From: Psychrobacter sp. P11G3
Lineage (GTDB): Bacteria; Pseudomonadota; Gammaproteobacteria; Pseudomonadales; Moraxellaceae
Length of the DNA stretch: 64,000 nucleotides
Direction: 5' to 3'
NCBI RefSeq assembly: GCF_001435845.1
Contig: NZ_CM003596.1
Coordinates: 124,001 to 188,000, forward strand
Shown: piece after piece, positions 1-64,000 of the stretch
How positions within the stretch are numbered: position 1 is the first letter of the stretch
Layout of the letters: each line of letters begins with the position of its first letter
Made by a program: the position numbers and the translations under genes
The notes under the pieces: model-generated
Database searches by the model: none
What the model was told of the DNA's origin: nothing
Seen by the model: only the letters and a program-made list of their open reading frames with translations

Positions 1-921
1 GCATTATTGTGGCTATATATTAGTCAGCAGCGCTTTCAGCATAGTGTCAACGATCGTTTGCAGAGCAATGAGCAAGTAATCAGTCGATTAAACGAAATGG
101 ACGATCGTCTATTTGCCATGAGTCAGCAGACGCTGCCAGAGCCTAGAGTTGAGGCTAGTAGCCAAGCTCAGAATCAGTTGGACCTATTGCGTATCCAAAT
201 CAAAGCTGCTGATAGACTGTTGGCAGATAGTAATGACAGTGCGGCGATTGAGTTATTGCGAGGTCTACATTGGCAGTTGTCGCAAAGCAGTAATGAAATT
301 GCGCCTGCGCTAACTATTGTTATAAAGCAAAGTTTGCTCAAAGATATTGAGCGTCTGCAGGCACAAAGCTCGCAGCCAAGCCCGTGGCAAATACAAAATC
401 TTGCGATTCAAAATATTCAGGAATTTTTGCATAGTCATGAGCGTCTTGGCAGCTATGAAGGTACGGATTTACAGCGTCGAGAGCTGGTGGATGCGGCTAC
501 TGAAAATAAACAGCAGCCTAAAGCAACCAATGCTGCTGATACCTCAGCGACTAATGACACAAATTTAACGCGTCGTCAGCTTACTATCCATGAAGTCATC
601 ATGACACTGAATTTAGCAAGCCAAGCCAGCAATATGCGTAAGCAAGATCAACTGGTCAGCTATTTGACGCAAGCACGCAGACAGTTAAAAACGTTGGTGC
701 CTAGGGCCTCAAATAGCGACAATAAAAAGTCAGTACAAGCTGGCGCGATTGGCATTATACAAGCCGATAAAAAATCAATCGATGGTCAAAGTAATCTTGA
801 GACAATGAAAGCACCGAGTGACATACCAGAAGTAATTGTATGGCTAAATCAGTTGATTGCTCATGCACCCAAACCAACGCCATTACTGACGACAGAAATT
901 TTAGATAAACCGCAACGCTAA
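1..921 (+). CDS. HemX-like membrane-anchored protein, 5' truncated
   Basis: The reading frame is open from the first base of the window, so the true start lies upstream and only the C-terminal 306 or so residues are seen. The visible part begins with the end of a hydrophobic segment (ALLWLYIS), followed by a long, Gln-rich, mostly helical region. This matches the HemX layout of one N-terminal membrane anchor and a helical periplasmic domain. HemX proteins are usually encoded beside hemC/hemD, often with hemY, and have no firmly established enzymatic role. No hemY follows here; the next gene is a thioesterase. The assignment rests on architecture and weak family resemblance and could be wrong. 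That this is a real gene is certain. Confidence 0.5.
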   Translation, partial: ALLWLYISQQRFQHSVNDRLQSNEQVISRLNEMDDRLFAMSQQTLPEPRVEASSQAQNQLDLLRIQIKAADRLLADSNDSAAIELLRGLHWQLSQSSNEIAPALTIVIKQSLLKDIERLQAQSSQPSPWQIQNLAIQNIQEFLHSHERLGSYEGTDLQRRELVDAATENKQQPKATNAADTSATNDTNLTRRQLTIHEVIMTLNLASQASNMRKQDQLVSYLTQARRQLKTLVPRASNSDNKKSVQAGAIGIIQADKKSIDGQSNLETMKAPSDIPEVIVWLNQLIAHAPKPTPLLTTEILDKPQR

Positions 922-973
922 CGAGAGTTAGTCACAATAGTTAATACAGAAAATATAAAACGTAAGGTAAGCA

Positions 974-1465
974 ATGACCCATCCTAATGAAAAGTCAGCA
1001 TCTATATCTGATGTAGCAAACGAACACCGCCCGGAATTATTAGCTCATTATCCTGTTATTCATCATCAGCCGATACAGTGGGGAGAGATGGATGCCTTCA
1101 ATCACCTGAATAATGTGGTTTACTATCGTTACGCTGAGTCAGCACGTATTAGTTACTTGCATGCGCTAGGTATGTTTGATGGCAGTATGGTCACTGTTTT
1201 AGCCCAGTCTAGCTGTCAGTATTTACACCCAGTTACCTATCCTGATACGTTATTGTTAGGGGTTCGTTGTAAGCGTTTGGGCAATACGAGTATGGCGATG
1301 GAATATAGTTACTATAGTACCGCGCAAGAAACAATCGTTGCTACAGCAGAGGCTGTGGTAGTGCGTCTGGATAGTGAGGGAAAAGGTAAATTGCCATGGA
1401 CAGCAGCAGAGCGTCAACAGCTGCTAGCAATGGAAGCCAAGTTTGGTCATACGCCTGAGCTTTAG
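974..1465 (+). CDS. Acyl-CoA thioesterase, 4HBT/hotdog family (FadM/YbgC-like)
   Basis: This 163-residue protein has the size and signature of a hotdog-fold acyl-CoA thioesterase. Near residues 35-60 it carries IQWGEMDAFNHLNNVVYYRY, where the Asp and the following HLNN segment correspond to the catalytic region of the 4-hydroxybenzoyl-CoA thioesterase family. Such enzymes hydrolyse acyl-CoA to free acid and CoA in the cytoplasm, as single-domain oligomers. The substrate cannot be read from the sequence. The ATG is preceded by GTAAGGTAAGC, a weak ribosome site. It lies 52 bp after the HemX-like gene and is followed by a strong terminator, so the two may be cotranscribed. Confidence 0.85.
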   Translation: MTHPNEKSASISDVANEHRPELLAHYPVIHHQPIQWGEMDAFNHLNNVVYYRYAESARISYLHALGMFDGSMVTVLAQSSCQYLHPVTYPDTLLLGVRCKRLGNTSMAMEYSYYSTAQETIVATAEAVVVRLDSEGKGKLPWTAAERQQLLAMEAKFGHTPEL

Positions 1466-1533
1466 ATTGGTTTCTATATAAATCGATGATTCATTTTTTC
1501 AAAAAAATTATCATAAATTAAAAGCTAAAAACA

Positions 1534-1570
1534 AAAAAGGCACGCCAACATCATGTCAGCGTGCCTTTTT
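1534..1570. terminator. Bidirectional rho-independent terminator
   Basis: The inverted repeat AAAAAGGCACGC / GCGTGCCTTTTT closes a loop of about 13 nt. A T tract follows on the plus strand, and the A tract on the other side serves the minus strand. It sits between the convergent thioesterase and ribB genes and can serve both. Confidence 0.9.
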
Positions 1571-1606
1571 AATAACTCATTCTTCAACTAATCTCTTAAA
1601 CAGTCG

Positions 1607-2719
1607 TTAGTCTTGCTGCGGTGCATGAACAAAATCAACCACATTCAGATCAAAACCTGACAATGCAAAAAACTTCATTGGCGATGACAATAAGCGCATA
1701 TCACGCACCCCTAAATGACGTAATATCTGTGCACCAACACCGATACTACGATATGGTTGTTGCGTAATGGTTGATTGAGACTCGTTGTCTGCGGCTTTGT
1801 CCAGCGCATCTCCTAAATCAACTGGCTGATTGCTACCAATCCATACCAGCACACCACGATCTGAAGCACTGATTTCTTCTAGTGCTGACTGTACACTCCA
1901 GCCACTACGGCCCGTCATGTCATTTTTAGCTGCAAATAAATCGCGTAATGGGTGGAAACCATGAACACGTACAGTGCTGACACCTTCGCTGACATCACCT
2001 TTTACCAAGGCTAAATGTGTTTCTTCAGCGCCAAACTCACGGAACCGATGTAGCGTAAAAGTACCGTGTTCAGTTTCAAACGGATGTGACTCAATCTCTT
2101 CTACCGTTTGCTCATTAGCGATACGATAATTGATAAGGTCAGCAATAGTGCCTATCTTGATGTCATGCTCTTTTGCAAATATTTCAAGGTCGTCACGGCG
2201 CGCCATCGTACCATCTGCATTGATAATCTCTACAATCACCGCTGCAGGCTCTAGACCCGCCAAACGTGCTAAATCACAACCCGCTTCTGTATGGCCTGCA
2301 CGGTGAAGAACACCGCCGTTTTGTGCCATAATTGGAAAAATATGTCCAGGCTGAACAATGTCTTCAGGCTTTGCTGATGAAGATACCGCCGCCTGAATAG
2401 TACGTGCACGATCACCAGCAGAAATACCCGTGGTGACGCCTTCAGCAGCTTCAATCGAGACAGTAAAGTTGGTGCTAAACTTCGCCTCGTTACGATCTGA
2501 CATCAGTGGCAGCGCCAATTGCTGGCAACGCGCTTGTGATAAAGTCAAACAAACCAAGCCACGTGCGTGAGTAATCATAAAGTTAATATCTTCAGGGCGG
2601 ACATGCGTCGCTGCCATGATGATATCACCTTCGTTTTCGCGGTCTTCATCATCCATCAAGATGACCATTTTTCCAGCACGAATGTCTTCGATAATCTCAG
2701 GGATTGCATTTAAACTCAT
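1607..2719 (-). CDS. ribB: 3,4-dihydroxy-2-butanone-4-phosphate synthase with degenerate GTP cyclohydrolase II-like domain
   Basis: The N-terminal half (about residues 1-200) is a complete DHBP synthase, which converts ribulose 5-phosphate to the four-carbon precursor of riboflavin. It shows DDEDRENEGDI, THARGLVCLTL, and HTEAGCDLARLAG with the catalytic region. The C-terminal half (about 210-370) aligns in layout with GTP cyclohydrolase II, but the three-cysteine zinc site of active enzymes (C-x2-GD-x8-C-x-C) is absent: the stretch reads RVHGFHPLRDLF. This half is therefore probably not a cyclohydrolase, and a separate ribA is expected elsewhere. I chose ATG 2719 because GAGAT lies 5-9 bases upstream; a TTG at 2731 would also extend the frame. 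No FMN riboswitch motif was recognised upstream. Confidence 0.92.
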   Translation of the reverse strand: MSLNAIPEIIEDIRAGKMVILMDDEDRENEGDIIMAATHVRPEDINFMITHARGLVCLTLSQARCQQLALPLMSDRNEAKFSTNFTVSIEAAEGVTTGISAGDRARTIQAAVSSSAKPEDIVQPGHIFPIMAQNGGVLHRAGHTEAGCDLARLAGLEPAAVIVEIINADGTMARRDDLEIFAKEHDIKIGTIADLINYRIANEQTVEEIESHPFETEHGTFTLHRFREFGAEETHLALVKGDVSEGVSTVRVHGFHPLRDLFAAKNDMTGRSGWSVQSALEEISASDRGVLVWIGSNQPVDLGDALDKAADNESQSTITQQPYRSIGVGAQILRHLGVRDMRLLSSPMKFFALSGFDLNVVDFVHAPQQD

Positions 2720-2803
2720 AGTAAATCTCAATATTTTATTATTTATAAATAGGTGTCATTTAGAATATAAGGCTCTATCTGCTTATTGTAGCAGTAGATA
2801 GTA

Positions 2804-2845
2804 CAAAGCGCTGTTACGGTCAAGCAAAGCGCTACTACGGTCAAG
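2804..2845 (+). repeat. Two tandem 21-bp repeats upstream of ribB
   Basis: CAAAGCGCTGTTACGGTCAAG is followed directly by a copy that differs at two positions (CAAAGCGCTACTACGGTCAAG). The pair lies about 85-125 bp upstream of the ribB start, in the 350-bp spacer to rarA. Function is unknown; a regulator site or simple slippage duplication are both possible. The rest of this spacer shows nothing else recognisable. Confidence 0.7.
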
Positions 2846-3068
2846 TGAATCGCGCTATAAGCAATATAATTTGATATAAAGGTGACTCGCTTACTTAATT
2901 GCTTGTATATATCATTATCAGGTTATTTTAACGCTTTTCAGCGTCACGTGCTGCGCCATCTTCCCACTATATCGTTCAGTATGTCAAAAATAGTCATAAA
3001 TATTATCAATGAACATTAAAACTGACCCATAAATCTGTACGTTATATTTTTATTAATCTATATCGTAG

Positions 3069-4358
3069 TTAGTCATTACTCGCTGCTTGGCTTTTTAGCC
3101 AGTCCATAAACTGCTTACTATGCTGCTCACGCTGATTATCTGCAAACTCGTAGAAACTGGTACCAACTAAATTATCTGGTAAGTAGCTTTGTGGATAGTA
3201 ATGGTTAGGATAATCATGCGGATAAGCATAACCTTGACCGTAGCCTTGACTACGCATCAGTTTGGTCACGCCATTACGCAAATGTAGCGGCACAGGAGAG
3301 GCGTCTTTTTCTGCCAACGCCATCGCCGCATTGATGGCTTTATAAGTGCTATTACTCTTAGCGCTAGTGGCCAAATAAACCACCACTTGCCCTAAAATAA
3401 TCCGCGCTTCTGGCATGCCGATTGATTGCACACTACGCAATGCTGCATCCGCGAGGAGCAGGGCGTTAGGGTTGGCATTACCGATATCTTCGCTCGCCAA
3501 GATGACCAAGCGCCGCGCGATAAAGTCAGCAGGCTCACCGCCTACCAGCATCCGTGCCATCCAGTATAGTGCGGCATCAGGGTCTGAGCCACGTACGGAC
3601 TTTATCATGGCCGAGATAATGTCGTAATGCTGTTCACCATCTTTGTCATATCTCACCAAAGCAGTCTGTGCCACTCGGCTGACCAATTCATCATCGATAA
3701 TCACTGGCGACTGTTTGGCATCAGCGGTCTGAATCGCTAACTCTAATAAGTTTAGCGCTTTTCGAGCATCACCATGAGCCAATTGACTAATGGTATCTTT
3801 TGCTTGTAAATCGACGGTCAACCTTTTGAGTATATTGTCTTCTGAGAGGGCTCGTTGCAACACGGTACTTATCTGCTCAGGTGTTAACGGCTCTAAACGA
3901 TAAACTTGGCAACGTGATAGTAGAGCGTTGTTGACACTAAATGACGGGTTCTCCGTAGTGGCGCCAATCAGAGTAATATCACCAGACTCTACCGCGCCCA
4001 AAAGTGCATCTTGTTGAGCTTTATTAAAGCGATGAATCTCATCAATGAAGACCACAGGTGATTCAAATGCCAAGGAATCTCTACTATCTAAGACTTCACG
4101 TAACTGTTTGACACCAGTATTTAATGCGGAAAGCGCATGAAAAGGTCGACTAACGGCATCGGCTAACAACATTGCAATGGTCGTTTTGCCAATGCCTGCT
4201 TCACCGTGCAGGATAATAGATGGCAGATGCCCTTGCTCTACCAAACGGCGTAACGGTGCACCAGCTGCTAGCAAGTGCTCTTGACCAATGATATCGGTAA
4301 GAGAAGTAGGGCGCATACGCTGAGCAAGTGGGGTATCGGCATGGAAGTTAGGTAGCAT
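3069..4358 (-). CDS. rarA: Replication-associated recombination protein A (AAA+ ATPase)
   Basis: RarA (MgsA) is a clamp-loader-like AAA+ ATPase that acts at stalled replication forks with SSB and single-stranded DNA ends. The 429-residue length is typical. It has the family N-terminus (LAQRMRPTSLTDIIGQEHLL), Walker A HGEAGIGKTT near residue 55, Walker B VFIDEIHRF near 105, and the sensor segment GATTENPSFSVNNALLSRC. The C-terminal tetramerisation region contains the family-typical YPHDYPNHYYPQSYLPD. The ATG follows AGAGAG. The gene is monocistronic on the minus strand, 350 bp downstream of ribB's start. Confidence 0.96.
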   Translation of the reverse strand: MLPNFHADTPLAQRMRPTSLTDIIGQEHLLAAGAPLRRLVEQGHLPSIILHGEAGIGKTTIAMLLADAVSRPFHALSALNTGVKQLREVLDSRDSLAFESPVVFIDEIHRFNKAQQDALLGAVESGDITLIGATTENPSFSVNNALLSRCQVYRLEPLTPEQISTVLQRALSEDNILKRLTVDLQAKDTISQLAHGDARKALNLLELAIQTADAKQSPVIIDDELVSRVAQTALVRYDKDGEQHYDIISAMIKSVRGSDPDAALYWMARMLVGGEPADFIARRLVILASEDIGNANPNALLLADAALRSVQSIGMPEARIILGQVVVYLATSAKSNSTYKAINAAMALAEKDASPVPLHLRNGVTKLMRSQGYGQGYAYPHDYPNHYYPQSYLPDNLVGTSFYEFADNQREQHSKQFMDWLKSQAASND

Positions 4359-4384
4359 AAGACTCTCTATCGAAAAATGAAAAA

Positions 4385-4419
<35 letters not shown>

Positions 4420-4770
4420 GCAATGGTAGTAATGGCAAGGCATCTATAGCTAAACCCAAATAACAGCATACTAGGCTACCTTTATCATTCTCATTAGGTT
4501 TCGACGCTCATATACGTTTGGCATGATTTTCGCAACAATTCTATAATAGTAATGAGTATTAGACATCAGCAGTAGAAGTAGGCTAGTTTATAAGGATAGT
4601 ACTTGTTACAAGTCATACGCGCTAGGTTAACGCAAAAATATGTTAATGAAAGCTAACTAAGCGTATAGCTTGTGTCCCGAGCACTTTAGTTTTCATCATT
4701 TACCTATATTAACGGCTCTACTGTTAACGGTTCTACCGTATCGATGGGAAAATTTGGCCAATCGCGACTG

Positions 4771-4798
4771 TTAACTGTTAACTATTAACTATTAACTA
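4771..4798 (+). repeat. Heptanucleotide tandem repeat TTAACTA
   Basis: One TTAACTG is followed by three exact TTAACTA copies and a partial TTAA, 46 bp upstream of the next gene's start. The unit length is the same as in the other repeat in this spacer, but the sequence is different. Confidence 0.85.
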
Positions 4799-4844
4799 TT
4801 AAACACTAAAAATGGCTTATCAAATATAAGGTATTGCATTAACG

Positions 4845-5378
4845 ATGTCTGAACCGACTCTTAAACGCTTATTCAGTCGTTACTTGCGTAGTGATACGGG
4901 CAAGCAGCAGTCACGTTATCTGACAGCTGGCGAAATAGCATTGGCGCATTCAGTATTTGGTGACAGCATCAAACTTGATGAAGTGCAGTTAAAGACAGCG
5001 TGGTGGGTACTAAAACATTATGCCGTTAGCCCCAATGGCAATATTTACTTTAATTCAGTCGATTGGATTACGGATTTTAGCGAAGCTCCATTGAGTAAAC
5101 AAAGCTGGCTTATACACGAGCTAACGCACGTATGGCAGTTACAGCAAGGCTTAAAGGTTGTACGCGGAGCAATCATCAACCGAAAATACGACTACGTGTT
5201 AGAAACAGGTAAATCATTTTTTAAGTATGGTATTGAGCAGCAAGCACGCATGGTTCAAGACTATTTTGTACGTCGTCAGCGTGGTCAGAACTGCCAAGAG
5301 TGGGAAGCTTGTATTCCATTTGTGACGGTGCAGTCTATTGTTAAGGCAAAAAATACTGATGATCTATCAGTCCTCTAG
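4845..5378 (+). CDS. Small HExxH-containing protein, putative zinc metallopeptidase-like, function unknown
   Basis: This 177-residue protein has no signal peptide or membrane segment. Its clearest feature is HELTHVWQ near residue 90, an HExxH zincin motif followed by an aromatic/Gln pair. It is preceded by IYFNSVDWITDF and LSKQSWL, the style of the DUF4157-like proteins sometimes annotated as Vgr- or Rhs-related. A third metal ligand cannot be assigned with confidence; a Glu in YGIEQQARMVQDY about 35 residues later is a candidate. No T6SS or Rhs gene is nearby, so a toxin or effector role is not supported. The gene stands alone, between the heptamer repeat and a lipoprotein gene. It is a real coding region by codon pattern. 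Confidence 0.7.
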   Translation: MSEPTLKRLFSRYLRSDTGKQQSRYLTAGEIALAHSVFGDSIKLDEVQLKTAWWVLKHYAVSPNGNIYFNSVDWITDFSEAPLSKQSWLIHELTHVWQLQQGLKVVRGAIINRKYDYVLETGKSFFKYGIEQQARMVQDYFVRRQRGQNCQEWEACIPFVTVQSIVKAKNTDDLSVL

Positions 5379-5589
5379 TTTTTAAAAGTAATAGTAAGCT
5401 TGGCTATGATAAGTCATAACTGAACTATAGAACGATACATTAACTGAAACACAGGTCAGTTGGATAAATACTGGATAACTATATTGGACGATTTAACAGT
5501 CAGTTATGTTGCTAAAAATCAAAGAATAATGAACCGCAGTTGTAATTTACCCTTTAATAATTTTGCTTTACCAAAGGATATGCACTCTC

Positions 5590-6522
5590 ATGTTTAAATT
5601 TTTGTCAGTAAAGCCTAATGTTGATACCCGCTACCCACCGACTTTGCTTATAGCCGCATTGTCAGGAGTGTTGTTTTTGACAGGCTGTCAGCAGTCTGAC
5701 ACATCGCCTGTAACTGATGACAGTCAAACCAGTGAAAAAACAAGCGTAGAAGACAGTCAGCCTATGCCAAAAAGCGACTCAGCTGCGGCGCGCATAAAAC
5801 AATTTCAGCCGATATATGTCGCACAGGCGCAAAGTTTACAGAGACGATTGCAAGCAGAATATGAGTCATTGCAAGCGGCAGATGCGTCAGACAGTGAGGA
5901 GCTTTTATTACTGAATACTAATAATAGTGAAAATACAGATAGTAATAACGAAGTAGCAATCGATAATATCGCTCCTAACACAAATACTACCGCTACCAGT
6001 TCTGAAGAAGTAGTGTCATCGAATAACGATATCGCCTCGATAGACAGCAATCCAAATGTAGATACAGAGGTTGACGTCAATACTAGCACTGAAGTTGGTG
6101 AGCGCGATTTAACGGTTTTAAAACGCATCAGTCTTGAGCCGCGCAAACCTGTTATGTTGACCGAAGACCAAATCATAGAACGCTATCAGCAGACCATGGA
6201 CGCTTTATATCAACCGGTGACAACACCGCTCAGTGCAGAGGATTCTGATACATTAATCAACGTGGCGACGTTGGTGCCGCAGTTATTTGAGCATGCAGAG
6301 ATTGCTGGTAGAGTAAGCGCAAAAAGTCCGGCACTTGCTCGTTTAATTATTCAGCATCAGGTATGGGAACAAATAGAAGCTCAGCAAGTGGTTGATATGC
6401 AGCAAATGAAACAGAAGCAGCAACGAGAGTTTGAAGCGCTAATGGCTAAATTTAATGAAACCATCGAAGGATACGATGAACAGATTGCCAAATATGAGCA
6501 AACGTTAAAAGAGTTTCAGTAA
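5590..6522 (+). CDS. Putative lipoprotein with C-terminal coiled coil, unknown function
   Basis: The 310-residue product starts with a type II signal sequence: a hydrophobic stretch (LLIAALSGVLFLTGC) ending in the lipobox LTGC, so acylation at the Cys near residue 33 is expected. A long Ser/Asn/Thr/Asp-rich, low-complexity linker follows (about 36-175). The C-terminus (about 260-310) is rich in Gln, Lys and Glu and strongly helical (MQQMKQKQQREFEALMAKF), consistent with a coiled coil. I chose ATG 5590 because AAAGGATA lies 10 bases upstream; a non-ATG start at 5563 is less likely. I do not recognise a family. The gene is followed by a terminator shared with gltA. Confidence 0.75.
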   Translation: MFKFLSVKPNVDTRYPPTLLIAALSGVLFLTGCQQSDTSPVTDDSQTSEKTSVEDSQPMPKSDSAAARIKQFQPIYVAQAQSLQRRLQAEYESLQAADASDSEELLLLNTNNSENTDSNNEVAIDNIAPNTNTTATSSEEVVSSNNDIASIDSNPNVDTEVDVNTSTEVGERDLTVLKRISLEPRKPVMLTEDQIIERYQQTMDALYQPVTTPLSAEDSDTLINVATLVPQLFEHAEIAGRVSAKSPALARLIIQHQVWEQIEAQQVVDMQQMKQKQQREFEALMAKFNETIEGYDEQIAKYEQTLKEFQ

Positions 6523-6602
6523 CTGACTATATTTTTATGAACTGATTGAATTAATCATTTCTCATAAAACAATCAATATCGAATAACGAGAGTTAAGACA
6601 AT

Positions 6603-6634
6603 AAAAAATCCCGCACGATGGCGGGATTTTTTAT
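6603..6634. terminator. Bidirectional rho-independent terminator
   Basis: AAAAAATCCCGC and GCGGGATTTTTT form a perfect stem with a 6-nt loop. It lies between the convergent lipoprotein gene and gltA. Confidence 0.92.
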
Positions 6635-6654
6635 TGGATAACGATTATTTTTGC

Positions 6655-7935
6655 TTACTTGCGATCTTCAACTTTTACAAAATCACGGCGCGTTTCACCA
6701 GTGTATAACTGACGTGGACGACCGATTTTGAACGGAGCGCTGTGCATTTCTAACCAATGGCTGATCCAACCTGAAGTACGAGCCAATGCAAAGATTACGG
6801 TAAACATTGACGTTGGAATACCGATAGCTTTCAAAATGATACCAGAGTAGAAATCAACGTTTGGATATAGGTTGCGCTCGATGAAGAACGGATCTTCTAA
6901 CGCAATTTTCTCTAGTGCCATCGCCAATTCAAGCTTAGGATCGTTGATACCTAGTGCTTCTAGTACTTCATCACAAGTCTCTTTCATTACTTGAGCGCGT
7001 GGATCGAAGTTTTTGTAAACACGGTGACCAAAGCCCATTAGCTTCACTTCACGGCTTTTCACTTTTTCCATGAATTCAGGCACGTTCTCAACAGTACCGA
7101 TTTCGTCTAGCATCTCAAGAACAGCTTCGTTCGCGCCGCCATGTGATGGTCCCCAAAGGGCTGCGATACCAGCAGCGATACACGCATAAGGGTTCGCACC
7201 AGTAGAACCAGCTAAACGTACCGTTGACGTAGAAGCATTTTGCTCGTGGTCAGCGTGCAAGGTAAAGATTTTGTCCATTGCGCGAGTGATAACGTCGTTT
7301 TTCTCGTAGTCTACGTCAGCAGGCGTTGCAAACATCATGTATAAGAAGTTTTCTGCGTAGTTGAAGTCGTTACGCGGATACATGAACGGTTCGCCTTGTG
7401 AGTATTTATAACTCATTGCAGCAAGCGTAGGCATCTTAGCAATCAAACGAATAGCTGTGATTTCGCGATGTTCTTCATTGCTCACGTCTAGGTCTTCATG
7501 ATAGAACGCTGATAAAGCACCAACTACACCAACCATGATAGCCATTGGATGCGCGTCACGGCGGAAGCCTTCAAAGAACTTACGCAATTGATCATGAACA
7601 GGAGTATGCTCGCGGATTTTTTCAAAAAATTCTGCTTTTTGCTCAGCAGTAGGTAGGTCACCATGTAAAAGTGCATAAGCAACTTCTAGGTATTCAGCAT
7701 TGTTCGCTAGCTCGTCGATAGGGTAGCCGCGGTGTAATAATTCGCCTTTGCCACCATCAATATAAGTAATCTTTGATTCAACAGGAGCAGTTACTTTAAA
7801 ACCAGGGTCATAAGACCAAAATCCTGATTCTTGTAAAGCAGCAATATCGATAACTGGGCGCCCTAAAGTACCTTTAATAATAGGAAGTTCGTATTCTTCA
7901 CCATTCACGGTTAGTTTGGCATTAGTATCAGCCAT
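6655..7935 (-). CDS. gltA: Citrate synthase
   Basis: Condenses acetyl-CoA and oxaloacetate to citrate, the entry step of the TCA cycle. At 426 residues it is the gammaproteobacterial hexameric (type II) size. Catalytic segments are visible: [16 protein letters not shown] with the active His, [15 protein letters not shown] with the second His, and the C-terminal region including [19 protein letters not shown]. The N-terminal extension ([12 protein letters not shown]) is the NADH-sensitive type's small domain. ATG follows GGAGAG. It diverges from sdhC across about 1 kb, the same arrangement as in Pseudomonas and Acinetobacter. Confidence 0.97.
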
Positions 7936-8348
7936 AAATTGCTCTCCATTGGTTTAACTTGTTAGAATAAATTACTACAGACGCATACCCTCGCGTCATT
8001 GTCGGTTGAACGGTAAAAGTGCATTCAACTCATTTAGTACGCAGGGTATATTAGCAGCAATTCTTGATGATTTGAAAAAACTTTTATGGACCATGTGTCC
8101 AATTGGCGCGGTGTGGCGGTGGTTATTCGCTGTAATTTTTGTATCAAAATATGTCTGTCAGGTTATTTTGCTTAAAATTCCTCTGTTTTTGAGCAAGTTT
8201 ATAGCAGCATTATCGGACTAGTATTTTGGGTTTGTAAATATATTTTAGAGACAAAACTCATAAATAATGACACCAAAAACTGGCAGACTATGCCTAGTAA
8301 GCGGATTAAAGTTTGTCATAATAATCACTGTTAAAACCAGTATTATTC

Positions 8349-8400
8349 TTATCCATTCATTTATTGATTAAATATGTATATATTCTTACTGAATGGATAA
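8349..8400. repeat. Inverted repeat TTATCCATTCA / TGAATGGATAA
   Basis: Two perfect 11-bp arms (8349-8359 and 8390-8400) are separated by 30 bp of very AT-rich sequence in the gltA-sdhC spacer. It could be a regulator site pair or a stem-loop in a leader RNA. There is no T tract that would make it a terminator. Confidence 0.6.
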
Positions 8401-8731
8401 ATTTGTAATTATTGCTCAGGCATTTTATAATTGTAGGAATTAACTGGCACTAGCTTTGCGCGAATTAATAAATGACCATGTTATAGTGTCGTTCAGAGCG
8501 TCTTCTATTCATGCTTATTTACGATTGTCTGGTGTTACGATAGACCAAACCGCATTCTATGGTTTGAACTTTCTTCTTAACCAATCTTTTTTATCTGTTT
8601 GGCACAAGATTTCAAGTGCCTAATATAAGGTCTGCTCTGATATAGAAGACATAGTAACGTTGTCTTACTATTCATACGACCTCTAAAATAGACTGGTTAG
8701 TCGATGTTACTCATGTTTATTCTCTTTGTTG

Positions 8732-8771
8732 TATAATAGATAGGTTGTTTGATAGGCCTGTCGATTCGACA
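8732..8771 (+). promoter_or_regulatory. Candidate sdhC promoter -10 and adjacent palindrome
   Basis: TATAAT at 8732-8737 is a consensus -10 box, though no good -35 hexamer sits at standard spacing. The perfect palindrome TGTCGATTCGACA lies 21 bp downstream, about where a repressor would block initiation or early elongation. It is about 180 bp upstream of sdhC. Confidence 0.35.
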
Positions 8772-8952
8772 AGCGACATTGAACAGTCTATCAATACCTT
8801 TATATACATGATCCTTTCTTCATATTTAGCGCAAACTAAACGAAGTCAGCTAGCTCTTCCTTACTTTATTCGTCTCGTGTGTTGCTCAATGCTCAATTGG
8901 CACTATTTATGTCAGGCGTTGATAGCAGATACAGGAGTATAACCGCAAAAGG

Positions 8953-9339
8953 ATGCCCGCTGTGAAAAGCAACCGACCTATTGATCTGCCTTTAAGCCAA
9001 GTGATTAGCGTTAATCGCTCACCGATCGCGATCGCCTCTATCTTGCATCGTATCTCTGGCATTATTTTATTTTTATTGATTCCTGTCATGTTATGGATAC
9101 TACAGAACTCATTGGCATCGCCTGAGAGTTTTGCGACCGTATTTGACAACGTACTTGTGCGCTTTTTGGCATGGATATTTGTTGCCGCCATTGCATATCA
9201 TTTTGTGATGGGTATCAAACATTTATTTGCTGATATGGGCATGAACGAAGAGCTAAAATCTGGCCGCACTGCCTCTATGGTCAGTTTTGTGATTGCAGCG
9301 ATTTTAGTTGTCGCGTCATTTGTATGGGTGATGTTCTAA
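8953..9339 (+). CDS. sdhC: Succinate dehydrogenase cytochrome b556 subunit
   Basis: One of two membrane anchors of complex II; it helps bind heme b and ubiquinone. The 128-residue protein has three hydrophobic segments (about 35-55, 67-90, 103-128). SILHRISGIILF holds the HR-SG quinone-site signature, and AYHFVMGIKHLF supplies the probable heme-ligand His. ATG 8953 is used; GTG 8962 is an alternative, with AAAGGA at 8947-8952 at better spacing. Its stop overlaps the sdhD start (TAATG), so translation is coupled. Confidence 0.93.
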   Translation: MPAVKSNRPIDLPLSQVISVNRSPIAIASILHRISGIILFLLIPVMLWILQNSLASPESFATVFDNVLVRFLAWIFVAAIAYHFVMGIKHLFADMGMNEELKSGRTASMVSFVIAAILVVASFVWVMF

Positions 9340-9746
9340 TGATAAAAAATGATTCAGGAATCAAAAGTGCTACTGGTCTGACAGGTTCAGGCTCACGTGA
9401 TTGGATTATTCAGCGTATTAGTGCTGTTGTTTTAGCCGTTTATAGTGTGGTATTGCTGGGCTTCTTTTTGACCCATGGTGATGTCACTTTCGTTGAATGG
9501 TCATCATTTATGACCAGCCTACCAATGCGTCTATTCAGCTTGGTTGCAGTACTTGCACTAGCTGGTCATGCTTGGGTTGGGATGTGGACAGTATTTACTG
9601 ACTATATTACAACAGGCAAACTGGGCTCAAGCGCAGCAGGTTTACGTTTAGTACTACAGTCATTGATGATTATCGCTATTTTAGTATTTCTATTTTGGGG
9701 CATCATGATTTTTTGGGGTAACGGTTTCGGTATCGCTGCCGTTTAA
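9339..9746 (+). CDS. sdhD: Succinate dehydrogenase membrane anchor subunit
   Basis: Second hydrophobic anchor of complex II. The 135-residue product has three predicted membrane helices (about 26-48, 59-83, 102-127). SRDWIIQRISAVVLAVYSVV and LAGHAWVGMWTVFTDY carry the conserved Arg/Ser and the His and Asp-Tyr residues of SdhD. I chose ATG 9339, which overlaps the sdhC stop codon, over ATG 9324 inside sdhC. The overlap fits the usual tightly coupled sdhCD arrangement. Confidence 0.92.
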   Translation: MIKNDSGIKSATGLTGSGSRDWIIQRISAVVLAVYSVVLLGFFLTHGDVTFVEWSSFMTSLPMRLFSLVAVLALAGHAWVGMWTVFTDYITTGKLGSSAAGLRLVLQSLMIIAILVFLFWGIMIFWGNGFGIAAV

Positions 9747-10077
9747 CCATCTCATAAAAAGCTCTGATATCTATATATAACGACGGATGCATCCAATTGC
9801 TACATTAGTTGGTAAAGCATTTTAGAGTCATCCGTTGATAGCCAAGAATAGTCATAGCATTGGACTAGCATTGCTGATCAGCTAATCTGATTATAGTTGA
9901 GTAAGCTTAGTTCAGTATAACGATAGATATGCAAATTAAGTGGTTAATGATTATTGAGACTCTTTATTTTATAAGCGTATGAAATGGCCAAATAGTAAGC
10001 CTTTATAGCTGTAATAGAGATGTCTCAAAAAGCCTTTGATTTACTTTTACGCATTAACAGGCATTAGGAAAACCGTA
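9747..10077. other. 331-bp spacer between sdhD and sdhA with inverted repeat
   Basis: sdhD and sdhA are usually nearly adjacent, so this spacer is unusual. It holds ACGGATG (9783-9789) and CATCCGT (9829-9835), with an inner CCAA/TTGG pair, which could fold as a stem-loop. No gene is visible. A processing site or second promoter is possible. Confidence 0.5.
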
Positions 10078-11928
10078 ATGGCAACTAGACAAGACAATAC
10101 CATTAGTAATATCAAGACCCTAAACTACGATGCAGTTATCGTCGGTGGCGGCGGCTCAGGTATGCGTGCTTCATTGCATTTAGCGGAAGCGGGCATGAAG
10201 GTTGCAGTTCTTACCAAAGTATTCCCAACGCGTTCGCACACGGTTGCCGCTCAGGGTGGTATCGGTGCAAGTTTGGGTAACATGAGCAATGACAACTGGC
10301 ACTTTCACTTTTATGATACCGTTAAAGGATCAGATTGGTTAGGTGACCAAGACGCTATCGAATATATGTGCCGTGAAGCGCCAAAAGTAGTCTATGAGCT
10401 TGAGCACATGGGCATGCCGTTTGACCGTAATGAAGACGGTACGATTTATCAGCGTCCGTTCGGTGGTCACACTTCTAACTATGGCGAAAAAGCGGTACAA
10501 CGTGCTTGTGCCGCTGCTGACCGTACAGGTCATGCACTACTACATACGCTATATCAGAAAAACCTAGAGCAAGGTACTGAGTTCTTTATCGAGTGGATCG
10601 CGCTTGATTTGATCAAAGACGAAGCTGGTAACATCAACGGTGTCGTCGCGCTTGAGCAAGAGACGGGTACGATTGCAGTATTCCAATCACCAATTACTGT
10701 CCTAGCGACAGGTGGTGCTGGTCGTATCTTCGCAGCTTCTACCAATGCTTATATCAATACTGGTGACGGTATTGGCATGGCAGTACGTGCTGGTATTCCA
10801 TTACAAGACATGGAGTTCTGGCAGTTCCACCCAACTGGTGTTCATGGTGCAGGTGTACTATTGACTGAAGGTTGTCGTGGTGAAGGTGCTATCTTGCGTA
10901 ACAAGGATGGCGAAGCGTTCATGGAGCGTTATGCACCAACCGTGAAAGACTTGGCACCACGTGATCTCGTATCGCGTTCAATGGACCAAGAAATCAAAGA
11001 AGGCCGTGGTTGTGGTCCTAATGCTGATCATATCGTAATGGATATGACGCATCTAGGTGTTGAAACCATCATGAAGCGTCTACCATCAGTATTTGAGATT
11101 GGTAAAAACTTCGCCAACGTTGACATCACTAAAGAGCCAATTCCAGTAATCCCAACCATTCACTACATGATGGGCGGTATTCCAACCACTATTCATGGTC
11201 AAGTGATTGTACCGGATCTAGAAGCAGGTACTGATGAAGACGGCCTATATGCTAAAGGCAACGTCGTTAAAGGTCTTTATGCAATCGGCGAATGTGCTTG
11301 CGTAAGTGTACATGGTGCTAACCGTCTAGGTACGAACTCTCTACTAGATCTATTGGTATTTGGCCGTGCAGCTGGTAAGCATATTGTTGATGAGTTCCAT
11401 CATGCAGATCACAACTACAAGCCGCTTGATCCACGTGTACTTGACTTTACAGTGAAGCGTTTAGACAAGTTGCAACAGTCTACTGAAGGCTACAATGCGC
11501 AAGACGTGGCTGATGAGATTCGTGCTACGATGCAAAAACACGCTAGTGTATTCCGTACGCAAGCGATGATGGACGAAGGCGTTGAGAAAATTTTAGCGCT
11601 AGGTGAAAAGATCGACAAGATTCATCTTGGCGATAAATCACAAGTGTTCAACACAGCACGTATTGAAGCATTCGAAGTTGCTAACTTGTATGAAGTAGCA
11701 AAAGCAACAATGATATCTGCAGCGAAGCGTCATGAAAGCCGCGGCGCGCACAGTGTATCCGATTATGATCGTCCAGAAGATGATGATTACGCACCTAACG
11801 GTCGTAATGACCACGATTGGATGAAGCATACTTTATGGTACTCTGAAGGCAATCGCATCATTTATAAGCCAGTACGTAAAGTGCCATTAACCGTTGATTA
11901 TATCGAACCAAAAGTCCGCGTCTACTAA
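10078..11928 (+). CDS. sdhA: Succinate dehydrogenase flavoprotein subunit
   Basis: Oxidises succinate to fumarate with covalently bound FAD; part of complex II on the inner face of the membrane. It has the N-terminal Rossmann motif VIVGGGGSGMRASLHLAEAG and the FAD-linkage segment FPTRSHTVAAQGGIGA, whose His carries FAD. HPTGVHGAGVLLTEGCRGEG and RDLVSRSM belong to the active site. From ATG 10078 it is 616 residues, the normal size. That ATG is preceded by TTAGGAAAA; the in-frame upstream start at 10036 has no such support and would add 14 non-conserved residues. Confidence 0.97.
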   Translation: MATRQDNTISNIKTLNYDAVIVGGGGSGMRASLHLAEAGMKVAVLTKVFPTRSHTVAAQGGIGASLGNMSNDNWHFHFYDTVKGSDWLGDQDAIEYMCREAPKVVYELEHMGMPFDRNEDGTIYQRPFGGHTSNYGEKAVQRACAAADRTGHALLHTLYQKNLEQGTEFFIEWIALDLIKDEAGNINGVVALEQETGTIAVFQSPITVLATGGAGRIFAASTNAYINTGDGIGMAVRAGIPLQDMEFWQFHPTGVHGAGVLLTEGCRGEGAILRNKDGEAFMERYAPTVKDLAPRDLVSRSMDQEIKEGRGCGPNADHIVMDMTHLGVETIMKRLPSVFEIGKNFANVDITKEPIPVIPTIHYMMGGIPTTIHGQVIVPDLEAGTDEDGLYAKGNVVKGLYAIGECACVSVHGANRLGTNSLLDLLVFGRAAGKHIVDEFHHADHNYKPLDPRVLDFTVKRLDKLQQSTEGYNAQDVADEIRATMQKHASVFRTQAMMDEGVEKILALGEKIDKIHLGDKSQVFNTARIEAFEVANLYEVAKATMISAAKRHESRGAHSVSDYDRPEDDDYAPNGRNDHDWMKHTLWYSEGNRIIYKPVRKVPLTVDYIEPKVRVY

Positions 11929-12151
11929 TTCTAGACTGCATACTTTATATATAGTTGATAGATAACAGCAGTGTTAACGTTTTATCCCTTATTAATTTAT
12001 TAAAAAGGTGACCGCCAGCTACATGCTCATGCCAGCGCTACTACGCTATTAATTGGTATCCGATACTGGTTATCAGTACTGATTAATAGCTAGCGCAAAT
12101 ATGTTGCAATCTTTGTATGCCCGCCATCACCTACGTGTGGAGTTTAGCATT

Positions 12152-12862
12152 ATGAGCCGAGGTACTCGCACCATCGAAATCTATCGCTACGATCCAGATC
12201 TGGACGCAGCGCCACGCATGCAAACTTATACGATTGAGCTACTTGATTCAGATCGTATGTTGCTTGACGTACTATTACGCCTAAAGAAAGAAGATGAAAC
12301 GCTTACTTTCCGTCGCTCTTGCCGTGAAGGTATTTGTGGCTCTGACGGCATGAACATCAATGGTAAGAACGGTTTGGCATGTCTAATCAACATGAACACG
12401 CTACCAGAAAAAGTAACGGTTCGTCCGCTACCTGGTTTGCCAGTAGTTCGTGATTTGGTTGTCGATATGAACCAGTTCTATGAGCAGTATGAGAAAGTAC
12501 ATCCGTACTTAATCAATGATCAGCCAGCACCGCCAACTGAGCGTTTACAGTCACCTGAACAGCGTGAAAAACTGAACGGTCTATACGAATGTATTCTATG
12601 TGCTTGTTGTTCAACCAGTTGCCCATCTTTCTGGTGGAACCCTGATAAGTTCCTAGGTCCATCAGCATTACTGCATGCTTATCGCTTCGTTGCTGATAGT
12701 CGTGACGGTGATACTCAAGCACGTTTAGCTCGCTTAGACGATCCGTTTAGCTTGTTCCGTTGCCGCGGTATCATGAACTGTGTATCAGTTTGTCCAAAAG
12801 GCTTGAATCCAACCAAAGCAATCGGTCACTTACGTAATATGTTGATTGACCAAGCTGGTTAA
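12152..12862 (+). CDS. sdhB: Succinate dehydrogenase iron-sulfur subunit
   Basis: Carries electrons from the SdhA flavin to the quinone site. All three clusters are visible: the 2Fe-2S ligands in CREGICGSDGMNINGK and GLAC, the 4Fe-4S ligands in CILCACCSTSCPS, and the 3Fe-4S ligands in CRGIMNCVSVCPKGLNP. The length from ATG 12152 is 236 residues, close to the E. coli enzyme. That ATG follows GGAGTTTAGCATT; the upstream in-frame ATG at 12101 has no ribosome site. A 223-bp spacer separates it from sdhA, and a strong terminator follows. Confidence 0.96.
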   Translation: MSRGTRTIEIYRYDPDLDAAPRMQTYTIELLDSDRMLLDVLLRLKKEDETLTFRRSCREGICGSDGMNINGKNGLACLINMNTLPEKVTVRPLPGLPVVRDLVVDMNQFYEQYEKVHPYLINDQPAPPTERLQSPEQREKLNGLYECILCACCSTSCPSFWWNPDKFLGPSALLHAYRFVADSRDGDTQARLARLDDPFSLFRCRGIMNCVSVCPKGLNPTKAIGHLRNMLIDQAG

Positions 12863-12895
12863 GCATAAATAATTGATCTTTATAGTTACTATACG

Positions 12896-12928
12896 AAAAA
12901 CACCACCTATTCATTAGGTGGTGTTTTT
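12896..12928. terminator. Rho-independent terminator after sdhB
   Basis: AAAAACACCACCTA and TAGGTGGTGTTTTT form a 14-bp perfect stem with a 5-nt loop and a terminal T tract. It ends the sdh transcription unit, so sucA needs its own promoter. Confidence 0.93.
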
Positions 12929-13776
12929 GTTAGTTAAAAAGCTGATATATAGATTTACTACTTTTATACCTGACCTGTCATCTAAAAGATATGATGAATT
13001 TAGCCTATTGAAAAATAGGTATTAAGTGATTTATGAGTAAAACTATATGGTCAATACGTTGGTCGTATGTAAGAAGAAATAATATATAGACAATCACCCT
13101 ATATAATCGAATATAGACATAGTCAAATTTTGGTATAATTGTATTTGGTATTTAATGAGATGATCAAAGCGTCTTTTTTGGCGCTTAATACATGTTGTTT
13201 GAGCACATTATGACATTATCAGGCTAAAATACTATGCGCACAATGATTATGCGTTTATAATTGATGACAGATATTCATTACATAAATACCTAGTATTGAA
13301 CAAACAAACTATGTCGCAAAAAATGGGCATGATAATCTATACAGCAATGTATTTCTGTCTGAAAAGGCAGGATTTATCAGCAAATTTAGGCTAATTCAGC
13401 ATTAATAACCAGTTTATAGGTTAGCTGAAAATATAATTATCTATTAATAGCTTATCATTAATGGATTGGTTATGACTTAAAGAAGTATATATAAATTAAT
13501 GTTGTGAAACGAGCTAGATAAGAAAACTGAGCGTTCACAAATAGTTTTATTTTTAGACGGGTATTGCAATAAGACTTGTTACCACTATTTAGCATTACTT
13601 GCTCTTGTAGACAATGACAGCAATATTCTATGGTGATGGCAATACTTAGGGATAAAAGTGTTTTATCGAATAGTATTTAACAGGATATGACACATTGTCT
13701 AACTACCTGAGCATACAACGACTGACACAATAATAAGCACGATTCCATTCATTTATCTATCAAATAGACGATTATT
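12929..13776. other. Long AT-rich spacer upstream of sucA
   Basis: This gap of about 850 bp follows the sdhB terminator and has no convincing gene. TATAAT hexamers occur at 13102-13107 and 13134-13139, but neither has a good -35 box at 16-18 bp. It probably contains the sucA promoter and a long leader. A small RNA cannot be excluded by eye. Confidence 0.55.
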
Positions 13777-16653
13777 ATGAATAGTATAACCAAAGAAAAA
13801 TCTGGCCAAGTACATACTGAACTGGCTGCCGATAACGCCAACTATATAGAAGCTCTCTACGAGCAATACCTAACAGACCCTGATAGTGTTGATACTGACT
13901 GGCAAACGTACTTTGAACAGTATAAGTCGCAGAACGATGCTCAGCATAACGCTATCAAAGATCAGTTCTTACTACTTGCTCGTAATCAAACGGCAAATAA
14001 GAGTAGCAGTACTGATACCGACTCTAGCAGCTTTGCCAACTGTGATCCTAAGCAGATGGGCGTACAGCAACTAATCTCAGCATATCGTCGTCGCGGTCAT
14101 CGCCGTGCCAAACTTGATCCTTTAGATTTGCATCCACGTGCAGAAGTAGAAGATTTGACGCTTGCTTATCATAATTTGTCAGAAGCTGATCTTGATACCG
14201 TATTTCCAACCAATGATTTAGTCATTGGTAAAGATGAAGCGACATTGCGCGAAATCATCGAAATCATGGAACGTGTGTACTGTGGCCATATCGGTGTCGA
14301 GTATATGCACGTTACCACCAGTACCGAAAAACGCTGGATGGAAGAATATCTAGAGACCAATCTAGGCTATATCAAATTTGACAAAGAAAAACGCTTATCT
14401 ATTCTTGAGCGCTTGACGGCTGCTGAAGGTCTAGAAAAATACCTTGCTCGTAAATATACAGGTGTTAAGCGTTTTGGTTTGGAAGGTGGTGAGAGCTTCA
14501 TTCCTGCTATTAATGAAATCATTCAACGTGCTGGCGGATATGGCACAAAAGAAATGGTCATTGGTATGGCTCACCGTGGCCGCCTAAACTTACTAGTCAA
14601 CATCTTAGGTAAAAATCCTGCAGACTTGTTTGACGAGTTTGATGGTAAAGTGCAGCCAGAAAAAGGCTCAGGCGATGTTAAATACCATAACGGTTTTTCA
14701 TCTAATGTGATGACACCGGGCGGTGAAGCGCATTTGGCTTTAGCATTTAACCCATCGCATCTCGAAATTGTCGCGCCAGTACTACAAGGCTCAGTACGTG
14801 CCCGTCAAGTACGCCGTAACGATCAGCCACTACTAGATAATACTGGTGGTAATTCAGTATTACCTATCGTGATTCATGGTGATGCTGCTTTTGCTGGTCA
14901 AGGTGTGGTCCAAGAAACCTTCCAGATGTCACAAACCCGTGCTTATACCACTGGCGGTACTGTGCATATCGTGATCAATAACCAAGTTGGCTTTACTACT
15001 AGCCGTCAAGAAGATGTTCGTTCAACTGAATATTGTACTGACGTTGCTAAGATGGTTCATGCTCCTATCTTACATGTAAACGGTGATGATCCTGAAGCAG
15101 TCGTATTTGCTGCTCAGTTAGCATTAGATTATCGCCATAAGTTTGACAAAGACATCATCATTGATTTGTTCTGCTATCGCCGTAATGGCCATAATGAGGC
15201 AGATGAGCCATCTGCAACTCAGCCATTAATGTATGCTGTTATTAAGAAGCTTCCGACTACTCGTACTCTTTATGCGCAAAAACTTATCGCAGAAGGTATC
15301 TTGAATGCCGAAGAAGAGAAACAGTACGAAGATGATTATCGTGAGTCGTTAGACCGTGGTGATTATGTTGTCAGTTCACTGGTTCAAGAGCCTAACGAGC
15401 AGCTGTTTGTAGATTGGAAGCCTTATCTAGGTCATGATTTGGTTGATGATTGGGATACCAGTGTTGATATCGAAAAGCTCAAAGGTTATGGACGCTGTAT
15501 GGCCGAAATGCCAGAAGGCTACAAGTTACAACGTCAGGTTCAAAAAGTCGTTGAACAGCGTCTAGCGATGCAAACTGGCGAAGAGCCTCTTAACTGGGGT
15601 GCAGCTGAGACATTGGCTTATGCATCATTGGTTGATAATGACGGCGTACTAGTACGTATTACTGGTGAAGATGTTGGCCGTGGTACTTTCTCACATCGCC
15701 ATAGTGAAATATACAATGTCAATGATGGCAGTATGTATGTACCATTATCTCATTTAAGTGAGAACCAAGCACGCTTTGCTACTTACAACTCATTGTTGTC
15801 AGAAGAAGCGGTACTAGCCTTTGAATATGGTTACGCGACCACCGTACCGAACGCATTGATCGTTTGGGAAGCACAGTTTGGTGATTTCGTTAACGGTGCT
15901 CAGGTTGTGATTGACCAGTTTATCTCAAGCGGCGAAACCAAGTGGCAGCGTGTTTGTGGTTTGACGATGTTGTTACCACATGGCTTTGAAGGTCAAGGCC
16001 CTGAGCATTCATCTGCACGTCTAGAGCGTTTCTTACAGCTATGTGCTGAAGACAATATGCAGGTCATTACGCCAACGACTCCTGCGCAAATTTATCATGC
16101 ATTACGTCGTCAGGCAGTACGTCCTATTCGTAAGCCGTTGATCGTTATGTCACCAAAGAGCTTATTACGTCATAAGCTAGCGACTTCTAACCTAGAAGAG
16201 CTTGCTAACGGTAAGTTTGAGACGGTATTGCCAGAAATGGACGATCACAACGCAGATAAAGTGACTCGTATGGTTCTGTGTGGTGGTAAGGTTTATTATG
16301 ATTTGTTAGAGCAGCGCCGCGCATTGGGTCTTGATCATGTGGCTATCGTTCGTATTGAGCAATTGTATCCATTGCCAGAGACTCGCTTAATCGCTGAAAT
16401 CGAAAAGTATAGTAACCTAACTGAAATCGTATGGACGCAAGAAGAGCCATTGAACCAAGGCGCTTGGTACTATTTAGCACCGCATATGTTCCGTATTGTC
16501 GTACCTCATCCAACCAAAGCAAAAGTCATGGAGCCAGTAGCGCGTCCTCCTAGTGCAGCCCCTGCAACAGGATCACCGAAACTGCATGCTCAACAACAGC
16601 AAGCACTTATTGCTGGTGGCCTTGGCATAAGTGTTGATGAGTTAGCTCAGTAA
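13777..16653 (+). CDS. sucA: 2-oxoglutarate dehydrogenase E1 component
   Basis: Thiamine-diphosphate-dependent decarboxylase that starts the conversion of 2-oxoglutarate to succinyl-CoA. The 958-residue size is typical. Visible landmarks are the N-terminal helical segment (YIEALYEQYLTDPDSVD), GMAHRGRLNLLVN, FNPSHLEIVAPVLQGS, and GDAAFAGQGVVQETFQMS leading to the ThDP-binding GGTVHIVINNQVGFTT. GQGPEHSSARLERFLQL lies in the transketolase-like C-terminal half. The ATG has only a weak ribosome site (GACGATTATT). It starts the suc unit: sucB follows after 154 bp. Confidence 0.97.
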   Translation: MNSITKEKSGQVHTELAADNANYIEALYEQYLTDPDSVDTDWQTYFEQYKSQNDAQHNAIKDQFLLLARNQTANKSSSTDTDSSSFANCDPKQMGVQQLISAYRRRGHRRAKLDPLDLHPRAEVEDLTLAYHNLSEADLDTVFPTNDLVIGKDEATLREIIEIMERVYCGHIGVEYMHVTTSTEKRWMEEYLETNLGYIKFDKEKRLSILERLTAAEGLEKYLARKYTGVKRFGLEGGESFIPAINEIIQRAGGYGTKEMVIGMAHRGRLNLLVNILGKNPADLFDEFDGKVQPEKGSGDVKYHNGFSSNVMTPGGEAHLALAFNPSHLEIVAPVLQGSVRARQVRRNDQPLLDNTGGNSVLPIVIHGDAAFAGQGVVQETFQMSQTRAYTTGGTVHIVINNQVGFTTSRQEDVRSTEYCTDVAKMVHAPILHVNGDDPEAVVFAAQLALDYRHKFDKDIIIDLFCYRRNGHNEADEPSATQPLMYAVIKKLPTTRTLYAQKLIAEGILNAEEEKQYEDDYRESLDRGDYVVSSLVQEPNEQLFVDWKPYLGHDLVDDWDTSVDIEKLKGYGRCMAEMPEGYKLQRQVQKVVEQRLAMQTGEEPLNWGAAETLAYASLVDNDGVLVRITGEDVGRGTFSHRHSEIYNVNDGSMYVPLSHLSENQARFATYNSLLSEEAVLAFEYGYATTVPNALIVWEAQFGDFVNGAQVVIDQFISSGETKWQRVCGLTMLLPHGFEGQGPEHSSARLERFLQLCAEDNMQVITPTTPAQIYHALRRQAVRPIRKPLIVMSPKSLLRHKLATSNLEELANGKFETVLPEMDDHNADKVTRMVLCGGKVYYDLLEQRRALGLDHVAIVRIEQLYPLPETRLIAEIEKYSNLTEIVWTQEEPLNQGAWYYLAPHMFRIVVPHPTKAKVMEPVARPPSAAPATGSPKLHAQQQQALIAGGLGISVDELAQ

Positions 16654-16807
16654 TACCTTGTCTAATCAAAGATTATAGAAGATAAATGAATCAGGCGATG
16701 ACAGTCAGTGTTTTTTAATAAATTATAAGCAAAATTATTAGAAAATTACTGGCTGCCTATCACGACTTAATAATAAGTATGAATATCCAAATCTAAGGAG
16801 TATATCG

Positions 16808-18055
16808 ATGGCTGACATCAAAGCCCCCGTTTTTCCAGAATCGGTTGCCGATGGCACAATCGTTGAGTGGCATGTCACTGAAGGTCAACAAGTTAATCGT
16901 GATGACCTATTGGCTGAAATTGAAACTGATAAAGTTGTATTAGAAGTTGTGGCACCTGATGATGGTGTATTGACCAAAATCGTAAAGCAAGTTGACGATA
17001 CTGTATTGTCTGATGAGCTTATCGCTCAGTTTGAAGCCGGTGCAAGCGCTAGTGCTAGCGCAGAAGAAGCGCCAGCAGTAGATCCAGATCAACCAGCTGC
17101 GCCAGTTCAAGCAAAACAAGCTGCCGATGGTGGTGAGCCTGTTCAAGCAACAGATAAGAAAGGCGAAGCTGATCATAAAGATCAAAGCCCAGCAGTTCGT
17201 AAAGCAGCAAAAGAGTCAGGCGTAGATCCTAAAGAAGTTGAAGGTAGTGGCCGCGGTGGTCGTGTAACCAAAACTGATATGGCTAACCCAACATTGAAAT
17301 CAGACAGCAGCATCAAATCTGATAGCGGCCGTCCAGTTGCTGAATCAATGGGTGAGCGTACTGAAAAACGTGTTCCAATGACTCGTCTTCGTAAGCGTGT
17401 TGCTGAGCGTCTACTATCAGCATCACAAGATACTGCTATGTTGACGACGTTTAACGAAGTGAATATGAAGCCATTAATGGACATGCGCGCTAAGTACAAA
17501 GATAAGTTTGAAAAACGTCATGGCGTACGTTTAGGCTTTATGTCGTTATTCGTAAAAGCAGCGACAGAAGCACTAAAACGCTTCCCAGCAGTAAACGCTT
17601 CACTAGATGGTGATGACATTGTTTATCATGGTTTTTATGATATCGGTGTAGCAGTATCTTCAGATCGCGGCTTGGTTGTTCCAGTACTACGTGATACTGA
17701 TCGCATGAGCATGGCTGACGTTGAAAGCACAATCCGTGAGTTTGGCGGTAAAGCTCAGCAAGGTAAGCTTGGTCTAGAAGACATGACTGGCGGTACTTTC
17801 ACTATCTCTAATGGTGGTGTATTTGGTTCATTGATGTCGACACCTATCTTGAACCCACCACAAACTGCTATCCTAGGTATGCATGCGATCAATGATCGTC
17901 CAATGGCAGTTGATGGTAAAGTTGAAATCCTACCAATGATGTACCTAGCGCTATCTTATGACCATCGCATGATCGATGGTAAAGAAGCAGTACAGTTCTT
18001 GGTAACTATCAAAGAGTTGGTTGAAGACCCTGCAATGCTACTACTAGACCTGTAA
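16808..18055 (+). CDS. sucB: Dihydrolipoyllysine-residue succinyltransferase (E2 of 2-oxoglutarate dehydrogenase)
   Basis: Core of the 2-oxoglutarate dehydrogenase complex. Domains run in order: one lipoyl domain (residues 1-80, with lipoylated Lys in [11 protein letters not shown]), an Ala/Glu-rich hinge (about 80-120), an E3/E1-binding domain ([15 protein letters not shown], about 127-160), a second hinge, and the catalytic domain from about 190. The catalytic motif SYDHRMIDG is near residue 383. The 415-residue length is typical. The ATG is well placed after AAGGAGTATATCG. Confidence 0.97.
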
Positions 18056-18061
18056 GCTTTT

Positions 18062-18095
18062 AAGCTTGTATTGGCAACCGCTGATACAAGCTTTT
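18062..18095 (+). terminator. Weak terminator or attenuator hairpin after sucB
   Basis: AAGCTTGTAT (18062-18071) pairs with ATACAAGCTT (18084-18093) around a 12-nt loop, followed by TTT. The stem is AT-rich, so termination would probably be partial. This would fit reduced read-through into lpdA. Confidence 0.55.
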
Positions 18096-18266
18096 TAACT
18101 TTGGTATAGATAATGATTTTTATTAATCAGCGATCGCTTGATGCGCTGATAACTGTATTCAAATGAATTTAATAATGGTGACTTGCTATCGATTATCGAT
18201 GAGTGAGTCTATCTCATTGACATAGTGTATTAACTGTTCAGTGTAGATAACGCTGATCTATCAGCG
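18079..18266. promoter_or_regulatory. Cluster of five CGCTGAT / ATCAGCG sites upstream of lpdA
   Basis: The heptamer CGCTGAT or its complement occurs at 18079-18085, 18126-18132, 18144-18150, 18251-18257 and 18260-18266. The last two form the near-perfect palindrome CGCTGATCTATCAGCG. Five copies in 190 bp of noncoding DNA suggests a repeated protein-binding site or alternative hairpins. No known regulator was matched. Confidence 0.4.
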
Positions 18267-18316
18267 AGATAACAACCAGTTTAAATGACACATACAATTA
18301 AAAATAGGAACGTACT

Positions 18317-19771
18317 ATGAAAGACAATTATGATTTAGTCGTCATCGGCGGCGGTCCTGGTGGTTACGAAGCAGCTATTCGTGCAGGCCAGCTCGGTATG
18401 AGTGTTGCTTGTATCGAAAAGCGCGTTTATAAAGGCGAGCCAGCACTTGGCGGTACTTGCTTAAACGTTGGTTGTATCCCATCAAAAGCCCTACTTGATA
18501 GCTCACATCGTTACGAAGCTACTAAGCATGACCTTGACGAGCACGGTATCAGTACTGGTGATGTTGCTATCAATATCGAAAAAATGATAGAGCGTAAAGA
18601 AGGTATTGTTAAGCAGTTGACTGGTGGTGTTGCCGCGTTGCTAAAAGGCAATGGTGTTGACTGGCTACAAGGTTGGGGTACTTTAGTTGATGGCACGGGC
18701 ACTGACAAAAAAGTCAAATTTACTGCTCTAGAAGACGAAAGCGAAGCAACGATCACTGCTAAGAATGTCATTCTTGCGGCAGGTTCTGTGCCTATCGAGA
18801 TTCCTGTTGCCAAAACTGACGGTGACCGCATTGTTGATTCAACTGGCGCACTTGATTTCACTGAAGTACCTAAGCGTCTAGGCGTTATTGGTGCGGGTGT
18901 TATCGGTCTTGAGCTTGGTTCAGTATGGCGTCGTCTAGGTGCAGAAGTAGTCGTATATGAAGCACTTCCTAGTTTCTTAGCTGCTGCTGACAAAGACATC
19001 TCAAAAGAAGCTGGCAAAATGCTGAAAAAGCAAGGTCTTGATATCCGTGTCGATACCAAAGTAACCAATGCTGAAGTTCAAGGTGACCAAGTTGTCGTCA
19101 CTAGCGAAAGCAAAGGTGAATCGAGCGAGGAGAGCTTCGACAAGCTAATCGTTTGTGTTGGCCGCCGTGCATATTCTGAAAAACTGCTTGGCGATGACAG
19201 CGGTATCACGTTGACTGAACGTGGCCTTATCGATGTTAATGACCAATGCAAAACCAATCTTGATGGCGTTTATGCTATCGGTGATTTGGTCCGTGGTCCT
19301 ATGCTTGCGCATAAAGCAATGGAAGAGGGCATGATGGCTGTTGAGCGTATTCATGGCGAAAAACCTCAAGTTAACTATGACACTATCATCAATGTCATTT
19401 ATACTCACCCAGAAATCGCATGGGTAGGTTTGACTGAGCAAGAAGCTGAAGAAGCTGGCTATGAAGTTAAAACAGGCTCTTTCAACTTGGCTGCTAACGG
19501 TCGTGCATTAGCGCAAAGCGAAGCGCAAGGTTCTGTGAAAGTAGTTGCTGATGCGAAAACAGATCGTCTATTAGGTATGCATGCTATCGCTGCTGGTGCT
19601 GGTGATATCGTCCATCAAGGTATGATCGCGATGGAATTTGTTTCTAGTATCGAAGACTTGCAGTTAATGACATTTGCTCATCCAACTATTTCAGAAGCAG
19701 TGCATGAAGCTGCTCTATCTGCAGATGGCCGTGCTATTCACGCCATCCAGCGCAAAAAACGTAAGAAATAA
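18317..19771 (+). CDS. lpdA: Dihydrolipoyl dehydrogenase (E3)
   Basis: FAD- and NAD-dependent enzyme that reoxidises lipoyl groups of the 2-oxoglutarate dehydrogenase complex, and possibly of other complexes. It shows [20 protein letters not shown] for FAD binding and the redox disulfide in [36 protein letters not shown] binds NAD, and [13 protein letters not shown] holds the C-terminal active-site His-Glu pair. The 484-residue length is normal. ATG follows TAGGAACGTACT. Its place between sucB and sucC matches Pseudomonas lpdG rather than E. coli, where lpd is with aceEF. Confidence 0.96.
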
Positions 19772-19929
19772 GTAGTTGCTCGTTTAGTTATTATCGATTT
19801 ACAACCTGATTGGGGTATCGCTATTTTGGTGATGCCACAATCATGAGTGCGTCAGACGTATGATTAATATGTGTATGTACGCACTTGATTTCACTTTTTA
19901 TTAATTGTAAAAAATAAAGGATACAATCA

Positions 19930-21096
19930 ATGAATTTACATGAGTATCAAGCAAAAGAGCTATTAAAAAGCTACGGTTTGCCAATTCAAGAAGGCATCAT
20001 CGCTCATAACGGCGAAGAAGCTGCTGCAGCTTTTGATAAAACCCCAACTGACATTGCGGTAATTAAAGCGCAAGTACATGCTGGTGGTCGCGGTAAAGCT
20101 GGTGGTGTAAAGCTAGTTAAAACTCGTGAAGAAGCTAAGCAAGTTGCTGAAGAGCTGATCGGTACTAACCTAGTAACGTTCCAGACTGATGCTGATGGCC
20201 AGCCAGTAAACTTCGTATTAGTTGCAGAAGATATGTATCCAGTACAAACTGAGCTATATCTTGGCGCAGTCGTTGATCGTGCAACTCGTCGTGTAACTTT
20301 CATGGCATCTACCGAAGGTGGTGTAGATATCGAAGAAGTGGCACACAGCACTCCAGAAAAAATCTTCAAAGTAAATGTTGATCCTTTAGTTGGTTTAATG
20401 CCTTTCCAAGCGCGCGACGTTGCGTTCAAACTTGGTCTAGAAGGCAAGCAAATCAATCAATTCGTTAAATTGATGACTGGCGCTTATAAAGCATTTGTTG
20501 AAAACGACTTTGCTCTAATGGAAATCAACCCATTAGCTGTTCGCGAAAATGGCGAAATCGTTTGTGTTGATGGCAAAATCGGTATCGACTCAAACGCACT
20601 GTATCGTCTGCCAAAAATCGCAGCGCTACAAGACAAAACACAAGAAAATGAGCGTGAGCTTAAAGCTGCTGAATTTGACCTAAACTATGTTGCTCTAGAA
20701 GGTAACATCGGTTGTATGGTTAACGGTGCTGGTCTTGCAATGGCAACCATGGACATCATCAAATTGTATGGCGGCAAGCCTGCTAACTTCTTGGACGTTG
20801 GCGGCGGCGCAACTAAAGATCGCGTTGTTGAAGCATTCAAAATCATCCTAGAAGACAGCAGTGTTGAAGGCGTTCTAATCAACATCTTCGGCGGTATCGT
20901 ACGTTGTGACATGATTGCAGAAGCTATTATCGCTGCTATCAAAGAAGTTGACGTACAAGTACCAGTTGTTGTTCGTTTAGAAGGTAACAACGCTGAGCTA
21001 GGCGCACAAATCCTAGAAGAGTCTGGTCTGAAATTAATTTCAGCTCAAGGTTTATCTGACGCGGCTCAAAAAATTGTCGATGCTGTTAAAGCGTAA
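19930..21096 (+). CDS. sucC: Succinate-CoA ligase (ADP-forming) beta subunit
   Basis: With SucD it interconverts succinyl-CoA and succinate, making ATP or GTP. The 388-residue protein starts with [18 protein letters not shown] and has the ATP-grasp N-domain ([18 protein letters not shown]), LMEINPLAV with metal-binding residues, and the C-terminal flavodoxin-like domain with [22 protein letters not shown] follows AAAGGATACAATCA. sucD follows after 150 bp, a longer gap than usual. Confidence 0.97.
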
Positions 21097-21149
21097 GTCT
21101 TTAAACATAAGTGTTTAGAGATAGACGCTTAAGCATAGTAGTCAAATCG

Positions 21150-21218
21150 TAATAGTGGTTTCTATAGCAAAGATTGATTATCAAAATCCGATAACAATAG
21201 CTATAAAGACCACTGTTA
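21150..21218. repeat. Imperfect 19-bp inverted repeat between sucC and sucD
   Basis: TAATAGTGGTTTCTATAGC (21150-21168) is complementary to GCTATAAAGACCACTGTTA (21200-21218) at 17 of 19 positions, with a 31-nt loop. It fills most of the sucC-sucD spacer. No T tract follows, so a processing or mRNA-stability hairpin is more likely than a terminator. Confidence 0.6.
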
Positions 21219-21246
21219 CAAGACAACCGAATACAAGGAAAATATA

Positions 21247-22122
21247 ATGAGTGTATTAATCGATAAAGATACCAAAGTATTGGTACAAGGTTTTACTGGT
21301 AAAAATGGTACGTTCCATTCTGAACAAGCCATCGAATATGGTACAAAAGTAGTTGGTGGTGTGACTCCAGGTAAAGGCGGTCAAACGCACCTAGGCCTAC
21401 CAGTATTCAACACCATGGCGGAAGCTATGGAAGCAACTCAAGCTGACGCTTCTGTTATCTACGTACCAGCACCATTTGTACTAGATTCTATCGTTGAAGC
21501 AATCGATGCTGGTGTTAAGTTGATCGTTGTGATCACTGAAGGCGTACCGACTATCGATATGCTAAAAGCAAAACGCTATCTTGAAGAAGCTGGTGATGTA
21601 CGTTTGGTTGGTCCTAACTGCCCAGGTGTTATCACTCCAGGTCAGTGCAAAATCGGCATTATGCCAGGCCATATCCATCAGCCAGGTAAAGTGGGTATCA
21701 TCTCACGCTCTGGTACATTGACTTATGAAGCCGTAGCTCAGACAACTAAGCTTGGTTTTGGTCAGTCAACTTGTATCGGTATCGGTGGTGATCCTATCCC
21801 TGGTATGAACCAGATTGACGCATTGAAGCTATTCGAAGCTGATCCACAAACTGAAGCTATTATCCTAATCGGTGAGATCGGTGGTACTGCTGAAGAAGAA
21901 GCTGCTGCTTACATCAAAGACCATGTGACTAAGCCAGTTGTTGGTTATATCGCTGGTGTTACTGCTCCAGAAGGCAAGCGTATGGGCCATGCTGGCGCTA
22001 TCATCTCTGGTGGTCAAGGTACTGCTGAAGAGAAATTCAAAGCGTTTGAAGATGCTGGTATCGCTTATACACGTGACCCATCTAGACTTGGTGATAAGCT
22101 AAAAGAAGTTACTGGTTGGTAA
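21247..22122 (+). CDS. sucD: Succinate-CoA ligase (ADP-forming) alpha subunit
   Basis: Binds CoA and carries the phosphohistidine intermediate. The 291-residue product has the CoA-binding Rossmann start ([20 protein letters not shown]), [29 protein letters not shown], and [17 protein letters not shown] containing the phosphorylated His. ATG follows CAAGGAAAATATA. It ends the suc unit and is followed by a strong terminator before galE. Confidence 0.97.
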
Positions 22123-22170
22123 GATAGGCATTAGTCTACTAACTACCAAAACTCTATTGAATTACTGATA

Positions 22171-22199
22171 AGACACCCCTACAATGGGGTGTCTTTTTT
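22171..22199 (+). terminator. Rho-independent terminator after sucD
   Basis: AGACACCCC and GGGGTGTCT form a 9-bp GC-rich stem with a 6-nt loop, followed by TTTTTT. It separates the TCA block from the polysaccharide block; galE starts only 15 bp later. Confidence 0.93.
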
Positions 22200-22214
22200 A
22201 TATCTGAATCTCTT

Positions 22215-23279
22215 ATGAAAAACAAGATATTAGTTACTGGCGGTGCTGGATATATCGGTTCGCATACTTGTATCGCATTGCATGAAGCAGGCTATGATAT
22301 TGTTGTATACGATAACTTATCTAATAGTAGCCGTGAAGCGATTGACCGTGTCTCTACTCTTATTGGACAGACAGTTGAGTTTATCGAAGGCGATATACGA
22401 GATCCTGAGTTACTCAGAGAAGTCTTTGCTTCACACGAATTCTTTGGCGTGATTCATTTTGCTGGATTAAAAGCAGTTGGGGAGTCAGTAGCAAAGCCAT
22501 TGCTGTATTATAATAACAATGTCAGCGGCACCATAACCTTATTAGAAGTTATAGCAGAATATAATGTGAAGAATTTAGTTTTTTCATCATCTGCCACTGT
22601 CTATGGTGATCCTGAATCCTTACCCATCGATGAGAGCTCGAAGCGCTCTTGTACCAATCCTTATGGTCAGAGCAAGCTGACAGTTGAACATATCTTAGAA
22701 GGTTTAGCTGTGTCTGATGGCAGCTGGAACCTGATTGCTCTTAGATACTTTAATCCAGTAGGCGCGCATCCATCAGGACAAATTGGCGAAGACCCTAATG
22801 ACATTCCTAACAACTTGATGCCTTATATCTCTCAAGTGGCCGTCGGCAAACTTGATAAGCTCAGTATCTTTGGTAATGACTATCCTACTGTCGATGGAAC
22901 AGGTGTCCGTGACTTTATTCATGTCACTGATTTGGCGCGAGGTCATGTGGCTGCACTAAATTATCTAAATAAACAAACCAGACCAAATGAAGATGGTACG
23001 GCAAAAAAGAACTCAGTAGGCTTTTTACCTATCAACTTAGGCACTGGCAAAGGTACTTCTGTATTAGAATTGGTATCTGCATTTTCTGATGTATCTGGTC
23101 AGAGCATTCCTTATCAGTTCACAGATCGTCGAGTAGGTGATATTGCGATTTGCTATGCCAGTGCCGATAAAGCAAAATCGTTGTTAGGGTGGCAAGCTGA
23201 ATTATCGATTGCTGATATGTGTCGAGATACATGGCGTTGGCAGAGCATGAACCCAAATGGTTACACTAAAGTGATATAA
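22215..23279 (+). CDS. galE: UDP-glucose 4-epimerase
   Basis: NAD-dependent SDR enzyme that interconverts UDP-glucose and UDP-galactose (possibly the N-acetyl forms). It shows GGAGYIGSHTCIALHEAGYD for NAD binding, SSSATVYGDPESLPIDESS with the catalytic Ser/Thr region, NPYGQSK with Tyr and Lys, and YFNPVGAHPSGQIGEDP. The 354-residue size is slightly above the usual 338 or so. There is no clear ribosome site before the ATG, and the gene begins just after the sucD terminator, so its promoter is not obvious. It is the first gene of the polysaccharide locus. Confidence 0.95.
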   Translation: MKNKILVTGGAGYIGSHTCIALHEAGYDIVVYDNLSNSSREAIDRVSTLIGQTVEFIEGDIRDPELLREVFASHEFFGVIHFAGLKAVGESVAKPLLYYNNNVSGTITLLEVIAEYNVKNLVFSSSATVYGDPESLPIDESSKRSCTNPYGQSKLTVEHILEGLAVSDGSWNLIALRYFNPVGAHPSGQIGEDPNDIPNNLMPYISQVAVGKLDKLSIFGNDYPTVDGTGVRDFIHVTDLARGHVAALNYLNKQTRPNEDGTAKKNSVGFLPINLGTGKGTSVLELVSAFSDVSGQSIPYQFTDRRVGDIAICYASADKAKSLLGWQAELSIADMCRDTWRWQSMNPNGYTKVI

Positions 23280-23319
23280 TTCACTGACAAAAACAGACAA
23301 AAGTTAATAAGAGAACCTT

Positions 23320-24465
23320 ATGATAAAAGTACTAAGTATATTTGGGACGCGTCCTGAAGCAATTAAAATGGCCCCTGTTGTAAAAGCATTAGATAGTAAT
23401 CCAAATATTGAGTCCTTAGTTTGCGTAACGGCTCAACATCGTGAAATGCTTGATCAAGTATTGTCATTATTTGAAATAATTCCAGACTATGATTTAGATA
23501 TCATGAAGTCAGGACAAAGCTTAACGCAAGCTAGTTCCAGAATGTTGCTTGCCCTTGAACCAGTATTGAAGGAATGCCAGCCTGACTTAGTACTTGTTCA
23601 TGGTGATACTTCAACAACATTATGCGGAGCACAGGCCGCTTTTTATCAGCAAATCCCTATCGGACATGTTGAGTCGGGTCTACGTACTTATGATATTTAC
23701 TCTCCTTGGCCGGAAGAAGCTAATAGACAGCTTACAAGTATAATTACTAAGTTACATTTTGCACCAACTAAAGCCGCTGCACAGCATTTATATGATGAAC
23801 ACAATAACCCTGATTATATATATACCACTGGTAATACAGTAGTCGATGCTTTGTTAGAAGTTAAGAACAAGCTTGAAAATAATGAAGCTTTACGCAATGA
23901 ATTAAAACTTAAGTTTTCTGAGTTGGATTTTACTAAACGTCGCGTTCTGATTACTGGTCATCGTCGTGAGAACTTTGGTGATGGGTTTGAGTCGATTTGC
24001 CAAGCGATACAAGAGTTAGCGCAAAAGTACCCAGATTATGAATTTGTTTACCCTGTGCATTTAAACCCTAACGTTAAAGAGCCCGTAAATAGGTTATTAA
24101 AAAACCTTGGCAACGTCAAATTGATCGAACCTCAAGACTATCTACCTTTTGTATACTTGATGAGTACTAGCCATATAATTTTAACCGACTCAGGTGGCAT
24201 CCAAGAAGAAGCACCTTCTCTTGGTATTCCAGTATTAGTAATGCGTTCAACTACTGAAAGGCAGGAAGCTGTAGAGGCAGGAACGGTGAAACTAGTAGGG
24301 ACACATGCACCTACTATTGTAGCTGAAGTGAGCAGTTTGATTGAAAACGAGGCTATTTATCTCAAAATGAGTCAAGCACATAATCCTTATGGTGATGGAC
24401 AAGCATCACAACGCATCACAGAAACTATTGTTAATTTTTTCAGTCAAGAAAAAATTTCGAAATAA
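23320..24465 (+). CDS. wecB: UDP-N-acetylglucosamine 2-epimerase (non-hydrolysing)
   Basis: Converts UDP-GlcNAc to UDP-ManNAc in the cytoplasm. The 381-residue protein carries the family landmarks FGTRPEAIKMAPVVKAL, HGDTSTTLCGA, HVESGLRTYDIYSPWPEEA, TGHRRENFGDGF and LTDSGGIQEEAPSLG. It is 40 bp after galE and 30 bp before wecC, and the WecB-WecC pair makes UDP-ManNAcA. An AGAGAA precedes the ATG at reasonable spacing. Confidence 0.95.
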   Translation: MIKVLSIFGTRPEAIKMAPVVKALDSNPNIESLVCVTAQHREMLDQVLSLFEIIPDYDLDIMKSGQSLTQASSRMLLALEPVLKECQPDLVLVHGDTSTTLCGAQAAFYQQIPIGHVESGLRTYDIYSPWPEEANRQLTSIITKLHFAPTKAAAQHLYDEHNNPDYIYTTGNTVVDALLEVKNKLENNEALRNELKLKFSELDFTKRRVLITGHRRENFGDGFESICQAIQELAQKYPDYEFVYPVHLNPNVKEPVNRLLKNLGNVKLIEPQDYLPFVYLMSTSHIILTDSGGIQEEAPSLGIPVLVMRSTTERQEAVEAGTVKLVGTHAPTIVAEVSSLIENEAIYLKMSQAHNPYGDGQASQRITETIVNFFSQEKISK

Positions 24466-24495
24466 ATAATTACATATAAGTTAAGTGAGTTAATA

Positions 24496-25740
24496 ATGAA
24501 AAATATTTGTGTTTTTGGTCTAGGTTATATTGGTTTACCAACAGCAGCGATGTTCGCTCATCATGGAGCAAATGTAATAGGGGTTGATGTTAACCAGCAT
24601 GCAGTCGATACGATAAACCAAGGCAAAATACATATCGTAGAGCCAGGTTTAGAAGCCATCGTCAAGCAAGCCGTGGATAAAGGCAATCTTAAGGCTAGCC
24701 TCACTCCTGTACATTCAGATGCTTACCTTATTGCAGTTCCTACACCTTTCAAAGGTCAAGATCATGAGCCTGATCTTTCTTACATTCAAGCTGTTAGCAA
24801 AGCACTAGCCCCACTACTACAAAAGGGTGATGTAGTAATATTAGAGTCCACATCCCCAGTAGGTGCTACTGAAAAAATGGTTGAATGGCTCGCTGAAGAA
24901 CGTGCCGATTTAAGCTTTCCTAAATATCATGAGCCTGATAACGAAGCGGATATCTTTGTAGCTTATTGTCCCGAGCGTGTATTACCAGGCAAAGTAGTTG
25001 AAGAGCTAATTTCGAATGATCGCATTATTGGTGGTATGACTAAAGAGTCGACCAGAAAAGCTCAAGAAGTTTATCGCATTTTTGTAGAGGGTGACTTACT
25101 AGCAACTAACTCTCGTACCGCTGAAATGGCAAAACTGACTGAAAATGCCTCTCGCGATGTAAGCATTGCTTTTGCTAATGAGTTGTCCATTATTTCAGAT
25201 AAGCTAGATATTAATGTTTGGGAGCTAATTGAGCTGGCTAATCATCATCCACGTGTCAATATTCTACAGCCTGGTGCTGGAGTAGGTGGTCATTGTATCG
25301 CTGTGGACCCATGGTTTATCGTTAATCAAAACCCTGATGAAGCTAAAATAATCCGTGCGGCTCGTGAGATTAATGACAATAAGCCTAATTGGGTAATAAG
25401 TAAGATCAATGCTGAAATAGATACGCTAAAGTCTGAGAACATGGCTAGACCGAAAGTGGCGTTATTAGGCTTAGCATTTAAACCAAATATTGATGACTTA
25501 CGTGAGAGTCCAGCTGTTAGCATTGCTAAAAATATGCTTGAGTTGAATAGTGCTGAGGTTTTATTGGTTGAACCAAATATAAAGCAGTTACCTGAGAAGC
25601 TGGCTACAGGTAATTTAGTTTCTTTAGAGAGTGCTTTAGAGCAAGCTGATATATTAGTGGTATTAGTCGCTCATGATGAGTTTGAAAAAAATCAATTATC
25701 TAGCAATGCTCGTCTAATCAATGTTGTTAGTGATATTTGA
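24496..25740 (+). CDS. wecC: UDP-N-acetyl-D-mannosamine dehydrogenase
   Basis: Oxidises UDP-ManNAc twice to UDP-ManNAcA using NAD+. The N-terminal NAD motif is VFGLGYIGLPTAAMFAHHG, followed by VPTPFKGQDHEPDLSY, and the catalytic Cys is in GAGVGGHCIAVDPWF near residue 265. The C-terminal domain has LGLAFKPNIDDLRESPA. The 414-residue length is typical. With wecB upstream it indicates that ManNAcA is a component of the surface glycan. The next gene starts 98 bp later in more AT-rich DNA. Confidence 0.95.
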   Translation: MKNICVFGLGYIGLPTAAMFAHHGANVIGVDVNQHAVDTINQGKIHIVEPGLEAIVKQAVDKGNLKASLTPVHSDAYLIAVPTPFKGQDHEPDLSYIQAVSKALAPLLQKGDVVILESTSPVGATEKMVEWLAEERADLSFPKYHEPDNEADIFVAYCPERVLPGKVVEELISNDRIIGGMTKESTRKAQEVYRIFVEGDLLATNSRTAEMAKLTENASRDVSIAFANELSIISDKLDINVWELIELANHHPRVNILQPGAGVGGHCIAVDPWFIVNQNPDEAKIIRAAREINDNKPNWVISKINAEIDTLKSENMARPKVALLGLAFKPNIDDLRESPAVSIAKNMLELNSAEVLLVEPNIKQLPEKLATGNLVSLESALEQADILVVLVAHDEFEKNQLSSNARLINVVSDI

Positions 25741-25838
25741 TTTGATTGGTTGATATAGCTGGCATTACTTAATTATTATTTGAATAATTAAATGATGTCA
25801 GTTTTGAAATTATATTTATCTTCAGGCATGTATATATT

Positions 25839-28800
25839 ATGAAAAAGTTAAAAAAATTATTTAAGAGTTATGCTAAAACCAGCTGGACTAATCTATTAAC
25901 TATTAAACATAATATTGATGCTAATAAATTGGGTGTATTTAATCATAATGTCAAAATAGAAAATCACTCTCTAAAAGCTACTCACAGTGAGAAGCATCCT
26001 CATGATATTTTGACTAATAAAGAAGATGCTAAGCTAAAGGTAGATAATCAAAGTAATGGGGAATACTCTCAACATTCCAAGAGTATCCAGAGATCAAAAT
26101 TTGGAATGCTTGTACATGAAGGTGCCCTTGAACTCGAGCCGTTTGAAAAGAATATTATTTGTTATGAGTTAATAGTAAAGTCTGGACAGTTATTAGTCAT
26201 AAAAGTAGCTTCTCGGTACCTAAATATGAAAGGTATTATTGATCGCAAAGCAGTTCTAACGATTACTAGTTATGATGAGCGCGGTAAAGAAATAGATATT
26301 CCATGTGGCAAAATGGTTAAATCTGAAAACCTACGTGTCTATTTTAAGTATATTCCTTCAACTAACAATAACGTCCAAGAGCTACATAGCTTTGTAGTAC
26401 CTGATGGGGTTAGTTACATTCAACTTGGTCTAAGTGCTTTCAATACGGTTGAAGAGCAACAAGTATTAGTTACTAGCCTTAGTGTCAAGCCAAAAACTGC
26501 AGTATATCAAAGTGATAGTTTTCAAGAACTGAGTAATAAAGAAGAAAAAATACAGACGTCTGTAGCACCTTTGATCACTCGTATCGATAAAGCACAAAGT
26601 ATGGCTAATAAATCAAATAATGATAAAAAATCAAATAACGAGCAAGACTCTAAAAAAAATAGTGCTATTGAACAAGTTGAATTTGGAATGCTTATACATG
26701 GAGGTGCTATAGAGCTAACTCAAGAAAGTCCTCTCTGGTATGAACTACCAGTAAAAGCTGGACAGTTATTAGTGATAAAAGTAGCTTCTCAATACTTAAA
26801 TATGAAAGATATTATTAGTCGTAAAGCAGTGTTACTGATCAATAGCTATGACGAAGCTGGCAAAGAAGTTGACGTAGCATGTGGACGGATGGTCAGATCA
26901 GAAGCGTTGAAAGCTTATTTTAAATATATACCATCTACTCATAATCATATAAAAGAACTACATACCTTTGTTGTACCTGATGGAGTGAGTCAAATTCGCC
27001 TTGGTCTCAAGGCTTTTAATATAGAAACAGGACAACAAGTCTTTGTTGAAAGTTTTAATATTGAGCCGAAAGTTCAAGACTATCAAAATGATACCTATAA
27101 TGATTTAAGTGTAATTAAAAAAGAGACAAAGCCACATTCTAGTATCGAAAAATCGAATGAAGCGCGACTCTCTCAAGAAGTCACTGACATTAAAAAATCG
27201 CAATTGGGGATGCTCATACATAGAGATGCTATTCAGCTAACTCAAGAAAGTCCTCTTTGGTATGAACTACCAGTAAAAGCTGGACAGTTATTAGTGATAA
27301 AAGTAGCTTCTCAGTATTCAAATATGAAAGAGATTATTGATCGCAAAGCAGTTTTATTGATTAATAGCTACGATGAGTATGGTCAGAAAGTTGATGTGGC
27401 ATGTGGAAAGATGGCAAAGTCTGAAGCTTTAAAAGCCTATTTTAAATATCTACCCTCTACTAATGACAATATAATAGAGCTGCATACCTTTATTGTACCT
27501 GATGGAGTGAGTCAAATTCACCTTGGTCTCAGTGCTTTCAATATTGTAGCAGAACAACAGATCTTTGTTAAAAACCTTAGTATTGAGACAAAATCGAATA
27601 ATTCTCAAGCTACTAAATTTTTAACACCAAGTATTCAAGCTGCAGAGATTAGTATGCTTGGCTGGCCTGAAATTCCAATAAATGATAAGCCTTGTATCAT
27701 TGGTATTATGGATGAGTTCACTACTGGTTGTTTTGAGCAAGATGTGAACCTGATTCAACCTCGACCGGATAATTGGTTTGCGTTAGCAGAAAAATATAAG
27801 CCAGTACTATTCTTCATTGAAAGTGCATGGCAGGGTAACTATGGTAGTTGGCAATACCGTGTTGGGAAATATGCTAATAAACCAGGTCATGAAATTGATC
27901 ATATTTGCCAGTATGCTCGCGATAAAGGCATACCTACATTGTTCTGGAACAAAGAAGACCCTGTTCATCATGAAAAATTTATGTGTAGTGCGAAATTAGT
28001 AGATCATATTTATACGACTGATGCTAATATGAAGACTTCTTATACTGCAAAAACTGGTAATGTCAACGTACATCCTCTACCTTTTGCAGCACAGCCTGCT
28101 CTTCATAAACCAGCAGTATTATCAGGTCGAAAACCACGTGCATGCTTTGCTGGTAGCTGGTATGGCAACCGTCACGCTGAAAGAGGTCAAGCTATGAGTT
28201 GGCTACTAAAGGCAGCTCATAACTATGGATTAGATATATATGACCGTAATTACGATAATGGGACGTTTCCATTTCCAGAAGAGTATCAAGCAGGTATTAA
28301 AGGTAGCTTACCCTACAAGGAGCTTTGTGAGGAGTATAACCGCTATCGAATATTCTTAAACGTCAATTCAGTTACTGACTCACCAACTATGTTTTCGCGT
28401 CGTGTTTTTGAGCTCATGGCGAGTGGTACGCCGATAGTAAGTACATATGCTAAAGGTATTGAAGCTTTATTTGACTCAGATGCTGTCTGGCTAGTAAATA
28501 GCCAAGAAGAAGCTGATGTGGCTATTCAAACTTTAATGACTGATGATGTGGAGTGGCGTAGAAGAAGCTTAGCAGGTATTCGTGAAGTGTTTTCAAAACA
28601 TACCTATGCTCACCGTCTTAATAGTATTTTTTCAGATATGAATTTAGAAAGTCACATAGAAGTAGATCCTAATACTGTACTCTTCGCCAAAGCTAATAAT
28701 CTAATAGAGATGAATCTACTCAAAGAATTCGCCAAAAATCAAAGTTACCAGAAATTTTTCTTGATTATTGAATATGCACAAAGCGAAATCATGATAGAAG

Positions 28801-29183
28801 AAAAGCTGGCTGAAAATATTATTCTCATAAATCCAGATGCAAGCAAAGCCTGGACTATCAATAACCAAGATAGTTATTCTATCGCAGGTTGGATAACACC
28901 ACATAACTACTATGGAGAGCACTACCTCCGTGATCTTATCAACGCTAGTATTTATGAGCCCAATGCCAAAGGTTGGGCTAAAGCACTTGGAGAGGACATA
29001 TTTGGTTATGGTGCCCCAGCACTATTAAGTGGCTCACTTTGGAAAAAAGATGAGTTCATTAGCATTTATATTGATCTTCACGCTGACGATACTATCACAG
29101 TCACTAAGCTATATTTAGCCGATAGCGAAGAGTTCAAGGAAAATACGAGCTTAGAGTATCATCAGTTGAGAGGAATAGAGTAA
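25839..29183 (+). CDS. Large glycosyltransferase with three N-terminal repeat modules and a CgeB/DUF3880-like domain
   Basis: This 1114-residue protein has four visible parts. A basic N-terminus (1-84) is followed by three repeats of about 135 residues (85-219, 278-411, 452-585), each beginning FGML.H..A or LGML.H..A and containing GQLLVIKVAS, YFKY.PST and VPDGVS.I.LGL. A transferase domain follows (about 604-940) with FFIESAWQGNYGSW, PTLFWNKEDPVH, ACFAGSWYGNRHAERGQ and NSVTDSPTMFSRRVFELMAS, matching the CgeB/DUF3880 GT type. A C-terminal region of about 165 residues I do not recognise. The stop overlaps the next ATG by one base. No signal peptide is seen. The repeats look like beta-sandwich modules, perhaps for glycan binding, which is inference. 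Confidence 0.85.
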   Translation: MKKLKKLFKSYAKTSWTNLLTIKHNIDANKLGVFNHNVKIENHSLKATHSEKHPHDILTNKEDAKLKVDNQSNGEYSQHSKSIQRSKFGMLVHEGALELEPFEKNIICYELIVKSGQLLVIKVASRYLNMKGIIDRKAVLTITSYDERGKEIDIPCGKMVKSENLRVYFKYIPSTNNNVQELHSFVVPDGVSYIQLGLSAFNTVEEQQVLVTSLSVKPKTAVYQSDSFQELSNKEEKIQTSVAPLITRIDKAQSMANKSNNDKKSNNEQDSKKNSAIEQVEFGMLIHGGAIELTQESPLWYELPVKAGQLLVIKVASQYLNMKDIISRKAVLLINSYDEAGKEVDVACGRMVRSEALKAYFKYIPSTHNHIKELHTFVVPDGVSQIRLGLKAFNIETGQQVFVESFNIEPKVQDYQNDTYNDLSVIKKETKPHSSIEKSNEARLSQEVTDIKKSQLGMLIHRDAIQLTQESPLWYELPVKAGQLLVIKVASQYSNMKEIIDRKAVLLINSYDEYGQKVDVACGKMAKSEALKAYFKYLPSTNDNIIELHTFIVPDGVSQIHLGLSAFNIVAEQQIFVKNLSIETKSNNSQATKFLTPSIQAAEISMLGWPEIPINDKPCIIGIMDEFTTGCFEQDVNLIQPRPDNWFALAEKYKPVLFFIESAWQGNYGSWQYRVGKYANKPGHEIDHICQYARDKGIPTLFWNKEDPVHHEKFMCSAKLVDHIYTTDANMKTSYTAKTGNVNVHPLPFAAQPALHKPAVLSGRKPRACFAGSWYGNRHAERGQAMSWLLKAAHNYGLDIYDRNYDNGTFPFPEEYQAGIKGSLPYKELCEEYNRYRIFLNVNSVTDSPTMFSRRVFELMASGTPIVSTYAKGIEALFDSDAVWLVNSQEEADVAIQTLMTDDVEWRRRSLAGIREVFSKHTYAHRLNSIFSDMNLESHIEVDPNTVLFAKANNLIEMNLLKEFAKNQSYQKFFLIIEYAQSEIMIEEKLAENIILINPDASKAWTINNQDSYSIAGWITPHNYYGEHYLRDLINASIYEPNAKGWAKALGEDIFGYGAPALLSGSLWKKDEFISIYIDLHADDTITVTKLYLADSEEFKENTSLEYHQLRGIE
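26091..27593 (+). repeat. Three in-frame repeats of about 400 bp encoding an unrecognised module
   Basis: Units lie at about 26091-26496, 26670-27071 and 27192-27593, joined by charged, low-complexity linkers. Units 2 and 3 share a 79-bp block (26713-26791 and 27235-27313) with a single mismatch, so they duplicated or exchanged sequence recently. Unit 1 is more diverged. Confidence 0.9.
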
Positions 29184-31321
29184 TGTTAAAAAGAGTATTA
29201 ATATGTGCCAATCCTGATCTCAACTATATTGATGGATCTTCTATTTGGGCACAGACCATCGCTTTAGCAACTGCGGCCACTACTAAAGCACAAGTGGATT
29301 TCATCGCAAAAAGTACACCAGAACGTGATGAGTTGTTTGCACCACTGAAAACTGAAAAACATATTAATATTATTGATGGTTCTAAACATCAGTATTGGCA
29401 AGGTAAGAGCTACAAACGCCTGTCTTTACCTATGATGGCTGATCTTGCAGTTGCCCTAAATCATATCAATACCTACGATGTTATTATTGTCCGAGGTCTG
29501 GAAATTGCTACTCAGCTGCTAAATTTTCCTGAGATACTCTCTAAGTGTTGGATGTATTTAACCGATATACCGCAGAGCATATCAGATTATGATGATGAAT
29601 TGCGTTGCACTATGCAGAATATCGGTCAAGGTTGCCAAAAGATATTATGTCAAACAGAAGGTTTCAAAACTCTATGGCAAGCATTAGTCCCTAGTCTCAT
29701 GGAAGACAAGTTCAGTCTATATACTCCAGTTATACCAGATATCCCTGATGATTTGTCTTTGATAATTGAACGTCCTATACGTGCCATATATGCTGGAAAA
29801 TTTAAGGCAGACTGGATGACCATGGAAATGGTCAATGCCTGGTCTGCAGTTCATCATAAGGTTGATTTTAGCGAACTTATAATGATCGGAGATAAAATTC
29901 ACAATGAACCAAATCAATCTAATTATCAACAAGATATGCGGAATGCTTTAGAGGATACAGAAGGGTTGCTTTGGCTTGGTGCCCAATCTCGAGAGACAGT
30001 ACAGCAAGAGCTTCAACAGGCAAGAATAGGACTGTCTTGGCGCTCAGAAAGTATGAACGATACTGTAGAGTATTCTACTAAAATCCTAGAGTATGGTGGC
30101 GCAGGCTGTGCGGCTATTCTTAATCGCAATGCGTTGCATGAGCAGCTATTAGGGGTAGACTATCCGTTATTCGCTAATAGTGCTGAGGAGTTTTCTCGTC
30201 AGCTGATTCGAGCATTAAAAAATCCTGATATTACTCAGCAGGCAGCGAATACTTTACAACAACTGGCGAAGCGTCATACTTTCTCCACACGTGTGAATGA
30301 CATACAGTACTGGTTAGCACAAGCACCTGATGTATTTAAACCTGCAAAGAAGACACGCATACTAGTAGCAGGGCATGACCTCAAGTTTTTTACTTTATTA
30401 CAAAGTAAGCTAGAAGCTACTGGAAACTTTGAGTTTTTCATTGATCAGTGGCAAGGGCATGATAAGCATGATGAAGCACAAAGTCGTAAGTTATTAGAGC
30501 AAGTAGATATCATATTCTGTGAATGGTGTTTGGGAAATCTGAAATGGTACTCTAATAATAAAATGCCACATCAGCGCCTTATAGGTCGTTTTCATGCACA
30601 AGAAGCACGTGTACCTTATATGGGAGAAGCGAACTGGGATGCCATTGATCATATTGGATTTGTTAGTGAGCATATTCGTAAGCAAGCGTTAGATGTATTT
30701 GAGGGTTTTCCTACAGACAAGACATCAGTAATACCAAATTATTTAGATATCAATAAGTTTACTCCTAAGAAAAAAACTGGTGAAGCGCGTTATACGTTAG
30801 GAATGATAGGAGTAGCTCCTCAGAGTAAGCGTTTAGATCGTGCGCTTGATTTATTAGAGACATTACTTGAAAAAGATAGTAGATATTGTTTGCGAGTGAA
30901 AGGCAAAAACCCGCTTGACTACAATTGGTTACTACAGCGTAAAGACGAATTGGATTATTATCAGCAAGTTTTCAAACGTATTAATAGTAATTCTAAGCTG
31001 AGACATAAAGTAATATTTGACCCACCAGGCGACGATGTGAATGAGTGGTTTACTATGGTAGGCTTTATTCTCTCTCCATCTGATTTTGAGTCGTTCCATA
31101 TGGCGATAGGTGAAGGCATACTGACAGGTGCTGTACCTATTATTTGGAACTGGGAAGGTGCTGCAGAAATTTGGGGTAAAGAAAACGTAATATTCTCAAT
31201 AAAAGAAGCTAAAAATGTTGTCTTATCTGAACTTCAAGCAGATTCTACTATTCATTGTATTTCAGAAAAACACTCTTCCACCAGCATTGTTTCAAAGTGG
31301 ATAGATGTAATAAGCATCTAA
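29183..31321 (+). CDS. Double GT-B glycosyltransferase (two tandem modules)
   Basis: The 712-residue protein appears to consist of two glycosyltransferase modules. Residues 1 to about 385 start RVLICANPDLNYIDGSSIW and include AIYAGKFKADWM and YSTKILEYGGAGCAAILNR, typical of the GT4-like nucleotide-binding half. Residues from about 389 restart with TRILVAGHDLKFF, then FCEWCLGNLKWYS, VIPNYLDINKFTP, LGMIGVAPQSKRLDRALD and SPSDFESFHMAIGEG. It is paralogous to the gene at 33820-35988, with the same split near residue 390. It overlaps the previous stop by one base, so translation is coupled. Two modules could add two different sugars or act as a polymerase; this cannot be decided here. Confidence 0.8.
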   Translation: MLKRVLICANPDLNYIDGSSIWAQTIALATAATTKAQVDFIAKSTPERDELFAPLKTEKHINIIDGSKHQYWQGKSYKRLSLPMMADLAVALNHINTYDVIIVRGLEIATQLLNFPEILSKCWMYLTDIPQSISDYDDELRCTMQNIGQGCQKILCQTEGFKTLWQALVPSLMEDKFSLYTPVIPDIPDDLSLIIERPIRAIYAGKFKADWMTMEMVNAWSAVHHKVDFSELIMIGDKIHNEPNQSNYQQDMRNALEDTEGLLWLGAQSRETVQQELQQARIGLSWRSESMNDTVEYSTKILEYGGAGCAAILNRNALHEQLLGVDYPLFANSAEEFSRQLIRALKNPDITQQAANTLQQLAKRHTFSTRVNDIQYWLAQAPDVFKPAKKTRILVAGHDLKFFTLLQSKLEATGNFEFFIDQWQGHDKHDEAQSRKLLEQVDIIFCEWCLGNLKWYSNNKMPHQRLIGRFHAQEARVPYMGEANWDAIDHIGFVSEHIRKQALDVFEGFPTDKTSVIPNYLDINKFTPKKKTGEARYTLGMIGVAPQSKRLDRALDLLETLLEKDSRYCLRVKGKNPLDYNWLLQRKDELDYYQQVFKRINSNSKLRHKVIFDPPGDDVNEWFTMVGFILSPSDFESFHMAIGEGILTGAVPIIWNWEGAAEIWGKENVIFSIKEAKNVVLSELQADSTIHCISEKHSSTSIVSKWIDVISI

Positions 31322-31384
31322 TCTTATAGTATGTTATGTGCTATCAAGTAACAGATTATATAAATAACTATAGAGGATAATAAA

Positions 31385-32614
31385 ATGAATAAAAATAAAA
31401 AGATAGTAGGGGTCACTTTTTTCAGTGTATTACAAGGACTTTCTAACAAGTATGTAATTCATAATAAGGATTATAAAGACTACGTTGATGATCTGTTCGA
31501 AGAAAAAAGGTTAGATTTAAAAACAGAAATATTTTTTAAAATAAGTCTTCCTTCATTACAGAGTATGGATAAGCAGGGATGTTCATACAATCACTATATA
31601 TTGTACTCAAAACAGCTGCCAGAAAAATATAAGAGGAATATAATAGAATCTATAAACAAGTATTCATTCCTTAGAGGGGTTGAAATTGATGATTACATAG
31701 ATTTCGACATTAAAAGTATACTTAATGAGGACGTAGACAAAGGAGAAGTCTTTGCTTATTTTGGATTAGACGATGATGATTTAATTTCAATTGATTACTT
31801 ACAAAAGATAAAAGATTATGTGAATAAAGAATTTATAGGTTTTAATATATGTTTATCAAAAGGTTTCTCTGGCTATTATGATGGTGAAGTATCTAATGTT
31901 CGAGAGTTAAGGTTTCCATTCATAAATATTGGACAAGCTAGAATTTGTAATAGAGAAAGTAATGGTAATATTTATATACCCAATAAAGGTAGCCATATGA
32001 GAACTGATGAAAAATGTCCTACTGTAATTGATTCAACTTCTCCAACATTTTTCTGGCTACGCCATCATATGCAGGATACATTTAGTACAGCTAATAAATC
32101 TGAGATAAAAACTAAAATAAATAGAGATTTAGATGAACATAACTATCCAAAATCCTCAATTTTAGCTAAGTTTCCAATATTAAAAGAATATATGATACCT
32201 ACGAATTTATTTTTAAAATCAACGCGTAAAAATATTCTATTAGACAACAGAAAAGCTGTTGAAAAAATTCCTTTAAGCATATCATCTGAAAAAAATATAG
32301 ATGGTCATCTGGTTGTCAAATACTCTTTAAGTAATTTAGATGGTATTTCTCGTAGACAAGCTTTAGCAGTTTTCGAACTATCAAAGAGCCTAAGTGAAAA
32401 TGAGGCTAACTTAGCAGGTTTAACTAAATCTAAAGTAGGTTATTACAGGTATTTCAATACTGCTGGTAGTAATATAAATGGAACATTTTCATTGTATTTA
32501 CCAGAAGGTGTTAATTTGACTAGTATTAGTCTTATGAAGTGGGCTGATGAAAGTGTTTTATTAGATACTATAGAAGTTTTTGAAGCTAATAATAACATAA
32601 TAAATCATGTATAA
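31385..32614 (+). CDS. Putative rhamnosyltransferase-like glycosyltransferase with C-terminal accessory module
   Basis: This 409-residue product resembles the putative rhamnosyl transferase family. It has HYILYSKQLPEKYKRN, then the acidic cluster AYFGLDDDDLISIDYLQ near residue 127 (a DxD-type metal and nucleotide-sugar site), then GFNICLSKGFSGYYDG. The last 110 residues or so (293-402) look like a separate domain with LVVKYSL, ALAVFELS, YYRYFNTAGS and LPEGVNLTSISL. Its order of features matches the repeats of the 1114-residue transferase (LVIK, KAVL, YFKYIPST, VPDGVSQIRL). The DNA is markedly AT-rich. ATG follows GAGGATAATAAA. Confidence 0.72.
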   Translation: MNKNKKIVGVTFFSVLQGLSNKYVIHNKDYKDYVDDLFEEKRLDLKTEIFFKISLPSLQSMDKQGCSYNHYILYSKQLPEKYKRNIIESINKYSFLRGVEIDDYIDFDIKSILNEDVDKGEVFAYFGLDDDDLISIDYLQKIKDYVNKEFIGFNICLSKGFSGYYDGEVSNVRELRFPFINIGQARICNRESNGNIYIPNKGSHMRTDEKCPTVIDSTSPTFFWLRHHMQDTFSTANKSEIKTKINRDLDEHNYPKSSILAKFPILKEYMIPTNLFLKSTRKNILLDNRKAVEKIPLSISSEKNIDGHLVVKYSLSNLDGISRRQALAVFELSKSLSENEANLAGLTKSKVGYYRYFNTAGSNINGTFSLYLPEGVNLTSISLMKWADESVLLDTIEVFEANNNIINHV

Positions 32615-32735
32615 GTTTTGGAAGTGATTTAGCTCTAGCTTCTACTAAGAATGAATATACTATTGAGTCATCACCTATACAGTCTGAATATAAGATATGG
32701 TAAGCATATAAATAGTCAAGATGATAGGGTTATAG

Positions 32736-32939
32736 GGTAATACTTACTCAGACAGTCGTTACCCTGCATTGCCTGAGCTATCGACAAAATTGTCTGAATA
32801 TATTGAAGTATATATGGATAATACTATAGGACAAGTAGAAAAAGATATCCGTAAGGATTGGTCACAAATGTATGGTTTCGACATGAAGTATTATGCTTTA
32901 GAGAAACGATTAAAGTTGCTTATAAAGCAGATTAAATAA
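32736..32939 (+). pseudogene. Probable remnant of a deleted gene (C-terminal fragment)
   Basis: A 67-codon open stretch without a proper start, following a TAG at 32733, encodes a protein-like C-terminus: YSDSRYPALPELS, YIEVYMDNTIGQVEKDI, WSQMYGFDMKYYALEKRL. An earlier stretch in another frame (about 32611-32703: FGSDLALASTKNEYTIE) also looks coding-like and ends in a stop. Together they suggest an old, frame-broken gene between two transferase genes. The family is not recognised; a glycan-modifying enzyme is a guess. An internal ATG at 32814 could also start a 41-residue peptide, which is less likely. Confidence 0.4.
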
Positions 32940-33049
32940 CATTATAAGGTAAGCTTTAATTATTTATATCATAGATTTGTTAAATCTCAATTATCTGTTA
33001 CTTTATAATATTAAATTGATATATAGATCTAATTCTGGAAGAGGTATGC

Positions 33050-33727
33050 ATGAGGACAATAAAAGATGAGCAAGATCTAAAAAAATACATTTATAACTTA
33101 GAAAGAGAAAATGAATCACTTAAAAAATCTCATAGCTATAGATTAGGTAAGTCATTAATAAATGTAAAGGATAATCTACTAGAAAAGAATTTCAAAACCC
33201 TAGTACCTGCTTCTAAAAAAATATTAGAAGCAATAAAGAAAGCTGATAAAAAACCAAACCATATCGCTGTCGATGTCACCAGAATGGGTGGTTCAGTGAT
33301 TGAGAGTAACACCAATACGGTACTCAATATAAATTCAAATGATATTCAAGACAGTATTCAACACTACTTTGTCCCTAAGATTAAATATAGAAAAGTAGTA
33401 GGCGTATTTTCTACAGATATTGGCATAAGTGATGAACGTGCAGATATATTACTGTCCCCTGATAACTATAAAGAAGTCATTGCTAAATCAAATATTGATT
33501 TTCTAGTATTTGACTTGCAAGCTTTAAAAGATAACACTCTTTGGTTTGCTTTCGGTACTCATGATTCAATATTTTTACTTAGAAGCGTTGTGCTCAGTAT
33601 TAAAAGCCAGCCCTCTATTGTCAAAGTCTTAATAGAGAATGAAGACATTACTTTATTTCCTTTACTATCCAAACTAAAAGATCTCAATTTCTTTGATGTG
33701 ATCCAAAGCACCAGTTTTGTAGCTTAA
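33050..33727 (+). CDS. Coiled-coil protein with DUF3880-like half domain, possible truncated glycosyltransferase
   Basis: Residues 1-45 are a short coiled coil ending in ESLKKSHSYRLGKSLI, a linker type common beside bacterial glycosyltransferase domains. Residues from about 115 (KVVGVFSTDIGISDERAD, IDFLVFDLQALKDNTLWF, VLIENEDITLFPLL) resemble the N-terminal half of the CgeB/DUF3880 proteins in this locus (VALISDELTA, FILVESAWCGHKDKW, VFWNKEDGAHF). The second, nucleotide-binding half is missing, so at 225 residues it may be truncated or an accessory subunit. ATG is well placed after GGAAGAGGTATGC. A weak 9-bp hairpin (33732-33763) follows. Confidence 0.6.
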   Translation: MRTIKDEQDLKKYIYNLERENESLKKSHSYRLGKSLINVKDNLLEKNFKTLVPASKKILEAIKKADKKPNHIAVDVTRMGGSVIESNTNTVLNINSNDIQDSIQHYFVPKIKYRKVVGVFSTDIGISDERADILLSPDNYKEVIAKSNIDFLVFDLQALKDNTLWFAFGTHDSIFLLRSVVLSIKSQPSIVKVLIENEDITLFPLLSKLKDLNFFDVIQSTSFVA

Positions 33728-33819
33728 GGCTTGTTGTTAGCATAAGTATTTTATCTAACAACAGGTAGCAGTAGGTAATTAAGCCACAGCATCGAATTTT
33801 CAGTTCTAGGTACAACTAT

Positions 33820-35988
33820 ATGAGTAATATTGCAGTTTTTGGTGATATATCGACCAACGGAATCGATGGTTCGTCCATCTGGTTACAGTCTATCTGTAAT
33901 GTGTTTGCCTCAGAGGACCATAATGTCTTTCTAATATTAAGAGACAAACCAATATTATCTAGTATAACGGATGGTCTTGATAGTACAGTAAGTGTTATAA
34001 ACCCTTGGCAGCAAAGCTATAGTGAGATAAGCAACGAAAATGCGATATCTCCTGAAGAGTTAATTACCTTATTGACAGCGATTGATCAACAAGAAATGCT
34101 TGATCATATCATTATGCGTGCCCCTAGATTTTTAGAAGAGCTTCATAGATATACTATAAAAGAAAAATCTTATGATTTGATTAATAAAGTAGATGCTTAT
34201 TTTGCAAAGCTGAACATATTCAATGACGATTATGACTTATCTGTACTATCAACCATTCGTTTCGCTATTAATAGATTGATAGTTCAGACTGAACAGATGC
34301 GTGATTATGCAGAGCAATTATTCCCTTTACTGGTAGGTAAAGTAATTGTTCTAAACCCTATGATCCCAAAAACGTATGATATCGACATTAATAAAGTCAT
34401 TCGCAAAATAGAGTGCAAATCTGTCATCTATGCAGGCAAGCTAGATACTAATTATCTAATAGAGGACTATATAGATAATGCACCGTTGGTAGGCACATTA
34501 GGGTTTGATGTTTCCTTAGTGGGTTCTAAATTCAATACAGTGAAGTCAGATAAACAGTTTAGAAATCGAGTCGAAAATAAGATTGAGAATAGTGATATAG
34601 AGTGGATTAAAGTATTAAACAGAGAACAGACGATACAAAAAGTATCAGAATCAACATTTTTAATCTCTATTAGAAATAAGCATTTTGACTCTGACAATGA
34701 GATATCTACCAAACTCCTAGAGAGCATAGCGGCAGGCACTTTACCGATTATTAATAAAAATAACGTTAATATCGGAATCGTTGGAGAAAACTATCCTTTA
34801 TTTGCAAATTCGTTTTCTGAGCTTTCTTCTACAATTATGAACTTCTCTTTGACAGAAGATAACTATAGAAGAGTACTTAGCAACGTTCAGACTCGAGTCG
34901 ATAAATATACATTCAAAAACATATATGACCGACAACTTAAAAAATTCTACGAGAAGAGTGTAGTCACTACAAGCTCGTCAGTTTTTTTAGAGAAAAAGAG
35001 AGTACTGATAGCGTCTCATGATAATAAGTTTTTAAACCAAGTTCTATTAGAGCTAAAAAATAATAAGCAAATTGAGATTAGATGTGATAACTGGAAAACC
35101 ACTTCGCAACATAATCAGAAAGTTTCTGAACAGTTATTGGATTGGGCAGATATTATTTTGTGTGAATGGGCAGTTGGCCCAGCAGTATTCTATAGTCAAA
35201 ATAAAAAGGAACATCAAAAGTTACTAGTTAGATTACATCGCTTTGAGATTACTACCGAGCGACCATATGAAATTAGAGCAGAAAACGTTGATAGCTTTAT
35301 AGTAGTCAGTGACTATATTAAGAACTTTTGCATAAAAAACTATCATTGGCATGAAGATATGATAACAGTTATGCCCCAGTTTGCTGATACTCATCACTTT
35401 GATCGCAGCAAAGTCTCTGGTTATGAATACAACTTAGGGCTGCTAGGTTGTATTCCAAGTCTAAAGAGGTTGGATAGAAGTTTAGATATATTAGAGGAGC
35501 TAAGGAAAGTAGATAAAAGGTATGTTTTGTATATCAAATCAAAGATGCCTTGGGAAGTACCATTTATCTGGAACAAAGAAGAAGAGCGAGCTTATTACTC
35601 TAAGCAACTAAATAGAATCGAGAGTTCCCAGTTATTAAGGGGTGCCGTAGTGTTTGACGATTATGGTAATGATGTTGCTGTATGGTTTAGAAAGATTGGT
35701 TGGATTTTATCGACTAGTGATATAGAGGGATGCCATACTGCTGTGGCAGAAGCAATGAGTTCTGGTAGTCAAGCAGCTGTATTTGACTGGCCAGGAGCGA
35801 AAGATGTTTATGCGCTAAATAAGATTTTTACTTCTTCTGTATCTGCGGCACGCCATATTAATAATCATAGTGAGTTTAGTAAAGGTCAGATACAATCACA
35901 AAGAGAATATTGTTTTAACAAGTTTGATATCAGTAAAACTTTGAGCTTTTACAATAATTTTATTTTTAATGAAAATATAAAATATTAA
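33820..35988 (+). CDS. Double GT-B glycosyltransferase, paralogue of the 29183-31321 gene
   Basis: The 722-residue protein has the same two-module plan: the N-terminal module has GDISTNGIDGSSIWLQS, VIYAGKLDTNYL and STKLLESIAAGTLPIINK. The second module starts near residue 391 with RVLIASHDNKFLNQ and has CEWAVGPAVFYSQNKKEHQK, LGLLGCIPSLKRLDRSLDIL and STSDIEGCHTAVAEAMSSG. Similarity to its paralogue is clear but moderate, so the duplication is old or they were acquired separately. The proteins may add different sugars. No signal peptide or membrane helices are visible, so it acts on the cytoplasmic side. Confidence 0.78.
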   Translation: MSNIAVFGDISTNGIDGSSIWLQSICNVFASEDHNVFLILRDKPILSSITDGLDSTVSVINPWQQSYSEISNENAISPEELITLLTAIDQQEMLDHIIMRAPRFLEELHRYTIKEKSYDLINKVDAYFAKLNIFNDDYDLSVLSTIRFAINRLIVQTEQMRDYAEQLFPLLVGKVIVLNPMIPKTYDIDINKVIRKIECKSVIYAGKLDTNYLIEDYIDNAPLVGTLGFDVSLVGSKFNTVKSDKQFRNRVENKIENSDIEWIKVLNREQTIQKVSESTFLISIRNKHFDSDNEISTKLLESIAAGTLPIINKNNVNIGIVGENYPLFANSFSELSSTIMNFSLTEDNYRRVLSNVQTRVDKYTFKNIYDRQLKKFYEKSVVTTSSSVFLEKKRVLIASHDNKFLNQVLLELKNNKQIEIRCDNWKTTSQHNQKVSEQLLDWADIILCEWAVGPAVFYSQNKKEHQKLLVRLHRFEITTERPYEIRAENVDSFIVVSDYIKNFCIKNYHWHEDMITVMPQFADTHHFDRSKVSGYEYNLGLLGCIPSLKRLDRSLDILEELRKVDKRYVLYIKSKMPWEVPFIWNKEEERAYYSKQLNRIESSQLLRGAVVFDDYGNDVAVWFRKIGWILSTSDIEGCHTAVAEAMSSGSQAAVFDWPGAKDVYALNKIFTSSVSAARHINNHSEFSKGQIQSQREYCFNKFDISKTLSFYNNFIFNENIKY

Positions 35989-36010
35989 GATAATCAAAAT
36001 ATAAAAAGAA

Positions 36011-36068
36011 CCCTATTTGATTTCACGTAAATGAACGAAGTTAAAATCGATAGGGACATTTTTTTAAT
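36011..36068 (+). terminator. Weak terminator-like hairpin
   Basis: CCCTAT-tt-GATTT can pair with AAATC-g-ATAGGG (arms ending at 36055), followed by ACATTTTTTT. The large loop and bulge make it weak; partial termination between the double GT gene and the hydrolase gene is possible. Confidence 0.4.
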
Positions 36069-36110
36069 AAAAAAAGCAAGTTTTTTTTGTAAGGCTGTCT
36101 GAGGTATTGT

Positions 36111-37043
36111 ATGAACTGTGATATTAATAGCATATTTTATAATGGAAAAAGCCTTTCTGTAGAAGTTTATAAGAATAGTGAAGTAGATTTTGCATTTTAT
36201 GTATTAATGGGTGATAAGAAATTAGATTCTAAGTGGTACTCTTTTAATGATATTTCTATTCTAAATATACCTTTAGAACCGAAAATTACTTATTCTCTAA
36301 TATTATTTTTTCGCCCAAGATCCGAAAAAACTAAAGAAGATGAGAAAATAGTTAGGAAATTCTTTTTCAAAATCGATACTAATGGTAACTCTAGTATTAT
36401 AAACGAGGAAGTACTTCATGAAACTGAGTTTTTTAAAATTTCAGAATATAATCAGGATTCTGATACGACATTTATAACGTTTAATTCGGCTCATACGGAT
36501 AAATCTTCTGATCCATTTGGAGGTGGATTTATTCTATCGCAAGGCTGGAACTTAATTAGCGTACGCAAACATAATAGAAATCCTTATCAAGAATTAAGTT
36601 TACAAAATTTCAAAGATATTGTAGGTCCAAAAGTATCTCAGAAGAAAGTTTTTACTTATGGAACTAGCTTGGGAGGCTACAGTAGTATATATTACGGTGG
36701 TGTAGTCAATGCTACAATAATTGCTGGTGCACCCAAATTATCTTTAATAACAAATTCCAATATTCGATATAGACATATTGAATATAAACATATTTCTATT
36801 AAGGATACTATAAAATCCATTAATCCTGTTTATATTATATATGATCCTCTTGTCAGTGGGGATGTGAATTTCATAAAAAAACATATACTGTCTGGTTACC
36901 CCCAGGCTAAATTTTTACCTGTTAAGGGCGGTACTCATTTGGTCATAAAGAAATTGCTTGAGAAAGGTATAATAAAAGATACTATTATAGATTTAGTAAA
37001 TAACAATATTTTTGAAGCTACGAATAGAATTATTACATCTTGA
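36111..37043 (+). CDS. Asp2-like alpha/beta hydrolase in the polysaccharide locus
   Basis: The nucleophile elbow FTYGTSLGGYSSIYYGG places a Ser near residue 184 in a GxSxGG context, followed by IIAGAPK. IYDPLVSGD and GGTHLVIKK supply plausible acid and His residues of a catalytic triad. The N-terminal 110 residues or so are a separate beta-rich region. This layout resembles the alpha/beta-hydrolase part of Asp2-type accessory-secretion proteins and related capsule-locus hydrolases; a sugar O-acetyl esterase or transferase role is inference. There is no signal peptide. The DNA is very AT-rich. ATG follows TGAGGTATTGT. The 253 bp after it are AT-rich and hold nothing recognisable. Confidence 0.65.
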   Translation: MNCDINSIFYNGKSLSVEVYKNSEVDFAFYVLMGDKKLDSKWYSFNDISILNIPLEPKITYSLILFFRPRSEKTKEDEKIVRKFFFKIDTNGNSSIINEEVLHETEFFKISEYNQDSDTTFITFNSAHTDKSSDPFGGGFILSQGWNLISVRKHNRNPYQELSLQNFKDIVGPKVSQKKVFTYGTSLGGYSSIYYGGVVNATIIAGAPKLSLITNSNIRYRHIEYKHISIKDTIKSINPVYIIYDPLVSGDVNFIKKHILSGYPQAKFLPVKGGTHLVIKKLLEKGIIKDTIIDLVNNNIFEATNRIITS

Positions 37044-37296
37044 TTGTTGGTATCTATAATAAGATTATATTTTGAGAATTTTTTTAAATGCTGATCAATA
37101 AAGATTGCTTTGAAAATTATTTCTTGTTTACTAAAATAATAATATTTTATATGAATTATTTCCTTACAGTTTCAGTATTCTTCCAAAATGTTCAATATTT
37201 TTTCAAGTAAAACTTTATTATTTTCCAATATAAGAGGTCTCTGCTGGTTTTACTAGTGCTTAAAATGAATGATAATTCTTTGTTTATAGGGGTGGT

Positions 37297-38310
37297 ATGT
37301 TAAGAATTAGAAATTTTTTCTCAGCAAATGTTAAAGTGGCTTTAATTAGCGATGAGCTTACTGCCATATCTCTAAGTAAAGAAGATGCTTATGTTCAATA
37401 TTTATCATTGAGTAGTTGTTTTTGGTTATTCAGATGTTCAAAGCCGGACTTTATCTTAGTCGAGTCAGCTTGGTGCGGTCACAAAGACAAATGGCGTTAT
37501 AAAATAGCTAACTACCCTGATTACTCTGAGCGCAGTAATGTTGAACTACGTAAACTCTTAGAGATGGCAGATAAGTACAATATTCCAGCAGTTTTCTGGA
37601 ATAAAGAAGATGGTGCTCACTTTAACCGTTTTATCGATTCTGCCAGTTTATTCAAATATATTCTGACTGTTGATGAAAACTGTGTTCAGCGATATCGTTC
37701 TATATTAGGTAAGAGCGTAAAAGTAGGGATTCTGCCTTTTGCAGTCCAGCCTAAGTTTCATCATCCAACTTCCTTGCCCCCTCGTTATAACCAGAGCTTA
37801 TTTGTTGGTAGCTATAGTCACCATATACATAACTTACGGCAACAGTGGCAGGATATGGCATTTACTGCAGCTTCTCCCTATGGGCTAACTATTGTTGATC
37901 GCAATTCTGATCGTAAGTCTGACGTTTATCGTTATCCTAACTTACCTAATATGACTTTAAAATCTGCTGTACCTTATGATAAAACAGGTGAACTATTCAG
38001 ACAGTACTCACACTGTCTCAATGTGAACACTGTGACTGACTCTCCAAGTATGTTTTCCCGTCGTTTGATTGAGATTATGGCTTGTGGACGACTAGCAGTG
38101 ACCAATCCTAGTTTGTCGGTCAGTACTCGCTTTGAAGGTATGTGTGAAGTCATTGATAGTAAAGAGCAAGCAGGTGAATTATTTGCACAATTATCTAGAG
38201 GTTATACTACACAGCAGATAGAAATGATGCGCTATGCTAGCAACCATGTATTGCAAAATTATAATTACAATAAATGGATTAAGAACATCGTTGAGTTTAT
38301 TGAGCTATAG
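37297..38310 (+). CDS. CgeB/DUF3880-like glycosyltransferase
   Basis: This 337-residue protein is a stand-alone version of the transferase domain in the 1114-residue protein. Shared landmarks in order are FILVESAWCGHKDKWRYKIA, PAVFWNKEDGAHFNRFID, LPFAVQPKFHHP, LFVGSYSHH, LTIVDRNSD and NTVTDSPSMFSRRLIEIMAC. The last segment resembles the nucleotide-binding end of GT-B transferases. It lacks the repeat modules. ATG follows TAGGGGTGGT. It is the last cassette gene before galU, 71 bp upstream. Confidence 0.8.
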   Translation: MLRIRNFFSANVKVALISDELTAISLSKEDAYVQYLSLSSCFWLFRCSKPDFILVESAWCGHKDKWRYKIANYPDYSERSNVELRKLLEMADKYNIPAVFWNKEDGAHFNRFIDSASLFKYILTVDENCVQRYRSILGKSVKVGILPFAVQPKFHHPTSLPPRYNQSLFVGSYSHHIHNLRQQWQDMAFTAASPYGLTIVDRNSDRKSDVYRYPNLPNMTLKSAVPYDKTGELFRQYSHCLNVNTVTDSPSMFSRRLIEIMACGRLAVTNPSLSVSTRFEGMCEVIDSKEQAGELFAQLSRGYTTQQIEMMRYASNHVLQNYNYNKWIKNIVEFIEL

Positions 38311-38381
38311 TAATTTTAATACGTTATTGTTTCTAACGCTTATCTATATTCCTTTCATCTTTTTAATATAGCTAACATACT

Positions 38382-39266
38382 ATGAAAAAAATCACTCACG
38401 CCGTTATTCCTGTCGCAGGCTTTGGCACCCGTATGCTGCCATTGTCAAAATCTGTGCCAAAAGAGTTGTTGCCGCTTGGCAATCGCCCTGCGATCCATTA
38501 CGTGGTTGAAGAGGCCATCGCTGCGGGTATTAAGCATATTGTCTTAGTCGGTCATGCACAAAAAAGCGCGATAGAAAACTACTTTGATATTAATGCGGAA
38601 TTGGACAACCAATTACGTTACAAAGGCAAAGATGAGTTGGCTGATAGCTTAAACTGGTTGCCAGAAGATGTGACAGTGTCGATGATACGTCAAGGTAAGG
38701 CGTTAGGTTTGGGACATGCAGTACTGGCAGCGCGACCAATCATTGGTGAGCATGACTTTGCCGTATTGTTACCTGATGTCGTGCTTGATCCTTTTACTAC
38801 TGATATGTCAACTGACAATTTGGCGTTTATGTTAGATGCCTTTGCTACAGATGGTCATTCACAGATATTGGTTGATCAAGTAGCGGATGAAGATGTACAT
38901 AAATACGGTATTGCTCAACTAGATGAAAAGCTCAGCGATACTAATGACATTAGTGAAGAAATAAATACTAATACTAGCTTTAAAGTGGCTGGTTTTGTAG
39001 AAAAGCCCAATTTAGATGATGCTCCTTCAAATCTGGCTGTGGTAGGACGCTATATATTTAGCAATAAGATATTCGATTACTTGACAAACACTAAAGCTTC
39101 AGTCGGTGGTGAAATTCAGCTGACAGATGCGATTGACGCGCTCATTAGTGAATATGGTGTCCATGTCACAACTATGCGTGGCGATAGCTACGATGCAGGC
39201 GATATGCGCTCGTATATGCAGGCATTCATCTACTTTGCCGAACAGCAATTAGCAGACGATGAGTAG
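38382..39266 (+). CDS. galU: UTP-glucose-1-phosphate uridylyltransferase
   Basis: Makes UDP-glucose from glucose 1-phosphate and UTP. The 294-residue protein has the nucleotidyltransferase loop VIPVAGFGTRMLPLSKSVPK, the Lys-containing PKELLPLGNRPAIHYVVEEA, LLPDVVLDPF and FVEKP. The DNA returns to the base composition of the housekeeping genes here. pgi starts 3 bases after its stop, so they form an operon. Together with galE, this supplies UDP-glucose and UDP-galactose to the locus. Confidence 0.95.
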   Translation: MKKITHAVIPVAGFGTRMLPLSKSVPKELLPLGNRPAIHYVVEEAIAAGIKHIVLVGHAQKSAIENYFDINAELDNQLRYKGKDELADSLNWLPEDVTVSMIRQGKALGLGHAVLAARPIIGEHDFAVLLPDVVLDPFTTDMSTDNLAFMLDAFATDGHSQILVDQVADEDVHKYGIAQLDEKLSDTNDISEEINTNTSFKVAGFVEKPNLDDAPSNLAVVGRYIFSNKIFDYLTNTKASVGGEIQLTDAIDALISEYGVHVTTMRGDSYDAGDMRSYMQAFIYFAEQQLADDE

Positions 39267-39269
39267 CTG

Positions 39270-40949
39270 ATGGAAGAGATAAAGGGTGACAAAGCATATA
39301 GCAGTGCTCGACATTCTAAATACTGGCAGCAACTACAGACGCTTGCAAAACATTCATGGTCGCTTGCACAGTTATTTGCGCAAGATGATAATCGCGCTAA
39401 GCATTTCAGTGTGCAGGCTGGTGCGCTGTATATGGACTTTAGTAAGCAGCGTATCGATCAGACAGTATTGTCTAACTTACTAAGTTTGGCCGATAGTTGT
39501 GAGCTAGATGCTCGTATTGATTCGTTACTACAAGGAGCGATGGTAAATACCAGCGAGCAGCGTGCTGCATTGCACACAGCATTACGATTGCCAGAGACAG
39601 CGACATTACAAGTCGATGGACAAAATATTGTCACTGATGTACATCATAGTTTGGCACAAGTAGCACGCCTCTCAGAGCGCGTGCGCAATGGCACATGGCG
39701 CGGGTTTTCTGGCAAGGCAATTACAGATGTTGTCAATATTGGGGTTGGCGGCTCTGATTTAGGCCCGCTGATGGCGACTACGGCGCTTGATGAATGGGCA
39801 GATACCAGTATTGAAGTACATTTTGTCTCCAATATGGACGGTACTCAGCTTGATAATCTACTCAAGCATTTAAATCCTGAGACCACACTATTTATTATCT
39901 CTTCCAAATCCTTTGGTACGGTTGATACTTTATCAAATGCCAAGACGGCATTATCTTGGCTACTTGCGACGGCAAAACTCCGTGCAGGTACAGAAGATAG
40001 TGTATTGCGTCGTCACTTTATCGGCATCTCAGCCAATAGTGAAAAAATGAGTGCTTGGGGAATTCATCCTGAGCATCAGTTACAGCTTTGGGAATGGGTC
40101 GGCGGTCGCTTTTCTTTATGGTCGGCGATAGGCCTTGCCATTGCTATTCGTATTGGTATGAGTGGCTTTAAGGCATTATTAAGTGGTGCGCATAGTATGG
40201 ATGAGCATTTTGCACAGGCGGACTTTGCTGATAACTTACCAGTATTGCTAGGCTTACTGGCTGTTTGGAACAGTACTTTTTTACAAGTAAACGCGCATAC
40301 CGTATTGCCTTATGATGGTAGGCTAGGCTATCTACCCAGCTATCTTACCCAGCTAGAGATGGAGAGTAATGGTAAGTCTGTTACTCGGAACGGGGATCAT
40401 ATTGACTATGATACGTGTCCAATTCTATGGGGTGAAATTGGCTCAAATGCGCAGCATGCATTTTATCAGCTGCTACATCAAGGCACGCAGCAGGTCTCCT
40501 GTGACTTTATCGCTTGTGTACGTCGCTACGGTGATGAGGCGCGAAACTCCTCATTGCAACAACAGCACGAATTGTCTTTAGCAAATTGTTTGGCGCAAAG
40601 TCGAGTATTGGCATTTGGTAATGCTGCTGTGACAGATCTGGTCGATCCACAGACAGTTTCCGAAGCAGACAAATATAAGTACTACCGTGGCAACCAACCG
40701 TCAACCACATTACTGATTGATGAGCTGACGCCGCATAGCTTAGGCGCATTGATAGCGCTCTACGAGCATAAGGTCTATGTCATGGCCAGTATTTGGGATA
40801 TCAATCCGTTTGATCAATGGGGCGTCGAGATGGGCAAGCAAATGGCAGACTCCGTACACCATGCTATGCAGCACGTGCAGAAAGATTCTCAAGGTCTATT
40901 TGATACGTCTACTGACCAATTACTACAGCGTATCAAACAGCTGTCCTAG
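39270..40949 (+). CDS. pgi: Glucose-6-phosphate isomerase
   Basis: Interconverts glucose 6-phosphate and fructose 6-phosphate, linking central metabolism to sugar-nucleotide supply. At 559 residues it is the usual bacterial size. Active-site segments include GGSDLGPLMATTAL, ISSKSFGTVDTLSNA, WEWVGGRFSLWSAIGLAIAI, GSNAQHAFYQLLHQGTQ and INPFDQWGVEMGKQ. The start is coupled to galU (TAGCTGATG). galU-gpi adjacency matches the conserved right end of Acinetobacter capsule loci. Confidence 0.96.
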   Translation: MEEIKGDKAYSSARHSKYWQQLQTLAKHSWSLAQLFAQDDNRAKHFSVQAGALYMDFSKQRIDQTVLSNLLSLADSCELDARIDSLLQGAMVNTSEQRAALHTALRLPETATLQVDGQNIVTDVHHSLAQVARLSERVRNGTWRGFSGKAITDVVNIGVGGSDLGPLMATTALDEWADTSIEVHFVSNMDGTQLDNLLKHLNPETTLFIISSKSFGTVDTLSNAKTALSWLLATAKLRAGTEDSVLRRHFIGISANSEKMSAWGIHPEHQLQLWEWVGGRFSLWSAIGLAIAIRIGMSGFKALLSGAHSMDEHFAQADFADNLPVLLGLLAVWNSTFLQVNAHTVLPYDGRLGYLPSYLTQLEMESNGKSVTRNGDHIDYDTCPILWGEIGSNAQHAFYQLLHQGTQQVSCDFIACVRRYGDEARNSSLQQQHELSLANCLAQSRVLAFGNAAVTDLVDPQTVSEADKYKYYRGNQPSTTLLIDELTPHSLGALIALYEHKVYVMASIWDINPFDQWGVEMGKQMADSVHHAMQHVQKDSQGLFDTSTDQLLQRIKQLS

Positions 40950-40986
40950 CGATAATGGTGTGTCAATAATATAGGAAAGCACGCTC

Positions 40987-42372
40987 ATGGAAACGGCTTT
41001 AGATGGTAGCCATATGAATAAATATAACAATAAATCTGAACCAAACCAATTAACTGACTCTACAGTTTGTGTGCTTATTGGTCACAGTATAGAGGTGATT
41101 ACCAGTGCAGTGGTGCTGGCAAGTCTTGGTCAGTGTGTGCATCTTTATGCAGACAAGGCGCTACTGACGCAGCAGATACAACAGTATGGTTTTGAGCATC
41201 ATCTGCAAGCGCTATGGCAAATGTATGAGCAGCAGCAGGTTATTATTAGTAAAGCCCTACCAGCTAGTGCCGATATGCTAATAAAAGGTTATGAAGCAGT
41301 AGGCCATGACAAAACTGATGTTCAAAGTACGGTGACGCTTTATTGGTTGTTTTTAGACAGTGTCAAGCTAGCATGGACAGAAGACAGTTGGATTACCGCA
41401 TTTAATCAAAGTCATCAGCAGGCGCTACCTGTGATTATGAGCGGCATTGAGCAATTAGGCCATGTAGCCGGTTTGGCTCAGCGTTTACAGCGTGCTTGGG
41501 TCTATTACGTGCCATTTGTATTCTTACAAGATGGCGATGCGTATAGCTCGATGTTGAACCCTTCATTATGGCTACTGGGTGAAAAGACAGTGAGTAGCAG
41601 CCAGCACTTGAATGTGTTGAAGCCTTTAATGCAGCACGCACGCGCGACTCATCATGCGGATATCGCAACGATAGAGTTTGCCCGTAGCAGCATCATGGCG
41701 ATGCTAGCGACTAGAGTGAGCTTTATGAATGAGATGTCACGTTTGGCTGATAGTCAAAATGTCGATATCAGTCAAGTCAGTCGCATTATGGGATTGGATG
41801 AGCGGGTAGGCAGTAGTTATCTAAAAGCAGGGTGGGGCTTCGGTGGTAATACTTTGCCCACTGAGCTGGCTAAACTGCAACAGTCAAGCCGTACACATAG
41901 TTTAGATATGCCTTTATTGCAATCTATCGTGCATATCAATGAAGATCAAAAAGAGCTGATATTCCGCAAGTTTTGGCAGTATTTTAATGGGTTCATCGAT
42001 AATAAAACAGTCATGATTTGGGGCGGTAGTTATAAATCAGGCTCAGGACGTACTGCTGGCTCAGCTATCCATCCGTTATTAGCATTACTGTGGTCTTATA
42101 ATATTCGCACACTGGTTTATAGTGATAAGGCACAGCACGAGCTTGCTGAGCTTTATCAGCAACAACCCTTGCTTGAGCTGATTGCTAGTCCTTATCATCA
42201 GCTTTGCGATATCCATGCTATTTTCATCATTAGTTGGTCACCACGAGATCAATTAGATATCGCCAAAATCAATCAGCAAGCCATGCCAGTATTTGATGCG
42301 CAAAATGCCCTGACACGCTCACGAATTAATAGCTTAGTAGGTGACTATATGGGTATTGGTCGAACTAAATAG
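40987..42372 (+). CDS. Divergent UDP-glucose/GDP-mannose dehydrogenase-family protein lacking the catalytic cysteine
   Basis: The 461-residue product has the overall UGD-family layout: an N-terminal Rossmann-like half, a central helical segment (VSFMNEMSRLADSQNVDIS), a GWGFGGNTLPTE segment near residue 285, and a C-terminal half. In active enzymes the corresponding motif is GxGFGGSCFPKD with a catalytic Cys; here Cys is replaced and the Lys is lost. The N-terminal glycine motif is also eroded (LIGHSIEVITSAVV). It is therefore probably not a working NAD-dependent dehydrogenase. The frame is intact, with a good ribosome site (ATAGGAAAG) and its own downstream terminator, so it is likely still expressed. 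Its position matches ugd in Acinetobacter K loci. Confidence 0.75.
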   Translation: METALDGSHMNKYNNKSEPNQLTDSTVCVLIGHSIEVITSAVVLASLGQCVHLYADKALLTQQIQQYGFEHHLQALWQMYEQQQVIISKALPASADMLIKGYEAVGHDKTDVQSTVTLYWLFLDSVKLAWTEDSWITAFNQSHQQALPVIMSGIEQLGHVAGLAQRLQRAWVYYVPFVFLQDGDAYSSMLNPSLWLLGEKTVSSSQHLNVLKPLMQHARATHHADIATIEFARSSIMAMLATRVSFMNEMSRLADSQNVDISQVSRIMGLDERVGSSYLKAGWGFGGNTLPTELAKLQQSSRTHSLDMPLLQSIVHINEDQKELIFRKFWQYFNGFIDNKTVMIWGGSYKSGSGRTAGSAIHPLLALLWSYNIRTLVYSDKAQHELAELYQQQPLLELIASPYHQLCDIHAIFIISWSPRDQLDIAKINQQAMPVFDAQNALTRSRINSLVGDYMGIGRTK

Positions 42373-42399
42373 TTTGGTTTAAGGTTTTCTGTGTATAGA

Positions 42400-42435
42400 A
42401 AAAAGGCTCGCTAACACTCATTAGCGAGCCTTTTT
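42400..42435. terminator. Bidirectional rho-independent terminator
   Basis: AAAAAGGCTCGCTAA and TTAGCGAGCCTTTTT form a 15-bp perfect stem with a 6-nt loop. It lies between the convergent ugd-like and algC genes and closes the polysaccharide block. Confidence 0.95.
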
Positions 42436-42474
42436 AGACTGACAATCAGAATGATTTTTACTGGGTTAATCACT

Positions 42475-43962
42475 TTATACTGGTACGGCACCTTGCGTTG
42501 CTAGCCACTGCTCTATCTCTTGAATTTTAGCAGCCAGTAACGGTTGGTCGCCGCGACTTTCGATATTCAATCTGATAAGTGGCTCGGTATTCGAGGCACG
42601 TAGATTGAAGCGCCAGTCACCGAAATTCAGACTTAAACCATCGAGTGTTGATTTAATTGGTTGCTCGTTGCTGAATTTGGCTTCAATCGCGCTAATAATT
42701 GTTGGTGCATCATGAATTGTGAGACGAAAGTTTAATTCGCCTGAGCTAGGATAGGCAGCAATATAGCCTGTGACCAATTCGGATAGTGTTTTACCAGTGA
42801 TAGACAACAGCTCAATGGTCAATAACCATGGAATCATGCCACTATCGCAATAGAAGAAATCGCGGAAATAGTGATGGGCAGACATTTCACCGCCATAGAC
42901 AGCACCTGAGTCCCGCATGACTTGCTTGATAAATGAGTGTCCAGATTTACTAATGACAGCCTTACCGTTATGTTCCTCTATCACTGCTTCGGTGTTATAA
43001 ATTACTCGTGGATCATAGACGATTGACTCGCTTGGGTATTTATTTAAAAAAGCTTGAGCGAGCATACCGACGATGTAGCTACCATCGATAAACTCACCTC
43101 GTTCATCGAATAGGAAGCAGCGATCAAAGTCACCATCAAAGGCGATGCCAAGATCAGCATTGTTTTCCAAAACGGCTTGCTGGGTAGCCACTCTATTGGT
43201 TTCAATCATTGGATTAGGGATGCCGTTAGGGAAGCTACCATCTGGTGTATGATGCAATTTAATCACTTCAATCGGTGCATCTGCTTGTGCTAATTTATCG
43301 ATTAATAAATCGACCACAGGACCTGCACTACCATTGCCTGAATTAACGACCAGTTTGAGTGGTTTTAGTTTATCAGTATCGATAAAAGTCATAACATGAT
43401 CGATATACGCGCTTTTATCCGTCAATAACTGCAATTTGCCTGATTGGTTATCCGTAGTGAACTGCCCAGATTCTGCCAGTGCTTGAATCTCTGCCAACCC
43501 ATCATCGGCACTGATTGGTTTTGAGTGTTCTTTAACCAGTTTTAGGCCATTATAGTTGATAGGATTGTGACTGGCAGTAACCTCAATACCACCTAACGCC
43601 TGATAGTGACTGGTGGCAAAATACACTTCTTCAGTACCACTCATACCCAAATCAATCACATCAACGCCTGCATCCATCATACCTGTGATAGCTGCTTGCT
43701 TTAACTGCTCACTAGAGTGGCGAATATCACTACCGATAACGATAGCAGGTTTTAGAATTGCTATATCATTGGCTTGAGTTTGAGCCGCTGCCTGATAACA
43801 CTGATACAAAATCTGTGCAAACGCGCGCCCGATACGGTAGGCAATCTCTTCATTGAGATTGACCCCAAGCTCACCCCGAATGTCATAGGCCTTAAATGAG
43901 CTGATAGTAATAGGGTCGAATGTCGCAGCTGGTTGATAGTTGGTGGTCGCAGAAGTGGACAT
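42475..43962 (-). CDS. algC: Phosphomannomutase/phosphoglucomutase
   Basis: Interconverts hexose 6-phosphate and 1-phosphate (Man or Glc). Four landmarks are visible: FKAYDIRGELG at the N-terminus, the phosphoserine loop TASHNPINYNG, the metal loop DGDFDRC, and the sugar-binding loop GGEMSAHHYFRDF. I chose ATG 43962, which follows AGAGGAAC; the longer frame to 44079 would add 39 hydrophobic, non-family residues. The result is 495 residues, near AlgC (463) and CpsG/ManB. It supplies glucose 1-phosphate to galU, and its minus-strand position corresponds to pgm at the end of Acinetobacter K loci. manB would be an equally fair name. Confidence 0.92.
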   Translation of the reverse strand: MSTSATTNYQPAATFDPITISSFKAYDIRGELGVNLNEEIAYRIGRAFAQILYQCYQAAAQTQANDIAILKPAIVIGSDIRHSSEQLKQAAITGMMDAGVDVIDLGMSGTEEVYFATSHYQALGGIEVTASHNPINYNGLKLVKEHSKPISADDGLAEIQALAESGQFTTDNQSGKLQLLTDKSAYIDHVMTFIDTDKLKPLKLVVNSGNGSAGPVVDLLIDKLAQADAPIEVIKLHHTPDGSFPNGIPNPMIETNRVATQQAVLENNADLGIAFDGDFDRCFLFDERGEFIDGSYIVGMLAQAFLNKYPSESIVYDPRVIYNTEAVIEEHNGKAVISKSGHSFIKQVMRDSGAVYGGEMSAHHYFRDFFYCDSGMIPWLLTIELLSITGKTLSELVTGYIAAYPSSGELNFRLTIHDAPTIISAIEAKFSNEQPIKSTLDGLSLNFGDWRFNLRASNTEPLIRLNIESRGDQPLLAAKIQEIEQWLATQGAVPV

Positions 43963-44100
43963 AATGATAAAGTTCCTCTCGCATGAGCAGTGGTAAAATG
44001 AAGTCGTCAGTAGCACAATTATAAGCCAAGCTGTGTTCAATGATACACTAACTATTAGACGAATCAGCAAACAACACATAAAACGATAAGAGCCATCCTT

Positions 44101-44967
44101 ATGAGTATTTCAGACAATAAAGTTACCGTGCCTGTACCAGTACAAGGAACACCAGAAGCCACTGGCCAGCTTGATGATTTGTTAGCGTTGATGGCACGAC
44201 TAAGGGTAGACTGTCCGTGGGACAAAAAGCAAACCAATCATAGTCTTATTCCGTATGCCATCGAAGAGGCTTACGAGCTAGGTGAAGCGGTACAAAGCGA
44301 CGATGATGAAGACATCAAAGGTGAGCTTGGCGATGTGCTGCTGCAAGTGGTGTTTCATTGTCAGATGTATGCGGAGCAAGGGCGCTTTGATATGAGCGAT
44401 GTTATCAGTACTTTGCAAGAGAAGCTGGTTCGTCGTCATCCACATGTGTTTGAAGCCGAAACGCTCAAAGACGATGCAGCAGTAAAAGTACGCTGGGACG
44501 AAATCAAGCTTGAGGAGCAGCAGGTACGCGAAGCACGTGGTAAATCAAAGCGTCGATTAGATCAGGTTAAGGCGGGTAGTGCCTTGATGCAGGCGCAAGA
44601 TGTACAAAAGCAAGCGTCAAAGTTGGGGTTTGATTGGGAAGGTATTGCAGGTGCTGTAGACAAGTTAGACGAAGAGATTGCTGAGCTAAAACATGAGCTG
44701 ACAGATAAGTCTACAGCTGAGGTCAAAGCTAACATCAGAGAGGTCGAAAAAGAATTAGGCGACTGTATGTTTGCACTGGTCAATGTCGCACGCAAATTAA
44801 ATTTGGATGCAGAGACAGCAATCTTAACCTGCGTGCACAAGTTTAAATCTCGTTTTGGCTACATTGAAACGCAATTGGCTGCTGCTGGCAAGCGTATCGA
44901 AGACAGCGATATAACAGAAATGGACGCACTGTGGGAAGCGGCGAAACAACATGAACGCTCATCGTAA
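44101..44967 (+). CDS. mazG: Nucleoside triphosphate pyrophosphohydrolase MazG
   Basis: Hydrolyses (d)NTPs to NMP and pyrophosphate, cleaning the nucleotide pool. The 288-residue protein has two MazG-type domains. The first has CPWDKKQTNHSLIPYAIEEA and ELGDVLLQVVFHCQMY with the EExx/ExxD metal ligands; the second has KLGFDWEGIAGAVDKLDEE and EKELGDCMFALVNVARKL. Length is slightly above E. coli MazG. Its 3' end overlaps the comEA-like gene by 17 bp. Confidence 0.95.
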   Translation: MSISDNKVTVPVPVQGTPEATGQLDDLLALMARLRVDCPWDKKQTNHSLIPYAIEEAYELGEAVQSDDDEDIKGELGDVLLQVVFHCQMYAEQGRFDMSDVISTLQEKLVRRHPHVFEAETLKDDAAVKVRWDEIKLEEQQVREARGKSKRRLDQVKAGSALMQAQDVQKQASKLGFDWEGIAGAVDKLDEEIAELKHELTDKSTAEVKANIREVEKELGDCMFALVNVARKLNLDAETAILTCVHKFKSRFGYIETQLAAAGKRIEDSDITEMDALWEAAKQHERSS

Positions 44968-45325
44968 ATTTTCATTTGCCAGCTTACTGATGACCACCGC
45001 TTTTAGTCTCCTATTATCTGTAGTCGCACTCAATAACGCCAACGCAGATCCTTGTTTTGACGACCCTCAGCGTGCCTATGAGTATTTAATCGCAAAAGAA
45101 AAAGCTATCACACAAGCGCGTGAGCAGAAAGTCATCAATATCAATCGAGCTAATGAAGGTGAGCTGGTTTCGTTAGATGGTATCGGCAGCAGTAAAGCGC
45201 AGGCGATAATTTTATATCGTGACATGTTTGGCGATTTTAAGACGGTGGATGAGTTAGCAAAAGTGAAAGGTATCGGTGCAAAAACAGTCGAGAAAAACCA
45301 AAGACGTTTAAGTGTGCGTGATTAA
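44951..45325 (+). CDS. Secreted helix-hairpin-helix protein, ComEA-like
   Basis: A cleavable signal peptide (hydrophobic SLLMTTAFSLLLSVVALNNANA) is followed by a mature domain of about 90 residues. The C-terminal part (about 57-124) has VININRANEGELVSLDGIG and LAKVKGIGAKTVEKNQRRL, two helix-hairpin-helix motifs of the ComEA family, which binds DNA in the periplasm during natural transformation. ComEA-like single-domain proteins of this size are common in naturally competent Moraxellaceae. The start lies inside mazG (17-bp overlap), so translation is coupled. Confidence 0.85.
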   Translation: MNAHRKFSFASLLMTTAFSLLLSVVALNNANADPCFDDPQRAYEYLIAKEKAITQAREQKVININRANEGELVSLDGIGSSKAQAIILYRDMFGDFKTVDELAKVKGIGAKTVEKNQRRLSVRD

Positions 45326-45491
45326 TGGCGGTGTTTTGCATTAATTAACCCCGATATTGACAAAATAGCATGTAAGTAAATGTCATAACACCCCCAGTAG
45401 GTCCAAAATTTGTTAAACTAGCGGGTACATCCGCCTGATAAACGCTGTGTTATTCAGGGGTAGTTAAAGAATACCGGCGAGGAGTAGATGC

Positions 45492-47723
45492 ATGGCCGAG
45501 CGTGCCGCCAAGCAGTTAGAACTGAACAAATCTGAATTACCCAATTCCATTACTGAAGTGATTGCCACATTGACCCGTGCTGGGTTTGATGCGTATATCG
45601 TCGGTGGTGGTGTGCGCGATACTTTATTAGGTCTGCGCCCGAAAGACTTTGATGCCGTCACTGATGCCAAGCCACATGAGATTAAAGATGTCTTTGGTAA
45701 GCGCTGCCGCATTATCGGTCGCCGCTTCCAGTTGGCACATGTGTATTCAGGTCGCGAGTTGATTGAAGTTGCTACTTTCCGTGGTCCACCAACCAGTGAT
45801 GCTAATACCAATCAAGACGGTATGATTCTGCGCGACAATGTTTGGGGCGATATTCAACAAGATTTCTCCCGTCGCGATTTCTCTATTAATGCGCTTTATT
45901 ATCAACCGCTCAAAGGCATCGTTCATGATTTCTGCGGTGCGCTTGATGATATTGATAACAGAATCATTCGTCTATTGGGCAATGCGCCAGTACGTATCGA
46001 AGAAGACCCTGTGCGCTTGCTCCGTGCCTTACGTTTCAAAGCCAAGTTAGGTTTTGAGTTTGATGAAGCGTTGTCCGAGCAATTTAATGACGGGAACTGG
46101 GCGCTGCTTGAGCAAATATCACCGCATCGTCTCTATGATGAAACGCAAAAGATGTTTACCGGTGGCTATTTAGTACCCCTATTGCCATTATTGTTTGAAT
46201 CAGGTGCGATTGACAGCCTCATTATCTATCCACCATCTGAGCCAAGCGCTTTAGTCAATCAGGTAGCTATCAATACCGATAAGCGTATTGCAGCGGGCAA
46301 AAGTATCAACCCTGCGTTCTTCTATGCTGCCTTACTGTGGGAAAACTATCTGCATCAATTGGCAAAAGCCAAGAAACGTAATATGCCGTTTGCCGAAGCG
46401 CAAATGCATGCGGCTGGTAAAGTCATCGACCGTCAGCGTATCAAAACCGCTATTCCGAAATTTGCTGAGCAGTTTATCCGTGATATCTGGATATTGCAGC
46501 CAAAACTTGCAGCCCCACGTAGCAAACAGATCGTTCAGCTATCTGAGCATCCGCGTTTCCGTGCGGGCTTTGACTTTTTGTTATTGCGGGAGCAATGTGG
46601 CGATGCTGAGCATCCGCTATCAGAGTCAACCAACGATATGGGTGACTGGTGGCAGACGTATCAAACCTTGTCTGAACAAGAGCAGCAGCAAGCGATTGAT
46701 GATTTTGACGAAAACATTCGCCGAGGTGCTTATAAAAAAGGTCAACGTGGTCGCGGACGTAATCGTCAAGAATCAAAAACACAGACTACTGATAACGCAA
46801 CACCTAATCAGAACAGTACAAAGCAAAACAAAGCCGATGACCGTGCTGAAAAAGGTAGAAATGAGCAATCAATGGTAAATGATTCGTCAAATATTCCAGC
46901 CCGTCGTCGCCGTGCTGCCAGCCAATCTAAAGCTGGCCGCAATGACAGCGGAAGACAAAACGTGCAGCAAGTAGAGCAAGACAATAACGAGCTTGCTCAG
47001 CTACAGCAGTTGTCTCTTGCTAATAACAAACAATCGGCAAGTCAACAGGCAAAGCCTAAGCCATTATTTGTTATCGAGCACGAGAACGTTGTGCCACCTT
47101 TACAGAAGCAACTGTCAGCTGATAATACGTCGAAACGTAGTAAAGCACCTGTGCGAAAGCCAGCATCAACTAATCAAAATGCACCAAAACAAGTGGCTAA
47201 AGCTGAGCGCGTAGATAGTAGCACTCAGCCGTCTAATACTAACCAGCCAGAAGCTCAAGCGTCAGCTAGTCAGGCTAGACCAGCTCGCTCGATCGCAAGA
47301 TCACCTGCGTTAGTCAGTATGAATAACGAGCCGATCCCGCACAAGCGTCGCCGTCGTCAACCTACTGTAGATAGTGCGAGCAATATCGAAGTACAAGGCA
47401 GTAATAATTCGCAGGGTAGTAATAGCAAAGCACAGCCAGCAGCGAAGTATGTGAAAAAAGCGCCTAAACCTGCAGTTGAATCGACTAATAAAAGCGATAC
47501 TAAAAGTGTAGAGGAAGTAGGTAGCAAGGCATTAGATAGCAAAGACGCGACAAAAACCGCTGCACCCGCGAGAGCCAAGAAATCGGTGAAAGCAACTACT
47601 GCAAAGGCTGCTAAAGCGAAGCAAGATACGAATGATCAGATGCCTGCTATAAAAGCAACTGATAACAAAGGCCCTGTACCATCGAAGCGCCGCCGCCGTC
47701 AGCCTAGTACTGAAAGCGCATAA
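45492..47723 (+). CDS. pcnB: Poly(A) polymerase I with long basic C-terminal extension
   Basis: Adds 3' poly(A) tails to RNA and promotes its decay. The catalytic head has YIVGGGVRDTLLGLRPKDFD and the acidic pair in DFDAVTDA; further on are RRFQLAHVYSGRELIEVATF, SRRDFSINALYYQP and EEDPVRLLRALRFKAK. The core ends near residue 410, about the size of E. coli PcnB. A low-complexity tail of about 330 residues, rich in Gln, Asn, Ser, Ala, Lys and Arg, follows. It contains three related basic patches: IPARRRRAAS, IPHKRRRRQPT and VPSKRRRRQPS, the last at the C-terminus. ATG 45492 is used because GAGGAG lies upstream at good spacing. folK follows 1 bp after the stop. Confidence 0.94.
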   Translation: MAERAAKQLELNKSELPNSITEVIATLTRAGFDAYIVGGGVRDTLLGLRPKDFDAVTDAKPHEIKDVFGKRCRIIGRRFQLAHVYSGRELIEVATFRGPPTSDANTNQDGMILRDNVWGDIQQDFSRRDFSINALYYQPLKGIVHDFCGALDDIDNRIIRLLGNAPVRIEEDPVRLLRALRFKAKLGFEFDEALSEQFNDGNWALLEQISPHRLYDETQKMFTGGYLVPLLPLLFESGAIDSLIIYPPSEPSALVNQVAINTDKRIAAGKSINPAFFYAALLWENYLHQLAKAKKRNMPFAEAQMHAAGKVIDRQRIKTAIPKFAEQFIRDIWILQPKLAAPRSKQIVQLSEHPRFRAGFDFLLLREQCGDAEHPLSESTNDMGDWWQTYQTLSEQEQQQAIDDFDENIRRGAYKKGQRGRGRNRQESKTQTTDNATPNQNSTKQNKADDRAEKGRNEQSMVNDSSNIPARRRRAASQSKAGRNDSGRQNVQQVEQDNNELAQLQQLSLANNKQSASQQAKPKPLFVIEHENVVPPLQKQLSADNTSKRSKAPVRKPASTNQNAPKQVAKAERVDSSTQPSNTNQPEAQASASQARPARSIARSPALVSMNNEPIPHKRRRRQPTVDSASNIEVQGSNNSQGSNSKAQPAAKYVKKAPKPAVESTNKSDTKSVEEVGSKALDSKDATKTAAPARAKKSVKATTAKAAKAKQDTNDQMPAIKATDNKGPVPSKRRRRQPSTESA

Positions 47724-47724
47724 T

Positions 47725-48252
47725 ATGAATAACAGTACAGATAATAGTAACTGGGTTACCTGTTATGTGGGCTTGGGTAGCAACCTCGCTAATGAGCTAG
47801 GTTCGCCTGCCGATCATTTGCAGCAGGCACTTGCAGTAATGCGAGCACATGAGCAGGTACGTGAAGTAAGTGTCTCTTCTTTTTACGCTTCAGCACCGAT
47901 GGGTCCGCAAGATCAGCCAGATTTTGTTAATGCAGTAGCTGGTTTTGAAACGACACTTCCCCCTTATGAGCTGCTTGCTTTTTGTCAGCAGTTAGAGAGC
48001 ATGGCCAAGCGGGCACGTTTGCGTCGTTGGGGTGAACGTAGTCTAGATGTTGATATTTTGCTATACGGCGAGAAACAGATTACTGATCCAACACTGACAA
48101 TACCGCATGCTGGCTTAAGTGAGCGCAATTTTGTCTTAATACCACTGCGAGAGTTGGCACCAAACTTAACCATCGCCGGTAAGTCGATAGGTGACTATTC
48201 CCAAAGTCGTGATTGGACAGGTTTAACATTATTATCAAGCGATTGTTTATAA
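47725..48252 (+). CDS. folK: 2-amino-4-hydroxy-6-hydroxymethyldihydropteridine diphosphokinase
   Basis: Transfers pyrophosphate from ATP to the pterin in folate synthesis. The 175-residue product has the N-terminal YVGLGSNLANELG, the middle FYASAPMGPQDQPDFVNAV, and the family signature RWGERSLDVDILLYG, followed by IPHAGLSERNFVLIPLRELA. It starts one base after the pcnB stop; pcnB-folK-panB-panC is a familiar gammaproteobacterial order. Confidence 0.95.
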   Translation: MNNSTDNSNWVTCYVGLGSNLANELGSPADHLQQALAVMRAHEQVREVSVSSFYASAPMGPQDQPDFVNAVAGFETTLPPYELLAFCQQLESMAKRARLRRWGERSLDVDILLYGEKQITDPTLTIPHAGLSERNFVLIPLRELAPNLTIAGKSIGDYSQSRDWTGLTLLSSDCL

Positions 48253-48372
48253 GTAATTGATGCTAAGTGATAGACATTAAATGTTTGAAAGATTCGTCTA
48301 ACGTATTTCAAGCATAGCTCTTATAGTAGCAATATTGATAATCAAAGGCATTGCAGATTAATTGAGGGTCAT

Positions 48373-49173
48373 ATGACAACATTATCTACTCTAAATAAGT
48401 TTAAAAAAGACGGTACCAAGTTCACTTGCTTGACCTGTTATGACTCGATGTTTGCACGAATGATGGAAAAAGCCGAAATTGACACGATTCTAATTGGGGA
48501 TAGCTTGGGCATGGTTGTACAAGGCCATGACTCGACACTACCTGTAACAGTCAATGATATGGCTTATCACACTGCCAATATTGCCCGTAGTAATAAGCAC
48601 GCGTTGATATTAGCTGATCTACCGTTTATGAGTTATGTGACATTGCCAGAAGCCGTTGCTAATAGCCGCACGCTAATGCAAGCAGGGGCGCATGTCATAA
48701 AAATCGAAGGTGGTAGCGAGCTGTGTGAATTGGTAACGACCTTGGCGCAAGCAGGTACACCAACTTGTGTACATCTTGGTTTGACCCCGCAGTCTGTCAA
48801 CGTGTTTGGCGGCTATAAAATTCAAGGTCGCGGTGATGAAGCAGCTGATAAACTGCTTGCCGATGCCAAAGCAGTCGTCGATGCTGGTGCTGCATTACTA
48901 GTATTAGAATGTGTTCCAGCCGCGCTTGCAAAAGCCGTTACTGAAGCTGTTGCTGTGCCAGTTATCGGTATTGGTGCTGGAGCCGATACTGATGGTCAGG
49001 TATTGGTTATGCATGACATGCTAGGTATGGCGCATGGCCGAGTGCCACGTTTTGTCCATGATTTTTTAACAGATGAGCGTAATAGCGCACACAGTATCGA
49101 AGGTGCTTTTGCGCTCTATCAGCAGTCAGTACGCGAAGGTAGCTTCCCGACTGAGCAGCACCAATTTAGCTGA
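48373..49173 (+). CDS. panB: 3-methyl-2-oxobutanoate hydroxymethyltransferase
   Basis: First committed step of pantothenate (CoA precursor) synthesis. The 266-residue protein shows LTCYDSMFARMMEKAEIDTI, IGDSLGMVVQGHDSTLPV, LILADLPFMSY, the active-site region KIEGG, VHLGLTPQSVNVFGGYKIQG and VIGIGAGADTDGQVLVMHDM. ATG follows TTGAGGGTCAT. panC follows after 66 bp. Confidence 0.96.
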   Translation: MTTLSTLNKFKKDGTKFTCLTCYDSMFARMMEKAEIDTILIGDSLGMVVQGHDSTLPVTVNDMAYHTANIARSNKHALILADLPFMSYVTLPEAVANSRTLMQAGAHVIKIEGGSELCELVTTLAQAGTPTCVHLGLTPQSVNVFGGYKIQGRGDEAADKLLADAKAVVDAGAALLVLECVPAALAKAVTEAVAVPVIGIGAGADTDGQVLVMHDMLGMAHGRVPRFVHDFLTDERNSAHSIEGAFALYQQSVREGSFPTEQHQFS

Positions 49174-49239
49174 TTTTGACGTTATTAAAGTTATTTACGC
49201 TATTGAACAACAGAACGTTTGAATAGAAGAAAAGTAATC

Positions 49240-50142
49240 ATGTCTCCAATTATTTATCATGATATCTCCTCACTACGTGAAGCGCTGCAGCCTTATCGTG
49301 GTCAGCAAAATGACAAACAAGGCCGTCAGCAGCGCATTGCGTTAGTACCAACGATGGGTAATCTGCATGACGGTCATCTTGAGCTGGTAAGAACTGCCAA
49401 ACAGCATGCAGATGTAGTGGTGGTCAGTATCTTCGTTAACCCTACTCAGTTTGGCGTTGGGGAAGATTTCGATAGCTATCCACGTACATTAGATGCAGAC
49501 GTAGCTAAGCTTGCGACAGTGGATGCAGATTATGTGTTTGCACCTAGAATTGATGCAATGTACCCAGTATTACCACCACCTACTGCTGTGTTGGCAGGGG
49601 CTATTGCCAATCAGTTATGTGGTCACTCACGTCCTGGACACTTTGATGGTGTTGGTATTGTTGTCGCTAAATTATTCAATATCGTACAACCAGATGTGGC
49701 GGTATTTGGACAAAAAGACTATCAGCAGCTTGCTATCATTAAGCAGTTGGTACGTGACTTGAGTTATCCTATTAATATCATTGGCGCACCTATTGTTCGT
49801 GCTGATGATGGCTTAGCGCTATCATCGCGCAATCAATACTTAAGTGCAAATGAGCGTCAAGTTGCCCCTGTATTACATCAAGCATTGCAAGAATTAGCGC
49901 AGAGTTTGAAAAGTACGGCTCTTAGTCAGCAAGCATTTGATAAGCTATTAGTAGATACGCGGACACGTATTAGTGACGCAGGCTTTGTTATTGATTATTT
50001 GGAAATAAAGACTGATGAGTTAGGTTCTATTATGAGCGACTCTACAACCTTTAATATAGAAAACAAAAACATCGTTATTTTAGTCGCAGCATGGCTAGGA
50101 CGAGCACGCTTATTAGACAATCAGTTGGTAGTGGTAAATTAG
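49240..50142 (+). CDS. panC: Pantothenate synthetase (pantoate-beta-alanine ligase)
   Basis: Joins pantoate and beta-alanine using ATP. It has VPTMGNLHDGHLELVRTAKQ (the HIGH-like nucleotide motif), VSIFVNPTQFGVGEDFDSYP, FDGVGIVVAKLFNIVQPDVA, FGQKDYQQLAIIKQLVRDL and SSRNQYLS. I chose ATG 49240, which gives 300 residues; a TTG at 49219 would add 7 residues without support. It lies downstream of panB, with which it acts. Confidence 0.96.
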   Translation: MSPIIYHDISSLREALQPYRGQQNDKQGRQQRIALVPTMGNLHDGHLELVRTAKQHADVVVVSIFVNPTQFGVGEDFDSYPRTLDADVAKLATVDADYVFAPRIDAMYPVLPPPTAVLAGAIANQLCGHSRPGHFDGVGIVVAKLFNIVQPDVAVFGQKDYQQLAIIKQLVRDLSYPINIIGAPIVRADDGLALSSRNQYLSANERQVAPVLHQALQELAQSLKSTALSQQAFDKLLVDTRTRISDAGFVIDYLEIKTDELGSIMSDSTTFNIENKNIVILVAAWLGRARLLDNQLVVVN

Positions 50143-50193
50143 CTTTTATAACGTAGCAGTAGACTAGATATAATAGACTTGGATGAGTAGATC

Positions 50194-51165
50194 ATGGGTG
50201 TAAGTCAGGATCAAAATAGTAATTCGGCAGCAACGATAGCGGATCAGACGTCTACGAATAAACTCAGTATATTGGTGGTCTCAGGGCGTTCAGGATCTGG
50301 TAAAACCTCAGTATTGAATATCTTAGAAGATCTAGGCTATTACTCTATTGATAACCTACCACTGTCTTTGTTACCTAATGCTGCTCATAAATTAGTCAAT
50401 GAAAGCGGCATTCATCGTATTGCGCTTGGTGTTGATATTCGAACTCCACGTGCTGATTTATCTAACTTTGCAGTGACGTATGCTTCTCTTAAAGAGACTT
50501 ATGGGACTCATGCGGTACAGATTTTATATGTGACTGCACAAGAGAGTACGCTGATAGCTCGTTTCAATGCGACGCGACGCGTACATCCGCTAATGTCACA
50601 GGATATTGATATTGATAGTGATAATGCTAAGCATGTTACTTTCAACTTACCTGCTGCTATCAAAAAAGAAGTTGAGCTATTAGAACCAATTGCTAGTCAC
50701 GCTGATATTAGGATTGATACCAGTAGCCTAAATATCCATCAGTTAAAAGACAGCTTGCGTGAACACATAGGCATGGACAACCAGATTTTCATCAATCTAC
50801 TGTCTTTCGGTTTTAAATACGGTAGCCCTATTGATGCTGACTTTTTATTCGATGTTAGAATTTTACCGAATCCACATTGGAATCCTGAGTTACGTGACTC
50901 GACAGGTCTGGATACTGAGGTAGGGGCTTTCTTCTCAGATTATCCAGAAGTAGCAGAAATGATGGGTGATATCGATAAGTTTTTGACCCGTTGGCTACCA
51001 GAGTTTTTGCACAATAATCGTCATACGGTCACGGTTGCCATAGGCTGTACGGGCGGCAAACATCGCTCTGTTTTTATCACTGATCATCTACAACGCCGCC
51101 TTGCTGATGCTATGCCTAAAGGCGTGAAGGTATTGGCAAAACACCGCGAAAAAAGTCGTTGGTAG
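50194..51165 (+). CDS. rapZ: RNase adapter protein RapZ / P-loop ATPase
   Basis: The family has an N-terminal nucleotide-binding domain and a C-terminal RNA-binding domain; in E. coli it presents the GlmZ small RNA to RNase E and so controls glucosamine-6-phosphate synthase. Here VVSGRSGSGKTSVLNILEDL is Walker A, followed by GYYSIDNLPLSLLP. The C-terminal half has FGFKYGSPIDADFLFDVRIL, NPHWNPELRDSTGLD and IGCTGGKHRSVFITDHL. At 323 residues it carries about 25 extra N-terminal residues. Whether GlmZ exists in this organism is not known from this window. Confidence 0.92.
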   Translation: MGVSQDQNSNSAATIADQTSTNKLSILVVSGRSGSGKTSVLNILEDLGYYSIDNLPLSLLPNAAHKLVNESGIHRIALGVDIRTPRADLSNFAVTYASLKETYGTHAVQILYVTAQESTLIARFNATRRVHPLMSQDIDIDSDNAKHVTFNLPAAIKKEVELLEPIASHADIRIDTSSLNIHQLKDSLREHIGMDNQIFINLLSFGFKYGSPIDADFLFDVRILPNPHWNPELRDSTGLDTEVGAFFSDYPEVAEMMGDIDKFLTRWLPEFLHNNRHTVTVAIGCTGGKHRSVFITDHLQRRLADAMPKGVKVLAKHREKSRW

Positions 51166-51214
51166 TGATATCAGACACTATTTAATTTATTAATTATTAT
51201 TTTGGAAAGCTTTT

Positions 51215-51727
51215 ATGATCGACTGGAAAGAACAGGACATGCGCGTTTCGCGCACAGAACTCAAAAAAGCCCATGAGCGCTTGCAGCAATTATCTATACC
51301 GCTTGCTAGCTTATCGAAAAAACAGCTAAAAGCCTTACCTGCCAGTGATTATTTTATGGCAGAGCTAATGGCATTGGCTGATATTACCAGCGCCAATGCT
51401 CGTAATCGTCAGACCAAACGTGTCGGCAAGCTTATGATTGAAGAAAATCGTCATGAGTTGATAAAAGCATTGTTTGATGCCTTTTTTCCTAAAGAGCAAG
51501 TCTCAAAAATAGAAAGCTGGTACGAGCGTTTAAACATCAATGATGAAGGTACACTCAAGCAGTTTGTGAAGCAATATAAAGCTTCTGAGCACCACAGTAT
51601 GTATCAGTTATTATTGTGGATAGAGTATGCCAAACATATGCAAGATGATGAATTGCTAGCAGAATCTAAAGCAGATTTGGCAAGCTATATACGTGAAGTG
51701 GCTATTTTATCGCAGCTGAAGAAATAA
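51215..51727 (+). CDS. darP: Ribosome biogenesis factor DarP (DUF615, YjgA)
   Basis: The 170-residue, highly charged, helical protein matches the DUF615/YjgA family: VSRTELKKAHERLQQLSIPL, LKALPASDYFMAELMALADI, NARNRQTKRVGKLM and a C-terminal helical bundle. The family associates with late 50S ribosomal precursors and helps peptidyl-transferase-centre maturation. It begins 49 bp after rapZ. A strong terminator follows. Confidence 0.88.
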   Translation: MIDWKEQDMRVSRTELKKAHERLQQLSIPLASLSKKQLKALPASDYFMAELMALADITSANARNRQTKRVGKLMIEENRHELIKALFDAFFPKEQVSKIESWYERLNINDEGTLKQFVKQYKASEHHSMYQLLLWIEYAKHMQDDELLAESKADLASYIREVAILSQLKK

Positions 51728-51834
51728 CATCTATATACCAAGCTAGAAATCTATTAATTAGAATTTTATTAGTTGAAAGATTAGTAGTTAAAAAATGGGT
51801 GATTAAAAGACGTATAGCTAAAAGGTTAAGATGC

Positions 51835-51867
51835 AAAAAAGCCAATCAATTTATGATTGGCTTTTTT
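51835..51867. terminator. Bidirectional rho-independent terminator
   Basis: AAAAAAGCCAATCA and TGATTGGCTTTTTT form a 14-bp stem with a short loop, between the convergent darP and dsbA genes. Confidence 0.92.
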
Positions 51868-51927
51868 GTGCACGACATACAGATATGCTGTACGTCATGT
51901 GAGTTATTCAAGTATTCATGGCTCGAA

Positions 51928-52548
51928 TTATTTCTTTTCAGCGCGAGTTTTGTCAACTAAATAGTCAACAACTTTAGCGACTTTAGCGTTTTCACCAGTT
52001 ACCACATATTTGCCTTGTACAACGACAGATGGGACACCAGTGATTTGATAACGCTTGGCGCCTTCTTGAGAACGACCGATTTTTGTGCCAACAGCAAATG
52101 AGTTATATAGGCTATTAAATTTCTTTTCATCAACACCTTTTGATGCATACCATTTGCTTAGTGACGCTTGGTCAAACAGTTTTTTACCATCTTTATGGAT
52201 AGCGTCAAATAATGCGTCATGAGTTTTGCTTTCAAAGCCTAGAAGCTGAGCCGCATAGAAACCGCGAGCATTGGCTTCCCAAACAGGGTTAAGTGCTGCT
52301 GGTGTCTTGAAGAAGGCAACATCTTTGTCTTTGGTTTTTGCCCATTTTTCCATATGCGGGTTAAGCGCATTACAATGTGGGCAGCCATACCAAAAGAATT
52401 CACGAACAATGATAGCATCACCGCTGATTTTCTCTGGGTTGTCTAGCACACGGTAATCTTTTCCAGCGACATAGTCTGCAGCTTGTGCGCCCATAGAGGC
52501 AAGTCCAATGGCCATGGCTAGACCAGTCAGTGTGATGACACGTTTCAT
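51928..52548 (-). CDS. dsbA: Thiol:disulfide interchange protein DsbA
   Basis: Periplasmic oxidase that introduces disulfides into secreted proteins. A signal peptide (LTGLAMAIGLASMGAQA) is followed by a thioredoxin-fold domain with the active-site motif FFWYGCPHCNALNPH (CPHC, the DsbA type), and the cis-Pro loop TGVPSVVVQGKY near residue 170. The 206-residue length is normal. ATG is well placed after AAGGATAAAGT. It diverges from ubiG across about 500 bp of AT-rich DNA (52549-53053) in which I see no gene. Confidence 0.95.
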   Translation of the reverse strand: MKRVITLTGLAMAIGLASMGAQAADYVAGKDYRVLDNPEKISGDAIIVREFFWYGCPHCNALNPHMEKWAKTKDKDVAFFKTPAALNPVWEANARGFYAAQLLGFESKTHDALFDAIHKDGKKLFDQASLSKWYASKGVDEKKFNSLYNSFAVGTKIGRSQEGAKRYQITGVPSVVVQGKYVVTGENAKVAKVVDYLVDKTRAEKK

Positions 52549-53053
52549 ACTTTATCCTTGAGGTGTGGAGACTTAGAATGGGTTAAGAGGTTGGTGTCTA
52601 TATGGTTGTTAAACATGTGACACTCTAAAATATATAGTTTTTAAAGGGTCTAAACCAGACAGTGTCGAGTATAATCGAACAATAGCAAAGTATCGACTAT
52701 GATAACGTAAAATGTATGTACTTGTGAATCGCATTCTTAACCGATAGTTGTAAAGCTGTTAGCTATTATTTAAGGTATATTGCTTGTTACTTTCTGAACC
52801 TACTGTTTCTCAAACGTCTACTTTATTTCTATGTAAGATTTAAGATAGTCGAAAGTATTAGGATGCGATATTGTCACAAAAGTATTTAGCTCTTCTATAT
52901 TAAGATACTGCCCAAAAAACAGGGTAAAGTTTAAGCCTATTCACAATCGGTGACGATGTGCTTACGACAAAACTGCTACTCTCATGCTAATATTAAGCAC
53001 ATAATCGTGCACTGTAAACGATAATAACGATAGTGACAATCAAGGAACATACC

Positions 53054-53899
53054 ATGAGCCCAGCTTTAAATTCTTCATCAACTTCGAGTGATCAAAATAA
53101 CAATAGCGCTTTCAATAATACAGAGGCTAATACCATCAACGTAGATCCTAGCGAAGTCGAAAAATTTAATAACTTGGCGAGTGAGTGGTGGAGCAACACA
53201 GGGGCTTTTGCAACGCTACACGAGATTAATCCATTACGTCTAAATTGGATAGAAGAAAACGTTAAACGTGGCTATCAAAACGCTGCTAACAATCACGACA
53301 TTGCTAATAAAACTGCTGAGCAAGGACTTGCTGGCAAAAAAGTACTTGATGTAGGGTGCGGCGGCGGAATATTGTCAGAATCTATGGCTCGCCGCGGTGC
53401 TGATGTGACAGGGATTGATTTAGGTACAGAGAACTTAAAAGTTGCTGCGTTACATGCAGAGCAAAGCCAGTTAGAGAATACGCTTCGTTATCAACATATA
53501 CCCGTTGAAGAGTTGGCAAAAACGCAGGCTGGTCAGTTTGATGTAGTGACTTGTATGGAGATGCTAGAGCACGTGCCAGATCCTAGCTCGATTGTGCAGG
53601 CTTGTTATGAGTTACTGGCTCCTGGCGGCGTCTGTGTGTTATCAACGATTAATCGCAATCCTAAGTCTTATCTGTTTGCCATCGTTGGTGCAGAGTATGT
53701 GCTGCGATTGCTTGATCGCGGCACCCACGACTATGCCAAATTTATCACGCCAGCTGAATTAGACAAAATGGCACTTAATACTGGATTTGTTCGTCAGGAT
53801 ATTATCGGTTTGCATTATAATCCGCTAACCAAACGCTACTGGCTTGCCCAAAACGTCGATGTTAATTATATGATAGCCGTACAAAAGCCACTGGCTTGA
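53054..53899 (+). CDS. ubiG: Ubiquinone biosynthesis O-methyltransferase UbiG
   Basis: SAM-dependent enzyme performing both O-methylations in ubiquinone synthesis. It has [20 protein letters not shown] and [16 protein letters not shown] at the N-terminus, motif [35 protein letters not shown], and [21 protein letters not shown] chose ATG 53054 because AAGGAA lies 8 bases upstream; GTG 53033 is in frame but unsupported. The first 40 residues or so are a Ser/Asn-rich extension absent from E. coli UbiG. The next two genes, mupP and yciK, are in the order seen in Pseudomonas. Confidence 0.95.
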
Positions 53900-53966
53900 T
53901 TCTGCACGCAGCCATTTATTTGCCATACTTTCACCAAACACGTCATCAATCTCAAGAGCATTCACT

Positions 53967-54677
53967 ATGACCCAATTCGTAAAAGCTGTTTTATTTGACC
54001 TTGATGGGACATTAATCGATACTGCTGCTGATTTTGTTCGTATCATTGGTAAAATGAGTCTCGAAAATGATTGGCAGGCACCGCCTGAAGCAGAAATCCG
54101 TGAGCAAGTCTCTGCGGGTGCCTCAGCTATGGTGCAATTGATGCTAAGACATAACGATCAACTCGAAGTCAGCGAAGAAGCGTTGCTTGAGTTTCGTCAT
54201 CAGTTCTTAGATGATTATGAAGCAGATATCTGTGTCGATAGCTGCGTGTTTCAGGCGCTTGAAGCGGTACTGACTGAGCTTGAAGCAAAGGGTGTGCCGT
54301 GGGGAATCGTTACCAACAAACCACGTTATCTAGCCGAAAAGCTATTAAGTGAGATGCAACTGGATCAACGCTGTGCGGTTTTGGTCTGTCCAGATGATGT
54401 ATCACGTACGAAACCAGATCCAGAGCCAATGTATATGGCGCTAGAAAAACTTGGTATTCCGCGAGGGGCAGCGGGCTGCGTACTCTATGTCGGTGACCAT
54501 GTACGTGATATTGAAGCTGGCAACGCCGCTGGCATGCCAACGATTTTGGCCGCTTATGGATATATTCCACCTGAAGATCAAAAGTCTTTAAAAAAATGGG
54601 GCGCCGACTATATTACAGATACGCCTGAGCAGTTAAATAAATTGCTGCTATCGTCTGGTAAGTTTGAGTATTTGTAG
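53967..54677 (+). CDS. mupP: HAD phosphatase, probably N-acetylmuramic acid 6-phosphate phosphatase MupP
   Basis: The HAD motifs are clear: VLFDLDGTLIDTAADF (nucleophile Asp near residue 11), VTNKPRYLAEKLL (motif II), RTKPDPEPMYMAL (motif III Lys) and YVGDHVRDIEAGNAAGM (motif IV). By sequence alone this could be phosphoglycolate phosphatase (Gph). The order ubiG, this gene, yciK is that of Pseudomonas, where the gene is mupP, which dephosphorylates MurNAc-6-P in a cell-wall recycling route that bypasses de novo UDP-MurNAc synthesis and affects fosfomycin and beta-lactam response. MupP is therefore preferred. It is 67 bp after ubiG. Confidence 0.75.
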   Translation: MTQFVKAVLFDLDGTLIDTAADFVRIIGKMSLENDWQAPPEAEIREQVSAGASAMVQLMLRHNDQLEVSEEALLEFRHQFLDDYEADICVDSCVFQALEAVLTELEAKGVPWGIVTNKPRYLAEKLLSEMQLDQRCAVLVCPDDVSRTKPDPEPMYMALEKLGIPRGAAGCVLYVGDHVRDIEAGNAAGMPTILAAYGYIPPEDQKSLKKWGADYITDTPEQLNKLLLSSGKFEYL

Positions 54678-54752
54678 ACTGCTATATATCACCAGTTTTA
54701 CAACCATAAGTACATATCCTCAACGATTTAATGATAAGTAGTGAGCAATGCC

Positions 54753-55589
54753 ATGAGTAACAATAATAACCAACCAGTCGTTCCACAAGACAATAAAAAA
54801 ACGGTTCAAAGTCCTATTCAGCCTTTGACTCATGATGACATTCGTAGCTTTGTACCGTCCAGTAATTGCCTAGATGGTAAGACTATTTTAGTGACTGGAG
54901 CAGGGGATGGTATTGGCCGTGTTGCGGCATTGACCTATGCTCGTTATGGCGCCACTGTCTTATTGTTAGGACGCACTAGCAGCAAGCTTGAATACGTCTA
55001 CGATGAGATTGAAAGTCTTGGTGGTAAGCAGCCTGCTATGTTGCCTATGAACCTAGAAGGGGCGACTTACGCTGAAATGCAGCAGCTTGAAGGACTAATC
55101 AATAAAGAAGTCGGCCAGTTAGATGGCATATTGCATAATGCTGGTGTATTAGGACAATTGACGCCGCTTGAGATGTATGACGTCGATACTTTTGCCCAAG
55201 TGATGAAAGTTAATTTCACAGCGACTTTTATGCTGACTCAAGCGCTATTACCGCTATTAAAAGATGCTGATCATGGGTCTGTTGTTTTTACCTCTAGCAC
55301 TGTAGGTACGCATCCTCGCGCATTTTGGGGTGCTTATGCACTTTCCAAACAAGCAGTAGAAGGGATGAGTGATATCTTTACTCAAGAGACGCAGAACACT
55401 ACCAATTTGCGTTTTAACTGCATTAATCCAGGTGGTACTCGTACCAATATGCGTGCGCATGCGTATCCAGGTGAAAACCCTATGAGCTTAAAAACACCTG
55501 AAGATATCATGGCAGGCTATGTCTGTCTGATGAGTGATGAGAGCATTGGCGTACGCGGTCAAGTGATTGAGCTACAACCTAAAGATTAG
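54753..55589 (+). CDS. yciK: YciK-family short-chain dehydrogenase/reductase
   Basis: A classical SDR: the NAD(P)-binding TGAGDGIGRVAALTYARYGA follows LDGKTILV, then HNAGVLGQLTPLEMYD, a Ser in FTSSTVGTHPRAFWGAY, and the catalytic YALSKQAVEG. The ending NPGGTRTNMRAHAYPGENP is characteristic of YciK. The first 45 residues are a low-complexity extension. I chose ATG 54753, which has GTGAG at about 8 bases; a GTG at 54741 would add 4 residues. Its substrate is unknown. It is the third gene of the ubiG-mupP-yciK run. Confidence 0.85.
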   Translation: MSNNNNQPVVPQDNKKTVQSPIQPLTHDDIRSFVPSSNCLDGKTILVTGAGDGIGRVAALTYARYGATVLLLGRTSSKLEYVYDEIESLGGKQPAMLPMNLEGATYAEMQQLEGLINKEVGQLDGILHNAGVLGQLTPLEMYDVDTFAQVMKVNFTATFMLTQALLPLLKDADHGSVVFTSSTVGTHPRAFWGAYALSKQAVEGMSDIFTQETQNTTNLRFNCINPGGTRTNMRAHAYPGENPMSLKTPEDIMAGYVCLMSDESIGVRGQVIELQPKD

Positions 55590-55747
55590 TAGCGAAGTTT
55601 TAAGTTGAGTCAAAATAATTACGCTATTCTTTATTGACGGTTTTATAAACTATTGCAGGTTGCAATTAACCATAGCCAGCCCCATCTATTTGTTATTAAA
55701 GACATTTGTAGTGTCTAATTATAATGAATAAAAAATAGGATAAGATT

Positions 55748-56014
55748 ATGGCAGGTGGCTGGTCAAGAGATGGTGCTGAGCACGAACAGATGGATGCAAC
55801 GGTAAATGATGCGTTGGAGCGAGCGCGACGTTCGTTACCGACAGGTGTAAGTGCTGAGCTGTGTGATGAATGTGGTAAGCCTATTCCAGAGGCAAGGCGA
55901 CTAGCGGTGCCCGGTATTCAACATTGTGTTAGCTGTCAGACGGAGCTTGAACAAGAAGCAAAAGCGGCAGAAATTTTTAATCGTCGTGGTAGTAAAGACA
56001 GTCAATTGCGTTAA
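55748..56014 (+). CDS. Small DksA/TraR-type C4 zinc-finger protein (YbiI-like)
   Basis: The 88-residue protein consists of a short helical N-terminus and a four-cysteine zinc finger: CDECGKPIPEARR, then IQHCVSCQTELE. This is the DksA/TraR family finger, but the protein lacks the long N-terminal coiled coil with the acidic tip that lets DksA act in the RNA polymerase secondary channel. It is closest in form to YbiI-like proteins; function is unknown. ATG follows TAGGATAAGATT. A MITE-like element begins 4 bp after the stop codon. Confidence 0.85.
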   Translation: MAGGWSRDGAEHEQMDATVNDALERARRSLPTGVSAELCDECGKPIPEARRLAVPGIQHCVSCQTELEQEAKAAEIFNRRGSKDSQLR

Positions 56015-56017
56015 GAA

Positions 56018-56189
56018 AGGGCGTGTCATCAATTCAATTGATAGTCATCTAAATGGGTTGAAAATGGCTAAATCTTGCCAAACAGCGTTAAATAGCTGAC
56101 TAATATCTCGATATTATCTGCGCTATTTTCCTTGTTTGACTGCGATTTATCTTATTTTTAACACCATTTTTAAAATGAGGACACGCCCT
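56018..56189. mobile_element. Putative MITE (172 bp, no transposase)
   Basis: The ends are 14-bp terminal inverted repeats with one mismatch: AGGGCGTGTCATCA (56018-56031) and TGAGGACACGCCCT (56176-56189). There is no coding capacity. Flanking copies of TTGCGTT, ending at 56012 on the left and starting at 56191 on the right, look like a duplicated stretch that includes the 3' end of the zinc-finger gene. The TIRs recall IS5-family ends, but the parent is not in the window, so the family is a guess. Confidence 0.6.
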
Positions 56190-56209
56190 AGTTGCGTTGA
56201 AAAAAGAAA

Positions 56210-56253
56210 GGGCGGACATTGCTAGATAAAATAGCAGTGTCCGCCCTCTTTTT
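56210..56253. terminator. Bidirectional rho-independent terminator
   Basis: GGGCGGACA-t-TGCTA pairs with TAGCA-g-TGTCCGCCC around a short loop, followed by CTTTTTG. An A-rich stretch on the other side serves the minus strand. It separates the zinc-finger gene and MITE from the convergent CobW-like gene. Confidence 0.88.
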
Positions 56254-56261
56254 GTCTATTG

Positions 56262-57524
56262 CTATATAACCAGTGCCATCAGTTCGCGATCGCACTTTTC
56301 CCAATCTAACAATACTGATGACGCTTTGGCATCATTCTCAGTTTCTGATTTTCCTATAGCTTTATCGGCAGCATGTGTATCGACAGTATTGCCTAATTGC
56401 AAAATAATTTCCAATCGACTATCAGTCTGTGGGTCGATGGTTCTGGTGGTTAGACTACCAGGGTTAAAATTGATCTGCAGCCAGCCATCAGAAGTATGCA
56501 CCACGCCTTTGATACGTTGCCAGCTTAGCAATGCTAACAACCAATTCTGTAAATCGTCAGCGTTTAATATGTAGTGTGCAGGTAGTCGCCATCCAGCCAA
56601 TTGAAAATCTTGCTGCTCTTCATGGTAGCGATAGGGCAGATCACTATCAGCACTAGTCTGAGCTTTGGTCTCATCGGTAAATGAACTCGATGATGGCACA
56701 GTTGCTAAAGAATTGGCTTGAGACTGTAAACCAATCATCGATTTTTGATGATTAGAGATACTGACTTTTCGTTGATTCGAAATGATAGAGCTGGGCTGAT
56801 TCAGTTGGTCGTTTAACGTAGACAAGGATGCATCTGCTACAAGTTTATTTGCTACAAACTTATCTGATGAATGAACATCTGATGAGTCTATTGCCTCAGA
56901 TGCCGTTAATTCAGAAGCGTCCCAAATGATTTTTACTTGTGAATTTAGCTTGGCTATCCATTCTACTAAGACTTGTTTTTCGCTAGTATTTAATTGGGTA
57001 TAACGATTGATTATCAGCACATCGGCATCACGGACATGCGCTTGATAGCCATCATGGTCACGATACTTAATCTGTTGCCACTGCTCGCCACTCAGTACGG
57101 TTATCACAGCATTCATTTTTAGGGCAGTTTGCCAGTGCGGCGCACTAAGTTGTAGTATCAGCTCACGTGGATGAGCTAACCCTGTGGGTTCAATGAGTAA
57201 TCGCTGCGGATGATGCTCACTGAGAAGGCGACTGATTGCAATTTGCAGAGGCAGCTGACTGGTGCAGCAAATACAGCCACCACTGACCTCACGAATGGCG
57301 ATATTTTTTTGCTCAAGCTCGTTATCTTGGGAGCTTGCAAGGAGTGCGCCATCAATACCGATACGGCCAAACTCATTGATTAAGAGGGCCCAGCGTTCGT
57401 CATCAGGTTTTGTGGCCAGTAACTGATTAATTACAGTGGTTTTGCCAGCACCTAAAAACCCTGTCACTAACGTGCAGGGTATGTTTTGAAAAATAATTGG
57501 GTTTTTCACAAATAGGCTCATCAT
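56262..57524 (-). CDS. CobW/COG0523-family GTPase, putative metal chaperone (YjiA-like)
   Basis: A G3E GTPase with Walker A LVTGFLGAGKTTVINQLLAT, INEFGRIGIDGALL, the metal-binding GGCICC motif at about residue 85, LIEPTGLAHPRELI and the guanine-specificity NRYTQLN. The C-terminal CobW domain has QLAGWRLPAHYILNADDLQNW and IKGVVHTSDGWLQIN. A poorly conserved Ser/Gln-rich insert lies between the domains. The start is uncertain: ATG 57524, ATG 57521 and GTG 57554 are all in frame with no strong ribosome site. It is downstream of ompR on the same strand by a few tens of bases. The metal is unknown; Zn is the commonest guess. Confidence 0.85.
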   Translation of the reverse strand: MMSLFVKNPIIFQNIPCTLVTGFLGAGKTTVINQLLATKPDDERWALLINEFGRIGIDGALLASSQDNELEQKNIAIREVSGGCICCTSQLPLQIAISRLLSEHHPQRLLIEPTGLAHPRELILQLSAPHWQTALKMNAVITVLSGEQWQQIKYRDHDGYQAHVRDADVLIINRYTQLNTSEKQVLVEWIAKLNSQVKIIWDASELTASEAIDSSDVHSSDKFVANKLVADASLSTLNDQLNQPSSIISNQRKVSISNHQKSMIGLQSQANSLATVPSSSSFTDETKAQTSADSDLPYRYHEEQQDFQLAGWRLPAHYILNADDLQNWLLALLSWQRIKGVVHTSDGWLQINFNPGSLTTRTIDPQTDSRLEIILQLGNTVDTHAADKAIGKSETENDAKASSVLLDWEKCDRELMALVI

Positions 57525-57588
57525 ATTGGCACGTGTTTGTGAGTAAACAAACACGGCCTATATTAAAAGGAATTAGATCAGTCAAAAG

Positions 57589-58347
57589 CTATTCACTCTT
57601 GATGGTTTCTACCTCAGCTTCATCAGGAACGAACACATAGCCAACGCCCCAGACGGTCTGGATATAACGCGCTTGTGAAGGGTTGTCTTCAATCAGACGA
57701 CGCAGACGTGATACTTGGACGTCGATAGAACGCTCCATCGCACCCCATTCACGACCACGGGCAAGGTTCATCAATTTATCACGGGTCAATGGCTCACGTG
57801 GATGCTGTACGAGCGCTTTTAGCACTGAAAACTCACCTGTCGTCAAAGTGACTACGTTACCATCGCGTTTAAGTGTACGTGTCGATAGATCTAGTGTCCA
57901 TGGACCAAACTCGACCACTTCCATTTGATGACTTGGTGCACCTGGCAACTCACGGTTTTGACGACGTAATACAGCTTTGATACGAGCCAACAGCTCTTTT
58001 GGATTAAAAGGCTTGGGCAGATAGTCATCTGCACCCGCTTCTAGACCGGCGATACGGTCTGCATCGCCACCTTTAGCAGTAAGCATAATGATAGGAATAT
58101 CTGCATTGTCCTCACGCAGACGCTTACAGATACTGATACCGTCTTCGCCTGGCAGCATCAAATCGAGCACGACCAAAGAGAAAAGCTCACGTTGCATGAG
58201 TTTGTCCATCTGACTGCCGTCATGAGCGGTACGAACGACAAAGCCGTCGTCTTCTAGGAAGCGTTGCAACAAAGAGCGCAGACGAGCGTCGTCATCGACA
58301 ACTAAAATACGCTGAGTTAACGTGTCAGGGCTGTTGTTATCAGTCAT
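57589..58347 (-). CDS. ompR: OmpR-family response regulator
   Basis: Residues 14-130 are the receiver domain: ILVVDDDARLRSLLQRFLED with the acidic pocket, VVLDLMLPGEDGISICK with the phosphoacceptor Asp, MLTAKGGDADRIAGLEAGAD and YLPKPFNPKELLARI. The C-terminal winged helix (about 150-245) has LTTGEFSVLKALVQHPREPL, DVQVSRLRRLIEDNP and IQTVWGVGYVFVPD. The 252-residue length and details fit OmpR itself rather than PhoB or KdpE. In many gammaproteobacteria envZ follows; here a CobW-like GTPase follows instead. ATG follows AAAAGGATGCCTGT. Confidence 0.9.
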   Translation of the reverse strand: MTDNNSPDTLTQRILVVDDDARLRSLLQRFLEDDGFVVRTAHDGSQMDKLMQRELFSLVVLDLMLPGEDGISICKRLREDNADIPIIMLTAKGGDADRIAGLEAGADDYLPKPFNPKELLARIKAVLRRQNRELPGAPSHQMEVVEFGPWTLDLSTRTLKRDGNVVTLTTGEFSVLKALVQHPREPLTRDKLMNLARGREWGAMERSIDVQVSRLRRLIEDNPSQARYIQTVWGVGYVFVPDEAEVETIKSE

Positions 58348-58725
58348 ACAGGCATCCTTTTATAAAAATTATTGTTATCAGAAACTACAAGTAAATAGCT
58401 ATGAGCAAAAACACTGCCACTAATTATCATTATTTAATTATTGGTTACGAATAAGCACTTCATAAAATTAAAAACTATTGTTCAATATGTCAGCACATAT
58501 CAATATTTGTGTTATTGATACTTTAGTGTATAAGATTGCACCGAGAATTGCATCACCCATGATAATAAATGCTGTATGCGTTTGTTTAACAAGTCCATAG
58601 GATGTGCGATATAGAACGATTTGCGTCCTAAAATGCGCAATAAATAACGAAAAGATAAAAAGGATTTTTATTCATGCAGCTTTTGCTATAATGCAAAGCT
58701 ACATTTCTCAACGATTGATACGTAT
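58348..58725. other. Divergent intergenic region between ompR and tex
   Basis: This 378-bp AT-rich spacer must hold promoters for ompR (-) and tex (+). I see no gene, clear operator or repeat in it. A TATAAT-like TGCTATAATGC lies at 58684-58694, about 35 bp before the tex ATG, and is a reasonable -10 for tex. Confidence 0.5.
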
Positions 58726-61272
58726 ATGAGTAGCACTGATACCTTAACGTCATCTCAAACCTCGACAAATGCACAGGTTTTAGATGCAACCACACACGCG
58801 AATATTCACGACAAGCTTGCTCGCGCGCTTGGCATTAAGACTGCTCAAGTCAATGCGTTTGTCAAACTTTATGATGAAGGCGCGACGGTTCCTTTTATTG
58901 CGCGTTACCGCAAAGAAAAGACTCAGAATCTTGATGATGCGCAGCTGCGTGCTTTAGAGAAGTCGCTTAATTACGAGCGTGACATGGCAACACGTCGCCT
59001 CAAAATTACTGAGCTACTAAGCACACAGGGCAATCTGACTGACGAGCTACAGACACGTATCGATAATGCGACGTCTAAGCTTGAGCTTGAAGACATCTAT
59101 CTGCCATATCGTCCGCGTCGTCGTTCACCTGCTGCCAAAGCTCGCGCCGCTGGTCTTGATGCTGCTGCCCAAGCGGTCTTGACCCAAGAGATCACTCCGA
59201 TGGATGCCTTGGCTGATTATCAAGTCCAGTCAAGTATCACTGATGACAGTGGTAATGAAATCGAGGTTGATTTTAGCGATAACGAAAAGCAACTCGCTGG
59301 CGTACAAGCGATTATCGTTGATGAATGGACACAAGCATTGGGCTTGTTGGACAACTTACGCAGTGGTTTTGCCAAAACTGCCAGTATCGTATCGAGCGTT
59401 GCGAGCGAAGAAAAGCGCGAAGTTGGCGAAAAATTCAAAGACTACTTTGAGCATAGTGAAAGCCTTGCTCGACTGCCAAATCATCGCCTATTAGCAATGT
59501 TGCGCGGTCGTCAAGAAAACGTCTTGGGTCTAAAGATTGAAGGCGAAGATGCACCATTTATCGAAAAAATTATCAATCATTTCGATGTTGATGCCAAAGC
59601 GCCAGCAGCCCGCCGTGAGTTTTTGTCAGAGGCAGCCAGTAGCTTGTGGAAAGACAAATGGCGTCCGCATATCGAGCACCGTTTGTTAACTGAAAAGCGC
59701 CTAGCCGCAGAAGCGGATGCGATTGATGTGTTCGCTAGCAACTTACAGCATTTGCTAATGTCTGCACCTGCAGGTCCTAAAGTCATCCTAGGTGTCGATC
59801 CTGGTATCCGTCATGGCGTAAAAATGGCCATCGTCGATGCGCAAGGTCATGTCATGTCAGATAGCGAAGAGAAGCCTGTCATCGCGACAGTGTATCCATT
59901 TGCACCTGATAATAAGATGGATGAAGCTAAAAAAGTCATCGATGAGCTGTTAAGCACTTATAACGTTGATTTGGTCGCTATCGGTAATGGTACGGCAAGT
60001 CGCGAAACAGATGCGATGATTAAAGAGATTTTGGCTGCGAACGATGCACTAAAAGCCAAAGCCGTTATCGTTAATGAGTCGGGCGCGTCTGTTTATTCAG
60101 CGAGTGAACTTGCTAGTGAAGAGCTGGCCAATCTAGACGTTTCTGTACGCGGTGCAGTTTCTATTGCGCGTCGCTTGCAAGATCCATTGTCAGAGCTTGT
60201 GAAAGTTGATCCAAAGGCCATTGGTGTGGGTCAATATCAGCATGACGTCAATCAAAACCAACTTGCCGATAGTCTTGATAAAGTAACTCAAGATAGCGTG
60301 AATGCCGTGGGTGTGGACGTAAATACAGCCAGCCCAGCTATCCTGGCTCACATCGCAGGTCTTAACCGCAATGTAGCGCAGCAAATCGTCACCTATCGCA
60401 AAGAGCATGGTGCATTTGATAGCCGTGAAGCGCTTAAAAACGTCCCACGTCTAGGCGCTAAGACATTTGAGCAAGCAGCTGGTTTCTTGCGTATTCATAA
60501 TGGTAGCAATCCATTAGATGCCACTGGTGTGCATCCAGAGAGCTATGCATTGGTCGATAGTTTACTCGCACAAGCGGGAAAGCCGTTGTCAGAAGTCATC
60601 GGTAATGATGGCGTGTTAAATACTATCGATACGACTACATTGGCTGCTAACGACGATAATGTCAGCGTAAAAGCGATTATCGAAGAGCTTGCCAAACCTG
60701 CTCGTGATCCTCGTCCTGAATTTAAAACAGCCAATTTCCGTGATGACGTCAATAGCATCAAAGATTTGAGCGAAGGCATGATGTTAGAAGGGGTAGTCAC
60801 CAATGTAACGGCCTTTGGTTGTTTCGTTGATGTTGGTGTACATCAGGATGGCTTGGTACATATCTCGCAGATGGCCAATGACTTTGTCGCAGATCCTATG
60901 AACCGTGTCAAACCTGGTGATATCGTTTCGGTTCGTGTTATCTCCATCGATGAAAAACGTGGTCGTATCGGCTTTAGCATGAAGCCTGAATCTGAAAAAC
61001 CTGTACGTACGGCTGCCAAGTCTACGACAGCTAGTACAGATAGCGAGAGAACCAGTCGTCCACGCAATAATAATGCAAATAGTGACCGTCCAAATAATAG
61101 CCGTCCAGCTGCTGACAAACGTCCGTCTAAGCCACGTGGCAAGCGTCAGGATAGAGACAACGCGAGCAATCGTAGTAAGCCAGTAAAAAATGATAAAGCT
61201 GAAGCCCCAAGTAAAATGGGTACACTCGGTGCTTTATTACAAGAAGCTGGCGTGACTAAAAATAAGAAATAA
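58726..61272 (+). CDS. tex: Tex-family RNA-binding transcription accessory protein
   Basis: Tex is a conserved nucleic-acid-binding protein linked to transcription. The 848-residue product has the helical Tex N-domain (residues 28-210, AFVKLYDEGATVPFIARYRK), a YqgF/RNase H-like domain (GPKVILGVDPGIRHGVKMAI, about 344-490), a helix-hairpin-helix domain (VNTASPAILAHIAGLNRNVA, about 530-600) and an S1 domain (LEGVVTNVTAFGCFVDVGVH, about 687-755). A basic, Arg/Asn/Ser-rich tail of about 90 residues follows, longer than in most homologues. A strong terminator follows. Confidence 0.95.
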   Translation: MSSTDTLTSSQTSTNAQVLDATTHANIHDKLARALGIKTAQVNAFVKLYDEGATVPFIARYRKEKTQNLDDAQLRALEKSLNYERDMATRRLKITELLSTQGNLTDELQTRIDNATSKLELEDIYLPYRPRRRSPAAKARAAGLDAAAQAVLTQEITPMDALADYQVQSSITDDSGNEIEVDFSDNEKQLAGVQAIIVDEWTQALGLLDNLRSGFAKTASIVSSVASEEKREVGEKFKDYFEHSESLARLPNHRLLAMLRGRQENVLGLKIEGEDAPFIEKIINHFDVDAKAPAARREFLSEAASSLWKDKWRPHIEHRLLTEKRLAAEADAIDVFASNLQHLLMSAPAGPKVILGVDPGIRHGVKMAIVDAQGHVMSDSEEKPVIATVYPFAPDNKMDEAKKVIDELLSTYNVDLVAIGNGTASRETDAMIKEILAANDALKAKAVIVNESGASVYSASELASEELANLDVSVRGAVSIARRLQDPLSELVKVDPKAIGVGQYQHDVNQNQLADSLDKVTQDSVNAVGVDVNTASPAILAHIAGLNRNVAQQIVTYRKEHGAFDSREALKNVPRLGAKTFEQAAGFLRIHNGSNPLDATGVHPESYALVDSLLAQAGKPLSEVIGNDGVLNTIDTTTLAANDDNVSVKAIIEELAKPARDPRPEFKTANFRDDVNSIKDLSEGMMLEGVVTNVTAFGCFVDVGVHQDGLVHISQMANDFVADPMNRVKPGDIVSVRVISIDEKRGRIGFSMKPESEKPVRTAAKSTTASTDSERTSRPRNNNANSDRPNNSRPAADKRPSKPRGKRQDRDNASNRSKPVKNDKAEAPSKMGTLGALLQEAGVTKNKK

Positions 61273-61312
61273 ATGCTGCTAAAAATAGCTAAAATTTATA
61301 ATCATGTACAAT

Positions 61313-61340
61313 AAAAAGGCAGCCATATGGCTGCCTTTTT
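61313..61340. terminator. Bidirectional rho-independent terminator
   Basis: AAAAAGGCAGCC and GGCTGCCTTTTT form a 12-bp perfect stem with a 4-nt loop, between tex and the convergent small secreted protein gene. Confidence 0.94.
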
Positions 61341-61387
61341 ATATAAGTAATACGCTTACAAATTAATCAAATAAACTACCTATCTGC

Positions 61388-61966
61388 TTAACGTGATACA
61401 GCGATACGGCGGTTTTCTTTAAACTGTACGTTTGCTGGCTGAGTAGCTAATAATTCACCACGCTTGTCTTTTTTCTTTTCTTGCAAAGTACTAGCAGCAT
61501 CTGCAACTTTATTCTCAGTAGCTGCTTCACCTGCGATTAAAGGCTGATAGTCTGCATTGCTGTGTTGCATGTTAGGCGCTTGAGCGTTCTGTACAGGAGC
61601 CTGAGCAGTTGTAGCATTAGTCATTGCTGCCGCATTGGTTGTTGCCTGAGCGTTATTCATCAAAGCTGCGTTATCATCGCTTGCTTCATTATCCATATCG
61701 TCAGTTTCGTCGTTCATTTCATCTGCTTCATTACTCATATCCATATCGACATCAGCAGTATTTGACGCTTCGACATCTACAGCGCCAGGTTGGGTCGCGA
61801 GCAACTCACCATCAGGACCTTCTATTTCGGCCTGTACAGTGCTTTTGACAGCAGCATTACGCATATCTGCTGGCATTAGATCGCTATTGTTAACGGGTGC
61901 TGCCATTGCCATAGTTGGTAATGCAAGGGTAGCGCCGACGATTAGTGATAAAACATTCTTTTTCAT
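61388..61966 (-). CDS. Secreted acidic low-complexity protein with repeated GELLATQP motif, function unknown
   Basis: The 192-residue protein starts with a clear signal peptide (VLSLIVGATLALPTMAMA, cleavage before APVNNSD). The mature part has an acidic Asp/Glu/Asn/Met stretch (about 75-100) and an Ala/Asn/Thr/Gln stretch (about 100-130). The motif GELLATQP occurs twice: GPDGELLATQPGAVDVE near residue 55 and KRGELLATQPANVQFKE near the C-terminus, which ends in a basic VSR. I do not recognise a family. It is monocistronic, with GGAG nine bases before the ATG. Export to the periplasm is the only functional statement the sequence supports. Confidence 0.75.
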   Translation of the reverse strand: MKKNVLSLIVGATLALPTMAMAAPVNNSDLMPADMRNAAVKSTVQAEIEGPDGELLATQPGAVDVEASNTADVDMDMSNEADEMNDETDDMDNEASDDNAALMNNAQATTNAAAMTNATTAQAPVQNAQAPNMQHSNADYQPLIAGEAATENKVADAASTLQEKKKDKRGELLATQPANVQFKENRRIAVSR

Positions 61967-62656
61967 TATAAAACTCCATGATACATAATTAGCAATAGTT
62001 AAAAACGATAACTCATATTTAATGATGAGCCGTTTTTATTTAAAGGTGTCTGTAAATACTGTATGCAAATTATCAACGATGTAGTTTATATTTCAGTAGC
62101 AAACTCATTAAGGTTCTAACAGTTTAATGTTTTCTTGTGACGTTATGAAACTGTCATACTTAAAGTCTAGCTGATGTTTTAGCTTCTAGATTTTTCTAAA
62201 ACTCATTGGTAGCAAAGGTTGATTGTGTTATTAAAGCTGTTAATAAATGAGTCTGTTAGTTATAAATATCTACCAATGTCTCTAGTATTCAACATATGAA
62301 TATTTGATTGCTTATAGTTGTTATTTAAACTTAGCTGATTGTTATTAATAGTTTTTTTGAGTGTTGTTTGTCAGTATTATAAAGACTTTTATCAGTATTT
62401 TTTATTTATAATTTAAAGCCAGTGTTTAGATAGTTCTTAAGTTCTATTATATAAATCCTTTGATAACATATACTTCACTAAACTAATATTTATATATAAT
62501 TTTTCTACAATATCTATAAAATGATAGTAGCAATATTGGATTAATGGTTAGTATCATAAAGTATTAAATAATCGGTAAACAGAAACATTGTTCACCAAAA
62601 AAATACGTTGTTCTTAATTTAATCTTCGTCTAAATATTTAGAGTAAACCATAAAAA
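61967..62656. other. AT-rich intergenic region with no visible gene
   Basis: This region of about 690 bp upstream of the small secreted protein gene is strongly AT-rich. No open frame with a ribosome site, no tRNA-like fold and no repeat was seen. It must contain the promoter of the minus-strand gene at 61388-61966. Confidence 0.6.
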
Positions 62657-62682
62657 ACCGTATCTCGAAACCAAGATACGGT
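62657..62682 (-). terminator. Rho-independent terminator of the saccharopine dehydrogenase-like gene
   Basis: Read on the minus strand, ACCGTATCT pairs with AGATACGGT around an 8-nt loop and is followed by TTTTTTA. It lies about 35 bp after the minus-strand stop codon. Confidence 0.85.
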
Positions 62683-62718
62683 CATAAAGACATTGAGCCT
62701 TTGTCATTACTCAATAGA

Positions 62719-64000
62719 TTAACTATCAATCACTTCAAAGCTAAGACCAGAATGCGCCTCTAAGCGTGTTATTAGCTTATCTCCCATCGCAGATGCTGGT
62801 GTCCAGAACCCACCGCCAACGTCCTCTTTGCTGATATCTTGTGCCAGACATAATGCCGCCTGCGAAATCATGCGAGAGGTACTGCCATAACCAGGATCTC
62901 TATCACCTGTTACTTTAACGGTAATAGTGTCATTTTTAGCCGTTTGGCCAAAGTGACGAATATCAAAGTAGCCATTCTCTTGCTCGTCCTTAGAAGGGCC
63001 TGAGCCAGCTTTTGGTAAGACGTGCTTGGATAGTAACTCGCGACTTGGTTTAATCATCATCGCAGTAGCAAAGCCCAATAAACCTGCGCTCATAGCATAG
63101 CTAGACAGTTTTCCTTTGACGCCATCTTTCATCCACATTGCTTCGTCATATTTGAAATCGCGACCGTACTCATAGCTGAGCAATTGGTTAGTACGATGGA
63201 CAATACGCGTGTTGATGGTGGCCATGACGAACGGTGCTAACCAGCGCTTATGATTGCTGTCATATACTGGTTTGCTGACATTGTCCTGACGTACGTTTGG
63301 TACATCGGTATCATCGTTTAACAGGTAAGGATTGGCCACTTGTTTGCGACGTAATTTGTCTTCGCCAGCTTCTTCAAATATTGATGCCATCGATGCGATA
63401 GTACCGCCTGAGATACCACCTTTCGCTGCTTTGACACGCATATGGATGACATTACAGGTCTCGCCGAACTTCTCTTCTGCCTTAGCTTGGGTAAAGTATG
63501 CGCCCAAATCTGACGGGATAGAGTCAAAACCACAAGAATTAACAATACGGGCACCACTTTGCTTGGCAGTATCTTGGTACTTATCCATCATATCTTTGAT
63601 GAAAATGGCCTCACCAGTAAGATCGACATAATCTGTACCGTTTTCAGCACAAGATTTAATCAGTGGCTCACCATATTTCAGATATGGGCCTACAGTAGAG
63701 ATGATGACTTGAGTTTGCTTTGTCATCTTATCAAGGCTGGCAGCATCGTTACTGTTAGCAATAATAATGTCTACCTTACTCTCAAGTTTGGCCTGCAACT
63801 TATTGAGTTTATCTTCATCACGACCTGCGATTGCCCATGATACATTTGAGCCATCTTCGTTCTTATTATTTAATAAAAAATTGGTTAAATAGTGGGCAGT
63901 GATCTGACCGACGAAGCTTGTCGCACCATATAGAACAACTGCATAAGGGCGTGTGTCGCCGCTGGTTTTTTGTATAGTGGTTTCAGTATCCGTATTGGTA
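62719..64000 (-). CDS. Saccharopine dehydrogenase-like NAD(P)-binding protein, 5' truncated
   Basis: The minus-strand frame stays open to the window end, so the start lies outside. Near the truncated end it reads YAVVLYGATSFVGQITAHYL, the Rossmann GATGFVG-type motif of the trans-acting enoyl reductase/saccharopine dehydrogenase NADP family. It continues with AIAGRDEDKLNKL, QVIISTVGPYLKYGEPLIKS, YVDLTGEAIFIKDM and NSCGFDSIPSDLGAYF, the family signature. At least 427 residues are present. The family reduces or acts on lipid-like or unknown substrates; lysine metabolism is unlikely for this subgroup. Confidence 0.88.
   Translation of the reverse strand, partial: TNTDTETTIQKTSGDTRPYAVVLYGATSFVGQITAHYLTNFLLNNKNEDGSNVSWAIAGRDEDKLNKLQAKLESKVDIIIANSNDAASLDKMTKQTQVIISTVGPYLKYGEPLIKSCAENGTDYVDLTGEAIFIKDMMDKYQDTAKQSGARIVNSCGFDSIPSDLGAYFTQAKAEEKFGETCNVIHMRVKAAKGGISGGTIASMASIFEEAGEDKLRRKQVANPYLLNDDTDVPNVRQDNVSKPVYDSNHKRWLAPFVMATINTRIVHRTNQLLSYEYGRDFKYDEAMWMKDGVKGKLSSYAMSAGLLGFATAMMIKPSRELLSKHVLPKAGSGPSKDEQENGYFDIRHFGQTAKNDTITVKVTGDRDPGYGSTSRMISQAALCLAQDISKEDVGGGFWTPASAMGDKLITRLEAHSGLSFEVIDS

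Follow-up and report, generated by a model that had tools for sequence, protein, structure and literature searches.

Two different glycosyltransferases encoded in one co-directional gene run of Psychrobacter sp. P11G3 raise the question of whether a single accessory module is shared by enzymes with different catalytic domains, and of what such a module would do. The run lies in a stretch of 64,000 nucleotides (contig NZ_CM003596.1, positions 124,001 to 188,000), here called the window; positions that carry no locus label refer to it. A preliminary description made from the letters alone had placed three repeats in a large protein (p1) and a diverged copy of them at the C terminus of a rhamnosyltransferase-like protein (p3). 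Both open reading frames (ORFs) lie at the coordinates that it gave, with its motifs at the positions claimed in each protein (Table 1).

TABLE 1 Coordinates of module-bearing genes and their neighbors in the window and in related loci
Feature	Position	Strand	Basis
wecB-like gene, upstream of module glycosyltransferases in relatives too	23320..24465	+	Synteny
wecC-like gene, directly upstream of module glycosyltransferase	24496..25740	+	Synteny
p1, 1114 aa, three modules then CgeB-type glycosyltransferase	25839..29183	+	ORF; PF13524
p1 module copy 1, residues 85-226	26091..26516	+	Profile match
p1 module copy 2, residues 279-418	26673..27092	+	Profile match; residues 279-411 modelled by AlphaFold
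p1 module copy 3, residues 453-592	27195..27614	+	Profile match
CgeB-type glycosyltransferase domain (PF13524) of p1	28260..28628	+	Pfam
p2, 712 aa, two GT4-type stretches, module-free	29183..31321	+	Pfam
p3, 409 aa, putative rhamnosyltransferase and C-terminal module	31385..32614	+	ORF; PF11316
Diverged C-terminal module of p3, residues 274-402	32204..32590	+	hhalign; AlphaFold nine strands
SGNH/GDSL-like gene with C-terminal module	L045 17736-18908
SGNH/GDSL-like gene with C-terminal module	L049 17418-18596
Two SGNH/GDSL-like genes with C-terminal module, G811	L040 3827-5002 and 9752-10699

Modules at opposite ends of two glycosyltransferases

In a Pfam search, PF13524 was the sole family above cut-off on p1 (residues 808 to 930, E = 2.9e-20). 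The three repeats of about 135 residues described on its N-terminal side were all recovered by a profile of the copies; they show 61 to 72% pairwise identity and are separated by linkers that look polar by eye. The motif GQLLVIKVAS starts at residues 116, 308, and 482, YFKY at 168, 360, and 534, and VPDGVS at 187, 379, and 553. On p3, PF11316 covers residues 6 to 234 (E = 2.1e-15), and the motifs LVVKYSL, YYRYF, and LPEGVN start at residues 309, 353, and 372. The claim that the features are spaced alike in the two proteins held in part: the final two motifs show the same 19-residue spacing, but for the first gap there is a difference of five to eight residues. The p3 C terminus is conserved within its own family, with 11 of 12 relatives aligning over 96 to 100% of p3; the twelfth, P0012 (302 aa), covers 71% and was left out of the p3-family alignments.

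A profile search found 109 module copies (domain E < 1e-20) in 77 p1-related proteins, of which 55 carry one copy, 12 carry two, and 10 carry three. The closest relative of p1 with a named source, P0018, comes from Psychrobacter. Near-invariant positions include K329, S354, F361, Y363, T367, F377, P380, and F393 (p1 numbering). In a tree of 37 module copies, the second and third copies from the window's lineage cluster (support 100/98), which suggests a reshuffling of the p1 array with respect to its cousins.

Intermediate groups link the p1 repeats to the p3 C terminus

Compared directly, p1 and p3 gave a best BLASTP E value of 0.004. Alignment of the module with the p3 C terminus by hhalign was colinear across p3 residues 305 to 398 at E = 0.0067 and a probability of ~6%, versus E = 0.71 for the remainder of p3. 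When a profile of the 109 copies was run over the 167 frames of the window, the p3 frame ranked second to p1 (E = 0.0014; next frame, 0.25), a score equivalent to E = 0.85 at a search space of 100,000. Taken on its own, this direct comparison is suggestive only, and the weakness of the BLASTP and hhalign matches is what would be expected if the p3 C terminus and the p1 repeats were unrelated beta-sandwiches that had come to look alike by convergence.

As the direct comparison could not decide the question of homology, the search was extended to more distant relatives. A group of 21 copies (group B), found for example in Psychrobacter proteins and a Microbulbifer protein, matched the p1-type copies at E = 3.6e-16 and the p3 C terminus at E = 7.4e-5 in profile comparisons. 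The combined A+B profile matched the p3 C terminus at E = 3.2e-5 with a score of 34.2; column-shuffled profiles had a mean score of 11.9 (standard deviation, 2.3; 0 of 100 as high), and the reversed profile scored 11.0. Four copies borne on SGNH-like proteins formed a fourth group, which matched the A set at E = 5.2e-7, the p3 C terminus at E = 1.1e-5, and group B alone at E = 0.011. Alignment A1 held 25 of the 109 copies together with the window's second copy, A3 held 6 copies, and A5 held 7 of the first 8 group-B copies.

The profiles were also run over 174 ORFs from the window and related loci, a set in which loci L008 and L040 represent one genome. The A profile placed 15 ORFs below E = 0.01, including p3 and the SGNH ORFs (next ORF, 0.29; best reversed sequence, 0.14). 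With the profile of p3-family C termini, 13 ORFs reached E ≤ 0.1, every one of which the A profile recovered too (best reversed sequence, 0.64). With the B profile alone, p3 reached only E = 0.13 and most SGNH copies were not separated from background in this set. The ABC profile includes p3 and is not counted as evidence for it; the ABCD profile includes the L036 copy, which is the same protein as L045, so that the L045 score follows by construction and the A, C, and ABC scores are used instead.

Convergence is a very improbable explanation of these results. The intermediates connect both sets at E values of 3e-5 to 5e-7, the shuffled and reversed controls fail to do so, and the p1 repeats and the p3 C terminus have R-[KQ]-A, S, [FY]-[KR]-Y, and P in common, in register with the predicted strands. 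Because the group-B and SGNH-borne copies link both sets, we regard the p1 modules and the p3 C terminus as homologous, a firm conclusion at the level of sequence comparison. The idea that the end of p3 is a diverged copy of the module is thus borne out, with the significant profile match to the p1 repeats arising through the intermediates.

A predicted beta-sandwich with no Pfam or NCBIfam match above cut-off in p1 or p3

AlphaFold modelled the second copy of p1 with nine strands at a pLDDT of 95.8. The p3 C terminus was likewise modelled with nine strands, the ten-residue blocks from residue 271 to 400 having pLDDT values of 72 to 90. The strands occur in the same order and in register, and the two modules are therefore predicted to fold alike. 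The predicted fold, a beta-sandwich of ~100 to 150 residues, resembles carbohydrate-binding modules (CBMs) in kind and size. Many of the structural neighbors listed are CBMs, and in the structural rows CBM16, CBM36, CBM22, CBM4, and others tie with unrelated folds.

The module had been described as one for which no family could be named, and this is still the case: no Pfam or NCBIfam model exceeded its cut-off over the module regions of p1 or p3, and NCBIfam gave no family above cut-off anywhere on either protein. When 26 copies were compared with Pfam, the best match was that of one copy with PF21309 (C5_CUB; E = 5.1e-4). A profile of the p3 family had one hit among PDB sequences, at E = 0.83, which looks like chance and was set aside. 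The module resembles CBM16, CBM36, CBM22, CBM4, and CBM35 in predicted fold, in size, and in occurring as tandem copies on multidomain carbohydrate-active enzymes, but its profile found no chain in the PDB by sequence at E ≤ 1. It further differs from these families in riding on biosynthetic enzymes that look cytoplasmic, with no signal peptide by eye, and in that its binding of sugar is a proposal made here. A search of the open literature found, in titles, abstracts, and selected passages, no description of the module or its architecture. We regard the module as a probable new family, judged against Pfam, NCBIfam, and PDB sequences.

Other enzymes that carry the module

The module stands before a CgeB-type glycosyltransferase in p1 and after the rhamnosyltransferase part in p3, as the preliminary description had it: the same module on different catalytic domains at opposite ends. 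What is new is that in relatives it is borne by GT4- and GT2-type enzymes and, in the same locus, by SGNH/GDSL-like esterases. It was found on the GT4-type proteins P0035 and P0028, the GT2-type protein P0034, and the multiglycosyltransferase proteins P0030 and P0023, and at the C terminus of SGNH/GDSL-like proteins that other Psychrobacter genomes encode at this chromosomal locus. The GDSL assignment rests on weak matches, with all four SGNH-like proteins below the PF13472 cut-off and one of them (L040 9752-10699) above that of PF00657. The module is in each case a discrete noncatalytic part joined to a carbohydrate-active enzyme, whether GT2, GT4, CgeB type, rhamnosyl type, or SGNH-like. In genome G791 a transposase-like ORF (by eye; L036 2410-3162) lies directly downstream of the SGNH-module gene and could offer a means of mobilizing genes of this kind.

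These architectures bear on the idea that the module positions the acceptor as part of each enzyme's own active site and is not an independent tether. In p3 and the SGNH-like enzymes the module does follow closely on the catalytic part, as that idea would have it. However, it occupies N-terminal, middle, or C-terminal positions on unrelated folds, and the copies in p1 form an array spaced by their polar linkers, so we think this reading quite improbable.

The module is rare: at E ≤ 0.001, its profile found matches in 5 of 105 genus genomes and 3 of 390 order genomes. The p3-type C terminus was found in 1 of 390 order genomes and the group-B profile matched in 1 of 369 class genomes at the same threshold, in both cases the window's own genome, where the three p1 copies and the p3 copy account for all module matches at this E value. 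A pattern scan of genome contigs, built on six closer sequences, gave five loci. Homologs of p2 (E ≤ 1e-40) occur in 8 of the 105 genus genomes, and all five module-positive genomes fall within these eight (hypergeometric probability, 5.8e-7, uncorrected for kinship). A sixth module genome, G378, was recognized from an SGNH copy seen on reading the neighborhood, which the genus profile search had missed. Two genomes with p2-type homologs, G815 and G822, had no module in the stretch read.

Locus neighborhood and capsule export

Homologs of wecB and wecC, which we take to encode a UDP-GlcNAc 2-epimerase and a UDP-ManNAc dehydrogenase and which would predict a polymer with ManNAcA, lie directly upstream of the module glycosyltransferase in seven loci (the window, G811, G840, G395, L005, L006, and L007); a second module gene of the L006 genome (L004) is not directly behind wecC. 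Homologs of p2, which come after the module glycosyltransferase in most related loci, follow in six of the seven (the window, G811, G840, G395, L005, and L007) and also in L004. No module profile matched p2 itself.

Alternatively, the module might serve in protein-protein docking or oligomerization, bringing the locus enzymes together in one complex without itself touching sugar. We recognized no scaffold partner confined to module loci, the usual neighbor p2 being present in the module-negative G815 and G822 as well, and a good share of the listed structural neighbors are CBMs; a docking role is therefore unlikely, if less so than a part in the active site.

Several other genes of these loci were noted. 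The product of p2 has a paralog encoded at 33820-35988 (712 and 722 aa; 28% identity over 697 residues). A 225-aa protein encoded at 33050-33727, with no family above cut-off in Pfam or NCBIfam and an N terminus that looks like a coiled coil by eye, is 77% conserved in G811, where it adjoins the 33820 homolog. The 310-aa product of 36111-37043, which looks like an Asp2-type alpha/beta hydrolase, matched nothing in Pfam or NCBIfam at E ≤ 0.1 but has homologs in related loci; the Halomonas homolog lies on a 655-aa protein (L004 1724-3688) that also matches GDSL. The wecC homologs of G815 and G822 and the 36111 homolog of G815 are shortened or split (L047 12059-12550 and 15970-16479; L048 11828-13074), which could reflect decay or sequencing error. 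Heparinase II/III-like and sulfotransferase genes near the module glycosyltransferase of Halomonas (L004 14137-16490) and a heparinase-like gene in an uncultured Psychrobacter (L008 14117-15586) hint at a sulfated or uronate-rich polymer.

The run in the window holds glycosyltransferase and nucleotide-sugar genes, and no flippase, polysaccharide polymerase, or exporter family matched any of the 20 proteins scanned. A compact kpsM-T-E-D-C-S set, with no transferase gene among its ORFs, is present in the same genome at ~500.8 to 509.1 kb of contig C1 (L022, 496000-515000), ~340 kb from the window's glycosyltransferase genes at ~146 to 162 kb. KpsC/S and KpsD were named by Pfam matches above cut-off; KpsM, KpsE, and KpsS by their best NCBIfam matches, below the cut-offs of those models; and KpsT by position and a generic exporter-ATPase match. 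In Halomonas locus L006, genes upstream of wecB match kpsD, kpsM, kpsT, and kpsE of the window's genome, and in L007 matches to kpsT and kpsE lie near wecB with one further ORF between; no kps gene was recognized in the examined part of L005. PF05159 capsule proteins occur in 8 of 8 genomes with a p2-type glycosyltransferase versus 57 of 105 overall (P = 0.006). We infer that a single ABC-dependent capsule system is divided between the window's run and the kps set. Two other destinations were considered and dropped: flagellin glycosylation, as the window's genome has no flagellin match, and a Wza/Wzc/WbpM/Wzx-type locus at ~945 kb of that genome (L023; export gene named by family match, the others by eye from their sequences), which seems to carry its own glycosyltransferases and has no module.

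A proposed glycan-binding tether for the enzymes of one polymer

The preliminary description had offered two roles, binding of glycan acceptors or tethering of a multienzyme complex. The CBM-like fold, the copies on SGNH-like, GT2, and GT4 enzymes, and the capsule-export context together favor the first of these. We lean, at somewhat better than even confidence, toward a new glycan-binding module with a CBM-like beta-sandwich that tethers several enzymes of one polysaccharide locus to one nascent polymer. In ABC-dependent capsule pathways, as described in PMC11041684, synthesis of the chain takes place on a lipid in the cytosol. A shared sugar-binding module makes sense for a cytosolic chain that has to be visited by several enzymes. 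The locus would cooperate with the capsule export genes of the Kps system (ABC transporter), and the module would bind the nascent chain as the polymer is assembled in the cytoplasm on lipid. Each enzyme would be held at the acceptor, the CgeB-type glycosyltransferase by three copies, the rhamnosyltransferase by one, and the SGNH esterase of related strains by one. Such tethering might raise processivity and keep elongation and decoration on one chain until export. Since the transporter ATPase of the genome's own kps set (223 aa) has no module match, chain recognition in this pathway would sit on the enzymes and not on the transporter.

There are partial precedents for this arrangement. AlgX is a periplasmic protein. 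It is an SGNH alginate O-acetyltransferase and carries a C-terminal CBM (PMC9487903), whereas the present module is found on glycosyltransferases as well. The O-antigen transporter ATPase Wzt has a CBM, and ORF6 of the Klebsiella pneumoniae O7 locus has a CBM-like domain; in these systems, described in PMC11231755, glycan recognition is built into the pathway of an ABC-exported polymer, as is proposed here. The Wzt domain, however, is on the transporter and binds the terminal residue, and that of O7 ORF6 is on one terminator, while the present copies are on several enzymes. Asp3, from the accessory Sec glycosylation complex, differs in being a separate protein, and the module profile, as above, matched no PDB sequence at E ≤ 1. 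The present case is distinguished by the occurrence of a single module family on several transferase classes and on esterase-like enzymes of one locus.

A more specific proposal, which we offer tentatively and think less probable than glycan tethering as such, is that the module is a pathway-specific address tag: a glycan-reading domain copied between unrelated catalytic folds within one capsule locus, which would recruit elongating and decorating enzymes to the same cytoplasmic nascent polymer. Gain, loss, or doubling of the tag could then rewire capsule modifications.

How several transferases and tailoring enzymes stay on one chain in multienzyme capsule factories is poorly understood. A module common to the elongating and decorating enzymes of one pathway would provide a directly testable handle on this problem. 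Its profile can be used to assign uncharacterized enzymes of such loci to the same polymer, and the module itself may be a source of glycan probes.
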